From: Okeania sp. KiyG1
Lineage (GTDB): Bacteria > Cyanobacteriota > Cyanobacteriia > Cyanobacteriales > Microcoleaceae
NCBI RefSeq assembly: GCF_014132355.1
Contig: NZ_BLZO01000187.1
Span: forward strand, 1-64,000
Reading direction: 5' to 3'
DNA length: 64,000 nt
The notes beneath the pieces were generated by a model. The model was not told the origin of the DNA. It searched no databases and was given only the letters and a program-made list of their open reading frames with translations. Positions 1 to 64,000 of the stretch are shown in pieces (the first letter of the stretch is position 1; the number at the start of each line of letters is the position of its first letter). The translations under genes and the position numbers were made by a program.

Positions 1-58
1 GAGATTAAATATTAAAGTAATTATAGAATTATCAACATATACTATATAACCGGAATAA

Positions 59-193
59 TATCAAATCCGGTTAAACAGCCATAGAATGGTTAACTCTTTA
101 GGAGTCAGGAGTCAGGAGGAGAAAGAATTACAAACATGAGCATAGTTATGACGATTGAAGAATTTTTTTATGTCTAATTAAACGGATTTGATA
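59..193. mobile_element. MITE, T3 family (TATCAAATCCGG ends)
   Basis: The 135-bp segment begins with TATCAAATCCGG and ends with the complement CGGATTTGATA. It is flanked by TAA on both sides (56-58 and 194-196), which reads as a 3-bp target-site duplication. It has no coding capacity. The same ends occur at 40183-40301, and the related end TATCATGTCCGG at 9351-9512 and 12929-13118. A 3-bp TNA duplication fits the IS5/IS1031 group, but no parent transposase is present, so that assignment is inference. Confidence 0.7.
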
Positions 194-456
194 TAACACC
201 AAATCTTCACAAGCAAAACTTTGTAAGGACCTTCCATGGAGCGTTTCTATTGTGGTCTACCCAAATGGAAACTGCTGTAAAATTAAGACAACGCAATATT
301 CTTACTCCTTTCTTTTTCCTTCTTCCTTCTTCCCTCTTCCTTCTGCTATTACAAAACCACCCCCAATCAATGGAGGTGGCTCAAACACAATACACACTAT
401 TTACACAAACAAAATGGAGAGGGGTAATTCTCAAATTATCCCCCATCTCAAAAAAC
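194..456. other. gene-free stretch downstream of groEL
   Basis: No convincing gene; the short open frames here are low-complexity. Positions about 200-295 resemble, in inverted order, the sequence at 59380-59530 (a repeat containing a GTGAAGAT/GTGGTT core and a CATTTGGGTA core). A CTTCTTCC-type pyrimidine run lies at about 300-340, followed by the groEL terminator hairpin. Confidence 0.5.
350..382 (-). terminator. Rho-independent terminator of groESL
   Basis: On the minus strand the sequence forms a stem GCCACCTCC / GGGGGTGGT around an 8-base loop, followed immediately by TTTTGT. It lies about 75 bases past the groEL stop codon in the right orientation. Not tested by folding software. Confidence 0.65.
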
Positions 457-2109
<1,653 letters not shown>

Positions 2110-2327
2110 TTAGTAATTGTGGATGCTTGTTTGTGATTTGTTGATAATTAGTTGTTTTAGCACTTTAGCAAACATCAAATGAGTCGATAAAGTTTGCTAG
2201 TGCTATAGCAAAGAACGAGTTGGTTAGGATATAGACTGCTGATGAACCTTAGACAGAGAAATGCTTTTGCTACTGTTCCCTGTTCCCTGTTCCCTGTTCC
2301 CTGCTATATGAAACAACTTGATAAATC

Positions 2328-2639
2328 TTAGTTAACAATTGCGAGAATATCTTTTTCTGCCAGTAGAACATACTCATCACCACCGAGTTTGATATCTGTT
2401 CCAGCGTATTTTGAGTACAGCACTTTGTCTCCGACTTTAACTTCCATTTCTGCACGGGAACCGTCGTCATTACGCTTACCAGGACCAGCAGCAGCAACTT
2501 CTCCTACTTGGGGTTTTTCTTTTGCATTGTCAGGTAGAAGAATACCACCTGCTGTTTTTTCTTCAGCTGCACTGACTTTGACAAATACGCGATCGCCTAA
2601 AGGCTTAACAGTAGAAACACTCAGTGTTACGGCTGCCAT
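2328..2639 (-). CDS. groES: Co-chaperonin GroES
   Basis: The 103-residue product is the heptameric lid of the GroEL chamber. It shows the GroES signature: [12 protein letters not shown] at the N-terminus, the mobile-loop region [19 protein letters not shown], and the C-terminal [21 protein letters not shown] part. The ATG is preceded by a GGAGGG ribosome site (minus strand, around 2645-2650), which supports this start. It is the first gene of a two-gene groESL operon. Its upstream region contains a perfect CIRCE operator and a K-box-like site, so HrcA repression plus light/heat control is expected. Confidence 0.97.
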
Positions 2640-2717
2640 GGTTTTCCCTCCAGATATATTTTAACTATTGCTGAGAGGCTAGAATCTGAAGCTCAATTAT
2701 TGGCTTCGTTTGATTTT

Positions 2718-2744
2718 TTAGCACTCTCACTATCTGAGTGCTAA
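2718..2744 (-). promoter_or_regulatory. CIRCE operator (HrcA site)
   Basis: The sequence is TTAGCACTC, 9 bases, GAGTGCTAA, identical to the CIRCE consensus with no mismatch. It lies about 80 bases upstream of the groES start, the expected place for HrcA repression of groESL. hrcA itself is not in the window. Confidence 0.93.
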
Positions 2745-2783
2745 TTTAGCTGAATAAGAGTTGCCATTGCAACTGATGAAACT

Positions 2784-2799
2784 GTACGGGTTCCCGAAC
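2784..2799 (-). promoter_or_regulatory. K-box-like element of groESL
   Basis: On the minus strand the bases read GTTCGG-GAAC-CCGTAC, which fits the K-box consensus GTTCGG-NNAN-CCNNAC reported for light/heat-responsive cyanobacterial groE promoters. It sits 40 bases upstream of the CIRCE operator. Note that it is itself near-palindromic. Confidence 0.75.
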
Positions 2800-2969
2800 T
2801 GAGAGATTTGGTTTTTTTGTCAAAAGTTAAAATAAAATGGCCAAAATTTAGAGTAATCTCGATTGAATTAAGCTTTTTAAATTAGGACAGTAGAAGGACA
2901 GTAGAATAAAATTATCTGAGCAGATCGAGAATTTTACCGTCAAAGTCATTTATGATTTAGAATAGGATA

Positions 2970-3105
2970 TTTTACCGAAATATTGTGGTTTAAAGCCTCC
3001 CCTTTTAAGGGGATAATAAATAAAAATTTTCCTGTTCGTCAATCCTCTTCTTTCAAGGAGAGGTAATTCTAAATTCTAAATTCTAAATTCTAAATTCTTG
3101 AACAA
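2970..3105. repeat. Composite repeat R2 (hairpin repeat) plus AATTCTA heptamers
   Basis: The block starts with TTACCGAAATATTGTGG, contains a CCCCTTTTAAGGGG hairpin and a CTTTCAAGGAGAGG part, and ends in a tandem AATTCTA heptamer run (3066-3103). Closely related blocks occur at 5570, 7106, 10485, 21342, 22392, 38383, 55922 and 61160. It fills the space between the groESL promoter and the next gene. The rest of 2800-2970 shows nothing I can name. Confidence 0.6.
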
Positions 3106-3151
3106 AAGACAATATCCCTAGAAGTTCGTTGAAAGGTGTGTCGAAAATTTT

Positions 3152-3667
3152 ATGACAGATAATATATCATCTCAAAGAACCGATAAATCTGATGGGACTA
3201 ACTTCCAGAGCGCCGAATCCCAGGAAAATCCTCGACAGGACGATATTGACCAAGATATTTGTCAGGAATCTCTTGGTGTTTGTATCCAATCTCTGGGACT
3301 AAATAAAATTCAGCGACATATTTTTATTTGTGCTGACCAAACAAAGCCTAAATGTTGCTCGACAGAGGCTGGTTTAGAGGCATGGAATTATCTCAAAAAA
3401 CGGCTCCAAGAGTTAAAAATAGACCGAGTTAACCCTGATTTACCTGGCTGTATATTTCGTACTAAAGCTAACTGTTTACGAGTTTGTTGTCAAGGTCCAA
3501 TCATGGTTGTTTATCCTGAAGGAGTATGGTACCATTCCGCAACTCCTCCTGTAATTGAAAGAATTATTCAAGAGCATATAATGGGGAATCGAGTTGTAGA
3601 GGAATATGTTTTTCTCACTCATCCTTTGCCGGAATCAATGATTATTTCATCAAATAGCCTTAGTTGA
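3152..3667 (+). CDS. (2Fe-2S) thioredoxin-like ferredoxin domain protein
   Basis: The 171-residue product has a charged, probably disordered first 55 residues and then a thioredoxin-fold ferredoxin domain. The domain shows the pattern expected for this family: [13 protein letters not shown] near residues 69-81 and [21 protein letters not shown] near residues 110-130, giving cysteine ligands in the order C-x(8-12)-C and C-x3-C. Such proteins carry a [2Fe-2S] cluster and are thought to act in electron transfer or as cluster-bearing partners; the actual partner is unknown here. The gene stands alone between groESL and a response regulator. Extra cysteines adjoin each ligand position, so exact ligand choice cannot be settled from sequence. 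Confidence 0.78.
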
Positions 3668-3887
3668 TTCATTAACTGATACTCATAAATTGTGGACATT
3701 TACTTGACTGGGAAACTCAAAAGTTCAAAGTTAACAATTAGTAACTAATAGTTATCAATATAAATTCTGATAACATTAGTAACCAATACTGTCAAATTTT
3801 CATATATTATTAAAAGTAGTGGAAGTTATTTTTCACAATACAAAACTATTATCTAGTTATACTTATATATCTATATCTAACTAAATA

Positions 3888-4151
3888 GGGTTTGCGCTCA
3901 TAGAGTCTTTTTGCTGGGGTAGGAGACAACCCACCCCTCGCCCCTCCCTCCCAGGAGGGGAGGGGAAGACAGGAGGAACGGGGAATGTAGAGGAGGTAGG
4001 AGCGGGCGTTTTGTCTCTCAATTTTTCTGCCATAATCGTCCCAAAATACTAGCTTTTTGCAGCTCTTGCCACCGAAAAGCTGGTACTTTTTTCAACTCTA
4101 AAATGCTAAAACCAATATCTGTCAATACTTTTAGAATTAATCAGCAAGCCC
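3888..4151. mobile_element. MITE, G6 family (GGGTTTGC ... GCAAGCCC)
   Basis: This 264-bp segment starts GGGTTTGC and ends TCAGCAAGCCC, and is flanked by the 6-bp direct repeat TAAATA at 3882-3887 and 4152-4157. Its right half is very similar, in inverse orientation, to 36519-36815. The centre holds CCCCTCC/GGAGGGG inverted sequence. No transposase. The remaining bases of the 3668-4381 gap are AT-rich with no other feature seen. Confidence 0.75.
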
Positions 4152-4381
4152 TAAATAGTGTAGAAGTATTGATTGAGTCTAAAATCTATAATCAAAAATA
4201 GACAGGGGCATGATTTCTTTAGACCCCTAGATGCAGTCCCAGTCCTTTGGGTAAGGATATATATTAATCTAAAATAAAGTAGCAAACTCGCCCTACTTCT
4301 TTAATCTTTTATGAAAGATGCGGTTTATACCCGTCTTTGAAGTTAATGTTTGCGGGAATTAAACAAAGTGAGTTCTTCATT

Positions 4382-5035
4382 ATGAAGGAAATTAATACTA
4401 CAGACCAAAGACGGTTAATGTTAGTTGATGATGACCCTAATTTAATTTTATTAGTCAAGGATTATTTAGAATTTCGTGGGTATCAGGTAACAACAGCAGA
4501 AAATGGCCGAGAAGCACTAGAAAAGCTGGAAAATGAAATTCCTGAGCTAATTATATGTGATGTGATGATGCCAGAAATGGATGGCTATACCCTTGTGCAA
4601 CACATCAGAGAAAACCCAGCTACAGAATGGATTCCAGTTCTATTTCTATCTGCCAAGGGTCAAAGTCAAGACCGAGTCAAAGGTTTAAATACTGGAGCTG
4701 ATGTCTACATTGTCAAACCATTTGAGCCAGAAGAACTTGTAGCTCAAGTAGAATCTTCCCTGAAGCAAGCTTCTCGTCTAATTAAACATCAAAATTCTGG
4801 CGTGCCTAGTAGTAATGGGCCAAAAATTAAGGTGCGCCGAAATGTAGAATTAACTCCCACAGAATTAAAGGTAGTCCAACTTGTAGCCCAGGGGATGGCA
4901 AATCGTGACATTGCAGAAATGATGGAAGTTAGTCAAAGAACCATTGAGAGTCATGTCAGTAATATGCTTGGCAAAACTGGTCTACACAATCGGACAGAAT
5001 TAGCCCGTTGGGCTATAGAAAGTAAAAAGGCGTAG
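4382..5035 (+). CDS. NarL/LuxR-type response regulator (Rre1/Ycf29-like)
   Basis: This is a two-domain transcription factor of about 217 residues. The receiver domain (residues 10-130) has the acidic pair in LVDDDPN, the phosphoacceptor Asp in IICDVMMPEMDGY, the switch Ser/Thr position in LFLSAKG and the conserved Lys in IVKPFEPEE. A linker leads to a C-terminal LuxR helix-turn-helix (LTPTELKVVQLVAQGMANRDI ... VSQRTIESHVSNML). Phosphorylation by an unlinked kinase should control DNA binding. The layout resembles the cyanobacterial/plastid Rre1-Ycf29 group, but I cannot separate that from related NarL regulators. The frame is also open from an ATG at 4337; I prefer 4382 because the receiver fold starts just after it, though neither start has a strong ribosome site. 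Confidence 0.85.
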   Translation: MKEINTTDQRRLMLVDDDPNLILLVKDYLEFRGYQVTTAENGREALEKLENEIPELIICDVMMPEMDGYTLVQHIRENPATEWIPVLFLSAKGQSQDRVKGLNTGADVYIVKPFEPEELVAQVESSLKQASRLIKHQNSGVPSSNGPKIKVRRNVELTPTELKVVQLVAQGMANRDIAEMMEVSQRTIESHVSNMLGKTGLHNRTELARWAIESKKA

Positions 5036-6248
5036 GTATAATTACTCAAGAATCCATCGGGGTGTAAATTTTTAATCTTTAATATAATTTGTATATTTGA
5101 GGGCTGTAATTTTGTACTGCCCCGGTTTTTCTATATTCCAAATTTTATATACATAGTTTTTATTAAGTCAATTGTTTTTGATTTGACTGAATTATTAGAA
5201 GATTGGATGAATCCAATCTTCAAAGTATGGCCTTAATGAAAAATTATTGTCTGATATTGAAGATATGGAAGGGGATCGATTAATTTAATAAGCAGAAAAA
5301 GTATTTTTTACAGAAAAAGACTAAAATAGATAGTATATAACTACTAAAATTATTAAAATTATGAGAAGAGAAAAATATTATCGATTTACGATATAAAGGT
5401 AATTTTTTGCAGTTTAAATCTGAAATATGTAAGTAACAATGTTAGTTTATCTAAATTAAAAATAATGTAAGCATTTCCTGCGGAATACTGCCCTTGCCAG
5501 TCATCAGCTATTAGCTAGCCTCATAAGGTCGGAACTGCGGACTTCAGCAATTAATTTTGAGGAATTTCAATAATTGATAATTGATAATTACCTCTTCCTT
5601 TTAGGGAGAGAATTGAATAAAAGGAAAATTCATTCATTGTTTCTCCTTTAAAGGAGAGGATTTTTACCTTAATTATTCGGTAAAAGCAACTTTTGAAATT
5701 GAGAAAGAATAAAAAGTTACTGCCAAAGTCCTCTTCCCAAACCTGAGAAGTAATTATCTTTTTTTGCGGGTTTAATACCCCACCGTCTAAACGGTGCTTA
5801 AAATTGCTTGGGGTTATAAGACACGAAGTGGCGTGTCGAAGACTATCTATAAGGTAAGCATTTCCTGCGGAATGCTGCCCTTGCCAGCCGTCAGCTAGGC
5901 TCATAAGGTCCTAACTGCAGACTTCAGCGCTTCCCTGCGGGATGTGCTTGCATTCAGCTATTGCTTTTAGTTTTAGATAAAAGCTTTACTAATTGAGGTA
6001 GGATTAAATCTTACTTATAAAAGCTGGCTTTAAATCCTATATTCATTTAAACCCCCTCCTTTTACTGAGAGCTGACAGCTAATAGCTGAATGCTTACTCC
6101 ATAAGTAATTTTCCCTTCTGCCTTCTGCTTTCTTCAATAATTACTAATAGCTGAACGCTTACAAAATAATTGCATTGATGATAGGAATATTACTAAAGTA
6201 ATAGATTTAGACTGAATTATCTAAAATCAATATTAAATTTAAGTTTCT
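5036..6248. repeat. Gene-free, repeat-filled stretch
   Basis: No gene is supported; a 117-codon open frame on the minus strand at 5551-5904 consists only of repeats. Contents: an R2 block at about 5570-5690 (GATAATT heptamers, CCTTTAAAGGAGAGG, TTATTCGGTAA); a repeat with GCGGGTTTAATACCCC and a GACACG...CGTGTC hairpin at about 5765-5855, also seen at 28200 and 28660; and two copies of a GCATTTCCTGCGGAATGCTGC-type repeat at 5469 and 5855, also at 18966, 26611 and 58445. Confidence 0.6.
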
Positions 6249-6764
6249 ATGAATAATCTTAAGAACCGTCTTTCTATATTTGTGGACGGGAATAATATGT
6301 TCTACGCTCAACAAAAAAATGGTTGGTTTTTTGACCCAAGAAGAGTATTAGAACATTTCAACAAACCAGAAGTCAGACTAATAAATGCTTTTTGGTACAC
6401 AGGCTTAAAAGACCCACAAGATCAAAGAGGATTCCGAGATGCTTTGATTAGTTTGGGTTATACAGTACGCACTAAAATTCTTAAAGAATATTATGATGAT
6501 GTTTCGGGTCGCTATTCTCAAAAAGCTAATTTAGATATTGAAATTGTAGTAGATATGTTTAATACAGTAGACCAATATGACCAAGTAGTTTTGTTTAGTG
6601 GAGATGGGGATTTTGAAAGAGCTATTGAGCTACTTCGTTCTAAAAATACTCATATAACAGTTGTATCAACAGAAGGAATGATTGCTAGAGAATTACGAAA
6701 TGTCACAGACCAATATGTAGACTTAAATGATATTCGCGACCAAATAGAAAAGGCAGAATATTAA
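6249..6764 (+). CDS. NYN-domain protein, LabA/DUF88 family
   Basis: The 171-residue product is a single NYN domain (PIN-like nuclease fold). Conserved acidic residues are visible in FVDGNNMFY (near residue 13), in LDIEIVVDMF (near residue 95) and in FSGDGDFERAIE (near residue 118), the set expected to bind metal at the active site. Proteins of this family include LabA of Synechococcus, which is needed for negative feedback in KaiC-dependent clock output, and several RNases; nuclease activity here is inferred. No RNA-binding extension is present. The ATG is preceded by an AAGTTTCT spacer without a strong ribosome site. The gene stands alone, bounded by repeats, and a GAAGGAA heptamer array begins two bases after its stop codon. 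Confidence 0.82.
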   Translation: MNNLKNRLSIFVDGNNMFYAQQKNGWFFDPRRVLEHFNKPEVRLINAFWYTGLKDPQDQRGFRDALISLGYTVRTKILKEYYDDVSGRYSQKANLDIEIVVDMFNTVDQYDQVVLFSGDGDFERAIELLRSKNTHITVVSTEGMIARELRNVTDQYVDLNDIRDQIEKAEY

Positions 6765-6766
6765 TT

Positions 6767-6836
6767 AAGAAGGAAGAAGGAAGAAGGAAGAAGGAAGAAG
6801 TTAAGAAGGAAGAAGGAGGAAGGAGGAAGGAAGAAG
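6767..6836. repeat. GAAGGAA heptanucleotide tandem array
   Basis: About ten imperfect copies of a 7-base unit (GGAAGAA) directly follow the stop codon of the NYN gene. The same heptamer occurs at 19228-19291 (inverse strand) and throughout 23524-24672. Heptameric tandem repeats of this kind match the STRR class known from filamentous cyanobacteria. Confidence 0.75.
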
Positions 6837-7285
6837 AAAAAAAATCTCAATTTCTTTCAGAATGTACTAAGTTAGAAGGCAGGAAGTATCAAAGAAAAAA
6901 TCTCTGCTTGAAGACTCACAGCGTATTTCATATTAGTGAGGTACACCAGTCGCGGGCAAGATGCCCGCACTTGCATTCACCTTACCATTTATATTTGTAC
7001 CTAATGTATCTGCAATCTGCTGTAAATATCTTCCTAGAAAACTCAAAAAAATTAGACTAATTTAGGTTTAATTTAAAGTATATTCACTATCTTGTAAAAC
7101 AAGTTCAACAATTAATAATTAATAATTAATAATTAACAATTACCTCTCCTTGAAAACGGGTAGGATTGACTCAAAGGAAAATTTTTTCTTGTTTTTCCTT
7201 TAAAGGAGAGGCTTTAAACCTTAAATTATTCGGTAAGATCGAAAAAAGCTCAAGACTAACTTCTGTAAACTATAAGGTAAAAATA
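6837..7285. repeat. leuA upstream region with R2 repeat
   Basis: A GCGGGCAAGATGCCCGC hairpin lies at 6954-6970 inside a repeat that starts GAGGTACACC and recurs at about 38300. An R2 block fills 7106-7233: AATTAAT heptamers, ACCTCTCCTTGAAAA, CCTTTAAAGGAGAGGC and a final TTATTCGGTAA. It ends about 50 bases before the leuA start, so the leuA promoter lies in or next to the repeat. Confidence 0.55.
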
Positions 7286-8905
7286 ATGACAAGTAATCAA
7301 GACCGAATTATTATTTTTGATACGACTCTCCGGGATGGGGAACAATCTCCTGGGGCGGCTCTCAATATAGATGAAAAATTGACTATTGCTCGGCAACTAT
7401 CTCGCCTGGGAGTAGATGTGATTGAAGCGGGTTTTCCCTACTCTAGTCCTGGAGATTTTGAAGCAGTACAAAAAATTGCTGAGACAGTGGGTGTAGAAGG
7501 AGGCCCAACAATCTGTGGTTTGGCAAGAACGACCCGTGCAGATATTGAAGCAGCAGGTAAAGCTCTTAAACCCGCAGTTAATGCTCGTATTCATACTTTT
7601 ATTGCTACTTCCGATATTCACTTAGCTTATAAACTGAAGAAAACTAGGGAAGAAGTATTGGCGATCGCTCCTGAAATGGTGGCCTATGCTAAAACCTTTG
7701 TAGATGATGTAGAATTTTCTCCCGAAGATGCAGGTCGCTCTGACCCAGAATTTCTCTATCAAGTATTGGAGGCGGCGATCGCTGCTGGAGCGACTACGGT
7801 GAATATTCCTGATACTGTTGGTTATACGACACCTGCTGAATTTGGAGCGCTCATCCGAGGTATTAAGGAAAATGTTCCTAATATTGACCAAGCTATTATT
7901 TCTGTTCACGGTCACAATGACTTGGGTTTAGCTGTCGCCAACTTCCTCGAAGCTGTGAAAAACGGCGCTCGTCAACTGGAATGCACTATTAATGGTATCG
8001 GTGAGCGAGCTGGTAATGCTGCTTTGGAAGAGTTAGTTATGGCATTGCACGTCCGGCGACAATATTTCAATCCTTTCCTTGGTCGCGCACCAGAGTCAGA
8101 AGCACCACTTACTAATATTGATACTCGCCATATTTATAAAACATCTCGTCTGGTTTCTAACTTGACAGGAATGTTTGTGCAACCAAACAAAGCTATTGTC
8201 GGCGCTAATGCTTTTGCTCATGAGTCAGGTATTCATCAAGATGGGGTACTGAAGAATAAGCTTACTTATGAAATCATGGATGCTGAGTCCATCGGATTGA
8301 CAGATAATCAAATAGTCTTGGGTAAACTTTCTGGTCGTCATGCTTTCCAAACTCGTCTCAAAGAACTTGGGTTTGATATTTCTGATGAAGAGGTGAATAA
8401 AGCTTTCCTCAGATTTAAAAATTTGGCAGACAAAAAGAAAGAAATTACAGATTGGGATTTAGAATCTATTGTTAACAGTGAGATTCAACAACCACCAGAA
8501 CTCTTCCGTTTAGAGTTGGTACAGGTTTCCTGTGGCGATCGCTCTCGTCCCACAGCTACAGTTAGTATCCGGACTCCTAATGGGGAGGAATTGACTGATG
8601 CTGCTATTGGTACTGGTCCTGTGGATGCTGTATACAGGGCAATTAACCGAGTGGTGAATGTGCCTAATGATTTAATTGAGTTTTCTGTGCAGTCGGTAAC
8701 TGCTGGTATTGATGCTATTGGGGAGGTGACTATTCGTTTGCGCCATGAAGGACGGGTGTATTCTGGTCATGCTGCTAATACTGATATTATTGTGGCATCA
8801 GCTCAAGCTTATATAAATGCTTTAAATCGTTTGTATGCAGCTTTGCAAAGTGATGTGAAGAAAATACATCCGCAAAAGAGCGATCGAGCTGTGGAAGTAG
8901 TATAG
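7286..8905 (+). CDS. leuA: 2-isopropylmalate synthase
   Basis: The enzyme condenses acetyl-CoA with 2-oxoisovalerate, the committed step of leucine biosynthesis. The 539-residue product has the DRE-TIM HMGL-like barrel with [13 protein letters not shown] at residues 11-23, the metal-binding [16 protein letters not shown] segment near residue 205, [13 protein letters not shown] near 240, and the flexible-loop [10 protein letters not shown] region. The C-terminal about 120 residues form the leucine-binding regulatory domain. Length fits the long bacterial form. I place the start at the ATG at 7286: the frame is open 40 codons further upstream, but that part is R2 repeat, and AAGG lies 9 bases ahead of this ATG. 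Confidence 0.95.
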
Positions 8906-9350
8906 CGCAAGTCAGAATTTAGAATTTAGAATTTAGAATTTAGAATTCAGGGGAGTATGGGGAGTGTGGGGAGATGGAGAGATTAACAAGGAACGAGTTG
9001 CTGTTTGACTTATGTTGATGATGAACCGTAAGACGCCAGAAATACTGTTCCCTGCTTTAACGAAGTCAAAAGTCAGAATTCAGAAGTCAAAAGTTAACCC
9101 ACCCTCGCCCCTCCCCTCCCTGGAGGGGAAGTAGGGGATTTGAGCAACTCTCCAAAAACACGATCACCAGTCAAGGTGGGGTTGCGCGACCCATATTATT
9201 TTGATCAAGAAAGATTTGGCAATGGCGCTTAGATGGAACATTTAGTTGCGATCGAGAAAGTGTGGGAATGGTTATTTCAGTTATCAGTTATCAGTACCTC
9301 TGCAATAAGAAGGTTTGACATAAGGAACATTCTCTTTTCTCTTGGTCTCA
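8906..9350. repeat. Gene-free stretch with heptamers
   Basis: AATTTAG heptamers lie just after leuA (8918-8948). A CCCCTCCC...GGAGGGG inverted sequence at about 9107-9130 and TTATCAG heptamers at 9275-9295 follow. The end, up to CTTGGTCTCA, is the left half of a repeat whose right half resumes after the MITE at 9351-9512. No gene seen. Confidence 0.5.
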
Positions 9351-9512
9351 TATCATGTCCGGTAGCATCGGTATTGTATAGCAAAGGTAGGGAATAGGGA
9401 ATAGGGAATAGGGAATAGACAGAAAAACTTCACAAAGAGCAAGAAAAAAACTTAAATTCCCTGTAGATATTTACGCTAACTTTTACACAAACGATTGCGT
9501 TCGGACATGATA
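9351..9512. mobile_element. MITE, T3 family (TATCATGTCCGG ends)
   Basis: The 162-bp element starts TATCATGTCCGG and ends CGGACATGATA, flanked by TCA at 9348-9350 and 9513-9515. Removing the element and one TCA restores TTGGTCTCATGGATATGGCG, which is found uninterrupted in inverse orientation near 21475-21500. The insertion into an older repeat is therefore visible. GGGAATA heptamers lie inside. Confidence 0.8.
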
Positions 9513-9520
9513 TCATGGAT

Positions 9521-10069
9521 ATGGCGAAAAGACCTCATTATTGTCCTGAATGTCAACAAACTTTTCCTGCGGAATACTGCGCTAACACCGATACTTTTAA
9601 TACTCTGTACTATGGTAGACAAGTGCCTCCTGCGGAGGAGCTGCGCTAACAACCCGAACAAATGCCCATGGTTCTATAGGATCGCGTTGAGGGCAGTAGT
9701 TTAAGAGGAATTATACCAATTTTAAAAAAGAATGTTACGAATAGTAAGAGCGATAAAAATAATTTATAGTAGATTTATATTTGAGAGAAAAAGATAATTT
9801 AAGCCCTAAAAAATCGTATTAAAGCTATTCCCATACGACTCCTGACTCCTGACTTCCCTCCTCCTGGGAGGGGCTAGGGTGGGTTGGGAGGGGTTAGGGG
9901 TGGGTTAACTCCTAAGAAATACCCTAGATATTTGTAGCAAACATTTATCAATTTGGTATTAGCTGAGAGCGTGAAGATCGCCTCTAACACAGTCTGTAAA
10001 AAATGGCGTACCGATGATTGGGGTGGATATGAACGGGTTCTTCCCCTAGATGATTTTACTTATTTATGA
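9521..10069 (+). pseudogene. IS1-family transposase remnant (InsA and InsB pieces)
   Basis: Translation from 9521 gives MAKRPHYCPECQQTF, then after a repeat-derived stretch DTFNTLYYGRQV, stops, and PEQMPMVL and EGSSLRGI, which together follow the N-terminal zinc-finger and central part of IS1 InsA as seen in cyanobacterial copies. A MITE at 9714-9958 interrupts it. After the MITE, RTDDWGGYERVLPLDD matches the TDDWG region of IS1 InsB and ends at a TGA at 10067. Several stops and frame changes make it non-functional. The assignment rests on motif memory, not a database search. Confidence 0.6.
9714..9958. mobile_element. MITE, P3 family (TACCAATTT ... AAATTGGTA)
   Basis: This 245-bp element has TACCAATTT at the left, AAATTGGTA at the right and TTA on both sides (9711-9713 and 9959-9961). 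A second copy in inverse orientation lies at 17156-17389 with shared internal segments (ATTTGTAGCAAA, ATACGACTCCTGAC). It is inserted in the IS1 remnant. Confidence 0.75.
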
Positions 10070-10484
10070 AAATTTAATGAAGTTGGTAGGTTACTCTTGA
10101 CACCTAGGATAAAGGTGAATTATGATGTAACCGTAATATTTACATAGAACTAGGTCAAGCCTTACCAACAAGTGAGGTATAGCCCTTTTTAAGGGGATGA
10201 AAAAATGGAATATTTCTTATTTCAAACCTCCTTATTGTAGAGGTACTGATAACTGATAACTGAAATGACCCAGGGTATTTCAATACCTCCTAAACAATTT
10301 TGCTCATAGAAGCAGGGAATTTTAACCCAGAGCTGATAAAAGCTGATAGCTAGTTAATCAATATCGGACCACGATCGCGCTCAAGAAAAGCCTACAGGCT
10401 TTAGGAGTGCCCTGTTTTGTGGCACGATTTATACTGAATTCAGTAGCTTTAAAAGTGTATTCTTTGGGAACAAGGTGAGCGTTG
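10070..10484. other. Gene-free stretch
   Basis: A CTGATAACTGATAACTGAAATGAC repeat end is seen at about 10246-10268 (reported in part), like those at 16000 and 59776. A TTAAGGGGATG fragment of R2 lies at about 10190. Nothing else is supported. Confidence 0.4.
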
Positions 10485-10760
10485 TTCAACAATGAATAAT
10501 GAATAATGAATAATGAATAATTACCTCTCCTTGAAAGAAGAGGATTGACAAAGAGAAGAAAATTTTTCTTCTCTTGGTCGATTGGATATGGCGAGGAGAC
10601 CCGTTCTTGCAGACCCGCTCCGCTGTTAGCGTTTGCGGTAGCATTCCGGAACGGAAAGCTTTGCGGTAGCAAACGCCATCCCACCCTACGGGAAGCTACG
10701 CTAACGACCGCTTATTATCCCCTTAAAAGGGGAGGCGCATACCCACAATTTTTCGGTAAA
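10485..10760. repeat. R2 repeat, long form with inserted segment
   Basis: It begins with GAATAAT heptamers and ACCTCTCCTTGAAAG, contains about 110 bases absent from short R2 copies (CTTGGTCGATTGGATATGGCG ... CGGGAAGCTACGCTAACGACCGC, given in part), and closes with CCCCTTAAAAGGGGAGG and AATTTTTCGGTAA. Long forms also occur at 21342-21588, 46160-46290 and 55922-56140. An inserted element within R2 is the simplest reading. Confidence 0.55.
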
Positions 10761-10851
10761 TCAAGAGATGAAAGTTTAAGAATAATCTATTTCTGATACC
10801 TCATTCAAAACTCAAAATTTACCCTAGACTGAGTTTGAGTATTTATAAAGA

Positions 10852-10923
10852 TCCTAACTTTTGCTTCGACTGCTATAACTTGAAAATATCAAAACTTTTT
10901 TAAATAAGAGGAATTAATTAATC
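10852..10923 (+). promoter_or_regulatory. Leader of the RTX gene, duplicated downstream
   Basis: The 72 bases ahead of the RTX start, including the AAGAGGAATT ribosome site, are nearly identical to 12864-12928 plus 13122-13128 (leader of the VCBS pseudogene). The copied unit carries TTTGCTTCGACTGCTATAAC, which may hold the -10 region. The two secreted-protein genes therefore share a promoter/leader cassette. Confidence 0.7.
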
Positions 10924-12771
10924 ATGGCTGAAATAAACGGTACTCCTGGTGACGATACTCTAAACGGTACTAACGATCAAGATACCATCACTGGTCGTGG
11001 CGGTGACGATACCATCGATGGTGGTGGCGGTCGCGATACCATCAATGGTAATGGCGGTGACGATATCATCGATGGTGGTGGTGGTCGCGATAGCATCAAT
11101 GGTGGTGGCGGTGACGATAGCATTGATGGTGGGAACCGTGGCGATAGCATCAATGGTGGTGGCGGTGACGACACCATCGATGGTGGTAGCGGTCGCGATG
11201 CCATCAATGGTAATGGCGGTGACGATATCATCGATGGTGGTGGTGGTCGCGATAGCATCAATGGTGGTGGCGGTGACGATAGCATTGATGGTGGGAACCG
11301 TGGCGATACTATCAATGGTAATAGTGGTAACGATATCATTGATGGTAGTGGTGGTAATGATATAATTGATGGTAATGGCGGTGACGATACCATCGATGGT
11401 GGTAGGGGTAATGATATAATTGATGGTAGTGGCGGTGATGATAGCATTGATGGTAGTGGTGGTGACGATACCATAGATGGCAATGGCGGTAACGATATCA
11501 TTGATGGTGGTGGCGGTGACGATAGCATTGATGGTAGTGGCGGTGACGATAGCATTGATGGTAGTGGCGGTGACGATACCATCAATGGTAATGGCGGTAA
11601 CGACATCATTGATGGTGGTGACGGTGACGATAATATCACTGGTGGTCCTGGAAATGATTTTCTTGTAGGAACCGATCCTTCTTCGAGTGATGTAGATACC
11701 TTCTATGGTAACGGAGGTGCGGACACTTTCGTCGGGGGAGAAGGAGAGGTCTATTACATTGGGGATGGCAATGAAGACAAGGGTATTATTAAGGATTTTG
11801 GTAATGGAGATCAAATTCAGTTATTTGGATCTCCTGATGATTATACAATTACTTCTTCTTCGGGAGATACATCCATTTTCTTCAATGATGGCACTGCGGA
11901 TGGCGACCTCGTATTTGAAATTGAAGGCGTTGAACTATCAGACTTGACGGACACGAATATATTTACCTATATTCCTCCCAATACCCTAGAATCTGACTAC
12001 ACCATTTTTAGTGGCAATGTTGGTGATACAGAGTACACTGTTGAATTTGCTGACTCCCAAGTTGTTTACAAAATTGACGATATTGCAACTGATGGGTCTC
12101 TCAACGACTTCCTGACCGAAGCAGTATTGGAGCTTGGCGGAACAGTTGCCAGGAATGGCACTATCAAGGCGAGTTCCCTCGAACATTTTGGTGGCAACCA
12201 TAATCCATCTATCAGAGAAAACAAGTCTACTGATGATGTGATCATCAGGATTGCTGGCTCTGGGGTAGGCGGCCAGTTCAAAGCTGACTTCGACAATGAT
12301 GCTGATGCCAATGCATTTCAGGAATTCGCACGGGATCTCCTGGGCAAAGACCCAGCTAAAACCAAAATCTTCGAGTTCAATGGCGATACCAATGGCGGGA
12401 AGAACAGGATCAGAATCTTCACCAATGACGAGATTGCCTCATTGAACCCAGATTTATCAGATGGTTTGCGCACTACCGACAGCCTTGATTTTACCTGGTC
12501 TGGTGCTGATACATCAGGAACACAGAAGCGCAATAACTTTGATGATTTCATCGGGGAAATGGGGGATTTATTTGATGGCGACCAGTTGACGAATGCTAAT
12601 ATCCATGTAATTCCTACCCTCAATGAAGCGGAACTTATGGGAACCGAGGTGGCAATTAGCAATGGCATCGGTGACAGAGAAACCTGGAGCTTTGGCAGCG
12701 AGCAGGAAGCACAAAACTTCCTAAATTTCTTTGACAGTACGGTTGACGCTTTCACTGGTCCTGTTGCTTAG
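10924..12771 (+). CDS. RTX-type Gly/Asp repeat calcium-binding protein
   Basis: The 615-residue product starts with about 27 consecutive nonapeptide-like units of the RTX type (GGxGxDxIx; here mostly GGGGDDSID and GNGGDDIID) over residues 8-250, which fold as a calcium-bound beta-roll. A typical RTX closing segment follows (FYGNGGADTFVGG ... IIKDFGNGDQIQLFG). Residues about 355-615 form a separate acidic domain that I do not recognise. RTX proteins leave the cell by type I secretion; no signal peptide is seen and no transporter gene is near. Units 3-8 are duplicated almost exactly at DNA level (11021-11145 and 11195-11310), a sign of recent unit amplification. The start is well supported by AAGAGGAA 12 bases upstream. 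Open frames on the other strand are repeat shadows. Confidence 0.85.
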   Translation: MAEINGTPGDDTLNGTNDQDTITGRGGDDTIDGGGGRDTINGNGGDDIIDGGGGRDSINGGGGDDSIDGGNRGDSINGGGGDDTIDGGSGRDAINGNGGDDIIDGGGGRDSINGGGGDDSIDGGNRGDTINGNSGNDIIDGSGGNDIIDGNGGDDTIDGGRGNDIIDGSGGDDSIDGSGGDDTIDGNGGNDIIDGGGGDDSIDGSGGDDSIDGSGGDDTINGNGGNDIIDGGDGDDNITGGPGNDFLVGTDPSSSDVDTFYGNGGADTFVGGEGEVYYIGDGNEDKGIIKDFGNGDQIQLFGSPDDYTITSSSGDTSIFFNDGTADGDLVFEIEGVELSDLTDTNIFTYIPPNTLESDYTIFSGNVGDTEYTVEFADSQVVYKIDDIATDGSLNDFLTEAVLELGGTVARNGTIKASSLEHFGGNHNPSIRENKSTDDVIIRIAGSGVGGQFKADFDNDADANAFQEFARDLLGKDPAKTKIFEFNGDTNGGKNRIRIFTNDEIASLNPDLSDGLRTTDSLDFTWSGADTSGTQKRNNFDDFIGEMGDLFDGDQLTNANIHVIPTLNEAELMGTEVAISNGIGDRETWSFGSEQEAQNFLNFFDSTVDAFTGPVA

Positions 12772-12805
12772 TCTGTTTAGCAACTACTTCGACAGAATCG
12801 AAAAA

Positions 12806-12848
12806 CCAAGGTTTTCGTCTGTAGACCAAAAACAGATTGAAACCTTGG
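12806..12848 (+). terminator. Two-stem hairpin after the RTX gene
   Basis: CCAAGGTTT (12806-12814) pairs with AAACCTTGG (12840-12848), and inside it TCTGT (12818-12822) pairs with ACAGA (12832-12836). It begins 35 bases after the stop codon. There is no following T-run, so it may be a processing or termination hairpin. A copy of its left arm (13434-13475) follows the VCBS pseudogene but has lost the right arm. Confidence 0.45.
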
Positions 12849-12863
12849 ACTATCGAACCTCTG

Positions 12864-12928
12864 TCCTAACTTTTGCTTCGACTGCTATAACTTGGAAACA
12901 TCAAAACTTTTTTAAATAAGAGGAATTA
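12864..12928 (+). repeat. Second copy of the RTX leader
   Basis: Near-identical to 10852-10916, ending in AAGAGGAATTA. In the first copy the sequence runs on as ATTAATCATGGCTGA. Here a 190-bp MITE intervenes and the same ATTAATCATGGCTGA resumes at 13122. Confidence 0.8.
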
Positions 12929-13118
12929 TATCATGTCCGGATAATTAGTTATAAAAAAACTTTCTCCTTCAACTCCAGTTCTTCTTCTTTCTTCCCTCTT
13001 TCCTCCTGACTCCTGTACGGGCGATTTCCTAACGGAATGCTCCGCAAACGCGAATCGCCCCTACGACTCCTGACTCCTCCGTAGTTATTTATTTATCACT
13101 GTTCAACCGGACATGATA
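12929..13118. mobile_element. MITE, T3 family, inserted in a leader
   Basis: The element starts TATCATGTCCGG and ends CCGGACATGATA, with TTA on both sides (12926-12928 and 13119-13121). Comparison with the uninterrupted leader at 10852-10930 proves the insertion point: it separates the AAGAGGAA ribosome site from the start codon of the VCBS gene by 190 bases. Confidence 0.88.
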
Positions 13119-13128
13119 TTAATTAATC

Positions 13129-13376
13129 ATGGCTGAACCTAACTTTTTATCTCCTACCACCAATCCCTTCGGACTGACGGATGTGGGGATAATGCTGCAC
13201 CCACCTTTGTCGATATTGATGGGGATGGGGACTTCGATGCTTTTATCGGGGCAAGAAATGGCAATACCAAGTTTTTCCGTAATACTGGAGATGATAGTGC
13301 TCCCAGCTTTACTGAAGAATCTGACAACTTCGGACTGACAGATGTGGGGAAGAAAAAAGCAAGAAGCAAGAAATAA
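13129..13376 (+). pseudogene. VCBS/FG-GAP repeat protein fragment
   Basis: The ATG opens MAEPNFLSPTTNPFGLTDVG, then a one-base frame change at about 13186-13191 leads to NAAPTFVDIDGDGDFDAFIG and NTKFFRNTGDDSAPSFTEE (next frame), then FGLTDVG again and a TAA at 13374. That is one complete repeat of the type D-x-D-x-D-G-D-x-D found in VCBS/FG-GAP proteins, so the original was probably a longer secreted or surface repeat protein. It is now cut off after one unit, frameshifted, and has lost its ribosome site to the MITE at 12929-13118. Confidence 0.75.
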
Positions 13377-13426
13377 GAGGAGAAAAATGAGAAAGTTTTT
13401 TTATCACTAATTATCCGGACATGATA
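13377..13426. repeat. T3-family end fragment
   Basis: The sequence ends ATTATCCGGACATGATA followed by TTA and matches the first 45 bases of the 12929 element in inverse orientation. The partner end is not found, so it is a truncated copy. The next bases up to 13570 hold the partial hairpin copy (13428-13475) and ACTCCCCT octamers (13545-13585). Confidence 0.55.
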
Positions 13427-13570
13427 TTAGACAGAATCGAAAAACCAAGGTTTCCCTCTGCAGACCAAAAACAGAGTGTAGAAAGTGTGGGAAGACAGAA
13501 TTTTTTGATACTGAACCCGAGCGTATTTGATATCAATTATTTCTCCCTACTCCCCTACTCCCCTACTCCC

Positions 13571-14713
13571 CTACTCCCCTACTCCTAGAGCAGAAAGAGA
13601 TGAATTTTCTTCTTTGTGGCGATCGCCACTACCATTGTTAGGATAATTTTGAAGATTCACAGACTGTTGCGGTACACCAATAGCAATACCTTCTCGGTCA
13701 AATGCTTGTTTAATTCTGAGGCGGAATTCACGTCCCACAGCAAACTGTTGTATTGGTGCAGTCTTAATCCAAATTTGAATTAAAATACCTGTGTGAGAGA
13801 TATTATCAACTCCTAGAATTATTGCAGGTTCGAGAATTTTATCTTGCCATTCAGGTTCACTTCGCATTTGCTCTGACACTTCTTCCATCATATTTAGTGC
13901 TTTCCTAGCATCTGCACTGTAGGCAATTTCAACTCGAAAGTCTACCCGAGACCAATCTTTTGTCAAGTTTTGCACCACTTCAAAACTACCATTAGGAATA
14001 GTAATTAATCGCCCTTCTGCTCCCCTCAGTTGAGTCAAATAAAGATTTATATGTTCTACAAGACCTGTTACATTACCTATTTGAACTACATCTCCAACAG
14101 CATATTGATCGGTCCATAAAATCAAGCAACCGTTAATCATATTATCTACTTTAGCTTTGAAAACGTAAGTTAATGCTATGCCAAGAATTCCTATTCCGGC
14201 AAGGGAAATACCTATTGCTTGTATAGTAAATAAAATGGCAATTGAGTATATAACAACACTTGTCGCTTGTTTGAGTGCGCCTGAATAAGTATTAACTCGC
14301 ATGATATATCTTTCAGGTACTAGGGAACCTTGTTGTGCTTGTGTTGCCCACTTATCTAACCAAAAGTCGATTAAGAAATAAGTAGCTTTATCTGTAATGC
14401 TGGCAATTACCCATATTAAAAAAAATTGTACATATTGTGTTAAGAGAAAAGAATATAAAGCCCTAGTTTGGGGGAACATAGCAACAATTAAACTTATTCC
14501 TCCCACCCAGATAAATACTTGTGCCCACATTAAAATTTGCTCTAGTAAAACAGCAATATTTTTTTGTTTGTTTAAAATAAACTGTCGTTTTAGAGAAACT
14601 TTTGGCAATGCTGACCAGATGTATTCTAACTGATTTAAAAATCCTAAAGGTGCATTTTCAACCATTGCTAGTAATATGCTGAGAGTTGTAATTTCTAGGT
14701 TTGAATTTAGCAA
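13571..14713 (-). CDS. MscS-type mechanosensitive channel, C-terminal part
   Basis: About 380 residues with several membrane spans in the first 230 residues (for example IWVGGISLIVAMFP and VVIYSIAILFTIQAIGISLAG) and a following MscS core: the pore-lining Gly/Ala-rich helix GIGILGIALTYVFKAKVDN, then the beta domain (YAVGDVVQIGNVTGLVEHI, ITIPNGSF) and the C-terminal cytosolic part. The product should gate under membrane tension. It begins with a TTG that overlaps the end of the upstream frame (14707-14713), and the upstream frame encodes exactly the kind of N-terminal region found fused to MscS domains, including in the intact protein at 19304-20983. I suspect the two are one gene split by a frameshift within an A/T homopolymer stretch near 14707-14730. 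Confidence 0.8.
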   Translation of the reverse strand: MLNSNLEITTLSILLAMVENAPLGFLNQLEYIWSALPKVSLKRQFILNKQKNIAVLLEQILMWAQVFIWVGGISLIVAMFPQTRALYSFLLTQYVQFFLIWVIASITDKATYFLIDFWLDKWATQAQQGSLVPERYIMRVNTYSGALKQATSVVIYSIAILFTIQAIGISLAGIGILGIALTYVFKAKVDNMINGCLILWTDQYAVGDVVQIGNVTGLVEHINLYLTQLRGAEGRLITIPNGSFEVVQNLTKDWSRVDFRVEIAYSADARKALNMMEEVSEQMRSEPEWQDKILEPAIILGVDNISHTGILIQIWIKTAPIQQFAVGREFRLRIKQAFDREGIAIGVPQQSVNLQNYPNNGSGDRHKEENSSLSALGVGE

Positions 14714-15816
14714 AAATTCTTTTTGAAATTAATCGATGATTCTGTTTCTTGAGTATTGGCTATATTGGCAGTAGGTTGAGTATTTTCTATCAATTTTTCT
14801 TCGGGATTGACTTGTAGAGATTCCTCTAATTGTTTGATTTGTTCTTTGAGCAATTCAATTTTAGCTTTCAAGGGTTTTTTTATCCACTTTAAAACTGAGC
14901 TAATAATTATCATGCTAGCAATAATCATAGAAACTTGAGCGATGATAATATATAGTTTTTTGTTGTAGTATTCTCTTTCTTTTAAAGCATTACTCAATTC
15001 TTGAAGAATGCGATTTTGCCAGATATTTGCTAGCTGCAATTCGTTATTAGCAAAGTTGGCAACTACGTCATATTTTGTAACTGTGAGTATGGTTTGTGTT
15101 GTTAATCCTGGTTGTTCTGGCGCATAAATAACTGTTAAATTATTCAGAGTTCCTACTTCAATTTTGGGAGTTTGAGGATGAAGATTTAGACTTTGATTTG
15201 TGCCTTGACTATTAATATTTTCTTGGCGAATAATATCAATATTTGGGGTAATCTTTTGGATTCTTGTCTGAAGTTCTTTTACCTTGGGAGTTAATGTCGG
15301 TTTGGCGAGCAATGATGGGTCAAAATCAGATGGTTTTTCTGGTAATTGATTATTAGATTTAGGAGTTGAACTTGGAGGTGATGGATTTGGTATTTTCTGC
15401 TCTTTCGACTGTAGTACTATCTTTAAAACTTGTTGAAGATTAATTTCTACAGTTTTTGCTCTTTGCTTGGCAGTAGAGATAGCACTTTGATTCTCTTCTG
15501 TATTAGTTGATAGTGCAGCTACAGTAATTAAAGGTCTGCCATTAAACCAGACTTTACTACACATTAAATTACCACATTGATATGGTCGATTAAACCAATC
15601 AAAAATTGGTCCTTGATTCTCTGTTTGTTGTATATTTGGCAGGAATGGTATTTGTGCCCAAGCTACAGATGACCAAGTAATTGTTATCCCAAAAGTTAAT
15701 AGAGCAACCAGAATAAATTTTACCACCGAATGAATTTTGCTATGGTTTTTACTAGCGATCGCTCTCATATTATTCTGAAATTTTTTGATAAATTGATACT
15801 TGATTTTATTGTGCAT
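14707..15816 (-). CDS. Periplasmic/N-terminal part of a split MscS-family protein
   Basis: The 369-residue product has a signal-like hydrophobic segment (FILVALLTFGITITWSSVAWAQ, given in part; residues 33-54), then VWFNGRPLITVAAL and a following AKQRAKTVEINLQQVL region that parallel VVLDGRPILKVSSA and AQKRAELIEKKLL of the MscS protein at 19304-20983. A membrane span (IAQVSMIIASMIIISSVL, about residue 300) and a coiled coil close it. It stops 7 bases inside the next gene, in a different frame. Either it is a translationally coupled subunit or, more likely, the front half of a frameshifted channel gene. A start at the inner ATG (MRAIASK, residue 17) is also possible. Confidence 0.7.
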   Translation of the reverse strand: MHNKIKYQFIKKFQNNMRAIASKNHSKIHSVVKFILVALLTFGITITWSSVAWAQIPFLPNIQQTENQGPIFDWFNRPYQCGNLMCSKVWFNGRPLITVAALSTNTEENQSAISTAKQRAKTVEINLQQVLKIVLQSKEQKIPNPSPPSSTPKSNNQLPEKPSDFDPSLLAKPTLTPKVKELQTRIQKITPNIDIIRQENINSQGTNQSLNLHPQTPKIEVGTLNNLTVIYAPEQPGLTTQTILTVTKYDVVANFANNELQLANIWQNRILQELSNALKEREYYNKKLYIIIAQVSMIIASMIIISSVLKWIKKPLKAKIELLKEQIKQLEESLQVNPEEKLIENTQPTANIANTQETESSINFKKNFC

Positions 15817-16195
15817 AAATCAATCAAATTATAACAACCTTAAAAGCAATAATATCTGACAACTTTAAATTAAGTTAGCGGTCCAAAAATCAGGTCAATA
15901 GCTTCCCCATTTTCAGGGGGTAAAAAAAGAGAATATTCCAGATTTCAAGTCTCTAGCTGTTTGCGCAGCATGACCTAGGAAAGCAAGAGGTACTGATAAC
16001 TAATAACTGTTAACTGGTAACTGAAATGACACTATATTCTACATTTTTCAGGAAAATTTCAAAGAGATCGAATATAGATAAAAATGCTTATAGTCCAGTA
16101 TAATTAATTGCTTTTTTATCAATATATATATACAGCATCAGCCATTAGGATTACAATTATATTGATTTATTTTTGCAGAGTACAGGAGTATTTCT
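15817..16195. other. Upstream region of ccmK3
   Basis: Contains a CATGACCTAGGAAAGCA-type repeat at about 15968 and a GGTACTGATAACTAATAACTG end at about 15990-16028, both repeat fragments seen elsewhere. From 16030 to 16195 the AT-rich sequence probably holds the ccmK3 promoter; GGAG lies 9 bases before the start codon. Confidence 0.45.
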
Positions 16196-16501
16196 ATGCC
16201 AGAAGCAGTAGGTCTCATAGAAACTATTGGTTTTCCCAGTATATTAGCTGCTGCAGATGCTATGGTCAAAGCTGCGCGAGTTACCTTAGTTTACTACGGT
16301 ATAGCTGAAAGAGGCCACTTTGTCGTGGTGGTTCGGGGACCAACTTCTGAAGTTTATCCTTCAGTCCAAGCTGGCATTGAAGCAGCAGAAAAAGTCTATG
16401 GCGGTATAGTGGATGGTCACTATATTGTTCCTAATCCCCCTGAGAATGTAGAATCTGTATTACCACTAAGTTATACAGAAATTAGTGAACAATTTAGATG
16501 A
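16196..16501 (+). CDS. ccmK3: Carboxysome shell protein CcmK3
   Basis: The 101-residue product is a single bacterial-microcompartment (Pfam BMC) domain that forms shell hexamers of the beta-carboxysome. It shows AVGLIETIGFPSILAAADAMVKAARVTLVYYG and HYIVPNPPENVESVLP (both longer motifs shown only by their ends: residues 4-34 and 79-94). The YYG and NPPENV segments are characteristic of CcmK3 rather than CcmK1/K2, which have the usual K-I-G-S pore. The ribosome site GGAG is well placed. It is followed after 143 bases by ccmK4, the usual satellite locus away from the main ccm operon. CcmK3 is thought to act only in heterohexamers with CcmK4, tuning shell permeability. Confidence 0.9.
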   Translation: MPEAVGLIETIGFPSILAAADAMVKAARVTLVYYGIAERGHFVVVVRGPTSEVYPSVQAGIEAAEKVYGGIVDGHYIVPNPPENVESVLPLSYTEISEQFR

Positions 16502-16644
16502 ATATTGTCCTAAACTTATTGATAGCTCAAATTAATATTATTTATAATTTGGCTGAATATATAGTTTAGTTATGACAGACATCTAAAATTTTTACAATTA
16601 ATTGTAGAGAATTTAATTCTTAACTTAAATTTAGGAGAAATAGA

Positions 16645-16995
16645 ATGGCGCAACAAGCTGTTGGAGCACTGGAGACTAAGGGTTTTCCTGGTATTTTAGC
16701 TGCTTCAGATGCAATGGTAAAAGCAGGTCGAGTCACTTTAGTGGGTTATATTAGGGTTGGTAGCGCTCGGTTTACTGTTCAAATTCGAGGTGATGTTTCG
16801 GAAGTAAAAACTGCTATGGATGCAGGAATTGCTGCAGTTGAAAAAGCTTATGGTGCTACTTTGGAATCTTGGGTAATTATTCCTCGCCCTCACGATAATA
16901 TTGTGGCTGTTTTACCAATAGATTTTAATCCAGGTGTTGAAGAATTCCGCCAACGAGTAGAAGGAATAACTGTACCAAGATTGCCTAATAGGTAG
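16645..16995 (+). CDS. ccmK4: Carboxysome shell protein CcmK4
   Basis: The 116-residue product is a single BMC domain: AVGALETKGFPGILAASDAM at residues 5-24, then the pore segment IRVGSARFTVQIRGDV near residue 37 and WVIIPRPHDNIVAVLPIDF near residue 80. These match CcmK4-type shell proteins. A GGAG site lies 8 bases ahead of the ATG. Together with ccmK3 it forms a two-gene unit on the plus strand, with a 143-base gap that is AT-rich and shows no terminator. The C-terminal extension (residues 100-116) is slightly longer than usual. Its role is to form minor shell hexamers, alone or mixed with CcmK3. Confidence 0.92.
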   Translation: MAQQAVGALETKGFPGILAASDAMVKAGRVTLVGYIRVGSARFTVQIRGDVSEVKTAMDAGIAAVEKAYGATLESWVIIPRPHDNIVAVLPIDFNPGVEEFRQRVEGITVPRLPNR

Positions 16996-17155
16996 ATAAA
17001 TTTTGATTAATTAAATATCTACATAATTCTATTTTAAGCCGTCCATAAGGCTATAGTATGACCAAGAGTTACAATTTTGGTTAGTATTAAAAATTATAGA
17101 CAGTGGACGGTAATATGGAAGTATGATTTGAGTGGTTAGTTGGGATTAAATATTA
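16996..17155. other. Region downstream of ccmK4
   Basis: CCGTCCATAAGG and CAGTGGACGG (17040-17110) are inverted around a short spacer and may act as a terminator for the ccmK pair. No gene. Confidence 0.35.
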
Positions 17156-17389
17156 TACCAATTTGATAAATATTTGCTACAAATAACTAGGTTATTTCTT
17201 AGGAGTCAACCCACCCCCGCCCCTCTCAGGAGGGGAGCCAGGATGGGAAGTCAGGAGGATAGGAGTCGTATGAGAATAGCTTTGATACCATTTATTAGCT
17301 CATAATTTATCTTTTTCGTCCAATAAAAATATCCTGTAAAATATTTTAACTGCTCCTACTATTCGTAAAATTATTTTTCCAAATTGGTA
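17156..17389. mobile_element. MITE, P3 family
   Basis: The 234-bp element has TACCAATTT and AAATTGGTA ends with TTA on both sides (17153-17155 and 17390-17392). It is an inverse-orientation relative of 9714-9958. From 17393 to 17977 the sequence is AT-rich, without a supported gene; a 76-codon minus-strand frame at 17706-17936 lacks any recognisable motif. Confidence 0.75.
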
Positions 17390-17977
17390 TTAGGTTTTAG
17401 GTATTCAATAATTAATAATTAATAGTTACCTGTATTTAAAAATAAAAGATTGGTGATTTTTTTGATTGATTTCTTCAAATAATTTAATATACTTGAAATT
17501 TTAATTATTAAATAATTACAAAAATCAATAACCAGAAAACACAAAACTATCACAATTAATTAGGAAACTATATATTCTGTCAAAAAAAATCCCAAAATTA
17601 GTGAAATTTTAATAGTGAAAATTCAAAAAGTAATAAGTGAACATTTTCATTCAAGATGCTATTGTTAAAATAAACACAAGAGAATCTATATAAAAGATAT
17701 TGAACTTATCTATTGTTGACAATAAAAGGTAACATCGAATGAAATTTTGATTGAAAATACCCACAATGAGCAAAGACTATGACAGAAGGATAGTCTTTAT
17801 TTATTGTAGCTAATTTCCTGATTAAATTTTGTGTAGGTAGGGCGAGCATATAGCAAAAAAACGAAAATACAGATATAAATTCTGAAACTCTTAGCACTGT
17901 TATATACTCCCTTATACCAAAATATTTTCTACACAATCGTGTCGAGGACTGCTATATATTGAATCTTATCTGAACCT

Positions 17978-18960
17978 ATGGATACTTGGATTATACAATT
18001 ACACCGCTCTACTAATGAAATTACTTTTTTGGCAATTAGTGCCTTAGCAGCAATAATTTTTTGCTTTTGGTTTATCCCTATTGCTACAGATACTATGGTA
18101 AATTCTGCAGCAGGTTTAGCGGAAAAATATTTAGGTAAAAATCAACGCACATTAGTAATTAATTCTAGTACAAATAATCCTGAATTATTTTTGATGTTGC
18201 TATCATTAAGTCTCGGTAGGCTAGGAGGTATAGCAACTCCTCTAGGTTCAAATTTTGCCAATATTTATCTCATGTTTATTGTTGCACCAATAATTGTTAT
18301 AGGTAAATGGGTATTTGTAGGAAAAATATCTAATATCAAAAATTTTATTGAAATTCTTAATAAAGAAAAATGCTATTTTTATGGCATTTTTCCATGTCAT
18401 TATTAATGTTTACCTTTGCGACTACAGCTTATTGGTTTATTACTGGTGAATCGGAATTTTCACCTTTACCAGAAGTCATAGATCCTCGAACTTTGCCCTG
18501 GATAATTGTTGGTGGTATAACTTGTTTAGCAGGTATACTTGTCTTTTTTCTTTATGAAAAACAGTTTAAGCAAAAAAGACCTGAATTATTTGACGATATT
18601 AATGCAGATGATTATGAAGCAAGTTGGTGGAAGTTTATTGTAGGCACCACTTTATTGATATTATTATGTTATATTTTAAATACATTATTTATAGCTTGGA
18701 CTGAACTTTATGATGATTTACTGACTAAATTATTTGGTGGTTCAATTTTTGCAGGATTACATTATTTTTTGGGAAGTTTAATATCATCTCTACCAGAAAC
18801 AATTGTAGCTGTGAAAAATTATGAGCGTTTAACTTCACCAGATTTAAACACAGCAATGGCATCAGCTAGTCAGTCAAATATGACTAATTTGGGAATAGGT
18901 TTTTTGGGTAGTGTTTTAGCAAGTTTACTATTGGCGATAGGTATTAATTATCAGTTGTAA
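17978..18960 (+). pseudogene. Na+/Ca2+ exchanger-like (CaCA) antiporter, frameshifted
   Basis: Two frames make one protein. The first (17978-18406, 142 residues) has membrane spans and an alpha-1 repeat with STNNPELFLMLLSLSLG; the second (18370-18960, 196 residues) has further spans and the alpha-2 repeat FLGSLISSLPETIVAV with SASQSNMTNLGIGF. The Pro-Glu pair in each alpha repeat is the ion-binding hallmark of the cation/Ca2+ exchanger superfamily. The frames overlap by 37 bases; the second frame has a stop at 18361, so the change must lie between 18364 and 18406, where AAAAA and TTTTT runs occur. This may be a true mutation, a sequencing error, or less likely programmed frameshifting. No neighbour suggests a function. 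Confidence 0.75.
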
Positions 18961-19303
18961 AATTGTAAGCATTTCCTAGGTCATGCTGCGCAAACAGCTA
19001 GCTCGCAGTCAGCGCTTCCCTGCGGGATGCGCTCGTATTCAGAAATTAATAATGAAGAATTCCTTTGATGCAACGCTCCGCGAACGCTAATCTCTTACAG
19101 CGGTTTTCATTTCAGTAAACCACAGTAGGGGCGAATGCCATTTCCTAAGGTCATGCTCCGCAAACGCCCCTACATATGGCGTTTTTAAGGTTAATTTGCG
19201 TAAGTCCTGAAAGTAAGATTTTTACTTCTTCCTTCTTCCTTCTTCCTTCTTCCTTCTTCCTTCTTCCTTCTTCCTTCTTCCTTCTTCCTTCTGCAATTTG
19301 ATA
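18961..19303. repeat. Repeat-filled gap
   Basis: 18966-19040 is a GCATTTCCTAGGTCATGCTGC-like repeat; 19090-19200 holds an AGCGGTTTTCATTTCAGTAAACC repeat (given in part) and one right end of a C5 MITE (GCGTAAGTCCTGA at 19198-19210); 19228-19291 is an array of TTCTTCC heptamers. No gene. Confidence 0.55.
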
Positions 19304-20983
19304 TTAATTCCGCCCCTCCTTTCCATTCAAATTAACTTTTTTCCCATTGCTTCCATGCTGTAAAAACTGCATCAACATCGCTTCCATTCGTGGGGATAAA
19401 TCAATTGGTAAATTCCCAGACCGCAAATGCAAATCCTGTTGCGGAAACGGAATCTCTATTTCATGCTCCCGCAATATTGCCTCAATCTTAAAGTACAACT
19501 CACTCCTAATAATTTCCTGTTTGCTCGGTTCCGCTGTCCATACCCGTAACTCGAAATTTAGAGAACTATCTCCAAACTCAATAAACAGCACCTGGGGTTC
19601 TGGTATCGATAATACATCGGGGTACACTGCTCCTGCTGCATCTAATAAAGCTTGACGTACTGCCTCTACATCAGATCCGTAAGCAACTCCCACTGGTAAC
19701 CGCAACGCTGAAACTGGGTGGTCATGATCCCAATTTATTAGCTCCGCCTCCAAAAACCGGGAGTTAGGTAAAATAATAGACACATGGTCGAAAGTTTTAA
19801 TCATTGTACTACGGGCACCAATGCGTTCAACTGTGCCTTGATATTCTCCAATTTCTACAAAGTCGCCCACTTGTATCGGTCGCTCAAACAATAATACCAA
19901 ACCACTACCAAAATTTTTAGCAATATCCTGGAAACCTAAACCAATACCAACGCCAAACGCACTTGCTAACAAGGCAATAGAACTCAAGTCTAAACCCCAT
20001 ACTTGCAATAATACCATCACACCAATAGTGATTAAACTGTATTTGGTCATAGTGGCGATCGCTTCTTGAGCGCCTCGGTTAATTCCGGTTACTCGTAAAA
20101 TGCGCGATCTTAAAATATTTGTTATTCCACCAACACTAATTATTAATGCCCAAACTAAACCTACTAAAATTAATAGATCGGGTACAGAATATGTTTGATT
20201 TCCCAAATGAATTACCGGAGAAGTAAAGGTGGAAATTAAGGTGTCAGTAAATTGATAACTGAACTGTCGAGTTAGGGGAAATTTATTAGTAATATACAGA
20301 ATTGTTCCTACCCATAAAGCTATTCTCGTAACTAACAAACTTAAACTAATTAGTATAGATAAACTTTTGCTCTCTTCAGGATGAGCAATGCCATGATTTC
20401 CCAAAAAAAACAATAGAGCTTGATATAAATATTTTCGCCATACTAACTTTAATAGCCAGTTGATTGCTATGGCCACATTAATAATTAATCCGACTTTAAT
20501 TAATGTGTTTCCCATAAATTTTAAAGAGCGTTCTTTTTGAGCGATTTTTACTGACTCCTCAATTTTTTCTACCCAAATTTCTGTTTGCTCTTTTAGATTA
20601 CTTCCTGGAAAAACATCTTTTTGAGTAACAGTTAATAGATAGGCATTGTTTAACCAAATTGTTGGTAGTTTTTCTTCTGTTTTAACTTTTATATTTATAT
20701 GGTTTGATGATGAAACTAGGGTTAATAATTTTTTTTCTATTAACTCAGCTCTTTTCTGGGCAGTATATTCTCCTGCACTGCTAACTTTGAGTATTGGTCG
20801 CCCATCTAAAACTACTGGGGCTGTAGAGTTTTTAATTTCTACTAATGCTGCTCCTGGAGTAAATATCATTAAGCTACTGAGGATAAGCACGATTGTGCTA
20901 AATATAATAAATTGAAATATTCCTGATTGACGAGATTTAAAATTATAGTTATAGTTATTTTCTACAATCACTCTTTTACCCAC
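19304..20983 (-). CDS. MscS-family mechanosensitive ion channel
   Basis: The 559-residue product combines an N-terminal membrane or signal segment (residues 23-45), a periplasmic-type region (VVLDGRPILKVSSAGEYTAQ, then LPTIWLNNAYLLTVTQKD), several membrane spans, and the MscS core: ALLASAFGVGIGLGFQDIAK as pore helix near residue 345, VGDFVEIGEYQGTVERIG and ITLP-like VSIILPNSRFLEAELINW in the beta domain, then a C-terminal alpha/beta part (FGDSSLNFELRVW). It should open under membrane tension to release solutes during osmotic downshock. It is unlinked to the split relative at 13571-15816 but has the same architecture, and serves as the intact reference for it. Confidence 0.9.
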   Translation of the reverse strand: MGKRVIVENNYNYNFKSRQSGIFQFIIFSTIVLILSSLMIFTPGAALVEIKNSTAPVVLDGRPILKVSSAGEYTAQKRAELIEKKLLTLVSSSNHINIKVKTEEKLPTIWLNNAYLLTVTQKDVFPGSNLKEQTEIWVEKIEESVKIAQKERSLKFMGNTLIKVGLIINVAIAINWLLKLVWRKYLYQALLFFLGNHGIAHPEESKSLSILISLSLLVTRIALWVGTILYITNKFPLTRQFSYQFTDTLISTFTSPVIHLGNQTYSVPDLLILVGLVWALIISVGGITNILRSRILRVTGINRGAQEAIATMTKYSLITIGVMVLLQVWGLDLSSIALLASAFGVGIGLGFQDIAKNFGSGLVLLFERPIQVGDFVEIGEYQGTVERIGARSTMIKTFDHVSIILPNSRFLEAELINWDHDHPVSALRLPVGVAYGSDVEAVRQALLDAAGAVYPDVLSIPEPQVLFIEFGDSSLNFELRVWTAEPSKQEIIRSELYFKIEAILREHEIEIPFPQQDLHLRSGNLPIDLSPRMEAMLMQFLQHGSNGKKVNLNGKEGRN

Positions 20984-21341
20984 CCTTTAGTATTTTGATA
21001 TACAATAATGTAAAATATCAATAAATTTTGAATGAATTGTAACACAATATAGGACAAGTTGATAGAAGTTTGGTTTTCCATCAAAATAATTAATTCCTAC
21101 GCTGCTTTACTCATTGAATTGGATACATATATAGTGGAACAGGAGTATGGGGTATAGTTCCGGAAAAAAAGTAATATTTTTTTATTATTAATAATTGCTC
21201 AATGGTAAGTTTGGATCTATAAATTATTAGTTAATATAGCAGAAGAAAGAGAAGAAAGAGGGAAGAAGGAACAGGGAAAATGGAAGATGGGAGAGGGAAA
21301 ATGGAAGATGGAAGATGGAAGATGGAAGATGGAAAAATCTT
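20984..21341. other. Gene-free stretch upstream of the MscS gene
   Basis: AT-rich DNA that should hold the promoter of the minus-strand MscS gene, then a purine-rich run with GGAAGAT heptamers at about 21290-21335. No gene. Confidence 0.45.
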
Positions 21342-21588
21342 ACCGAAAAATTAAGGTATAAAGCCTCTCTATTCATGGAGAAAAAAGCGGTCGTTTGCGG
21401 AGCATTCCGTAGGATGGGATGGCGTTTTGCTCCGCAACATATAAAGGGGAGCGGCTCTGATAAGAGCGGGTCTCCTCGCCATATCCATGAGACCAAGAGA
21501 AGAAAAAAATTCCTTTTAACCCAATCCTTTTCTTTTCAAGGAGAGGTAATTCTAAATTCGCGCATTCTAAATTCTTAATTCTTGAAGT
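21342..21588. repeat. R2 repeat, long form
   Basis: Starts TTACCGAAAAATTAAGG, carries the inserted segment with AGCGGTCGTTTGCGGAGC and CTCCTCGCCATATCCATGAG, and ends CTTTTCAAGGAGAGGTAATT. It contains the uninterrupted version of the site into which the 9351-9512 MITE inserted. Confidence 0.6.
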
Positions 21589-21684
21589 TGTCTGAGTTTT
21601 AAGCTTTTCCTCTGTCTGCGCCTATTCTTTCGACTGCTATATCTTAAGAAGAAAGTGTAATTATCAGTTTTTTTTGATCTAATA

Positions 21685-21801
21685 CAGGACTTACACAAAT
21701 TGACTTTTAAAGCACTATCTATAGGGGGCCATTCGGAGCTTTGCGGAGCGCAAAGCTCCCCTAACGCACTAGCTATCTGTAGAGTCCCTGGGTAAGTCCT
21801 G
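21685..21801. mobile_element. MITE, C5 family (CAGGACTTAC...GTAAGTCCTG)
   Basis: The 117-bp element has CAGGACTTACACAAA and GGTAAGTCCTG ends. Flanks are TAATA (21680-21684) and GAATA (21802-21806), a 5-bp duplication with one mismatch. Internal AAAGCTCCG/CGGAGCTTTG inverted sequence forms a hairpin. Confidence 0.65.
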
Positions 21802-21835
21802 GAATATAAAAATTTTGATAGTGTATTTTTTAGTT

Positions 21836-22080
21836 CAACAATTAATAATTAGAGTATTGAATAAAAGGAAAATTTTTGTTTGTTTCTGCTTGTAGGACAA
21901 CATCCTATGGTGTAGTTAAGGAGAGATTTTTGAACTAAATAATTAAGTTCAATTAATATTAAAATATAGCTTTTAAATTCATGGCGATCGCCAATCAAAT
22001 TACAGGGTAATTCATTTAAGTAGACTACAAAATTCTTTTAGGTCAGGCAGTAGGCAGTAGGGGGAAAGAATTGATAAATA
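21836..22080. repeat. Degenerate R2 copy and spacer
   Basis: AATTAAT heptamers and AGGAAAATTTTTG at 21836-21880 and AAGGAGAGATTTTTGAAC at about 21915-21935 mark a worn R2 copy. GGCAGTA heptamers lie at 22046-22060. No gene. Confidence 0.45.
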
Positions 22081-22314
22081 GGGTTTGCTGAAAAAGTCTT
22101 ATGGGTGAGGGTAGGAGACAGGAGACAGGAGTCAGAATTTACGGGGAGTTTAGAGGTGGAAGTCGGAAGAATAGTCCGTTAATTTTTCTGCCAAGTGTGA
22201 GCCTTTAATACTAACACGCATGAACCTTTTTGACCTAACTTATTGCACTTTTTCAATACCTAAAAAGGCACTTACTAATATCAGTCAATGCTTTCATATT
22301 TAATCAGCAAGCTC
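22081..22314. mobile_element. MITE, G6 family
   Basis: The 234-bp element runs from GGGTTTGCTGAAAAAGTC to TCAGCAAGCTC with TAAATA on both sides (22075-22080 and 22315-22320). One base of the right end differs from the family (CTC for CCC). Confidence 0.75.
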
Positions 22315-22391
22315 TAAATAAGAATTTGATAATTGATTTGATTTGTTATGCTCGCCAGATGTCTATTAGATAGCTATCTCTATCATTATTT

Positions 22392-22536
22392 ACCGAAATA
22401 TTGTGGTTTAAAGCTTCCCCTTTTCAGGAGATAATAAATAAAAATTTTCATGATTAGTCAATCCTCTCCTTGAAAAGAAGAGGTAATTCTAAATTCTAAA
22501 TTCGCGCATTCTAAATTATTGAATTTTTCTTCCCTC
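22392..22536. repeat. R2 repeat, short form
   Basis: TTACCGAAATATTGTGG at the left, CCCCTTTTCAGGAG and CTCTCCTTGAAAAGAAGAGG hairpins, and AATTCTA heptamers at the right. It ends about 20 bases before the stop codon of the MoxR gene, and 22537-22556 is TTCTTCC heptamers. Confidence 0.6.
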
Positions 22537-22556
22537 TTCCTTCTTCCTTCTTCCTT

Positions 22557-23507
22557 TTATCTTGGTACTGAAACTTGTTTCAATATAGAATTAATTACAC
22601 TATCAATTATTATTCCATCTAACTGTGCTTCAGGTTTCAAAATTAACCGATGACGTAATAGAGGTAATGCCACTGTTTTAATATCATCTGGAATTACATA
22701 ATTTCTATTATTTAACCAAGCTTGTGTTTTACTGGTTTGTAACCATGCTACTGCCGCTCGTGGAGAAGCACCCAAAGCTACATCTGGATGTTTTCTGGTT
22801 TGCTGAACTAATTCTAATAAATAATCTAATATTTTTTCTTGAACGTTAATTGCTTCTATTTCTTGACGAGTTAAAATTATTTGTTCGACCGTTGCTACAG
22901 GTTTAATTTGATTTAATTGAATATTTTTGGCAGTCAAACCTTGTTGGACATTTAGCAACATTTGTTTTTCTGCTCCTTTGTCTGGATAATCAATAATAAT
23001 CTTGAATAAAAATCTGTCTAATTGTGCTTCTGGTAATGGATATGTACCTTCAAATTCTAGGGAATTTTGAGTAGCAATTACCCAAAATAAATTTGGTAAT
23101 GGCAAAGTTTTTCCATCTAATGTTACCTGTTGTTCTGCCATTGCTTCGAGTAAAGCTGCTTGTGTTTTTGGTGGAGTACGATTAATTTCATCTGCTAATA
23201 ATATTTCTGTAAAAATCGGACCTTTTTTCAAAGTAAAATTGCGACTATTTAGGTCAAATACATTAGTCCCTAAGATATCTGATGGTAGAATATCTGGTGT
23301 TAGTTGAACTCGGCGAAATTCGGCTTGAATTAATCTAGCTAATACTTTGACTGTGAGAGTTTTTCCTGTGCCTGGAACTCCTTCTATTATTACATGACCT
23401 CCAGTTAACAAGGCTATTAATAATTGTTGAATAGGTATATTTTGACCGACAATTATTTGACTGAGAGTTTGAGATAGTTGAGTAAATCTTGAGTTAGTTT
23501 GTGTCAT
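22557..23507 (-). CDS. MoxR-type AAA+ ATPase
   Basis: The 316-residue product is a MoxR ATPase: Walker A GVPGTGKT near residue 42, Walker B ILLADEINRTPPKTQAALLE near residue 107, sensor 1 VIATQNSLEFEGTYPLPEAQ near residue 145 and sensor 2 in GASPRAAVAW near residue 246. MoxR proteins act as chaperones that load cofactors or assemble complexes, often with VWA, DUF58 and transglutaminase-like partners. Here the likely partners are the DUF4129 and DUF4350 genes upstream on the same strand, the usual neighbours in this gene cluster, but a 1.15-kb repeat array separates them. The DUF58 gene common in such clusters is not seen. The array may have changed how the three are co-transcribed. Confidence 0.92.
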   Translation of the reverse strand: MTQTNSRFTQLSQTLSQIIVGQNIPIQQLLIALLTGGHVIIEGVPGTGKTLTVKVLARLIQAEFRRVQLTPDILPSDILGTNVFDLNSRNFTLKKGPIFTEILLADEINRTPPKTQAALLEAMAEQQVTLDGKTLPLPNLFWVIATQNSLEFEGTYPLPEAQLDRFLFKIIIDYPDKGAEKQMLLNVQQGLTAKNIQLNQIKPVATVEQIILTRQEIEAINVQEKILDYLLELVQQTRKHPDVALGASPRAAVAWLQTSKTQAWLNNRNYVIPDDIKTVALPLLRHRLILKPEAQLDGIIIDSVINSILKQVSVPR

Positions 23508-23523
23508 TTTAATTCAGTTATTA

Positions 23524-24672
23524 GTATATAAAGGAAGAAGGAAGAAGGAAGAGGGAAGAGGGAAGAAGTTTTATGGTTTATCTTCCGTTTTTATCTGATT
23601 TTATACCATTTGCCAAAAGTCATCTTACCGTAGAAGGAAGAGGGAAGAAGTTTTATGGTTTATCTTCCGTTTTTATCTGATTTTGTACCATTTGCCAAAA
23701 GTCATTTTACCGTAGAAGGAAGAAGGAAGAAGGAAGAAGGAAGAGGGAAGAGGGAAGAAGTTTTATGGTTTATCTTCCGTTTTTATCTGATATACCATTT
23801 GCCAAAAGTCATTTTACCGTAGAAGGAAGAAGGAAGAAGGAAGAAGGAAGAGGGAAGAAGTTTTATGGTTTATCTTCCGTTTTTATCTGATTTTATACCA
23901 TTTGCCAAAAGTCATCTTACCGTAGAAGGAAGAAGGAAGAAGTTTTATGGTTTATCTTCTGTTTTTATCTGATTTTGTACCATTTGCCAAAAGTCATTTT
24001 ATCGCAGAAGGAAGAAGGAAGAAGTTTTATGGTTTATCTTCCGTTTTTATCTGATTTTGTACCATTTGCCAAAAGTCATCTTATCGCAGAAGGAAGAGGG
24101 AAGAAGTTTTATGGTTTATCTTCCGTTTTTATCTGATTTTATACCATTTGCCAAAAGTCATTTTACCGTAGAAGGAAGAAGGAAGAAGGAAGAAGGAAGA
24201 AGGAAGAGGGAAGAGGGAAGAAGTTTTATGGTTTATCTTCCGTTTTTATCTGATTTTATACCATTTGCCAAAAGTCATTTTACCGTAGAAGGAAGAAGGA
24301 AGAAGGAAGAAGGAAGAGGGAAGAGGGAAGAAGTTTTATGGTTTATCTTCCGTTTTTATCTGATTTTATACTATTTGCCAAAAGTCATCTTACCGTAGAA
24401 GGAAGAAGGAAGAAGGAAGAAGGAAGAGGGAAGAGGGAAGAAGTTTTATGGTTTATCTTCCGTTTTTATCTGATTTTATACCATTTGCCAAAAGTCATCT
24501 TACCGTAGAAGGAAGAGGGAAGAAGTTTTATGGTTTATCTTCCGTTTTTATCTGATTTTATACCATTTGCCAAAAGTCATCTTACCGTAGAAGGAAGAGG
24601 GAAGAAGTTTTATGGTTTATCTTCCGTTTTTATCTGATTTTGTACCATTTGCCAAAAGTCATTTTATTACAC
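23524..24672. repeat. Twelve-copy tandem repeat array
   Basis: Twelve copies of a conserved core of about 63-70 bases (TTTTATGGTTTATCTTCCG ... CCATTTGCCAAAAGTCAT ... TTACCGTAGAAGGAAG) are separated by a variable number of GAAGGAA/GAGGGAA heptamers, so the unit length ranges from about 80 to 120 bases. Copies of TTTTATGGTTTATCTT start near 23568, 23651, 23761, 23861, 23943, 24024, 24107, 24222, 24333, 24443, 24527 and 24608. Copies are almost identical, indicating recent expansion. Open frames in it are artefacts. The remaining bases to 24842 hold a TTTCCTCCGGAATGCTTAC repeat fragment. Confidence 0.93.
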
Positions 24673-24842
24673 AAAGAAGAAGGAAGAAGTTGTATTATTG
24701 ATATTCCGTTGTTTCTGCTGCGGAGTGCTACGCAAACAGTTATTTCATAAGTCCTAAATATCAAGGCATTTACTATATAAATCAATTTTTGAGACCAAAA
24801 TTTTAGTAAGCATTTCCTCCGGAATGCTTACAAATTTTACGG

Positions 24843-25967
24843 TCAAAAATTATTTTTTGCTTTGTTTTCAACTTGAAATATTTTCTCCCACTTATCTAAC
24901 CAATTTAATAACTCTGATTCGGTAATTTTTCGCTTTTGAGATTGAATTTTTAGAACTTTTTCTAATTCTATTGATGGCTCTCCAGTTTGTTGTATCCAAG
25001 CATCTATCAAAGATTTATCTTCAACTATATTTTCTCCTAATCCTAATTTATTTTGCAATTGAATTTTTTGTTCTTTTCCTGTAGTTTCTAAAATAAATTC
25101 TCGACTTTCTGCTTTTTGTAATACTCCTGCTAAAGCTTGAATATAAGCTTGACTATTATCAACTATTGGTGCTGATAATTTTATCGGTTTGGCAAAACGA
25201 CGATTTTGAGCAAAAATCAGGATAACTAAAATAATTAAACCCTGAATAAAAATTGGAAATAAGGGAGTTTCAACCAAATAATTCACTAAACTTTCTCCCA
25301 ACTCTTCCTTAATTACTTCTTGGTCTTTATAACCATGAATATATTCATCTACTAAAATTCTTTGTTGACCTTGAGTAACAAGTTGAGCTAAAAATTCATA
25401 ATTTCCAGGTATATCTTGATAAGCATTAGCAGCTAAATATTGAGTAGTAGCTAAGATAATTCTTCCTTTGCCAAACTGCTTTTGCCAAACTATAGCACCG
25501 TAGCGATCGCCTAATAAATTCTCTTCTTTTTGTTGCTCAAGTTTTATTGCTCGGCGACTTGTTTCTATTTCAACTTTTCCCACTTCCGTATCATGGGTAG
25601 TCGTAAAATCTGCCTTTGTCACCTCTTTTTTAATACCTAAAATTACTAAAATATTTCCGGATTTTACCCAACTTTCTATCCGAGCATTAATTAGTGGATT
25701 TTTTAATTTGCTATTAACCTGTAATAGAGTGACTGATGAGTTAATATATTGACTATTTTCTAAATCTATAAATGGTTTTTCCCAGCGTTGAATATCCGCG
25801 CCTTTTTCTAACATAAACTTGTACCAAGCACCATATCCATCTGGGGCACGACTATAAGTAGAACCGCTATTTAATTGATTATTTACTGGGGCAGAAAAAA
25901 CAGTGATTATCATAATTGAAATTAGAGCGATCGCTCCAAATATCCAAAATTTATTAGTTTTTTTCAT
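24843..25967 (-). CDS. DUF4350 domain protein, membrane-anchored
   Basis: The product has about 374 residues. It begins with a membrane segment (FWIFGAIALISIMIITVFSAP), then a DUF4350 domain with the typical YSRAPDGYGAWYKFMLEKG opening and an internal LVILGIKKEV strand, a second membrane span near residue 240 (LFPIFIQGLIILVILIFAQN), and a C-terminal cytosolic tail. The family lies next to MoxR and DUF4129 genes; its biochemical role is unknown. I place the start at the ATG at 25967, which overlaps the last 14 bases of the DUF4129 gene and suggests translational coupling; the frame is open 12 codons further upstream. Confidence 0.78.
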   Translation of the reverse strand: MKKTNKFWIFGAIALISIMIITVFSAPVNNQLNSGSTYSRAPDGYGAWYKFMLEKGADIQRWEKPFIDLENSQYINSSVTLLQVNSKLKNPLINARIESWVKSGNILVILGIKKEVTKADFTTTHDTEVGKVEIETSRRAIKLEQQKEENLLGDRYGAIVWQKQFGKGRIILATTQYLAANAYQDIPGNYEFLAQLVTQGQQRILVDEYIHGYKDQEVIKEELGESLVNYLVETPLFPIFIQGLIILVILIFAQNRRFAKPIKLSAPIVDNSQAYIQALAGVLQKAESREFILETTGKEQKIQLQNKLGLGENIVEDKSLIDAWIQQTGEPSIELEKVLKIQSQKRKITESELLNWLDKWEKIFQVENKAKNNF

Positions 25968-26565
25968 CTCTGATTTGTTGATAAGCTTCCTGGCATTCTG
26001 CAAATACAGCAGCAGAAACTTCTAAGTTACCAAATAATAATTGCTGATGAGTAATGAATAATTTTTGATATGGTTTAGGCTGAGATAACTGCTGAATTAA
26101 TTCTAAATATTCTCCATCAGTGCGACTAGGTAGATCGGAAATAATACCCCGGTCATTTAATCCTTGTAACATTGCCATATATAAACAACGACAAGCTTCT
26201 CGATAATTGCCTATTTGTTGGTATTTTTGCGATTGATTTAACCAAGCTGTTACTGATAATTCTAATTGAGATTTTTCTCTAGTCTTTGTTGTTAAATTAA
26301 TTTGATTACGAAGACTATAAATATAAGGATTTAACAGTCTAATTATCTGTATAGCTACCCAGCTCAACAGAAAAGCAAAAAGTAGCCACGCCATTGCTTT
26401 AGCAATAATTAATATTATGGGATTATCCAACCATGAAGGTAAATCTACCTCTGGTAATTTAGCTGTTGTTTGAGAAGTTTGAAGTTCCCACCATTCGCTA
26501 AATTTTTGTTGTAACTTTTGGAATTGCCAACCTAAACTATCTTTTTCAAATGAATTTTCAGACAT
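25954..26565 (-). CDS. DUF4129 domain protein
   Basis: The 203-residue product has one membrane span (residues 50-72, IILIIAKAMAWLLFAFLLSW), a basic stretch, and a C-terminal DUF4129-like helical domain (ACRCLYMAMLQGLNDRGII ... RTDGEYLELIQQL). Such domains occur at the C-terminus of transglutaminase-like proteins or as separate genes, in clusters with MoxR and DUF4350. It is the first gene of the minus-strand operon and overlaps the next gene. No enzyme motif is present. The upstream 26566-26824 gap holds a GCATTTCCTAGGTCATGCTGC-like repeat and no gene. Confidence 0.75.
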   Translation of the reverse strand: MSENSFEKDSLGWQFQKLQQKFSEWWELQTSQTTAKLPEVDLPSWLDNPIILIIAKAMAWLLFAFLLSWVAIQIIRLLNPYIYSLRNQINLTTKTREKSQLELSVTAWLNQSQKYQQIGNYREACRCLYMAMLQGLNDRGIISDLPSRTDGEYLELIQQLSQPKPYQKLFITHQQLLFGNLEVSAAVFAECQEAYQQIRDEKN

Positions 26566-26824
26566 ACTTCAATTTAGTCTTGCTCTGGTAGAAAATTTGT
26601 AGAATTAGTATAAGCATTTCCTAGGTCATGCTGCACAAACAGCTAGCTCGCAGTCAGCATTTCCCTACGGGATGCTACGCTTGCCAGCAATTAGTAATGA
26701 ATAATTACTTCTCAGGTTTGGCAAGGGGACCCATGGCAGTAACTTTTTATTCTTTCCTCAATTTCAAAGGTTGCTTTTACCTTCCAAAAAATTAGCTGAT
26801 AGCTAATAGCTGACTGCTGTTTGC

Positions 26825-28147
26825 TTACGAATTAGTCATAGGAATTTCAATAATAAATTCAGCATATTTTCCCGCTTGAGTTTCCACTTTAATACTGCCA
26901 TGATGTTGTCCAACAATTATTTGATGAACTAGAGATAAACCCAAACCTACTCCTTCTCCAGGAGATTTAGTAGTGAAAAAAGGGTTGAAAATTTTATCTT
27001 TAATTTTTGAGCTTATTCCTATACCATTGTCATTGATATGGATTGCTACTTTTTCTCCTAAATTATAGGTTTGTACAGATAAGGTAGGATTAAAATCTTG
27101 ATGAGCAGCTTCCTGTTGTTCTAACTTAGTTTTGAGAGCATAGCAAGAATTATCAATTATGTTCATAAAAGCCTGAAACATATCAGAAAATGATAACTTA
27201 ATTTTATTAATTGATTCATCGTAATTAGTCTTAATTGTCATCGGAACATTCTGTTTTTCCCACAGCTTCTTACAAGCTAACTGTAACGACTCATTTAGCA
27301 TATTATGAATATCGCTAAATTGTAAGCTATTTTGGTCAATCTGTGCGTGTCTTATCATACCTTTAATAATTTTTTCTGCTCTTTTACCGTGTTGATAAAT
27401 ACTATCTGAATTTTGTTTAATATCATTAATAATTTCTTGAAATTCTTCAAGTTTTTCTGGTTCCATTTTATTACTTTCTAAAGCTAATTCTTCCATTAGT
27501 TCCTCAACTAAATCTGTAGAAAGTTGAGCAAAATTTTGAATAAAATTAAGAGGATTACAAAGTTCGTGAGCAATGCCTGAAGTTAAAGTACCTAAGTACG
27601 CAAGTTTTTCTTTAGCAATAATCTGTTTTTGAGCTGTTTGTAGCTGTCGCAATGTTTCTTTAAGCTTTGTTTCTGCTGCCTTTCTTTGTGTAATTTCTTC
27701 TAGCAGCAGTAGATTTTTATTCTTTAATTTTGCAGTTAATTGCCGCAGTTCTACATGTACTTTTACCCTTGCTAAAACCTCATCTATTATGATTGGCTTA
27801 GTAACATAATCTACAGCTCCTAACTCAAATCCTGTAATTTTATCCTCTATATCTGATAAAGCAGTCATAAATATTACAGGAATATCTCTAATTTCTGGGA
27901 TTGCTTTTAAGCGCTTACAGATTTCAAAACCATCAACTATAGGCATCAAAACATCTAACAAAATAATATCTGGACTACTTTCTATTGCTTGTTTCAAACA
28001 ATTTTCACCATCTACAGATACTAATACCTTAAAGTTATAGCTCTCCAGAACAGTAATTACTAACTTCAAATCGATTGGATTATCATCCACAATCAAAATA
28101 GTAGTATTTTTCTCCTTATTATCAATACCATTAGCGACTTTCTTCAT
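26825..28147 (-). CDS. Response-regulator/histidine-kinase hybrid
   Basis: The 440-residue product carries an N-terminal receiver domain (ILIVDDNPIDLKLVITVLES, phosphoacceptor Asp in IILLDVLMPIVDGFE near residue 67, Lys in DYVTKPI near residue 117), a coiled coil, then a kinase core with LTSGIAHELCNPLNFIQNFA as the H-box near residue 190, N-box IIDNSCYAL, and G-boxes NDNGIGISSKIKD and GVGLGLSLVHQI. It lacks membrane spans. The H-box His should be autophosphorylated, and the N-terminal receiver makes it a typical cyanobacterial signal-relay protein acting downstream of another kinase. No partner is adjacent. Confidence 0.92.
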   Translation of the reverse strand: MKKVANGIDNKEKNTTILIVDDNPIDLKLVITVLESYNFKVLVSVDGENCLKQAIESSPDIILLDVLMPIVDGFEICKRLKAIPEIRDIPVIFMTALSDIEDKITGFELGAVDYVTKPIIIDEVLARVKVHVELRQLTAKLKNKNLLLLEEITQRKAAETKLKETLRQLQTAQKQIIAKEKLAYLGTLTSGIAHELCNPLNFIQNFAQLSTDLVEELMEELALESNKMEPEKLEEFQEIINDIKQNSDSIYQHGKRAEKIIKGMIRHAQIDQNSLQFSDIHNMLNESLQLACKKLWEKQNVPMTIKTNYDESINKIKLSFSDMFQAFMNIIDNSCYALKTKLEQQEAAHQDFNPTLSVQTYNLGEKVAIHINDNGIGISSKIKDKIFNPFFTTKSPGEGVGLGLSLVHQIIVGQHHGSIKVETQAGKYAEFIIEIPMTNS

Positions 28148-28331
28148 TTAATTTATACCTATTCTAAATTCGATAAATTTTGCGATTAATTTTATCTTTT
28201 CTTTTGCGGGTTTAATACCCCACTGTTATTTCAGTTATCAGTTATCAGTTATCAGTTATCAGTTATCAGGCACGCCTCCTCCGGAGGAACTGCGCCCTTC
28301 AGTACCTCTGCCTAAAGTCAGAGGCTTGAAA
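28148..28331. repeat. Repeat-filled gap, part 1
   Basis: GCGGGTTTAATACCCC at 28204-28220 and TTATCAG heptamers at 28229-28268, followed by a GGCACGCCTCCTCCGGAGGA hairpin. No gene. Confidence 0.5.
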
Positions 28332-28461
28332 TATAGCGCTGCGCGCAGCTCATCTGGCAATAGGCAATAGGCAATAGGGGGAATAAATTGCTGATAATAT
28401 AAGACTTTTAGCTATTGGACACCTCCTGCAATTTGTAAATATGCCAGCGCACATTGCTATA
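28332..28461. mobile_element. Inverted-repeat element (TATAGC...GCTATA)
   Basis: The 130-bp segment starts TATAGCGCTGCGCGCAG and ends GCCAGCGCACATTGCTATA. It matches 58119-58234 along its length, including AGACTTTTAGCTATTGG and CTGCAATTTGTAAATAT. No clear target duplication. From 28462 to 28745 there are CCCCTTGAAAGGGG and GGTGCTTAAAATTG repeat pieces and no gene. Confidence 0.6.
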
Positions 28462-28745
28462 TTGAAGTTGATTTTTTTTCATCCCCTTGAAAGGGGAGGC
28501 CAGGGTAAACGCATCTAAATTCTGGAAGCTTTTGTAGTTAAGGCTTATAGAGCAATAAGTATAAATACTTAAATAGCTGACATTCTTACCCTTTCAGGAC
28601 TTCAAAATAAGATGCGTTTGCCCTAAAAGGGGAGGTTTGAGACCTGATTTTTTGGTCAACGAGGGTGCTTAAAATTGTTTGAGGTTTGTAGACACAAAGT
28701 GGCTTGTCGAAGACTATTAATAAACAATTTTCCCTTCTGCCTTCT

Positions 28746-29654
28746 TCAATAAATTATCAAACTATTAACTAATCTTTTGTAAAAATTACTAACAGCTTCA
28801 ATAAACTCTTCTGTTGACTCATAAGGTAAAACATTTCGCCCTGATATTTCACAACCCTCTCCTTGAGGCAACAACTTTAAATAGCTATTAATTCTTTCCT
28901 CTGGCCTTTCAATTTGCTCAGTTTTACTAATAGTTGATGCTTGCTTTCCTACTAATACTAAAGTAGGTTGATTAATTCGAGCAATCTCTTGACTAAAATC
29001 CTGCCTCCAAAACCCTGCTAAAAAAGAAAAAACAGCATATTGACTTTGGAGATTTTTTGCTCCTTTTTCTAAAGTATCCAACCATTCTTTATCTACTTCT
29101 TCTTCATTAGCAAATAATTGTTTTTTAGAGAAAGAATCTAAAAATTTTCGACTGCGTGCATAGAGATAAAAAAGTTTACCAACAGGTGAATAAAAAAGAT
29201 TCCATCTCAATTTTTGACTAATAGGTGAATCAGCCTTAGTCATCAATTCCAACTGAGGCGGACCCGATAATATTAACCCATCAATTAAACTTGACTCTTG
29301 CTGTAGTTTGACCAGAGATACAGCCACAGGAAACAAAGCACCTTGTACAACTAAAATTACTGGTTTTTGTACAACCGTCTCTAAAAAATATTGTAATTGT
29401 TCAGCCCAGTCCATAGGATAGTAGGCCACAGATGGCATATCACTTTCACCACACCCTAATAAATCTGGATTATAGATAGGATTTGGCAAACTTCGCTCCT
29501 GCCATAGACCGCAAAATCGATGCCAGAAATTTTTAGATAAACCTACTCCAATAGGATGCAGTAATAGTAAAGGTTTAGTAAAATCATCTCCTTCTTTGTG
29601 GGAATAAAATTCGTAAGCACAGCGGTATTTTTTCCAGGTATAAAATTCTTTCAT
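28746..29654 (-). CDS. Alpha/beta hydrolase-fold protein
   Basis: The 302-residue product shows the alpha/beta hydrolase layout: LLLLHPIGVGLSKNFWHRF for the oxyanion-hole region near residues 29-47, NPDLLGCGESDMP for the next strand and loop, then the nucleophile elbow. The elbow reads VVQGALFPVAVSLV, so the usual Gly-x-Ser-x-Gly serine is replaced; a Gly/Ala sits there. Late-domain motifs are INQPTLVLVGKQAS and a helix near the end, but no convincing catalytic His. It may therefore be a non-catalytic member or use another residue. It stands alone on the minus strand. Exact substrate unknown. Confidence 0.75.
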   Translation of the reverse strand: MKEFYTWKKYRCAYEFYSHKEGDDFTKPLLLLHPIGVGLSKNFWHRFCGLWQERSLPNPIYNPDLLGCGESDMPSVAYYPMDWAEQLQYFLETVVQKPVILVVQGALFPVAVSLVKLQQESSLIDGLILSGPPQLELMTKADSPISQKLRWNLFYSPVGKLFYLYARSRKFLDSFSKKQLFANEEEVDKEWLDTLEKGAKNLQSQYAVFSFLAGFWRQDFSQEIARINQPTLVLVGKQASTISKTEQIERPEERINSYLKLLPQGEGCEISGRNVLPYESTEEFIEAVSNFYKRLVNSLIIY

Positions 29655-30421
29655 ATGTTCAGATTATGAAATATTTTTGTATATACTCATAACATAAATA
29701 TATAATAATTCTGATAATTGTTGTGTAGAAAACATCTATAGAAATTAAAGAACAATAGCTCATCTGATTCTGGGTAAGAGTTTCAGACATTTTCTCTATT
29801 TATCTCTGTTCAGATTTGTTACAAATAGTTGAGAACTACCATATTATATCTGCTCAAAATATATCATTAATATTATTATTACTCCCCAGAGTAATGATAT
29901 AAGTAGCTTACTCAAGGACTTTACCTGTAGAGTATTTTGCAACATACACTACAATTAATGTACCATAAAATCTTTTTTGGCGTAAGTCTTGTAATAGTAG
30001 AGTTGGAGTCAATACAATTAATAACTTCCTGAATTAAAAAATCTCTTTTTTGCATAACCTCAGTTTAGCTCAGAAATATACAACCTGTGACAATAATAGG
30101 CCATGGCAAAGTCAATTTTATGGGATCTGCTAATCAAGAGTAAGGCATTCTTATCGATCAAACTCTGTGCAACTTCAACTCGCTGCCTTTTGTTAGACAT
30201 AACTGTGAAGCTGAGACGTTGTTGTAGTTAGAACTGAGGATAATTGTTAATTGTACCAAGTGTACAAAATTCGATCCCCTAAAATAGACAATTTGGTCGT
30301 CCTGTAGCCGTAATGGTAATACTAGGTGGAAACAAGCAACACTTAGCACCACTACCGACAATTTAACTCAACATTAATTTGTGCCAATTTACTTGTTAAT
30401 TTTTTTTAGGAGATAGAGAAT
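29655..30421. other. Gene-free stretch, promoter region
   Basis: AT-rich; a 67-codon minus-strand frame at 30158-30361 has no recognisable features. No repeat families identified. It is expected to hold the promoters of the two divergent genes on its sides; TTTAGGAGATAGAGAATATG at the end is the ribosome site and start of the next gene. Confidence 0.4.
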
Positions 30422-32638
30422 ATGGCATTCGTAGAATTCGATCCAACAGTAAACACAGTCCAAGACCTAGTAAATGCAATCCTAGCTACTGGAGCTAACT
30501 TGACAGTCACACCTAGTTCTATAAATTTTGAAGGTGCGGTTGTACCAATCTCCCCTAGCGTTGGTGGCACCTCCCCAAATGGCATTGGTCAATCCTCATT
30601 TTATGATGGTACTCTGCCTTTAGGAATTGATCCAGGCATCTTGCTGACTTCTGGTGATGGCTCCCCACCCAACCAAAATACTGAAATTGGTTATAGTATT
30701 GAGCAATTGGGGAACTCCGATCCTGACCTTCAAGTTGTGGCCAACAGTGCTTTTTCTGGAGCTGGTGAGGTCCTGGATGCAAACATTCTAGAGTTTGAAT
30801 TTGTAATCAACGACCCCAGCGTCAACTCTGTAACCTTTGATTTAATTTTTGGGTCTGATGAGTTTCCTGAGTTTTCCGACACCTCCTTTGTAGATGTAGC
30901 AGGAGTCTTTGTTAATGGAAACAATGTTGCATTGTTCAACAACAATCTTACTCAACCTTTAAGTGTTATCAGCAATAATCTCGCATTAGGCAACTTCATT
31001 GATAATGGCAGTAGTACTCTTCCCATCGAATATGATGGAGTTAGCTCTAAACTGACTGTTTTTGCCCCCGTCCAACAGGGAGAAAATACCATCAAGTTCG
31101 GCGTTGCTGATACTGGTGACCAAGTCTTAGATTCAGGTCTATTTATTGCTAACCTGAATACTAGCTCCTTAGATATAGGCGATCCAGACGGCGGTGGGAG
31201 TGGTATTTTGCTACAAATTCCTGGTACTGATGGCAATAATTTGCTAGTCAGTGATGACCAAGGAGCAGATATAGATGAGTTCTTTGATAGTGGTAATGGA
31301 GACGATAGGATCGAATCTGGTAATGGTAATGATGTCGTCGATCCTGGCACGGGCAATGATGTAGTTGATGCTGGTGATGGAGATGACTTCGTTGCTCCAA
31401 GCGCTGGTAACGATCGCGTCAGGGGAAATAATGGTGATGACACCTTGAATGGTGGTAGCGGTAAAGACACTGTTAGTGGTGGTAACGGTGAGGACGATCT
31501 AAGTGGAAATGGTGGTAATGATCGCCTGAATGGTGGAGCTGGTGACGACCTGATAGTAGGTAACTCTGGTAACGATATTTTGTTAGGAGGAGCAGGGGAC
31601 GATACTCTACAAGGAGGTATTGGTCGCGATCGCCTGAATGGTGGATCAGGAAACGATGTACTCACAGGTGGTGCTAGTATTGACCGCTTTGTCTTCAATA
31701 GTAATGAAGCATTTCAACCACAGGATTTTGGTATAGACGAAATTACTGATTTTTCACAAGCACAAGGAGATATTATTCTTTTAGACCGCAATAGTTTTAC
31801 TGCGATCAACAGTACTTCAGGAAAAGGTTTCAGCATACCAAGTGAGTTTGATGTAGTTACTAATGATGCAGATGCAGCAACCTCTGATGGAGTAATTGTC
31901 TACAACAGTAACAATGGTAACTTATTCTATAATCCTAATGGTAGTGCAGCTGGTTTCGGTAGTGGCGCTCAATTTGCAACTTTAACAGGTAGTCAATTGT
32001 TAGAAGCAGACGATTTCTATATCAGAAACGATAATGATGGTGATGATAACTTAAATGGTGGTAGCGGTCAAGACACTGCTAGTGGCGGTAACGGTGAGGA
32101 GGATCTAGGTGGAGCTGGTGGTAACGATCAACTACTTGGAGGAGCTGAGGGCGAGCTGATAGTAGGTAAGTCTGGTAACGATATTTTGTTAGGAGGAGCA
32201 GGGGACGATACTCTACAAGGAGGTATTGGTCGCGATCGCCTGAATGGTGGACCAGGAAACGATATACTCACCGGTGGAGCCAGTATTGACCGCTTTGTCT
32301 TCAATAGTAATGAAGCATTTCAACCAGAGGATTTTGGTATAGACGAAATTACTGATTTTTCCCAAACACCAGGAGACATAATTCTTCTAGACCGCGATAG
32401 TTTTACCGCGATCAACAGTGCTTCAGGAACAGGTTTCAGCATACCAAGTGAGTTTGATGTAGTTAATAGTGATGCTGCGGCAGCAACCTCTGATGGAGTA
32501 ATTGTCTACAACAGTAACAATGGTAACTTATTCTATAATCCTAATGGTAGTGCAACTGGTTTCGGTAGTGGCGCTCAATTTGCAACTTTAGCAGGTAGTC
32601 CATTGTTAGAAGCAGACGATTTCTATATCAGAAATTAG
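30422..32638 (+). CDS. Choice-of-anchor L / RTX repeat extracellular protein
   Basis: The 738-residue product begins with a choice-of-anchor-L type domain (residues about 10-255; LVNAILATGANLTVTPSS, IGQSSFYDG, GILLTSGDGS, FEFVINDPSVNSVTFDLIFG, GSDEFPEF). RTX nonapeptides follow (residues about 283-415, GGAGDDTLQGG type), then a serralysin-like closing region (SIDRFVFNSNEAFQP ... DEITDFSQAQGDIILLD). Residues from about 343 are then repeated once: a 606-bp in-frame tandem duplication, the second copy with more substitutions in the calcium-binding Asp/Gly positions of the first repeats. No signal peptide; type I secretion is likely. A strong GGAG site lies 11 bases before the start. Confidence 0.85.
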   Translation: MAFVEFDPTVNTVQDLVNAILATGANLTVTPSSINFEGAVVPISPSVGGTSPNGIGQSSFYDGTLPLGIDPGILLTSGDGSPPNQNTEIGYSIEQLGNSDPDLQVVANSAFSGAGEVLDANILEFEFVINDPSVNSVTFDLIFGSDEFPEFSDTSFVDVAGVFVNGNNVALFNNNLTQPLSVISNNLALGNFIDNGSSTLPIEYDGVSSKLTVFAPVQQGENTIKFGVADTGDQVLDSGLFIANLNTSSLDIGDPDGGGSGILLQIPGTDGNNLLVSDDQGADIDEFFDSGNGDDRIESGNGNDVVDPGTGNDVVDAGDGDDFVAPSAGNDRVRGNNGDDTLNGGSGKDTVSGGNGEDDLSGNGGNDRLNGGAGDDLIVGNSGNDILLGGAGDDTLQGGIGRDRLNGGSGNDVLTGGASIDRFVFNSNEAFQPQDFGIDEITDFSQAQGDIILLDRNSFTAINSTSGKGFSIPSEFDVVTNDADAATSDGVIVYNSNNGNLFYNPNGSAAGFGSGAQFATLTGSQLLEADDFYIRNDNDGDDNLNGGSGQDTASGGNGEEDLGGAGGNDQLLGGAEGELIVGKSGNDILLGGAGDDTLQGGIGRDRLNGGPGNDILTGGASIDRFVFNSNEAFQPEDFGIDEITDFSQTPGDIILLDRDSFTAINSASGTGFSIPSEFDVVNSDAAAATSDGVIVYNSNNGNLFYNPNGSATGFGSGAQFATLAGSPLLEADDFYIRN

Positions 32639-32931
32639 CGATCGCTCTTTGGTAATAGTCAGACATTAAAGAGGGAGTAGGGAATAGGGAATAGGGAATA
32701 GGGAATAGGTAGGGACGTTGCATGCAACGTCCCTACTCTTTTGGTGGAGATGTCTATCTGCACTTTTGGTAAAAATCCCAAATCAAATCAATTCTTCCCC
32801 ATCTCCCCATCTCCCCATCTCCCCACCTCCCTACCTCCCCTACTCCCTACTCCCTATTCAATGTTAAAATGCAAATTGAAACGATATTATTTATAAAGTA
32901 TATTTATCGATCATTATAGGAGTTTCCTAAT
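32639..32931. repeat. Heptamers and a perfect palindrome
   Basis: GGGAATA heptamers at 32670-32708, then a perfect 28-base palindrome centred on GCATGC (32709-32736), and CTCCCCAT octamers at 32795-32830. The palindrome lies 70-100 bases after the RTX stop and could act as a terminator hairpin. TAGGAG before 32932 is the ribosome site of the next gene. Confidence 0.65.
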
Positions 32932-34833
32932 ATGTCTGACTTTTCTTCCCTAGACCTAAATCAATCAATAGAACAACCTTCCATTATAGACACCCTCCGT
33001 CAACCAATATGGATAGCACTCCTCACCTCTGTGGGCATCCATGCTATATTAGGAATTAACCTACCAAAATTATCCCTATTCTCAGAAAAAGCCAAATTAC
33101 CACCAACAGTAGGATTAGTAGAACTAACACCAGAACAACTCGAACTCCTACCTCAACCAGAAGAACCAGAAATTACATTCTCAACCATACCAACACCATC
33201 CGACTTATCCCCTATTTCACCACCATCTCCCAGTGAACTACCTGTTGTCCCCGAATCATCATCCTCAGAATTACCAACAATACCTGTAGACCCTTCAGAT
33301 TACAAGTTACCAGAATTACCGCCAGAAGATTCTATCACCTCATCCTCTTCTACCCGCTCAAGATCCACTCCTTCCGTCTCTAGGTTGCCCAGAAACCCAT
33401 CCCCAACGGAATTTTCCTACAATTATCCATCCATACCGCCCAGGTCCTCATTACCAACAACACCAATATCTCCACCCCCATTACCTAGTATAAATAGTCA
33501 ACCAGCAGAGATATTTCGAGTTGACCCACAACAACAATCAAATCAAAATCAAATAGATGAATATCAAATCAGAAAAAATTTGAACTTGACAGATGAAGTC
33601 TATGACTCTGGTTTATCACGTCGTCCAACTCTAGAGATCGACCCTCAAGAGCAAACTTCTATAGTTGAAAACTCAACTGGAGGGTCATACTCAGCTAATT
33701 TAAAATTGCCTCCACGACGTTACCAAGATAAAGTTGAAAATCAAATTGCTATTGCTCCAAATCAAAATGATACCGACACTCTAACTCAAACAGAGAAAAA
33801 ACCTATAGCAACAGCAACTCCAGCAACTCCTGTAACTCCTCCAACACCAGACCCCACAAAAAAAGGCAGACTGTCAGAAGCACCAATAGTTAGACAATTA
33901 CGAGAAGGAAAGACTATTCAGGATATAGCAGAAGAAATCAAACAACAAAAGGTAGCAGTTATCACTCCCGCACCAACTGAAACTAACAACTCTCAACCAG
34001 AAGTTGAAGTTGAAGTTCAGGAAACTCCTTCTGTTGCTCCTACTCCTAAACCATCTCCCACACCAGAAACACCAAAAGAGTTTAAAGGTTCATTATTAGA
34101 ACAATTTGAACAAAAAAAGCAACAAACAGTTACTGCAACTACTCCCGTCCCTCAACCATCTCCAACACCTGAAGAAAATGTTGCTGCTGCTACTGTGGAA
34201 GAAACAAAACCACCAACACCAGTAATAACACCCCCTGTTGAACCATCCCCATCAGTACAGCAGGAACCTGAACCATCTCCACCAGTACAGCAGCAAGGAG
34301 AATTTAAAGGTTCACTGTTAGCAAAACTACAGCAACAAAAACAAGAATATGCTGCTGTCAATGAAGAATCAGAATCAAGGGATATTGCTTTAGGTGCTGT
34401 GGGTACTTATCTGCAGTGGGCAATAGAATTGGGATTAGAAGAAGATAATTTGACTGAACCTACAACTATTGCTGATACTTATCCAGAAGCAGCTTGCGAC
34501 CAAAAGTTAGAAGGTAAAGCTACTGTGGGAGTATTAGTTAGTCCAGATGGCGGTATTACTAATGGACCAAAGTTATTGCTAGAAAGTGGTCATTCAGTGT
34601 TAGATGAAGCAGCTATAGGTGCAGTCAATAATCAATCTTTTTCCAGTAGCGATCGCTCAAAACTTTATCAGTATGAATTTAATTTTGATAGTTCTAACTG
34701 TAGTCCAGCAAATTCAAAAGCAGCAGAAAACACATCTGTTGGAGAAACATTACCAACTGAGGATGGCCAAGAGGAGGAAGGTATACCTATTGAGGTTATG
34801 CCACCGGAAGCTGAAACAGCACCAACAGAATAG
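32932..34833 (+). CDS. TonB-like energy transducer, proline-rich
   Basis: The 633-residue product has one N-terminal membrane span (residues 28-46, IALLTSVGIHAILGINLP) with the TonB-type Ser-x3-His pattern in TSVGIHAIL, a very long Pro/Ser/Glu-rich spacer (residues 60-480) with KP- and EP-rich runs, and a C-terminal TonB-like domain (TVGVLVSPDGGITNGPKLLLESGHSVLDEAAIGAV, shown in part; near residue 545). TonB proteins link the proton gradient to outer-membrane receptors. Within the spacer the segment EFKGSLL is repeated (residues 383 and 460). The TonB call is by layout; ExbB/ExbD are not in the window. Confidence 0.7.
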   Translation: MSDFSSLDLNQSIEQPSIIDTLRQPIWIALLTSVGIHAILGINLPKLSLFSEKAKLPPTVGLVELTPEQLELLPQPEEPEITFSTIPTPSDLSPISPPSPSELPVVPESSSSELPTIPVDPSDYKLPELPPEDSITSSSSTRSRSTPSVSRLPRNPSPTEFSYNYPSIPPRSSLPTTPISPPPLPSINSQPAEIFRVDPQQQSNQNQIDEYQIRKNLNLTDEVYDSGLSRRPTLEIDPQEQTSIVENSTGGSYSANLKLPPRRYQDKVENQIAIAPNQNDTDTLTQTEKKPIATATPATPVTPPTPDPTKKGRLSEAPIVRQLREGKTIQDIAEEIKQQKVAVITPAPTETNNSQPEVEVEVQETPSVAPTPKPSPTPETPKEFKGSLLEQFEQKKQQTVTATTPVPQPSPTPEENVAAATVEETKPPTPVITPPVEPSPSVQQEPEPSPPVQQQGEFKGSLLAKLQQQKQEYAAVNEESESRDIALGAVGTYLQWAIELGLEEDNLTEPTTIADTYPEAACDQKLEGKATVGVLVSPDGGITNGPKLLLESGHSVLDEAAIGAVNNQSFSSSDRSKLYQYEFNFDSSNCSPANSKAAENTSVGETLPTEDGQEEEGIPIEVMPPEAETAPTE

Positions 34834-35229
34834 AATTGTTCCTTCTGCCTTCTGCTTTCTGCCTTGGTTCATACAATGCGTAGGGGCGAATGGCCATTAG
34901 CCCCTACATCTTTAACATTGAATAATTTCTTCATTTATGGGCCAGGGTGAAAAAAAGTCAGGTATAGTAAATATTGAGTTAGCTAGAGCGTCGAGAAGCC
35001 TCACACCATAATTGAAAATTTGGTGTGAGATGAATCGACGGTAAATTCATGGGACTCGATGTCCCATGAATTTACAAATTTTATGTTATGATAGACTCAA
35101 GTTAGTTTGAGTTAACAACCGCCAGCGATCAACCATGAAAATCAAATAAGATCAAATAAGATATGGGGTGATATCCCATCCATCCTAGTAATCCGTTGGG
35201 AATGTCAAATCTGATGGCGGCCCTAGGTG
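34834..35229. repeat. IS200/IS605-like remnants and a perfect hairpin
   Basis: CTCACACC (about 35001) pairs with GGTGTGAG (about 35023) in a context GAGAAGCC... typical of IS200/IS605 ends. At 35041-35075 a perfect 15-bp inverted repeat (GTAAATTCATGGGAC, 5-base loop) follows. CTTCTGCCTTCTGC heptamers lie at 34838-34865. No gene. IS assignment is by similarity of context to other cyanobacterial IS605 ends. Confidence 0.45.
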
Positions 35230-35362
35230 ATCAGCTTTTTGATTGGCCAAAAGGGCGGCGGGGCATCCCGTCCTTAAAGCTCGTGGAGTCCGACGGGATA
35301 CCGGGACTGCGAAACGAGAAGCCCACACTATATCTTTAGCTTAGTGTGGGAGTATGTCACTC
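35230..35362 (+). pseudogene. tnpB 3' remnant with IS605-type right end
   Basis: In the plus strand a frame reads KLVESDGIPGLRNEKPTLYL and stops; the ending SDG-x-PG-x-NEKP also occurs at 48676-48716 (SDGLPGVNEKPAL), which marks it as the conserved C-terminal end of IS605 TnpB. The stem CCCACACTA / TAGTGTGGG (35320-35349) and following AGTATGTCAC resemble the right end of such elements. Everything upstream of the last codons is missing. Confidence 0.5.
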
Positions 35363-35528
35363 AGGACATAGATTTAACAAGCTATCAGCTATTAGCTAAA
35401 ATCGGCGGGTTTAAGTCCCCCACGCTTATTTGAAAAAGCGCGTGGTGTGCGTTGATGGAGGATTCAAACCCCCATCATACGCCTTGAGAGCTGATGGCTG
35501 ACCGCTGACCGCTGACTGCTATTTTAAA

Positions 35529-35601
35529 CGAGCACGGAGGGATTCGAACCCCCGACACCCAGAACCGGAATCTGGTGCTCTATCCACTGAGCTACGCGCC
35601 C
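35529..35601 (-). tRNA. tRNA-Arg (anticodon CCG)
   Basis: Reading the minus strand from 35601: acceptor arm GGGCGCG pairs with CGTGCTC, D-arm GCTC...GAGC, anticodon arm CCAGA-TTCCGGT-TCTGG with anticodon CCG (reads codon CGG, Arg), T-arm GGGGG-TTCGAAT-CCCTC, discriminator G. All arms pair (some G-U). No CCA is encoded. Length 73 nt. An R8 MITE begins 12 bases upstream of its 5' end, so it sits close to the tRNA promoter. Confidence 0.95.
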
Positions 35602-35613
35602 TCATACTGATAC

Positions 35614-35763
35614 GGCGTTGCTGATTCTAGGTATGATGCAAGCCCCCCTAGCCCCCCAATTTTGGGGGGGAATAAAACTCTAAAAGTCCCCCAAACTTGG
35701 GGGATTTAGGGGGCTTGACCAGAAGCGAACAATCGCGCATTCATACTTCAATTTAGCAACGCC
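35614..35763. mobile_element. MITE, R8 family (GGCGTTGCTGA ends)
   Basis: This 150-bp element begins GGCGTTGCTGATTC and ends TTTAGCAACGCC with the 8-bp direct repeat ACTGATAC on both sides (35606-35613 and 35764-35771). The body contains CCCCCCAATTTTGGGGGG and CATTCATACTTC. Copies at 46858-47065 and 51116-51264. Confidence 0.9.
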
Positions 35764-35847
35764 ACTGATACTAACATTAGCATCTTAACTCTCAAATTGG
35801 CAATAGGAAAAGCTATTATTTTTCTATTTATCTCTATTTTTATTCTT

Positions 35848-36468
35848 CTAGACTCGGTCTGATAGACTGTACGTTTTGTACCCGTAATATTTTGGTCGAG
35901 AATCTAATCTCACATGAAGCCAAGCTACCCCACCACCCGCCGTACTTACCCAAAGTGGGCGGTCTGAAATCTGTTGTTGTACAGTTTGTCCCACAATTTG
36001 CCACAAAGCCTGTTTTTGAGCATCTGACGCACCGCGAATGAAGGCCGCAAGATGAGAATAAGCTGAAAAAGCAGTTCCTTCCCTGGAGGAATTTGAATCC
36101 CTGGGAGATGGAACTACAAGTATTGCGTCTTTACCTAAATTTTCAAATACAACTATTCCGTTGTTAACATCATCGGTTGTGAAATAATCACGAAATGTCG
36201 TTTTATCTGGGTTACTTGCTAACCCTGGAGAGTTCAGCAACACGAATTCAAATTGGCGTTTTGCAGTATCTTTTGTAATAGGTGGTGTTTCCCATCGATA
36301 GGCAGAAAAAGCAGACTCAGATAAAAGTGAGATAAAGAAGGAACGAAAGTTTGACTCATACTGCCATAAATTTAAAACCTCACCATAAGGTATTGGTTGC
36401 CCATTTTGAGTCACTTTGTATTTATAAATACGACCATCATTCAAAATTTCATAGGTTGCATCAAACAT
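35848..36468 (-). CDS. DUF6940-like protein
   Basis: The 206-residue product (MFDATYEILNDGRIYKYKV start) has conserved-looking motifs such as VLNLWQYESNFRSFFISLL, SAYRWETPPIT, FEFVLLNSPGL and VVPSPRDSNS. This pattern resembles the DUF6940 family of unknown function, by memory only. The frame is open 59 codons further upstream, but that part lies in a G6 MITE (36519-36815) and the spacer; the ATG at 36468 is the first after the MITE and the expected native start. It is divergent from the ChW-repeat gene, with the MITE between the two promoters. Confidence 0.6.
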   Translation of the reverse strand: MFDATYEILNDGRIYKYKVTQNGQPIPYGEVLNLWQYESNFRSFFISLLSESAFSAYRWETPPITKDTAKRQFEFVLLNSPGLASNPDKTTFRDYFTTDDVNNGIVVFENLGKDAILVVPSPRDSNSSREGTAFSAYSHLAAFIRGASDAQKQALWQIVGQTVQQQISDRPLWVSTAGGGVAWLHVRLDSRPKYYGYKTYSLSDRV

Positions 36469-36518
36469 TTTTATCGAAGGTATCAAAATTTGGTTTTTGA
36501 GTTTTTTCTTCTTATTTA

Positions 36519-36815
36519 GGGCTTGCTGATTAATTATAACAGTATTGACAGATATTGGTTTTAGCGTTTTAGAGTTGAAAAAAATACCAGCTTTTCGGTG
36601 GCAAGAGCTGCATAAAGCTAGTATTTTGGGACGATTATGGCACAAAAATTGAGAGACAAAACTTAGCTCCTACCTCCTCTACATTCCCATTTCTCCTGTC
36701 TTCCCATCCCCTCCTGGGAGGGGCTAGGGGTGGGTTGGGAGGGGAGGGGCTAGGGGTGGGTTGTCTCCTGTCTCCTGTCTCCTACCCCAGCAAAAAGACT
36801 TTCCATACGCAAACC
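36519..36815. mobile_element. MITE, G6 family, between divergent genes
   Basis: The 297-bp element starts GGGCTTGCTGATTAATT and ends GCAAACCC. Flanks TATTTA and TATATT are similar but not identical, so the 6-bp duplication has decayed or the ends are slightly off. It is the inverse of 3888-4151 over most of its length. It separates the promoters of the 35848-36468 and 36884-38230 genes. Confidence 0.65.
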
Positions 36816-36883
36816 CTATATTAGATGTATTTTCTAGACTAATATATAAAACTGTGATTTTATATATTTACTCTAACAAGAAT

Positions 36884-38230
36884 ATGGAAACAGCCGATCG
36901 TAATTTGTTGGAAAAACTAGCATCTCTATCAGACAATTTTCCTAAATTGGGTATTCGTCTCTCCCTGGCAGCTAAAGAACTACAAAATGCAGGTACTCCC
37001 CCTTCAGAAAGTTTACTAGAAGAATTGATGGCCTATGGTAGAGATTTTGCTACTCTTAAAGAGCAGGGACTAGAGTTGGCAAAAACATCTCAAGTTTCTG
37101 CTGGGGCAATATCTTCCTTCACAGACTTAGAAAACTTAATCAAAGCATTAGCTTCAACCACAGAATCATCAACCAGTCAACCAGTTTTAGATATTCTTAA
37201 TCAAATCTTGGCGATCGCTCATCAAGAACAACCAGAATTTCCTCCTTTACAACCAGTTAAAGCAAAAGCTAAAGAACTACATGAATTAATTTCTAATACA
37301 AAATCCGATCAATTACCAGATGATGCTCAAGCTTTAATTGCAGAGACACATCCACTTTCAGCAGTATTAAAACTTGTCAAACAGGGTAAAAATTTAGATG
37401 ATGAGCAGTGGTTGGAATTAGAGGAAAAAGTTAATGCTAGCTTTGACAAAAAACTAATGTTAGCTATATCTAGAGGAAAACTAACAATTCCCAATCATTC
37501 TTTACCCACAACATCTAGAATTAAACTTCCAGCACTAGAAGAACTAGATCAAAATATTGCCACTCAAACTAATACGCAAAAATCAACTGTTCCAAGTTTA
37601 CCACCTTTAATAGTAGTACCTTCTGGTGGTGCAGAAGCTAATCAAACAGCTATTGACGATCCAGATGTGATGATTTTAGAAGACCCAACACCTGGAAAGA
37701 CACAACCTGTAGACGAAATCATTATTGTTCCTGGTGTGGAAATCTCTAAAAATTCTCCCACTGTTGAAAGACCAAATACGATGTTGGGAGAAACTACTAA
37801 TCAAAGTTCGGCAGTATCTGTAGGGTTGAAAGTTTTAGTTCATATACAAAATATTGGCGATCGCATTTTTGCTGGTCAAGAATATGCAGGTACTCGCGGT
37901 CAAGGTTTTCGTGTAGAAGCTTTTCAAATAAATATAGAACCCCCTATTCCTGGATTAAACCTCGAATACATGGCTCATGTTTCTGAAATAGGCGATACTC
38001 CTTGGTTAGAAGCAGGAAAATTAGCTGGAGAACGCGGTAAATCAAGAAGAATAGAAGGATTTGCGGTTCGTCTTACAGGTATTCAAGCTGCCAATTATGA
38101 TGTATTCTATACAGCTCACGTTCAGAATATGGGAGATTTACCAGTTTATTCCAATGGTGCATATTGTGGTACTCGCAACCAAGCTCTCAGAGTGGAAGGG
38201 ATAAAGGTTTGGATAGAGTCTAAGAGTTAG
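36884..38230 (+). CDS. ChW-repeat (hydrophobic-W) protein
   Basis: The 448-residue product has an alpha-helical N-terminal half (residues 1-230, for example LLEKLASLSDNFPKLGIRL), a Pro/Thr-rich linker and a C-terminal array of three ChW-like repeats of about 45 residues (VLVHIQNIGDRIFAGQEYAG-TRGQGFRVEAFQI; YMAHVSEIGDTPWLEAGKLAG; YTAHVQNMGDLPVYSNGAYCG-TRNQALRVEGIKV). ChW repeats were named in Clostridium, where they are found in secreted proteins that bind carbohydrate or protein; here the tryptophan is mostly replaced. No signal peptide. The real start is the ATG at 36884; further upstream the open frame runs through the MITE. Confidence 0.75.
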   Translation: METADRNLLEKLASLSDNFPKLGIRLSLAAKELQNAGTPPSESLLEELMAYGRDFATLKEQGLELAKTSQVSAGAISSFTDLENLIKALASTTESSTSQPVLDILNQILAIAHQEQPEFPPLQPVKAKAKELHELISNTKSDQLPDDAQALIAETHPLSAVLKLVKQGKNLDDEQWLELEEKVNASFDKKLMLAISRGKLTIPNHSLPTTSRIKLPALEELDQNIATQTNTQKSTVPSLPPLIVVPSGGAEANQTAIDDPDVMILEDPTPGKTQPVDEIIIVPGVEISKNSPTVERPNTMLGETTNQSSAVSVGLKVLVHIQNIGDRIFAGQEYAGTRGQGFRVEAFQINIEPPIPGLNLEYMAHVSEIGDTPWLEAGKLAGERGKSRRIEGFAVRLTGIQAANYDVFYTAHVQNMGDLPVYSNGAYCGTRNQALRVEGIKVWIESKS

Positions 38231-38748
38231 ACGTTGGAATTAGGATATGATTTTCGTTCTTAGGGAGCAGGTACGGACATTACAGCGCTTTCTGTTGTTA
38301 TGAGGTACACCCGCGCGGGCAAAATGCCCGCACTATAATATTTTCACGATTTATCCTGTACATCATTTGCCCGAAATCTGCTTTCAACAATGAATAATGA
38401 ATAATGAATAATGAATAATGAATAATTACCTCTCCTTGAAAAGAAGAGGATTGACTAATAATGAAAATTTTTCTTTATTATCCCCTTAAAAGGGGAGGCT
38501 TTAAACCACAATTTTTCGGTAATTATTTTATCCTACTGGACTGTGGACCGACACAGTTAAAACTGTGCAATAGATTTTTATTTCTAGGTGTCTTTATCTC
38601 CCCCACTCCCCTACTCCCCTACTCCCCCACTCCCCCACTCCCCCACTCCCTAATGCACCATTTAAGGTGTGTCAGTCCACTACTCTATGTTCCCTGAAAC
38701 CTAGAATTTTGTACCCGATCAATTTGATAATTGCTATAGATTTATAGG
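38231..38748. repeat. Repeat-filled gap
   Basis: Contains a GAGGTACACC repeat with GCGGGCAAAATGCCCGC hairpin (38300-38340), an R2 block at 38383-38525 (GAATAAT heptamers, CTCTCCTTGAAAAGAAGAGG, CCCCTTAAAAGGGGAGGC, AATTTTTCGGTAA), and a repeat with TAATGCACCATTTAAGG and AGTCCAC at 38539-38685 related to 46498-46722, with ACTCCCCT octamers inside. No gene. Confidence 0.55.
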
Positions 38749-39473
38749 ATGACAAAAAAAGCAAAAAAAGTAGATATTAGCAGTAAACGTATAATTGGAA
38801 TTGCCCCTAGTCGTTGGGTAGAATGGGTAATTTCAGTTATCAGTTATCAGTTATCAGTTATCAGTTTTTTATTACCTTAAAATAGTCAGCTTCAGACCCA
38901 ATTTTTCGGTGACATAAATTACTAATGTTACTGTCAAAGAAATAATTTATTCAGACTTCCAATGGGTAAGTCATTTCAGTTATCAGTTATCAGTTATCAG
39001 TTATCAGTACCTCTAGCTGTTTGCGCAGCATGACCTAGGAAAGCATTGGAATTGACATCAGGAATATTATCTTTTTTTATCCCCTGACAAGGGGAAGTTT
39101 TAGACCACAATTTTTCGGTAAATAAGGGGATGTTTTGCTCAGTGTTTATAGTCAAGAACATGGAGATTTTCTGGTTCTGAATGAAATGCAGTTAAGGTAT
39201 GATACAAAAATGCCACGTCGGATGCGTGCTTATGCTGCATTAGCAGAATAAAAGTACCAAAAACCTGTTTATCCTGTATTAATTAATATTCTGCAACCAA
39301 GCCAAAATACAGAAATAGTCAATTGTTACGAGTCAGAATTTCTTGATGTGAGGGCGTATCAAAACTATCGAATTATTCATCTGTGGGAAGTAGAAGCGCA
39401 AGCAGTTTTTCAACTTTTACCTTTGAAGGACTTGGTTGGTATGCTTTCGAGAGCTAAAGTAAACAATTCTTAG
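38749..39473 (+). pseudogene. Nuclease-like (Rpn-type) gene broken by two repeat insertions
   Basis: Three coding pieces of one protein can be read: MTKKAKKVDISSKRIIGIAP...SRWVEWV (38749-38829), EIIYSDFQWVS (38939-38971) and GDVLLSVYSQEHGDFLVLNE...SRAKV (39126-39473). The gaps at about 38830-38917 and 38972-39124 are TTATCAG-heptamer/R2 repeats (both end with TTTTTCGGT). The last piece also has an in-frame TAA after RMRAYAALAE. By memory the protein resembles a family of PD-(D/E)XK/Rpn-like proteins that is expanded in filamentous cyanobacteria (LQLRYDTKMPRRMRAYAAL motif); this is a weak family call but the broken single reading is strong. Confidence 0.65.
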
Positions 39474-39497
39474 CTGTCTAAGTAGAAAGCGATCGCT

Positions 39498-39818
39498 CTA
39501 TTCACTGCTCAAAATGTAGTTCCCAATAATTATTTTCAATTCAACAGGAGCTTCAAGAGCGATGTTGCATCCGCAACGCTCCGCGAACGCCGCCCCCATA
39601 TCTGGACGAACCACCCACCACCAAACTAATTTTTCCAAATAGCTTGGGGGTTCATCATTCGGACACCACTCAATAAAACCATCATTGACACCAACCATAT
39701 TAGGACAAAAGTCATTCGCTATAGCAACGCGATCGTCAAGCTTCTCAAATTGTACAATATCTTGCCAAGCAACCTCATTAGGAATTGAGTTGAAAATTGT
39801 TTGTACGTCTAAAGTCAA
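39498..39818 (-). CDS. Hypothetical protein
   Basis: The 106-residue product reads well as a folded protein in its first two thirds (MTLDVQTIFNSIPNEVAWQD ... WCPNDEPPSYLEKLVWWWVV) but the segment near residues 78-88 (AERCGCNIAL) is encoded by a copy of the GCGGAGCGTTGCGGATGC-type repeat, so the gene has taken up or been built around a repeat. I do not recognise the family. It lies next to the cobS fragment and hicA; a shared transcript is possible but unproven. Confidence 0.45.
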   Translation of the reverse strand: MTLDVQTIFNSIPNEVAWQDIVQFEKLDDRVAIANDFCPNMVGVNDGFIEWCPNDEPPSYLEKLVWWWVVRPDMGAAFAERCGCNIALEAPVELKIIIGNYILSSE

Positions 39819-39833
39819 AATTATATCCTCTTA

Positions 39834-39961
39834 CTATTCCAAAGTAACCAAAACACACAATAATAATACTTCTGTCCATTTAACCACAGCACCATAAGTA
39901 TCGCCAGTATGACCGCCCAAACAATGGTTAAAGCAAGTATCTGTCAATAGAGCGATCGCTA
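39834..39961 (-). pseudogene. Duplicated 3' end of cobS
   Basis: About 127 bases match 47120-47246 (the last 42 codons of cobS) with about 8 differences. The translation still reads [20 protein letters not shown], but nothing upstream is cobS; the fragment begins 3 bases after the hicA stop codon. It is a segmental duplication, not a gene. Confidence 0.88.
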
Positions 39962-39963
39962 CT

Positions 39964-40200
39964 TCATTCATCAACCTCAAATAAAGAGCGAGGTAAACCT
40001 GACTGACGAATAATAGCTTGCAAAGTTCCAACCCTTAATTCCTTGTAGTTAGGAACCGGAATAGTAACAGTTGAATCATCAGTTCGCAACTGCATCATAA
40101 TATGGCTACCACGCACTCTCACTTCTACAAAACCGCCTTCCTCCAAAATTTTACAAACTTCTTTTGCTGACAAAACCCTTAATATCAAATCCGGTAGCAT
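39964..40200 (-). CDS. hicA: HicA-family toxin (mRNA interferase)
   Basis: The 78-residue product ([20 protein letters not shown] ...) is a HicA toxin: the key histidine is in [10 protein letters not shown] near residue 33, followed by [20 protein letters not shown] and [10 protein letters not shown]. It cleaves mRNA unless bound by HicB. Its start codon and first five residues lie inside a T3 MITE (40183-40301). Without the element the frame would start at the TTG in the hicB stop region and read [12 protein letters not shown], an ordinary HicA start overlapping hicB. The present ATG has no clear ribosome site, so translation may be weak. The cobS fragment starts right after its stop. Confidence 0.85.
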
Positions 40201-40301
40201 CGGTATAAATTAGATGGGGAGATGGGGAGATGGGGAGATGGGGGGATGGGGGATGGTTGAAGATGGAACATTTTTTTATACCGAATTAAACGGATTTGAT
40301 A
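40183..40301. mobile_element. MITE, T3 family, inserted between hicB and hicA
   Basis: Ends TATCAAATCCGG and CCG...GGATTTGATA with TAA on both sides (40180-40182 and 40302-40304). The 119-bp element carries GGGGAGAT octamers. It separates hicB from hicA and supplies the hicA start codon. Confidence 0.85.
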
Positions 40302-40305
40302 TAAC

Positions 40306-40533
40306 TTACCCAACTTTGACCTCCACACGCTCCACAAGAACTTCGTTATTGAAGCGACGCTCAATCTCTGAAGCATCAGCAGTCTCAAAAAAAAGTTCCA
40401 ACGCTTCAATCAAATTAGACCGCGCTTCTTCTATCGTATCGCCTTGACTGGCAATATCCAGTTCCGGACACAAAGATACATATCCATCATCCTCTCGCTC
40501 AATAATAACTGTTAGTTGTTTGGTTTGTGTCAT
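40306..40533 (-). CDS. hicB: HicB-family antitoxin
   Basis: The 75-residue product starts MTQTKQLTVIIEREDDGYVS and has the typical HicB fold motif GYVSLCPELDIASQGDTIEE-ARSNLIEALELFFE, a partly degraded RNase-H fold that binds HicA. It lacks the DNA-binding domain of longer HicB proteins. It lies upstream of hicA on the minus strand, the inverse of the usual hicA-hicB order but known for this antitoxin-first type. Only a 119-bp MITE plus TAA duplication separates it from hicA. Pairing of antitoxin and toxin synthesis through overlap is therefore probably lost. Confidence 0.88.
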   Translation of the reverse strand: MTQTKQLTVIIEREDDGYVSLCPELDIASQGDTIEEARSNLIEALELFFETADASEIERRFNNEVLVERVEVKVG

Positions 40534-40791
40534 TTTCTTGTCTTTAAAAAGCCTTTGATTTTTCTCTCTCTAGTTTAATAGTTTTTTTTCAGGCTGTGAT
40601 AACTTTACTTAGGGACTCATAGCGATCGCCCTGTAGGGGTAGGGGGCGAACGGCCGTTCGCTTACATCCAAAAGTGAGGGCGAATGCCATTTGCTAACGC
40701 AAAGCTCCGCTAACGCCCCTACATATGGCCTTTTAAAGGTTAATTTGCGTAAGTCCTGATTTAATTATTATACCACTTTTGTTAGAGAATT
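40534..40791. repeat. C5-type MITE remnant
   Basis: The right end GCGTAAGTCCTGA at about 40747-40759 and the internal GAATGCCATTTGC...CGCCCCTAC part match C5 copies; the left end is degraded. No gene. Confidence 0.5.
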
Positions 40792-43700
40792 CTACATTAT
40801 TTCTTTCAATTCTAACTGAACTTGTTCATATTCCACATACATTTTATCTAGTAGCTGCAATGCTCCTTCAGTCATTTTTGCTCGACCTAAGATTTCCATT
40901 TCTCTGCAAATTTCAGCTAAATTGTATGCTCCGATGCTACCACAACTTCCATTTAAGGTATGAGCTTGTAATGTCATTTTTACTACATCTTTTTCCTGAA
41001 TCGCAGTTGCAATATTTGCTAATTGTTTAGAGCTTTCCTCTAAAAAAATATTACCCATATTCTCAATAAAATCATTTGCATTTTCCCCAAACAGTTCTCG
41101 CAATCTGTCTAAAGCATCTCGGTCAATTGCAGGCTTAGCTGATTCTGAATTAGTTTTGCTAGAAATTTCACTCTCAAAATCTTGATGTTTAACTCCCTCC
41201 GACAGTTGCTCAGAATCTCCATTTGCATCTGATATTTTGGAAGATGATTTAATTAATTGTTCATCCAAATCTTGAGATGATATTAGCTCTGCTTCTGCAA
41301 AAGTTTGAACTGGTAATAGTTGCTCTATGGATTCACACTTAAGTAATCCTTGAATCAACTCTTCCACTCGAATTGGCTTACTAATGTAATCATCCATACC
41401 AGCTTCTAGACACATTTCGCGATCGCCTTGCATGGCATTCGCTGTCATCGCAATAATCCGAGGTCGTTTGGTAGCATCCCTTTCCGTAACTATCCGTTTT
41501 GTGGCTGTTAAACCATCCATTTCTGGCATATGGACATCCATGAAAATCACATCATAGGGCTGACGATCTATAGCCTCAATCACTTCTATACCATTGCTTA
41601 CCACATCAGCATAATATCCCATCTTTTCCAGCAATTGTACTGCCAACTGTTGATTCACTATATTATCTTCTGCCAACAGTATTCTCAAAGGCAAACGAGC
41701 AGCCATTTCTGGATCGATTTCCAACTTTTGGGGAGGACGAGATTGCTTGACTTTAATTGGCTGTCCACCGAAAACTTTGAGCAAAGTATTGCAAAGTTCA
41801 GATTGCTTAATAGGTTTATTCAAGAGAGCAGCAAATTCACTTTCAAATTCGTCTAAATTATCTTCGAGGTATGCGATCGAAGTTAACATCACTAAAGGCA
41901 AATCGCTATATCGAGGATATGTATGAATTTCTTGGGCTAAAGTGACACCATCCATTTCAGGCATTTGCATATCCAGAATAGCCAGATCGAATTCTTTTTG
42001 GTTATCTAATTCCTGAAGTGCTTCCTTTCCTGAAGCTACTACCCTGGGATATATTCCCCAAGATTCCATTTGGAATTTGAGAATTTTACGATTGGTGGCA
42101 TTATCGTCAACAACCAGAACCTTCTTATCCTTGAGTAGAGATTCTGTATTGAACAAACGTTGATTAGTATCCGAGTCAAGGACTTCAGCTTTGATGGTAA
42201 AGTAGAAGGTTGAACCCTCTCCCACTTGACTCTCAACCCACATTCGACCTCCCATCACTTCACTGAGACGTTTAGAGATAGCTAAACCTAAGCCAGTGCC
42301 ACCATATTGACGTGAGGTAGATGAGTCCACCTGACTGAATGACTTGAATAATCGATCCTTTTTATCTTCAGGAATCCCGATTCCTGTGTCTTTGACAGCA
42401 AAACAAATTTCTGTCTGGGTATCATCAAGAGATTTAGAAGTGATGGAAACTACAACTTCCCCCTCATGGGTAAACTTAATAGCATTTCCCAATAAATTTA
42501 CTAAAATTTGTCGTACTCTGGTAACATCCCCAAGTATAGTATAAGGGGTCTGCACATCAATCATGTAAGCCAATTCTAAATTTTTATCTGCTGCTTTCGG
42601 AGCCAATAGATCCAAAGCATCTTCTACACAAATATGAATCTCAAATGGCTGCTTCTCTAACTCTAGGTTGCCAGATTCAACTTTGGAAAAGTCTAGAATA
42701 TCGTTGATAATTGTTAGCAGTGAGTTACCACAGTTGCGAATGGTTTCGACAAAATTGCGTTGCTTTTCCTCTAGAGGGGTATCCAATAACAATCCCGTCA
42801 TACCAATCACCCCATTCATTGGTGTCCGAATTTCATGGCTCATTGTGGCTAAAAATTCCCCTTTCGCTTTCATGGCAACCAGAGCTTGGTCTCGGGTTTG
42901 TTTTAATTCTTCTGCTACTTCCTGACGTTCTATTTCTCCACTCACCCACTGAGACATCAGTTTCAATAGCTCTTGATTGACTCCTGAAAACGGTTTTGAC
43001 TGAGAGCTAAGACTAGAGAAACTCAGAGTTCCATAGACTTCGCCATTACAAATTACCCGGATTCCCATGTATGACTTTAATCCAAATGTAGTGTGGCAGA
43101 GATGATTCTTCCATTTAGAGGTATTCGCTGATTCAATACAAACTACATCTTTGCTTTGCATGGTTTCTTCGCAGTAGACTTGTTTTAGTTCAAAAACTGC
43201 TCCTTTAATCGTAGCTTTACTAGGAAGTTGGGCTGCTATAACTTCATAGCGATCGCCTTGTATATGGGAGAGAATCCCAATTTCCATATTGAAATATTTT
43301 CGCCCCATAGCTAGTAATCCTTGTAACCGTTGCTCAAAACTGCGGCCACGAGCTGAAGTAATTTTGTATAGAGCTTGGATAGTTTCTTTACTTTCCTGAA
43401 GTTCTTGAACTCTTTGAGCCATTTGAATCGCGATTGTCAAATGCCCTGCAATTTCGTCCATGAGTTCTAAGTCATTATCTTGCCAAGTTCGAGGAGCACG
43501 ACACTGATGAACTATTAATAAACCCCAAAGTTTAGTGGCGGTAGCTGCAACTTTACCATTATGATGTTTGAGATTAGCATCTTGAGCTCGAGCGGAAAAA
43601 ATTGGCAAAACTATACTGGCTTTAACTTCAAGCTGCTCCAATAGTTGGCGACGACATTCTGTTAAGTTCGCAGTTTGAATATCATTCATACTCCAATGAT

Positions 43701-46065
43701 AACCATTATGATAACGATTTATTTCACTACTTTGGAAACATTCATCTTGAATACCTTGATGTAAACTAGATACCCATTCTTCCCCCACAGATTCAGCTAC
43801 GACTGTACCATTCATGTCCGCAGAAAATTGGTAAACCACGACGCGATCGCTATCCAACAAGGAGCGAACTTCTGTCACTGTTGTTTCTAGAATTGTTTGT
43901 AAATTTAAGGAAGACCTAATCTGATTAGTAATCTTTGCCACGAGTTGTTCTCGCTTAAATTGTATATTTAGTTTGCGAGATTTTTCTCGTTGTTGTTCTA
44001 ACTCATTCTCTTTGACTTTTTGAATTGTTTCTTTACTTTCCTGAAGTTCTTGAACTTGTTGAGCCATTTGAATCGCCACTGTCAAATGTTCGGCAATTCT
44101 GTCAATTAATTCTAAGTCAGTTTGTCGCCAGCTTCGAGGAGCGTAACACTGATGAACTATTAATAAACCCCACAGTTGATTGGCTGGATATGTGTTGTTT
44201 TCAAGCTTTGAGTTAATGTATTGAATTTGAAGGCTAAAAATTGGTACAACTAGATTAGCTTTTACTTCAAACCGCTCTAGCAGTTGGCGATGACATTCGG
44301 TTAAATTTGCTGTTTTAATATCGTTGACGCTCCAACGATAACCATTATCATAACGAGTGACTTCTCCATTTTGGAAACAGGTGTCGTGAATCTCTTGATG
44401 TAAAGTAGGTGTCCATTCTTTACCCACAGATTCAGCCACAACTGTACCATTCATATCCGCAGAAAATTTATAAACAACGACGCGATCGCCATCCAACAAG
44501 GTGCGAACTTCTGTCACTGTTGTTTCTAGAATTGTTTGTAAATCTAAGGAAGACCGAATCTGATTAGCAATCTTGGCTAAGAGTTGTTCTCGCTTAAATT
44601 GTATATTTAGTTCGCGAGATTTTTCTCGTTGTTGTTCTAGCTCACGCTCTTTGACTTGTTGAACTGTTTCTTTACTTTCCTGAAGTTCTTGAACTTGTTC
44701 AGCCATTTGAATCGCGATCGTGAAATGTTCGGCAATTCTGTCAATTAATTCTAGGTCACTGTCTTGCCAGTTTCGAGGAGCTTGACACTGATGAACTATT
44801 AATAAACCCCAAAGTTCACCAGAAAGATCGGGTTCTGCATTTTTTTCCAGCTTTGAGTTAATGTATTGCCTATGAAAGCAAATAATTGGTACAACTAGAT
44901 TAGCTTTTACTTCAAACCGCTCTAGCAGTTGGCGATGACATTCGGTTAAATTTGCTGTTTGAATATCGTTGACACTCCAACGATGACCATTATCATAACG
45001 AGTGACTTCTCCATTTTGGAAACAGGTGTCGTGAATCTCTTGATGTAAAGTAGGTGTCCATTCTTTACCCACAGATTCAGCCACAACTGTACCACTCTTG
45101 TCAGCAGCAAATTGATAAACAACCACGCGATCGCCATGTAACAAGGTGCGAACTTCTGTCACTGTTGTTTCTAAAATTGTTTGTAAATCTAAGGAAGACC
45201 GAATTTGATCGATAATCTTGGCTAAGAGTTGTTCTCGCTTAACTTGTATATCGAGTTTGCTAGCTTTTTCTCGTTGTTGTTCTAACTCACGCTCTTTGAC
45301 TTGTTCAATTGTTTCTTTGCTTTCTTGAAGTTCTCGAACTTGTTGAGCCATTTGAATCGTGACTGTCAAATTTTCGGCAATTCTGTCAATTAATTTGAAG
45401 TCACTGTCTTGCCAGTTTCGGGGAGCGCGACACTGATGAACTATTAATAAACCCCAAAGTTGATTAGCTGGATATATGTTGTTTTCAAGCTTTGAGTTAA
45501 TGTATTTACTTTGAACGCTAAAAATTGGTACAACTAGATTGGCTTTTACTTCAAACCGCTCTAGTAGTTGGCGATGACATTCGGTTAAATTTGCTGTTTG
45601 AATATCGTTTACACTCCAACGATGACCATTATGATAACGAATTACTTCACCACTTTGAAAACAGGTATCTTGAATTTCTTGATGTAAACTAGCTGTCCAT
45701 TCTTTCCCCACAGATTCAGCTACAACTGTACCACTCTTGTCCGCAGAAAATTGATAAACAATGACGCGATCGCCATCTAACAAGGAGCGAACTTCTGTCA
45801 CTGTTGTTTCTAGAATTGTTTGTAAATCTAAGGAAGACCGAATTTGATTAATAATTTTTGCCAGAAGTTGTTCCCGTTTAACTTCAATGTCAAGTTGACG
45901 AGTTGTTTCTTGCTGTTTTTCTAGTTCTCTATCTTGAATGCGTTTAATTGTATTAATAAATCTGTAAGCAGTTATTAATACTGTAGAAATTACGAATGCT
46001 GCAATCAAAATAGTAATTAGAAACCATTTATTTTGTATTAAAATAGAAAGATATGGTAAAGTCAT
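40792..46065 (-). CDS. Multi-GAF hybrid histidine kinase, cyanobacteriochrome-like
   Basis: The 1757-residue product has an N-terminal membrane span (residues 14-34), four near-identical GAF modules with coiled-coil linkers (about 65-245, 278-460, 493-675, 706-885), a fifth divergent GAF (895-1045), kinase core with [13 protein letters not shown] (His 1077), two receiver domains ([10 protein letters not shown] and [10 protein letters not shown]; phospho-Asp in [10 protein letters not shown] and [11 protein letters not shown]) and a C-terminal HPt domain ([14 protein letters not shown]). Each of the four GAFs carries D-x-C-F (Cys 135, 348, 563, 776) and a Cys-His site in [20 protein letters not shown] (Cys 163, 376, 591; Cys-Arg at 804), the two features of DXCF cyanobacteriochromes. 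Bilin binding is inference. The start codon overlaps a TTATCAG repeat end, so the native N-terminus is uncertain. Confidence 0.88.
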
Positions 46066-46325
46066 TTCAGTTATCAGTTATCAGTTATCAGTTATCAGTT
46101 ATCAGTACCTCTGCCTGTTTGCGTAGCATTCCGCAGGAAAGTCAGAGGCTTGAAATATTGAACCTTATTTTCTCTTAGTCGATTGGATATGGCGAGGAAA
46201 CCTCGCCATCCCACCCTACGGGAAGCTCCGCTAACGACCGCTTTTTCATCCCCTTGAAAGGGCAGGAGACCTTATTTTTTGGTCAATAATAAATTTCCCA
46301 TGCTATCAATAATATATTAAAGTAA
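46066..46325. repeat. Heptamers and R2-type repeat upstream of the hybrid kinase
   Basis: TTATCAG heptamers at 46069-46107 abut the kinase start codon. The next part has CTTAGTCGATTGGATATGGC, CTACGGGAAGCTCCG and CCCCTTGAAAGGGC, a partial R2 block ending near 46290. No gene. Confidence 0.55.
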
Positions 46326-46438
46326 CAGGACTTACGCAAATTTACCTTGAAAGCACCATTTGTAGGGGCGTTTGCGGAGCATGACCTTAGGAAATGGCAT
46401 TCGCCCTCCCCATAAGTAGAGTCTCTGCGTAAGTCCTG
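46326..46438. mobile_element. MITE, C5 family
   Basis: The 113-bp element has CAGGACTTACGCAAA at the left and GCGTAAGTCCTG at the right, with AGTAA on both sides (46321-46325 and 46439-46443). The centre reads GTAGGGGCG ... CATTCGCCC. Confidence 0.82.
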
Positions 46439-46497
46439 AGTAAGTACAACACAAAAATTATAAAAGTTTGATAGAAAAGGGTTTTAGACAAAGGTAG

Positions 46498-46722
46498 TGG
46501 ATTGTTTCACCTAAAATAGTGCATTAGCTTTTTCGTCACCCCATCCCCCCAAATTCCCCTCCCAGGAGGGGTTAGGGGTGGGTTCCCCTCCCAGGAGGGG
46601 TTAGGGGTGGGTTCCCCTCCCAGGAGGGGTTAGGGGTGGGTTCCCCTCCCAGGAGGGGTTAGGGGTGGGTTCCCATCACCCCATTTTCTAATGCAACATT
46701 TAAGATGAAACAGTCCAGTAGT
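46498..46722. repeat. Inverted-repeat element with a 34-bp tandem core
   Basis: The outer parts TAGTGGATTGTTTCACC and ATGAAACAGTCCAGTA are inverted. Inside, a unit of about 31-34 bases (TTCCCCTCCCAGGAGGGGTT ... GGGTGGG) is repeated four times (46553-46680). Similar outer ends occur at 38539-38685. No gene up to 46857. Confidence 0.55.
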
Positions 46723-46857
46723 CCTGTATAGTAATGGTGAAACCCTCAGTTTGCCATTACCCAAAATATTACAATGCACCACTTGGACAAAATGGACATA
46801 TTATAGCCATCGGTGTTAAGAGTAGACTGCTGCTCAAGCTATACTACAAAAAAAACT

Positions 46858-47065
46858 GGCGTTGCTTATTCTGGGTATGATGCAAGCCCCCCTAGCCCCC
46901 CAAAGTTGGGGGGAATAAAACTCTAAAGTCCCCCTTTATCCCCCTCCCGTCCCCCGCAGGATCGGGGGAAGCCAGATGTTGCTGCGCTTTTTGTTGAACG
47001 GGGATGTGCGGGGGCGAAGGCGAGAACCAAACAATCGCGCATTCATACTTCAATTCAGCAACGCA
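46858..47065. mobile_element. MITE, R8 family
   Basis: Starts GGCGTTGCTTATTCTGG and ends TTCAGCAACGCA; flanks AAAAAACT and CAAAAACT form an 8-bp duplication with one mismatch. The copy is longer than the other two because of an extra G/C-rich insert (about 46930-47020). Confidence 0.7.
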
Positions 47066-47119
47066 CAAAAACTTTTTGTTCGCCTATTATCAAAACATGA
47101 TATAATTGATAACCGATCG

Positions 47120-47890
47120 CTATTCCAAAGTAACCAAAACACACAATAATAATGCTTCCGTCCATTCAACCACAGCACCATAAGTATCGCCAGTATGACC
47201 GCCCAAACAACGGTTAAACCAAGCACCTGTCAACAGAGCGATCGCTATTCCTCCTATTGCCATCCCAGAAGCTACTAACCAACTTTCAGGGTTTAATAAA
47301 ATTTGGATTCCACTCAGACTCAGTAATAAAAGTAGACTTTGGATAAAATCCCAAATAGAATATTTTGCCTCCTTGTGAAATGCTCCTTTTCCAGTAGGTT
47401 TGAGATAGGGGTAACGAGCGATCGCTACTAACTGACCCCATCTCCCCCAACCTGCGACTCCCATTAATATTAAAAAGCGGTCACTATCTAAATCTGTTAA
47501 AGCAGTAATTTTCAGCAACAATAGAGCGATCGCTGCCATTGCTCCAAAAGCTCCTGTAGCACTATCACTCATTACTTCCAATCTTCGTTTTTGGTCTGGC
47601 ACTGCCAACCCATCAGCAGTATCCATCACCCCATCCAAGTGTAAACCACCAGTTAAAACAATTCCAGATATAATCGCTACAGCAGACCTAGTGAGAATAG
47701 GCATTCCTAAAATTTGTAACCCAAGATCTATTAGCCCAAGGATACCACCCACTATTAATCCTATCAAAGGAGCAAAACGAGCAATACCATTAAAATCCAA
47801 GTTCCAAGTATGGGGAATTGGTAAACAGGTATAAAATGCAATTCCAGCACAGAGCTTTATTAGAGTTTTCCTAGTTACTTGGAGCAACAT
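47120..47890 (-). CDS. cobS: Adenosylcobinamide-GDP ribazoletransferase (cobalamin synthase)
   Basis: The 256-residue membrane enzyme joins adenosylcobinamide-GDP with alpha-ribazole (phosphate) in the last step of (pseudo)cobalamin assembly. It shows [18 protein letters not shown] near residue 78 and [15 protein letters not shown] near residue 104, the usual metal and substrate sites, and [20 protein letters not shown] near residue 227, with hydrophobic spans throughout. Length is normal. The end of this gene (42 codons) is duplicated at 39834-39961. The gene is followed by an R8 MITE and preceded by AT-rich DNA without a cobalamin riboswitch that I can see. Confidence 0.95.
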
Positions 47891-48919
47891 TTTTTACCAC
47901 CCAAAATTTTCTGAGCTTGGCTTTTTCTTGTTAACTATACTATCAAAAAAAATAATATTTGCTGCATTTATTTAAAATCAGATTAACTAACAATAGAAGA
48001 GTAGACAAAACTAATTTTGTATGGTAGAAAGTTAATATACAGTATATTCATGTATAGACTTAAAAGATTTCAAGGATACATAGTTAAATATACATAGTAT
48101 GAAATGTATAAAAATTCAAACTATAGATGAAAATTCTGAAACTCTTGCCCTAGATGAGCTGTTGTTAGCACCAACCGCCAGAAGCCCCGTTCTATATCCT
48201 TCCGGATTAGCGACGGGGTGAATGGTGGGCAAAATGCTGGTAAAATGAATGATGTAGTTGACTACTCCCCGCAGCTGTTGCCGAGGGGATTCTAAGTTGA
48301 TACTACGCAACACCGATAAATCCTTGTTGCTTCGTTTCTCATGATTCTGACCAAAGGTATATTCTTTGGGGACAATTTTATTGTGCCCCTACACAGTCCG
48401 CTTAATTCTAAACCTAGCTTTCTGCTTACTTTTGTCTAAACATTTGTATATTCAGACCATAGCACAGGACAACTAAAGTTGTCTATTCTAAACGACTTAC
48501 TTGTTTTCATCCCCCGGTTAAAACACGGGAGCTTTCAATGTCGCTTTTCGGTAAAACTTTCACCGAACATAGGTAGAGCGAGAAATTAATATCTACTCCT
48601 TCTGTGGTGGGGCAGCACGGGGAAGTAAAACCAAAGTTTCTCCTGCACAGACGCTTCGCGAACGTGAAATGTCCGACGGGTTGCCGGGAGTCAACGAGAA
48701 GCCCGCGCTATAGCTCCCAAGAGTTTAGCCACGGGAGCTGTCACATAAATCGTTTCCTTTTCCATGAAATTTTGTGCATATTTCAAGCTGGATTTCCATA
48801 TTATTGGTTCATACTCCAAGAAACTATGCCAGAATTGGAACAAGAATAGCACTATCTAAATAACTCAGAACAAAAAAATGTTCTGATAAATTTCTATCAA
48901 ATTCAGAGGCTTTTGCTAT
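47891..48919. repeat. IS200/IS605-like remnants
   Basis: AT-rich DNA to 48110, then GAAGCCCCGTTCTATATCC with a CGACGGGG stem (48170-48215) resembling an IS605 right end. The part 48500-48560 has CCCCCGGTTAAAACACGGG. At 48660-48745 the frame SDGLPGVNEKPAL and then CGCGCTATAGCTCCC...GGGAGCTGTCAC repeat the tnpB-end pattern of 35230-35362. No intact gene; small open frames at 48116-48313 and 48604-48849 are not supported. Confidence 0.45.
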
Positions 48920-49369
48920 ATGAGTTCTAATAATTTTGACCAGAGAGTATCTGCTCCTTGCATAATTGACAGTGGCATAGTTGTCAATAAACGTGATATG
49001 CAAAGACTATTGATCGATTTAGGTAGAGTCCGCTATATCCATACTCAAGATGGCCAAATTCAGAGTCTGGGTGAAGGATACATACTAGAAGTATTTGCGG
49101 ATTGTCAACGGTCAACTTTAGTTGCTAATCATTCAATATACTTAAATGTACTTAGTTTTGATTACTTAGAGCTTGGACAATCGTCAAAAAAAGAAACACA
49201 CTTTGATTTAATTACCGAAGGACGTCAGTTAAGACTAATTCCTCTGTCAAACCCTCTCACAGAACAAGCTCACAAAAATATCAATGCTGCAGCTTTTGAC
49301 GCAGTAATGGATCAAGTTTTATCGTCTAATTGGGATATGCAGTTTGATGATGATGATTGCCCCTTTTAA
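48920..49369 (+). CDS. Conserved hypothetical protein
   Basis: The 149-residue product (MSSNNFDQRVSAPCIIDSGI) has a plausible globular sequence with GRVRYIHTQDGQIQSLGEGY, LEVFADCQRSTLVANHSIYL and a very acidic end (MQFDDDDCPF). No signal peptide or membrane span. The composition and well-formed start suggest a real gene, and it looks like a small cyanobacterial conserved protein, but I cannot name a family. It lies upstream of tgt with 357 bases between. No strong ribosome site before the ATG. Confidence 0.65.
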   Translation: MSSNNFDQRVSAPCIIDSGIVVNKRDMQRLLIDLGRVRYIHTQDGQIQSLGEGYILEVFADCQRSTLVANHSIYLNVLSFDYLELGQSSKKETHFDLITEGRQLRLIPLSNPLTEQAHKNINAAAFDAVMDQVLSSNWDMQFDDDDCPF

Positions 49370-49726
49370 GGAGAAAGGATAAAAATAAGGGTAAAAACAG
49401 AAGCTGGAATTTTACCTAAATATACTTTTTTCAAATTTTTTAGTGGTAAATGGCAAAGCTTATGTTATAATTAAACTTTATATTAGGTTAAATTCCCGCA
49501 GATTTTAAGCCTGTAGACGAAGATAAGTTACAGTCTATGAGGCATTAGTTTTTAGTGTTTGCGCATCATTGCGTCAGCAAAGCAGCAAAGCTTATCCCCA
49601 AAGCTAAAAGCTAGGTTTGGGTAAGTTTGGATAAGTTCAGCAGAACGAAATTAGGTAGAACAAATAAATTGTTCTTAGTTTAGAGAAAACAGTTAGAATT
49701 TTTTAATTGCCAATACCTAAACTATT
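49370..49726. other. Region upstream of tgt
   Basis: AT-rich with TTATGTTATAATTAAAC near 49460, which includes a TATAAT-like -10 box. GCGCATCATTGCGTCAGC at about 49562 is a repeat piece. No gene. Confidence 0.35.
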
Positions 49727-50826
49727 ATGTCCCAAAACTTCTCCTTTCATTCTCAGGCTTTTTGTAGCAACACAAAAGCTCGTGCAGGTGTTTTTTTGAC
49801 TCTCATGGTGGTGTAGATACACCTAAATTTATGCCTGTGGGGACTTTAGCAACTGTTAAAACTCTCACACCTGCTCAGTTAGAGAAAGCTGGTGCGCAGA
49901 TGGTCTTGGCAAATACTTATCATCTTCACTTACAGCCAGGAGAAAATATTGTAGCTGGTGCTGGTGGACTACATAAATTTATGGCCTGGAATGGGCCAAT
50001 ATTAACTGATTCTGGGGGCTTTCAAGTATTTAGTTTAGGAGAAATCAGAACTATTAGCGAAACAGGCGTTCAATTTCGCTCGCCTCGTGATGGTAGTATT
50101 ATTGATATAACTCCAGAGCGTTCGATCCAAATTCAGAATGAATTAGGAGCTGATGTGATTATGGCTTTTGATGAATGCCCCCCTTACCCAGCGAGTAGGG
50201 AAGAGGTGGAGTTGGCGACAAATCGTACTTATCGATGGTTGAAGCGTTGTGTTGAAGCTCATCAGCGTCAGGATCAGGCTCTATTTGGTATTGTTCAAGG
50301 TGGTGTTTATCCTGATCTGCGTTCTGTAGCAGCAAGGCAGTTGGTAGATTTGGATTTGCCAGGTTATGCTATTGGTGGAGTAAGTGTGGGAGAACCGGGC
50401 GAGCTAATAGATGATATAGTTAAAGTAACAGCTCCTTTATTGCCAGAAGATAAACCTCGTTATTTGATGGGGGTTGGGACTTACCGAGAAATGGTAAGAG
50501 CGATCGCTTCTGGTATAGATTTATTTGATTGTGTAATTCCGACTCGTTTAGGACGACATGGGGTGGCTTTGGTTAGAGGGGAGAGGTGGAACTTGAAAAA
50601 TGCTAAGTTTCGAGAAGACTATACCCCTCTTGATGAATCTTGCCCTTGTTATTGTTGTCAAAATTTTAGTCGAGCTTATCTAGCTCATTTGGTCAGAGCG
50701 AAGGAGTCTTTGGGTTATACTCTATTATCTCTTCATAATGTCACAGAATTAATTCGCTTTACCCAGCGTATTCGAGATGCTATTTTGGGCGATCGCTTTG
50801 TTACGGAGTTTGCAGGTTGGCTTTGA
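49727..50826 (+). pseudogene. tgt: tRNA-guanine transglycosylase, N-terminal frameshift
   Basis: The enzyme swaps guanine for preQ1/queuine at the wobble base of tRNAs with GUN anticodons. The frame from ATG 49727 reads [21 protein letters not shown] and VFL, then runs off at TAG after about 30 codons. The next frame takes up [20 protein letters not shown] and continues to 50826 with all key parts: [11 protein letters not shown] (Asp base), [22 protein letters not shown] (nucleophile Asp) and the zinc site CPCYCC...H. One base is missing near 49799-49804 (ACTCTCATGG where ACTCC/ACTCN-TCATGG is expected), next to a T7 run. If real, the ORF 49831-50826 lacks about 34 conserved residues. It may also be a sequencing error. 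Confidence 0.85.
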
Positions 50827-51115
50827 AAAACAATTAATAATTAATAATTAATAATTAATAATTAATAATTATTAGGTTTGCTGAAAAAGTCTGATACTCA
50901 GGGGAGGGGAAAGGTATTAGAATTTTGAGACGAAAAGACCTACAAATCTTGCACTTTTTCAGAATAAAAAAAACCTGGAAACCCTTAGTAGTTCTCAATA
51001 ATAGAGAAAAATAGGATGTGGAAGCGCGATCGCGTAACGTACCCAAACCATCAAAAATAAAAGATGTCTAATATTGATATTTTAACATATTTTTTGTATA
51101 ATCTACTGGTTTTAG
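50827..51115. repeat. Heptamers and truncated G6 element
   Basis: AATTAAT heptamers at 50829-50870, then GGTTTGCTGAAAAAGTCTGA, the left end of a G6 element, at 50874; the body is followed to about 51000 (TGCACTTTTTCAG) but the right end is missing. No gene. Confidence 0.55.
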
Positions 51116-51264
51116 GGCGTTGCTGATTCTGGGTATGATGCAAGCCCCCCTAACCCCCCAATTTTGGGGGGAATAAAACTCTAAAAGTCCCCCAATTTTG
51201 GGGTATTTAGGAGGCTTGACCAGAACTAAACAATCGCGCATTCATACTTCAATTCAGCAACGCC
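51116..51264. mobile_element. MITE, R8 family
   Basis: The 149-bp element runs from GGCGTTGCTGATTCTGGG to TTCAGCAACGCC, with a perfect 8-bp duplication GGTTTTAG on both sides (51108-51115 and 51265-51272). It lies 88 bases upstream of the SDR gene. Confidence 0.92.
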
Positions 51265-51352
51265 GGTTTTAGTTTTCCTGCGGAATGCTACGCAAACATC
51301 CCGACGTTCCGTTACTGGAGAACTTAAGTCCTCACATTAATTATAAAATTAA

Positions 51353-52129
51353 ATGAAAACTGTTGTAATTACTGGAATTTCAGGCACTTTGGGTAGTGCG
51401 ATGGGTAAAGCTTATAAGTCACGGGGATGGCGGGTTGTTGGTGTGACTCGTCAACCCAGTTTAGAGGGAGATTATTTTGATGAGTTATGTGTTTCTCCCC
51501 AGGAAACTATTGAGGATGCCAGAAAACTATTTGAGTATGACCCGGATGTGGTGATTTTGAATGCTGGTCAAATTGAGACGGAAGTAGGAGAGGGTGGAAT
51601 TCCCATAGTTGAGCTGGTGGAGTCGATGAATCGGGTGAACTATACTTGGCCTGCAGTGGTTGGTGCTGAGGCAGCCAAGTTACCCCGGAGTAGACCTTTG
51701 GATGTGATTGCTATTGGGTCAATTGCTGATGGGAGTCCTTCTTGTTTCGGACCTGTTTATCATTCTGGCAAAATTGCCTTACATTATTACTGGTCTGGTG
51801 TCGGGCCAATTGTTTATCATTCCAGTAAAAATATGATTCGCTTGCGGTTGTATCGCCCTGGTGCTATTTCTGGTAAGTTTGCTTGGGCACCAGTGAATCG
51901 TTTGAATGATAAGGCTTATAAGATTCGGGCTAATCGAGTTAATTCTGCTCCCTCTGGGGATAAGGTTGCTGAGAAAATTGTTAATTGGATTGAGAATAGT
52001 AAGGAATGGGTGGGAACTTATGATGAGCCTTTGGGATTTAAGATTTTTAAGTATTTGTTTGCTTTATTCCCCAACTTTTTCTACAGATTACAATTGTATG
52101 GTTGGCCGAAAGGGAGTAAGTTTGTTTGA
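51353..52129 (+). CDS. Short-chain dehydrogenase/reductase (SDR) family protein
   Basis: The 258-residue product has the NAD(P)-binding TGISGTLGSAMG motif at residues 7-18 and VILNAGQ near residue 70, and an active-site region AIGSIAD...VYHSGKIALHYY near residue 125-145 with Tyr-x3-Lys. A second Ser-Lys pair lies in VYHSSKNMIRLRLYRPGAIS. The fold is a classical SDR. The substrate is unknown. It stands alone, with an R8 MITE upstream and a C5 MITE fragment directly after it. No obvious ribosome site before the ATG. Confidence 0.82.
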   Translation: MKTVVITGISGTLGSAMGKAYKSRGWRVVGVTRQPSLEGDYFDELCVSPQETIEDARKLFEYDPDVVILNAGQIETEVGEGGIPIVELVESMNRVNYTWPAVVGAEAAKLPRSRPLDVIAIGSIADGSPSCFGPVYHSGKIALHYYWSGVGPIVYHSSKNMIRLRLYRPGAISGKFAWAPVNRLNDKAYKIRANRVNSAPSGDKVAEKIVNWIENSKEWVGTYDEPLGFKIFKYLFALFPNFFYRLQLYGWPKGSKFV

Positions 52130-52139
52130 TTTTAAGATA

Positions 52140-52218
52140 GTCAGGAGTTACGCAAATTCACCTTGAAAACACCAGATGTAGGGGCGAATGGCATTCGCCC
52201 TCAATATGACCGTTAAAA
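52140..52218. mobile_element. C5 MITE fragment (left end)
   Basis: TCAGGAGTTACGCAAATTCACC and CATTCGCCCTC match the left part of C5 elements, but the right end GTAAGTCCTG is absent. It directly adjoins, and probably truncated, the following pseudogene. Confidence 0.6.
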
Positions 52219-52776
52219 CAACTTGCTTCTGGAGATATTCTATCTTTACAAGTTTATAAATTCACTGGAAATCAAACTGGAAAAAAGGCTTACATACAAG
52301 CAAATTTACATGGTGCAGAAATAAGTGGTAATGCTGTTATTCATCGCTTAATAGAATTTTTAATGACTTTGAATAATAGTCAACTAACAGGATAAATATT
52401 GTTGATTCCTGTGTGTAATCCTGAAGGAGTCAATATGCGATCGCATCAATTTTCTTCGGGTAGATACAATAGTTATGATGGTAAGGATTGGAATCGAATT
52501 TTTTGGGATTATGAAAAGGAAGATGTAGATATAGAAGCTTTTGCTAAAACTCAAATTAATTTAACAAAAACTGAGATTAAAAATAACTATCGTCAGCAAA
52601 TTTTAGATAGTTTTCATCAGCAGTCAGAAAAAATAAATTCACCAAGTAGCGTACCTTTCTATAAACAATATAGATATCAACTTCAATTATTATGTTTAGA
52701 TGCTGATTATTTAATAGATTTACGTATCAAAGAAATTTATGAGTCATTGAAACGTGGAGATAACCCACTAGAGTAA
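52219..52776 (+). pseudogene. Succinylglutamate desuccinylase/aspartoacylase-like, 5'-truncated
   Basis: The frame reads QLASGDILSLQVYKFTGNQT, then AYIQANLHGAEISGNAVIHR with the His-x2-Glu zinc motif of the M14/AstE group, and continues across an in-frame TAA (52393-52395) to LLIPVCNPEGVNMRSHQFSS and RYNSYDGKDWNRIFWDYEKE. The first residues and the C-terminal part (after NPLE) are missing. The ORF from 52399 alone would lack the zinc site. The 5' end abuts a C5 MITE fragment. Without function now, by inference. Confidence 0.72.
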
Positions 52777-52987
52777 TACAACCTACTAGCGCGTCCAGAC
52801 TAAAATGATAGGCAAAAAAAATAATCTCGATAATATTTAGTTCGAGACTATTTTTCGCAGTTGCCTTACACACAAAATTAAGTTGGACGTGCTACTAGAT
52901 TCGGAACTACTATTGATAGTGGTTGATTAATTGATAATAAATCACTGGAATATTTCTACTATATTTGCTAATTACTGATTAAGATAA

Positions 52988-54106
52988 CTAAAATTTATCC
53001 AGCCAAATAGCCAAATTTTCCAAACTGTTGAAGTCTAAAGAATCTTCCCCTAAACTTTCCAAATTTTCAACAGATAACCCTCCTATTGTATTGCTTATTA
53101 CCTCCGGTATTTCTCCAAAACGTTTTTTAAGTTGACGCATTATTAATCGTGACTCTCCTTCTTGCTCGCCTTGTTCTTTCCCATCAGTTATTCGCCCTTT
53201 TTCATCCTGCAACATAATCGCCCGGCGCTGGACTATTTCTAACTCTTCCACTGTCATTTTTGCTTGATTAGCAATATTTAAAGCCAATTATATTTCCGAA
53301 ACTTCTCCCAAAATCTCCGAAATATTATCCAAAGTAGTAGCCTCTTTGAGAAAATAAATCCACTTATCACTTAAACTATTTAATTCTGACAAAGTTTTCT
53401 TAAATTTAGGCAATTATATAAAAATTAATTGCAATTCTGTATCAGGATATTTAAACTTTTTAGTCTTCTCCTGAAACACAAAATGATTGATAACATTTTC
53501 ACTCTTTTCAAATTTTATAAAGTCGATAATCGTTACAGCTATCGCTGGCTTAAGAATCAGATAATTATCTCCTATTCCTAACTGGTTTGTATCAGCTTTT
53601 CCCAGATTATAAATTACCCGTTTACTGAAAACACTCACTCTGGCAATTTGCATTTCAATCACCACAATAGAGCCATCAAATAAAACTGCTTTGATATCTA
53701 AATAACTATCTTTTAAAGTCATCACTTTACCGGGATTATAAGGGTTAATAATTGTCAAAGATTCAAGAATTTTTTCTCCCCCATAAATTATGGCATTGAG
53801 AAAGTTAATTAGGGTTTGCTGAAAAAGTCTGATGGTGATGATAGGCAACAGCTCCGAAAAGCAACAAGCAACAGTTTAGACTATCTGCTACGGCAAAATT
53901 TTCGGCATTGTCAGGGGAAAAATATTAGTATTTTGAGAAAAATTGAGCCAAAAACCTTGTATTTTTTCAGCAATATTTAACCCTGGAAATCTTTACAGGT
54001 ATTGATTACAATTTTATTCAGCAAGCCCTAATTAATATGTCTTTACTTTGTTCATAGCCGAATATTTTTTAAAGGCATAATCGACCTTGGGGCTGATCAA
54101 TATCAT
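52988..54106 (-). pseudogene. Rpn-family nuclease gene with MITE insertion and stops
   Basis: Pieces of one protein on the minus strand: MILISPKVDYAFKK from ATG 54106, then (after loss of one A in an A run near 54065) IFGYEQSKDI; a 217-bp G6 MITE with TAATTA on both sides; then LINFLNAIIYGGEKILESL ... DIKAVLFDGSIVVIEMQ (PD-(D/E)XK motif) to 53414; a TAA; LPKFKKTLSELNSLSDKWIY ... ; a second TAA; and LALNIANQAKMTVEELEIVQ to 52988. Removing the MITE and one TAATTA restores GAC-ATA-TTA-ATT-AAC, D-I-L-I-N, in frame. The family (Rpn/transposase_31-like) promotes RecA-independent recombination. The 897-base restored frame gives about 298 residues. Confidence 0.88.
53812..54028. mobile_element. MITE, G6 family, inside a nuclease gene
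   Basis: The 217-bp element runs from GGGTTTGCTGAAAAAGTC to TTCAGCAAGCCC, with TAATTA on both sides (53806-53811 and 54029-54034). The empty site is deduced from the reading frame of the interrupted gene. Confidence 0.92.
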
Positions 54107-54337
54107 TCTAGTTTTTCTCCTATTTTATGCAGATTTTATAGATAATATTGAACTATTCAAAAAACGTTGATTTAAGTTTTTTTGCGAATAATTAAGGTTT
54201 AAAACCTCTCATTTAAAGGATAAAAAATAAAAAAAATCCTTTTAGTCAATTTACTTCTGACTTATAACTTCTGACTTCTGACTTGCTAATACGCATTTTA
54301 AATGCGTATTAACTTATTTCCCACCCTACTGATAAAA

Positions 54338-55420
54338 TCAATCTCCCAAACAAATACCTATACTCCGAGCAGTTTTAACTAAAGTATCATTAGGATCTAC
54401 CGCTCTGTACTTAGAAATCGCATCTGCAATTGGCACAGCGATCGCCTGTCGATTTTGCCAAGTTACTATGTGGTCGTATTTTTCTTCAGCAATGAGGTCA
54501 ACTGCTGCTACCCCAAAAGCTGAAGCAATTAAGCGGTCGGTTGGGGAAGGAATACCACCACGTTGAATATGACCTAAGACGGTGACGCGAGTTTCTGCAT
54601 TACTACAAGCAGAGATTTTATCAGCTAGATATTGCCCAATACCACCAAATCTAGATTGACCCAAAAAATCATTAGTTGTGACAGGTTCTCCTGTTTCAGT
54701 ACGCACTGCTTCTGCGACAATTACCAAAGAATAATTTTTGCCTAAATCTTGGCGTTTGCGAATGTAGTCACATATTCGTTCTATTTTGTAAGGAATTTCG
54801 GGAATCAATATTACATCTGCACCACCTGCAATACCAGCATTGAGGGCAATATGTCCCGCATCTCGCCCCATTACTTCCAGAATCATAACTCGACTATGAC
54901 TGGCAGCAGTAAAATGTAAGCGGTCTAGTGCTTCTGTAGCAATTTTGACAGCAGTATTGAAACCGATAGAAAGTTCAGTACAGTTGACATCATTATCAAT
55001 GGTTTTGGGAATACCGACTAGATTCAAATTTCCTTGTTGAGCAAGTTTATGGAGAATAGCTAGACTGCCATCACCCCCAATACCAATTAAAGCATCAAGT
55101 TCTAATAAACGATACCCTTCAATAATTTCCTCAGAGCGATCGCTCACAGTTCCATCTGGCATCGAAAATGCAAATGGATCGCCCTTATTAGTAGTTCCTA
55201 AAATTGTACCACCTGCTGTTAGTAAGGGGTCAATTTTTTCAATTTCAAGTTTGATTGCTTTTGGCGGACGTTTCATCAATCCTAGGGTAGCTTGCTGAAT
55301 GCCAAAAACTTCCCAATTATAAGTTCCAATTGCACGATATACCACCGCCCGAATTGCTGGATTTAAGCCTGCACAATCTCCCCCACTGGTAAGAATGCCA
55401 ATACGTTTGTGTTCTACCAT
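54338..55420 (-). CDS. pfkA: ATP-dependent 6-phosphofructokinase
   Basis: The enzyme phosphorylates fructose 6-phosphate in glycolysis. The 360-residue product has IGILTSGGDCAGLNPAIRA at residues 6-24, LIGIGGDGSLAILHKL with Gly at the site that separates ATP from PPi users, PKTIDNDV with the catalytic Asp region, and MGRDAGHIALNAGI and LGHIQRGGIPSPTDR. Thus ATP use is likely. Its length and insert (EAVRTETGEP) resemble the longer cyanobacterial PfkA. I start at ATG 55420 (MVEHKR), with GAGG 11 bases ahead; the frame is open ten codons further up. Confidence 0.93.
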   Translation of the reverse strand: MVEHKRIGILTSGGDCAGLNPAIRAVVYRAIGTYNWEVFGIQQATLGLMKRPPKAIKLEIEKIDPLLTAGGTILGTTNKGDPFAFSMPDGTVSDRSEEIIEGYRLLELDALIGIGGDGSLAILHKLAQQGNLNLVGIPKTIDNDVNCTELSIGFNTAVKIATEALDRLHFTAASHSRVMILEVMGRDAGHIALNAGIAGGADVILIPEIPYKIERICDYIRKRQDLGKNYSLVIVAEAVRTETGEPVTTNDFLGQSRFGGIGQYLADKISACSNAETRVTVLGHIQRGGIPSPTDRLIASAFGVAAVDLIAEEKYDHIVTWQNRQAIAVPIADAISKYRAVDPNDTLVKTARSIGICLGD

Positions 55421-55450
55421 AATTATGATTTCCTCTACAATAGAGAACAT

Positions 55451-56143
55451 AAATTTGTAACAATTTCAACTCTGAAGTTGAAGCTGTAGATCGGATTTTA
55501 GCAGTCAATTGTCAGTATTTATATTTATATCATGTCCGGATAATTATTTACGATATATATTAGACATTTCCAATAATCAAAAATTCAATCAATTCTTATC
55601 CATAAATTATCAATTATTTCTCCCTGTTATCTGTTCCCTGTTCCCTCTTTTGGAGGAGATGTCTATTGAATATAAATTGAAGGGTGAAATATGACTGATA
55701 CTATGTCCGGATGATTGAGTTTAACGAAGTCAGAAGTCAGAAGTTAACCCACCCTAACCCCTCCCAGGAGGGGAAGTAGAGGATTTGAGCAACTATCCAA
55801 AAATATTTCGCCTTAAAAGGCGGGGTTTTAGACCCAATTATTTTGATAAAAAAATGCTCTATTGAAGTGTTCTTGAAGGAATATCCCAAATTTGTGGTCT
55901 GTTTCCAGTTTTCTCACTTAAATTTACCGAATAATTAAGGTTTAAAGCCTCTACTCGCCGTGGAGAAACAAGCGGTCGTTTTGCTACGCAACATATAAAG
56001 CGGAGCTTCCCCGTTGGGTGGGATAGATGGGTTTCCTAACCATATCCAATCGACCAAGAGAGAAAAAATTTTCATGATTAGTCAATCCCATCCGCTTTTA
56101 AGGAGAGGTAATTATTAATTATTAATTATTAATTATTAATTGT
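55451..56143. repeat. Repeat-filled gap
   Basis: A T3 left end (TATCATGTCCGGATAATT) starts at 55528 with TTA before it but no matching right end; another ATGTCCGG lies at 55706. CCCTGTT heptamers at about 55624-55643. A CCCCTCCCAGGAGGGG hairpin at about 55762. A long-form R2 copy fills 55922-56140 and ends with AATTATT heptamers. No gene. Confidence 0.55.
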
Positions 56144-57073
56144 TTAACGTGCCCATTGTTGGAGGATATAATGATAAAAATTCTCTGTATCGACTCGTTC
56201 CATTGCCATAATTTTCCGCCCACCAGTTTCTACTTTTATGCGGCCTTGACTCAGACCTTTTGTAATAACAGTAGTTTCCCATTCTTTCAGTTGATAAAAT
56301 TCTGGATGTGCTAAATAAGTAGTTGCTAAAACATCCCAAAAATAATAATCCTGAGAAATTGCCAAAGCATAACATTGTCCGGCAAAATCAGAGATAGGAT
56401 ATTTTCTTTGCTTACCTAATTTTCGAGAAAATTCAGAAGTTAGAGGTACATTATTAGTAATATCTAACGAACAAAGTACTATTGGAATTTTAGTTTGCCA
56501 AACCCTTTCAATAGCAAATGGGTCCCAATAAGCATTCCATTCTGCAGACATATCTTGCCCTGGTTCCATATCTTTACTTACATTTCCCGGTACATTTAAA
56601 GCACCACCCATCCAAACAATTTCTTGAATTTTTGACTCAATTTCTGGAGCAATATCTAAAGCTACAGCAACAGTTGTTAAAGGACCAGTTACCATTAATG
56701 TTACAGGTTCTGGTGCAGATTTTAAAACTCGTACCATGAAATTTTGACCAGGTTCTGAAACTAAAACAGTATCAATAGTTTCCTTCTCATTTAAAATTGG
56801 AAAATGGTCTACAGCAAAAGAATCTCTTCTAAATAAAACTGGAAAAGGATTAACACCACGCACCGTACTTTCTGCTACTGGAACATCAGAACATCCCATT
56901 AAATCTAAAATTTTTCGAGTAGCATTAATTGCCGGTTCAATATAACAATCAGCAGGAGTGACAATTACTCCTAAAGGTTGAACATTTTCCATGGTCATTA
57001 ATAAAACAGTGGAGAGAAAATCATCTACAGCACCATCATGATCCATCAGTACAAGTTTTTTGGACATCAACAT
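56144..57073 (-). CDS. Nucleoside hydrolase (inosine-uridine-preferring type)
   Basis: The 309-residue product starts MLMSKKLVLMDHDGAVDDFL; the DHDGAVDD segment is the calcium-binding Asp cluster of the family (usual form DTDxGxDD). Other motifs are VTGPLTTVAVALDI near residue 128, EIVWMGGALNVPGN near residue 153, AEWNAYWDPFAIERVW near residue 178, the last with the Asn-x-x-x-Asp of the substrate site, and a C-terminal TGGRKIMAMERVD. It should hydrolyse the N-glycosidic bond of nucleosides in salvage. It stands alone. The second Met (57067) is an alternative start. Confidence 0.9.
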   Translation of the reverse strand: MLMSKKLVLMDHDGAVDDFLSTVLLMTMENVQPLGVIVTPADCYIEPAINATRKILDLMGCSDVPVAESTVRGVNPFPVLFRRDSFAVDHFPILNEKETIDTVLVSEPGQNFMVRVLKSAPEPVTLMVTGPLTTVAVALDIAPEIESKIQEIVWMGGALNVPGNVSKDMEPGQDMSAEWNAYWDPFAIERVWQTKIPIVLCSLDITNNVPLTSEFSRKLGKQRKYPISDFAGQCYALAISQDYYFWDVLATTYLAHPEFYQLKEWETTVITKGLSQGRIKVETGGRKIMAMERVDTENFYHYILQQWAR

Positions 57074-57211
57074 TCAAGATTAGGTTTCAAGTAGAATTAT
57101 ATGGGATATTCAGACAAGTTTAGGTATGCTCATTAAGATTTTATCTAAATCAATGAGATAAACTATTAATAGAAAACGTCATTAAACTTGAGTAAATAAT
57201 TGAATTGAATT

Positions 57212-58123
57212 ATGTATACAGAATCATCAGTCAGTAATAATAATGCAAACAACAATATTGTAGCAGTAGAAAGAGTAAATAAATTACTGCTTCAGTCAAT
57301 TGATACTTTAGAAGAAATTCTCAAAAATCAACAACTTCCGGCACAAGAACGAGCAACAGTAGCTCTAAAAATTCTAGAAATGACAGGTCTTTTATCTCAA
57401 ACAAACCCTCGAACTCCAAGTACATTAATATCTGATGCTCAACAACAAATAAATCAATTAAATACAGATAATTTAACCAGAAAACAGTATCCGTACCAAC
57501 CGAAAATAGCACAAGTAAAACCTGTATTTTTACCTGGTTTTCATATAGAAATTCCCAATTTTTTATCTGCCGAAGAAAATCAAAAAGCTATAGAAATTGC
57601 CATTCAAAACCGCGACCAATATATTGAATCAACCACTACCACAAAAGCTGATAAATATCGGCAGTCTTATGTACTATTTTCACAATACTTTCCCGAATTA
57701 ACAGCACTTATTCAGAGCAAAATTTTACAAACCTTGCCAGAAGTATTAGCTCAACTAAATTTTCGTCCTTTCGAGATATCAGAAATTGAAGCGCAACTAA
57801 CAGCACATAATGATGGATGTTATTACAAAATTCATAATGATGCGGGTAGCGAAAAAACAGCAAGTAGAGAAATTACTTATGTGTATTATTTTTATCAAGA
57901 ACCCAAAGCTTTTTCTGGAGGTGAGCTAAGAATTTATGATACTGAATTAAAAGCAGGTGAAGCAATAACTCATGAGAATTTTCAAACTATTACCCCTGCT
58001 AATAATTCCATTATCTTTTTTAACAGTCGTTGCAGACATGAGGTGATGCCTGTAGTTTGTCCATCAAAAGCGTTTGAACATAGTCGGTTTACAGTTAATG
58101 GTTGGATTAGAAGATTGGTATAG
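57212..58123 (+). CDS. 2OG-Fe(II) oxygenase family protein
   Basis: The 303-residue product has an N-terminal helical region (residues 1-95) and a C-terminal double-stranded beta-helix with the iron site: His and Asp in YYKIHNDAGSE (H-x-D, near residue 210) and a distal His in FFNSRCRHEVMPVV (near residue 272), with Arg in RFTVNGWIRR as the 2-oxoglutarate contact. This is the P4H-like layout; a prolyl or other hydroxylase role is probable, substrate unknown. Its stop codon TAG lies in the first bases of an inverted-repeat element (58119-58234), so the original C-terminus may have been changed. Confidence 0.88.
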   Translation: MYTESSVSNNNANNNIVAVERVNKLLLQSIDTLEEILKNQQLPAQERATVALKILEMTGLLSQTNPRTPSTLISDAQQQINQLNTDNLTRKQYPYQPKIAQVKPVFLPGFHIEIPNFLSAEENQKAIEIAIQNRDQYIESTTTTKADKYRQSYVLFSQYFPELTALIQSKILQTLPEVLAQLNFRPFEISEIEAQLTAHNDGCYYKIHNDAGSEKTASREITYVYYFYQEPKAFSGGELRIYDTELKAGEAITHENFQTITPANNSIIFFNSRCRHEVMPVVCPSKAFEHSRFTVNGWIRRLV

Positions 58124-58234
58124 CGCTTTGCGCAGCTCATCTGGCAATAAGGGGAATAGAAAGCTAATAGTATCAGACTTTTAGCTATTGGGTAATTCCT
58201 GCAATTTGTAAATATACCAGCGCACACTGCTATA
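58119..58234. mobile_element. Inverted-repeat element overlapping a gene end
   Basis: TATAGCGCTTTGCGCAGC at the left and CAGCGCACACTGCTATA at the right, matching 28332-28461. No clear duplication of flanks. It supplies the stop codon of the oxygenase gene. Confidence 0.6.
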
Positions 58235-58539
58235 GCTTACAGCAGTTATCGAGTTGATGAGGTACAAAGTTTTATTGCTCTAGGCAACTGGCAATATAGG
58301 AAGAAATAGTCTTAGAACTGTACCTCATGCTTCCTCTTGACATTTATGTATTATATATGTAGTATAAAATATAGAAAGTAAAAAGAAACATATAACCCAC
58401 ATCTCTGAACCTAGAAAACCAAATATTCAATTGCTAGTTTTAGGTAAGCATTTCCTGTGGAATGCTGCGCAAACAGCCGTCAATTATTGCTTTTAGTTTT
58501 AGATAAAAGCTTTACTAATTGAGTCAAAATTAAATCTTA

Positions 58540-58653
58540 CAGGACTTACGCAAAATGTGAAATTATACACCAATTGTAGTGGGCGTTAGCGGAGCTTTGC
58601 GTTAGCAAATGCCATTCGCCCCTACTAGATATGGTGGTTATGCGTAAGTCCTG
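58540..58653. mobile_element. MITE, C5 family
   Basis: The 114-bp element begins CAGGACTTACGCAAA and ends GCGTAAGTCCTG, flanked on both sides by TCTTA (58535-58539 and 58654-58658), a perfect 5-bp duplication. Its insertion splits an older GTTTTAGATAAAAGC repeat. The rest of 58235-59065 is GCATTTCCTGTGGAATGC and AGCTGATAGCTAATAGC repeat pieces and AT-rich DNA without a gene. Confidence 0.88.
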
Positions 58654-59065
58654 TCTTACTAAAAAAGCTGGCTTTAAATTCTATTGTCATTTAAACCCCT
58701 CATGAGAGCTGAAAGCTGTTAACGCAGTTCCTCTGCAAAAGGCTAGCTGATAGCTGATAGCTAATAGCTGTTTGCTTATATATCATCAATTTGATAACTT
58801 AATATATAACTATTACATACAGCTTGAATATTTATCATTCCGTAAAGAAAAAAAAAATAATATTGCGTAAAATCATATATCTTCACTGAAGAATAATTTA
58901 GACAACAACATTCATAATTGAACGAAAAATTATTCTGATGATTTTTGTTATAGACATCATAGATATCTATTTGCAATGAATTATAAATTTACCTCTTGAT
59001 AATTTTTTGCTTCTACCATACCTGAATTTAAAGTTTAATTTTTTTGTGATTGAGAGGTGATTATT

Positions 59066-59266
59066 ATGTACAATAAAAATGATTTAATACTATATATTTG
59101 GACATTAATTGTAGTAGTAACAATGGGATTAACTACTACAGAAGTTAACAATAATCTACTAGAACAATATTCTGATGAATTAGGTGAAGAAGTTTTTCAT
59201 CAGTTTGTGGGTTCTTCTAATGAAGACCCTCCTGTTCCCTATAAAGGAGGAACAAGTCGTGGCTAA
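59066..59266 (+). CDS. Small membrane-targeted or secreted peptide
   Basis: The 66-residue product (MYNKNDLILYIWTLIVVVTM) has one hydrophobic N-terminal segment (residues 6-22), an acidic middle (LLEQYSDELGEEVFHQF) and a short Pro/Gly-rich end, PPVPYKGGTSRG. GAGAGG 9 bases before the ATG at 59066 supports this start; an upstream GTG at 59057 would overlap the ribosome site. The form is that of a small secreted peptide or precursor. Its end recalls the short Gly/Arg-rich tails of cyanobacterial peptides such as the PatX group, but this is a speculation. Nothing nearby processes peptides. Confidence 0.55.
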   Translation: MYNKNDLILYIWTLIVVVTMGLTTTEVNNNLLEQYSDELGEEVFHQFVGSSNEDPPVPYKGGTSRG

Positions 59267-59291
59267 ATTTATGGCACTATGTCTTTTAGTA

Positions 59292-59632
59292 TTTGAGATC
59301 ATGTCCGGTAGCATCGGTATTGTAAGCGTGAAGGTAAGGAAGAAGGAAGAAGAAAGAGGGAAGAGAAAAGAAGGCTTACAGCGGTTTTCATTTGGGTAAA
59401 CCACAGTAGGGGCGAATGGCATTCGCCCTCAATGGTATTTGCGTTCCGCAAAGCTGCGCTTTATATGTCGCGGAGCGTTAACGGAGTTATGCGGTAGCAA
59501 AACGCCCCTACACGATTTTTGCTTGTGAAGATGTGGTTCATCAATTTGAAAAGCGCTGTAAAAGCTTGAAAAAACCTAAATTTTCTGTAGATATTTACCC
59601 TTAGTTTTACACAAACGCGCCCCAGGGGACAT
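59292..59632. mobile_element. T3 element, decayed, with nested repeat
   Basis: The left part ATCATGTCCGGTAGCATCGG matches the 9351 element and the right part TCTGTAGATATTTACCC ... GGGGACATAAT matches its right end, so this is a decayed T3 copy. A repeat from about 59382 to 59570 (AGCGGTTTTCATTTGGG ... TTTGAAAAGCGCTG) is nested in it. Confidence 0.55.
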
Positions 59633-59635
59633 AAT

Positions 59636-59767
59636 CAGGACTTACGCAAATTATTGGATAATACGCTATCTGTAGGGGGCGTTTCGCTCCGCGACATGTA
59701 AAGCGGAGCTTTGCGTTAGCAAATGCCATTCGCCCCTACTATATATGGCGGTTCTGCGTAAGTTCTG
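59636..59767. mobile_element. MITE, C5 family
   Basis: CAGGACTTACGCAAATT to GCGTAAGTTCTG, 132 bp, flanked by ATAAT and ATGAT (one mismatch). TGATAAC heptamers (59776-59806) follow. No gene to 59877. Confidence 0.7.
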
Positions 59768-59877
59768 ATGATATAACTGATAACTGATAACTGATAACTG
59801 ATAACTGAAATGACTCCATGGGGTGTCATAGCTTGAGCTACTCTGGAAGAGGCTAGATGTATATGGGAGCGCACTCT

Positions 59878-61053
59878 CTACTCCCTGCTCCTCCTAGCGC
59901 GCTCCCAACTTTTATTAGCTTCTTCCATTAAACCTAAATCTCTCAAAACATTCCCCCGCTTATACCAACCATCGTCAAAATTAGGTTTAATCTCTAAAGC
60001 ATTGTCATAACAAGCAACTGCTTCTGTTAAACGTCCTAAATTAACTAGAAAACTAGCTTTATTATACCAAGCCAAATAATAACCAGACTTAATTTCTATC
60101 GCCCGCTCACAACTAGCGATCGCCTCTTGCCACCTTCCTAACTTTCCCAGTGCTTCAGCACGGTTATTCCAAGCCAAATAATCATCAGACTTAATTTCTA
60201 TTGCTTTGTCATGGCTAGCGATCGCTTCTTCCCATCTTTCTAGTTGTACTAAAGCTTTCCCTCTGTTGTACCAAACTTGATGGTAATCTGACTTTAGAGC
60301 TAGAGCGCTTTCCCAACTATCAACTGCTCCAACTAAATCTCCCGCTTTTGCTTGCTCCAAACCTAACTTCGCCCATATTTCAGCATTACTTTCAGCAGAC
60401 TGTGCTTGATTTTCCACTCCTACCCCAAGCTGACTAACCATTGCCTGAATAACTACTCTGGGGTCACTCGTTTGTACCCCTAACTGTTGGGCAACAGTTG
60501 CTAATAAATTAGGATTTTCCTGAAGTTTAAGTACTAATTCTGACATGGCATCATCATCTTTTTCTTCACTCACGAATGTTTGTGGAGGAGGAGAAACACC
60601 AACATCAGGTCCATCATATTCCCAGATAGCCCCACTATCATCCCTACTTAAAAGTTGAGTACCAATATTATTAGCCATTGCTCCCAAAGATTGTAGAGAG
60701 GGTAGCGATCGCGTCAATTCAGCAAACCCTACCATTCTCTGAGCTAACTCATCATTAGGTTTAGGGGAGACTAATAACCTTTCTCCAAACCGTTGCAACC
60801 ATTCCTGCCAAAGTTCAGGTTTACCCCTTTCTCCTAATTCATCAAAAAATCTTTGCACGCGATCGGACTGCCAACCCTGGGCAACACCCTCCAATAGTTG
60901 ACCAAACAAAAAATCATAATCTGTATCTGTCAGTGGGGGTAAAGACTCAGAAGTTGGTTGAGTGTTCTCAGATACATCTAGATGAGACTGAGAAAATAAC
61001 CCCAAAAGTTTTGTCCATAAATTTTTGAGCCATTGCCAAATTCTACGAAGCAT
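59878..61053 (-). CDS. TPR-repeat protein
   Basis: The 391-residue product has an N-terminal region of unknown type (residues 1-210, with a helix WQWLKNLWTKLLGLFSQ at the start that may bind membranes) and four to five C-terminal tetratricopeptide repeats: AEIWAKLGLEQAKAGDLVGA, VWYNRGKALVQLERWEEAIA, AWNNRAEALGKLGRWQEAIA, AWYNKASFLVNLGRLTEAVA and GWYKRGNVLRDLGLMEEANK. TPRs form a protein-binding scaffold; the partner is unknown. The pattern is very common in filamentous cyanobacteria. A G6 MITE begins 11 bases upstream of its start codon, so its promoter and ribosome site must lie in or beyond the element. Confidence 0.85.
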   Translation of the reverse strand: MLRRIWQWLKNLWTKLLGLFSQSHLDVSENTQPTSESLPPLTDTDYDFLFGQLLEGVAQGWQSDRVQRFFDELGERGKPELWQEWLQRFGERLLVSPKPNDELAQRMVGFAELTRSLPSLQSLGAMANNIGTQLLSRDDSGAIWEYDGPDVGVSPPPQTFVSEEKDDDAMSELVLKLQENPNLLATVAQQLGVQTSDPRVVIQAMVSQLGVGVENQAQSAESNAEIWAKLGLEQAKAGDLVGAVDSWESALALKSDYHQVWYNRGKALVQLERWEEAIASHDKAIEIKSDDYLAWNNRAEALGKLGRWQEAIASCERAIEIKSGYYLAWYNKASFLVNLGRLTEAVACYDNALEIKPNFDDGWYKRGNVLRDLGLMEEANKSWERARRSRE

Positions 61054-61064
61054 TTGTTTAATTA

Positions 61065-61529
<465 letters not shown>

Positions 61530-61535
61530 TAATTA

Positions 61536-61983
61536 GGAAGAAATTTAAAAGTCAGAATAAAAATTGTACATAACATATTCTCATAATGGAATCTGGATAA
61601 TTAGTTGATGAAAAACTTTGTACCTTCTCACCTTATTCTTTCCCTTCTGCCTTCTGCCTTCTTCGAGTCCCCGTACCCAAAAAAATTATCTCTGAGTAGT
61701 GAAGTTATCTCCCGTTATAATCTGTGATTTAACGGGAGTCCCCAACAGCTATTTTGTCGATGGGTAATGACAAACTTAAAAATCATCAATTACCCATTTG
61801 AAAACTTTTACTTTCCTGGCGGGAAGTCCCGCGCTGTAATATTCGATTCAGCACCCTATGGGAGAGCCAGAACATGGTATACTGAGGGAGACAAGGGGAG
61901 GACATCACCTCTGTATAAACTGCAACTCCTTTGCGGGTTGAAGAATCCCGCCTTGTCGCTCAAGCGCAACGTCGGGAGTTATG
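61536..61983. repeat. Gap with IS605-like right end
   Basis: A decayed T3 left end (TCTGGATAATTAGTTGATG at about 61589). TTCTGCC heptamers at 61640-61662. GGCGGGAAGTCCCGC at about 61818 and GCGGGTTGAAGAATCCCGCC ... CGGGAGTTATGTCAA at 61937-61985 resemble IS200/IS605 ends. No gene. Confidence 0.45.
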
Positions 61984-63282
61984 TCAAAGACTAGACATAA
62001 CTTCTTTTGCAGCAGCTAAAGTTTTGTCAATATCTTCCTCCGTGTGAGCTAAAGAAGTAAAACCTGCCTCAAATTGAGAAGGTGCTAGATAAATTCCTCG
62101 CTCCAACATTCCACGATGGAACTTGCTAAACTTACTCAAATCAGACTTTTTGGCATCTTCATAATCGTGAACTGGGCCTTTATTGAAAAAGATACCAAAC
62201 ATTGCACTAATATGCCCACCACAAATAGGATTACCAGTTTCTTTTCCAAGCTCTAACAAGCCATCAGCAAGTCTTTTAGTAATTTTATCCAACTGTTCAT
62301 AAGTACCCGGTTCCTTTAGTAACTCCAGAGTCTTAATACCAGCAGTCATAGCTAGAGGATTACCAGACAGAGTACCCGCTTGATACATTGGGCCTGCTGG
62401 AGCTACCATTGACATAATATCCTCGCGACCACCATAAGCTCCTACAGGCAAACCACCACCAATAATTTTGCCTAAAGTTGTTAGGTCTGGAGTAACCTGA
62501 AATTTTTCCTGAGCGCCACCATAAGCAATACGGAACCCAGTCATCACTTCGTCAAAAACCAGTAAAGCGTCATTGTCTTGAGTAATCATCCGTAACCCTT
62601 CTAAGAAACCTGCATCTGGAGTAATAAATCCAGAGTTACCAACTACTGGCTCGAGAATAACACCAGAAATTTGGCCAGGGTTGTCGGCAAAAAGTTGCTT
62701 AACTGCTTCTAAGTCGTTGTAGGGAGCGGTTAGGGTATTGCTAGTCACAGACTTAGGGACTCCAGGAGAGTCAGGCAGACCCAGAGTTGCCACACCAGAG
62801 CCAGCTTTAACGAGGAACATATCAGCGTGGCCATGATAACATCCCTCAAATTTTATGACTTTGTCTCTACCTGTAAAAGCTCTCATTAAACGCAGTACGG
62901 CCATACAAGCTTCTGTCCCAGAATTGACAAAGCGGACCATTTCAATGCTAGGTACAGCATCAATAACCATTTCAGCCAAGATATTTTCTAAAGCACAGGG
63001 TGCGCCAAAGCTGGTGCCTTTTTCCAGAACTTCTTTGAGAGAATTTAATACATCTCGGTGAGCATGACCACAGATAGCTGGTCCCCAAGTACCAACATAG
63101 TCAATATATTGATTGCCATCAACATCCCAAATATATGCTCCCTTGACTCGATCGAATACAATTGGTTGGCCACCAACAGACTTAAATGCTCTGACCGGGG
63201 AACTTACTCCCCCAGGCATGAGTTTTTGGGCTGCTGCAAAAATTTCTTCAGATTTAGTTGTGTTGAGTTTAGTAACTACCAA
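61984..63282 (-). CDS. hemL: Glutamate-1-semialdehyde 2,1-aminomutase
   Basis: This PLP enzyme makes 5-aminolevulinate, the first haem and chlorophyll precursor. The 432-residue product has [19 protein letters not shown] near residue 17, the [19 protein letters not shown] cofactor site, [17 protein letters not shown] and [17 protein letters not shown] with the PLP lysine near residue 272. Length 432 is the exact usual one if the start is the TTG at 63280-63282: AAGGAG lies six bases before it (63289-63294, minus strand), while the upstream ATG at 63312 has no such site and adds ten unusual residues. The gene is single. Confidence 0.94.
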
Positions 63283-63312
63283 GTTAATCTCCTTATTTTG
63301 TTTTTGTTTCAA

Positions 63313-63654
63313 TCCCTACAGGGGATTTTATGTTATCACCAAATTCAAATAAACTTTATTAGGAAAGACAGAGGACAAGAGGCAGAAGGTAGAAGGAAAT
63401 TCTGACTCCTGAGCTCTACCCGTGAGCAAACTCCGCCGTTCGTGTTGCCTACAATTGGAATTGGGTGGGAAAACCCCATCCATTTGTTCCTTATGCCCTC
63501 TGTCATCTGCTCTCAGCATAAGTGCCTTAGTTTATGTATCATAAACATTCAACACAAATATAGTCATATTATGTAGTCATATGGTCTCCATAAATTTGGG
63601 CAACTATTGACATAATCTAACAATTTCTGTGATAATAGAAGACTAAATAGCCTC
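63313..63654. other. Gap upstream of hemL
   Basis: A CCCTACAGGGGATTTTATG stretch and AT-rich DNA should hold the hemL promoter. GGGTGGGAAAACCCCATCC at about 63465 may be a hairpin or IS end. No gene. Confidence 0.35.
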
Positions 63655-63905
63655 AAGAGTCAACGATCTGAGTTCAATAGGGTGAAATTCCTGGACTGAC
63701 ACGCTACCTCTAGACACATCAGAACCTACGTCCAAGCCTCTGTATTATGACCAAGTAGAAATTGAATCAGGGAGATCATCATGCAAAGAGGAAAAGAAAA
63801 AGTAGTCCCAAATGCTTTTAGCTATGGGATAGAGAAGCCAGTGCGTTGGGCGGGTCCCCCGACAGTCACGCAACTGGCGTGGTGTTGTAGTTCACCCAGT
63901 CAGAA
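63655..63905 (+). ncRNA. Structured RNA candidate (HEARO/omega-RNA-like?)
   Basis: A G/C-richer block of about 250 bases with nested stems: GTTC (63672-63675) plus AGG with CCT plus GGAC (63690-63696) around GTGAAATT; TCCCA (63806-63810) with TGGGA (63825-63829) enclosing GCT/AGC; and CCAGT-GCGT (63838-63846) with ACGC-A-ACTGG (63868-63877) enclosing GGG/CCC. No protein frame explains it. The AGGGTGAAATTCCT hairpin and the G/C stem at the 3' end recall IscB-associated HEARO RNAs, common in cyanobacteria, but this is from memory; a group II intron part is another option. The nuclease gene would lie beyond the window. Confidence 0.4.
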
Positions 63906-64000
63906 TAACACCTGCAAAATAAGGATATATCATAATTTGACTATATTTTTATGAACTATATTTAGGTAATTGTATCATTGCCCTAGGGGCATATTTATAG

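Follow-up and report, generated by a model that had tools for sequence, protein, structure and literature searches.

Within the window, the whole 64,000-nucleotide stretch of DNA that we analysed, a MITE has inserted exactly where translation of the toxin gene of a hicBA pair would have been coupled to that of its antitoxin gene. Judged by alignment with relatives, hicA originally began at a TTG overlapping the hicB stop, and thus the element lies inside ancestral hicA, after codon 3, and not in an intergenic gap. The old TTG and its Shine-Dalgarno (SD)-like site are intact after the insertion, and the present toxin frame opens on an ATG within the element. We favour, tentatively, the reading that HicA is still made by a reduced relay that depends on translation of hicB, in which case the pair would be weakened and not uncoupled. 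The window lies on a 228-kb contig (C187) of a host genome (G000) of 10.98 Mb in 198 contigs.

Both genes are read on the reverse strand. The short antitoxin gene hicB (40306..40533, 75 codons) was assigned from its ORF and from the alignment of relatives, 16 of which align with the window HicB at 64-84% identity, and it is linked to hicA in 25 relatives. Its Pfam scores are under the cut-offs (UPF0150, 19.8 against 27.3; HicB_lk_antitox, 18.0 against 27), and a PHD_like antitoxin model matches 8 of 17 HicB members weakly (window HicB, 17.8 bits against 27), at residues 6-47, where the HicB-type models match too. No hit in the Pfam scan of this 75-residue protein reached its cut-off, and apart from the HicB-type match the scan listed no DNA-binding domain. 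The toxin gene hicA as it stands (39964..40200, 78 codons) is an ORF of which residues 7-78 match relatives; residues 12-69 align with profile positions 1-58 of Pfam HicA_toxin (PF07927) at 63.1 bits, against a cut-off of 27, and three solved chains named HicA resemble the protein (E 0.0008-0.002). Neither HicA nor HicB had a match in NCBIfam or PADLOC.

Class 2 hicBA systems are described, in extracts of PMC10865869, as compact and antitoxin first, with a HicB of 63-103 codons that has no recognised DNA-binding domain, and as awaiting experimental analysis; the same extracts have hicA and hicB of classes 1 and 2 mostly closely linked or overlapping, suggesting translational coupling. In the window hicB comes first, its 75 codons fall in the class range (63-103), and it has no recognisable DNA-binding domain, and we classify the locus accordingly, as class 2 hicBA with a MITE inserted. 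The usual closeness or overlap of the genes is missing, the hicB stop and the hicA ATG being 105 nt apart here owing to the MITE, but this does not exclude the pair from class 2, since the extracts qualify that closeness with 'in most instances' (PMC10865869).

The MITE (40183..40301, reverse strand) runs from 40301 to 40183, exactly 119 bp, with the ends TATCAAATCCG...CGGATTTGATA; written out from both ends it reads TATCAAATCCGTTTAATTCGGTATAAA ... TTTATACCGATGCTACCGGATTTGATA. It has perfect outer inverted repeats of 11 bp and inner ones of 10 bp, and it contains an 8-bp minisatellite (40212..40256, forward strand, AGATGGGG x 5.8). TTA (TAA on the plus strand) stands on both flanks, at 40304-40302 (40302..40304), where G152 and G068 have the single copy, and at 40182-40180 (40180..40182), where it is now codon 7 of hicA. 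Folded alone, the MITE forms a predicted hairpin of -22.2 kcal/mol (z = -6.7); for a 191-nt region comprising the MITE plus flanking sequence, the fold is no more stable than that of shuffled sequences (z = +1.1). The pattern is more than chance, because the end pattern, with up to two mismatches, matches the genome 132 times (both kinds of end fit) against 0 for the reversed control, 32 of 33 paired copies have identical duplications, and the hairpin has this low z. The right-end pattern, also with up to two mismatches, gave 167 genome matches, again with 0 for the reversed control; the sets behind the counts of 132 and 167 overlap. For the paired copies, 47 loci were taken (the 30 best matches and 17 chosen), from which a script paired 33 copies of 119 to 380 bp, repeats and copies without both ends fitting the patterns within 450 bases being left out. 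The identical 3-bp duplication found in 32 of these 33 is always TTA, TCA, TGA or TAA (TNA). The insertion with target duplication that the first-pass annotation proposed is supported.

The right-end pattern was present in 25 of the 60 genomes searched, the host's own included, and all 25 are in the host's family (25 of 37 there, 0 of 23 outside it); the five other genomes of the genus have 100-203 right ends each. The element is short, with inverted terminal repeats, a target-site duplication, multiple dispersed copies and no transposase, as expected of a MITE. We conclude from these patterns that the 119-bp MITE is a non-autonomous member of a TNA-duplicating family that is abundant throughout the genus. 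Among the IS5-type transposases searched for in the genome (NF033580, PF13340), as sources of an autonomous partner, none has both MITE-like ends. One IS5-type transposase gene (L112, G000:C121, locus positions ~1246-2384) has TATCAAATCC at one end, beside TCA, and this element is a possible relative of the autonomous partner, a candidate with one matching end.

The insertion site is empty in relatives. When the window was compared by blastn with nine relative loci, the two flanks abutted within a few bases in six of them (G002, G152, G068, G181, G019, G014); among the other three, G003 and G005 have no hicA and G017 has no 5' half of hicA. Element-free relatives with a different hicA start and no match to the rebuilt junction are what the first-pass annotation had named as telling against it, and the relatives are otherwise: in G152 and G068 the natural sequence GTTGGGTAAG-TTAAGGGTTTT, with no element and a single TTA, is letter for letter the junction rebuilt by taking out the element and one TTA. 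This comparison used the natural sequences of the relatives, with no flanks joined artificially. Since G002, which belongs to the same genus as the host, carries 107 right ends elsewhere in its genome, its empty site at hicBA is not due to absence of the family. The element had also been placed between hicB and hicA, which holds for the present ORFs, as they flank the MITE, but strictly it is inside the 5' end of ancestral hicA.

That ancestral hicA began at the TTG at 40311..40313 (reverse strand), overlapping the hicB stop (TTGGGTAA), is our conclusion from the aligned relatives, 22 of 25 of which have an in-frame TTG 9 nt before the first conserved hicA codon that overlaps the hicB stop in the same way (TTGGGTAA). 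The remaining three have the TTG out of frame (L036, L041) or a TTA (L053). Upstream of the in-frame TTG, the hicA frame meets a stop before any other ATG, GTG or TTG in 19 of the 22; at least one such codon is present in L035, L055 and L056. These relatives come from a HicA search that matched 128 of 197 genomes, most of them distantly, of which the loci of the best 29 relatives were used and four were dropped: L057, L058 and L060 (match from residue 28 on) and L059 (distant HicA, 38%). The hicB codon that gives the TT of this TTG has T as its third base in 25 of 25 cases, compared to 177 of 343 other V/I/L codons (GTN, ATN, CTN) of these genes, a count over related sequences and thus no independent-sample test. 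Ahead of the start, in the 3' end of hicB, is a Shine-Dalgarno-like GGAGGT (40319..40324, reverse strand) with an anti-SD pairing at the old TTG of -10.0 kcal/mol in the window (median of the 25 relatives, -7.1; weakest, -4.0). The same TTG is found in 11 of 15 named loci, including four from Chloroflexi (two titled Anaerolineae) and two from Deltaproteobacteria, although three of the 11 repeat G152, G002 and G068. Because the TTG start overlaps the hicB stop, the ancestral pair appears laid out for translational coupling, and here the first-pass annotation is borne out. Extracts of PMC6728339 report ample SD use for reinitiation at overlapping gene pairs in cyanobacteria, which fits the ancestral hicBA junction.

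The insertion changed this junction in several ways. The MITE and its duplication added 122 nt, which puts the old start out of frame with hicA: codons 1 to 3 of the gene have dropped out of its reading frame, and MLPDLI replaces MGK ahead of LRVLSAKEV. The present first ATG of the hicA ORF (40198..40200, reverse strand) is within the right end of the MITE, as had been noted from the sequence at the outset, 113 nt downstream of the old TTG, and the MITE thereby contributes six new N-terminal codons. A second possible hicA start is a TTG at 40186..40188. From the ancestral TTG, a leader ORF of 42 codons (40185..40313, reverse strand) now runs through the MITE to a TGA at 40187-40185, which is also the end of the ORF 40185-40409; this TGA falls 13 nt beyond the new ATG and shares bases with the in-frame TTG at 40188 (TTGA). 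Calculated SD pairing is absent at the MITE ATG (+2.4 kcal/mol) and is -3.3 at the TTG at 40188, compared to the -10.0 of the old TTG, and in the predicted hairpin the MITE ATG borders an internal loop. Given the difference in pairing between the MITE ATG and the old TTG, as well as the place of the ATG in the hairpin, it is plausible that the insertion lowers toxin translation.

We considered whether the open leader and the in-frame ATG need a special explanation. Six passages through the hicA copy are possible (two orientations, three phases), and that of the leader alone is open to the last codon. At least one left-to-right phase is open to the last codon in 19 of 33 family copies, and we therefore rejected the open leader as a special trait of the hicA copy. 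By our own count, moreover, a single condition on orientation and codon boundary, with 1 chance in 6, is enough to give both the in-frame ATG and the open leader. With that condition and the 19 of 33 copies that have an open passage, the arrangement of leader and ATG, as far as its sequence goes, needs no selection. We also rejected a general role for the MITE as a mobile start codon: an intact outward ATG is present in 30 of 33 copies in the genome itself, where the outward ORF of the hicA copy is the longest (78 codons; next, 59), and of the 25 right ends in 30 relative loci, two have outward ORFs of at least 50 codons (73 and 54 codons).

The layout suggests how HicA might still be made. 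Ribosomes that end hicB would restart at the old TTG and translate the 42-codon leader, melting the MITE hairpin on their way; they would then stop within the new hicA start region, at the TGA at 40187-40185, and reinitiation at ATG 40200 or TTG 40188 would yield HicA at a level that is lower yet tied to hicB translation. This relay of leader, termination and reinitiation is the reading we favour, though we would put it a little short of an even chance. Against it, SD pairing is weak or absent at the new starts, and removal of the SD substantially reduced reinitiation in four of five E. coli pairs (extracts of PMC6728339). It differs from the first-pass annotation, which held that the insertion should uncouple toxin from antitoxin, a stronger claim than the sequence supports; the old start and its SD-like site are untouched, and the 42-codon ORF ends 13 nt past the new ATG, a layout that could preserve some coupling at a lower level.

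Uncoupling would result if free ribosomes started de novo at the MITE ATG at 40200, making toxin output independent of hicB translation, and this we regard as unlikely. ATG 40200 heads the longest ORF in the hicA frame, and the same extracts place cyanobacteria among the groups that use an SD for about 20% or less of de novo initiation (PMC6728339), so that the missing SD at the MITE ATG is compatible with direct initiation. However, ATG 40200 has no SD pairing (+2.4 kcal/mol) and a predicted hairpin, and ribosomes from the intact old start would cross its region. Nor does anything point to hicA being transcribed separately from within the MITE: a consensus scan gave no promoter or terminator in the element, and over 39950-40800 it gave one promoter site, inside hicA, against 1.8 expected by chance.

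A third reading, to which we give no more credence than to de novo initiation, is that the insertion all but silenced hicA as a step toward loss of the toxin, the ORF being intact because the event is recent or because a low level is harmless. Losses of this kind are found in relatives. Only two of the nine loci, G003 and G005, have the flanking genes in common with the window (90-96% identity in aligned pieces of at least 600 bases), and in both hicB is cut at ~62 codons and hicA is absent (L160, G005, 3635-3829; L161, G003, ~5380-5570); the HicA search gave no match in G005 and only a distant one in G003. At the corresponding junction, G017 is missing the 5' half of hicA, and stops or frameshifts interrupt hicA in other relatives (G181, G124, G191). 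On these comparisons, several of the lineages have lost the toxin gene or carry a broken copy. In contrast, hicA in the window keeps a complete frame that neither a stop nor a frameshift interrupts after the insertion, and its dN is low relative to dS (0.049/0.866 against G152, ~0.06; 0.075/0.746 against G002, ~0.10; 0.082/0.507 against G068, ~0.16), so that hicA still looks constrained. Counted only at codons where the other three sequences agree, and with small numbers, replacement and silent changes on the hicA branches are 3/4 for G000 and 0/4, 2/7 and 2/4 for the three others, and we see no sign of especially strong constraint on the G000 branch. Dating the insertion by dN/dS was rejected, as there are too few changes. 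The first-pass annotation had also supposed that lowered toxin would explain why the insertion is tolerated; G003 and G005, with the same flanking genes, have no hicA at all.

It is very unlikely, in our estimate, that the MITE acts as a portable translation adaptor, with its outward ATG/TTG, six open codons (MLPDLI) and open left-to-right passage turning direct coupling into a two-step relay, and with the number of its 8-bp repeats shifting the leader frame to make toxin dose variable between cells. The repeat unit is not a multiple of three, and changes in repeat number would consequently move the leader frame. An assembly error or mis-joined repeat, which a highly repeated element family in a genome of 198 contigs might invite, is scarcely credible for a 119-bp element with a matching duplication within a 228-kb contig that has both hicBA halves on either side.

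Several other features of these loci are recorded here in their own right. The shortened hicB of G003 is immediately followed by the counterpart of the window gene at 39498-39818, and in G017 (L060 / L164) AGTTATC repeats replace the first part of hicA at the hicB-hicA junction. Several relatives show a close HicB match over only the first ~60-66 residues, and in G038, G043 and G184 (L081, L086 and L087 were looked at) HicB ends early and the genome has no close HicA match; solitary short HicB copies may, from such matches, be common. G148 has three hicBA pairs of this subfamily close together (contig C66:30374-33918), and one of the hicA matches contains TAA. In the window, a 144-bp copy of the cobS 3' end lies just downstream of hicA (39818-39961), 90% identical to 47104-47247 and 7,286 bp away from it; the cobS gene itself is at 47120-47890 (CobS by Pfam), and the two 144-bp copies are separated by hicBA and a large kinase gene. 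This kinase gene, of 1,757 codons and with several GAF domains, contains a fourfold repeat with 639-645-bp spacing (43375-45818), and a 29-bp tandem repeat lies upstream of it (46554-46698).

The MITE and the hicBA pair are each of known kinds, and their combination is an unusual variant. As described in the extracts of PMC10865869, class 2 hicBA resembles this locus in having hicB first, in the size of HicB and, in the relatives here, in the hicA TTG overlapping the hicB stop; the window pair differs by the MITE itself, the 122 nt added, the ATG 113 nt past the old TTG and the six new codons. Nezha (a reference entry in PMC10969869) and a Microcystis MITE of 187 nt, which is also found inside genes (extracts of PMC11448079), are likewise short and have no transposase gene, whereas the element here has the ends TATCAAATCCG, a TNA duplication and the inner 8-bp minisatellite, a comparison with two elements that are known by description only. 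BrickBuilt of Porphyromonas gingivalis is also a MITE with a minisatellite, but is always intergenic according to extracts of PMC4596501, unlike the hicA copy, which lies inside a gene start. Rickettsia palindromic elements also contribute amino acids to host ORFs; in extracts of PMC10969869 they are in-frame insertions within ORFs, whereas the MITE here supplies a start and shifts the older frame. In termination-reinitiation at overlapping genes, stop and start are likewise close or overlapping and the SD is inside the upstream gene (extracts of PMC6728339); the relay proposed here would differ in taking two steps through a transposon-encoded leader. Among the papers listed in searches of the openly licensed PubMed Central literature, titles and abstract beginnings showed no MITE that interrupts a toxin-antitoxin pair or provides a start codon.

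Since class 2 HicB has no DNA-binding domain, we infer that coupling may be the main control of class 2 hicBA, above promoter control. An insertion that arose naturally at precisely the coupling junction and spared the old start offers a ready-made test of how important that coupling is. The locus also tests whether a transposon can place a leader ORF in a coupled pair without killing the downstream gene.
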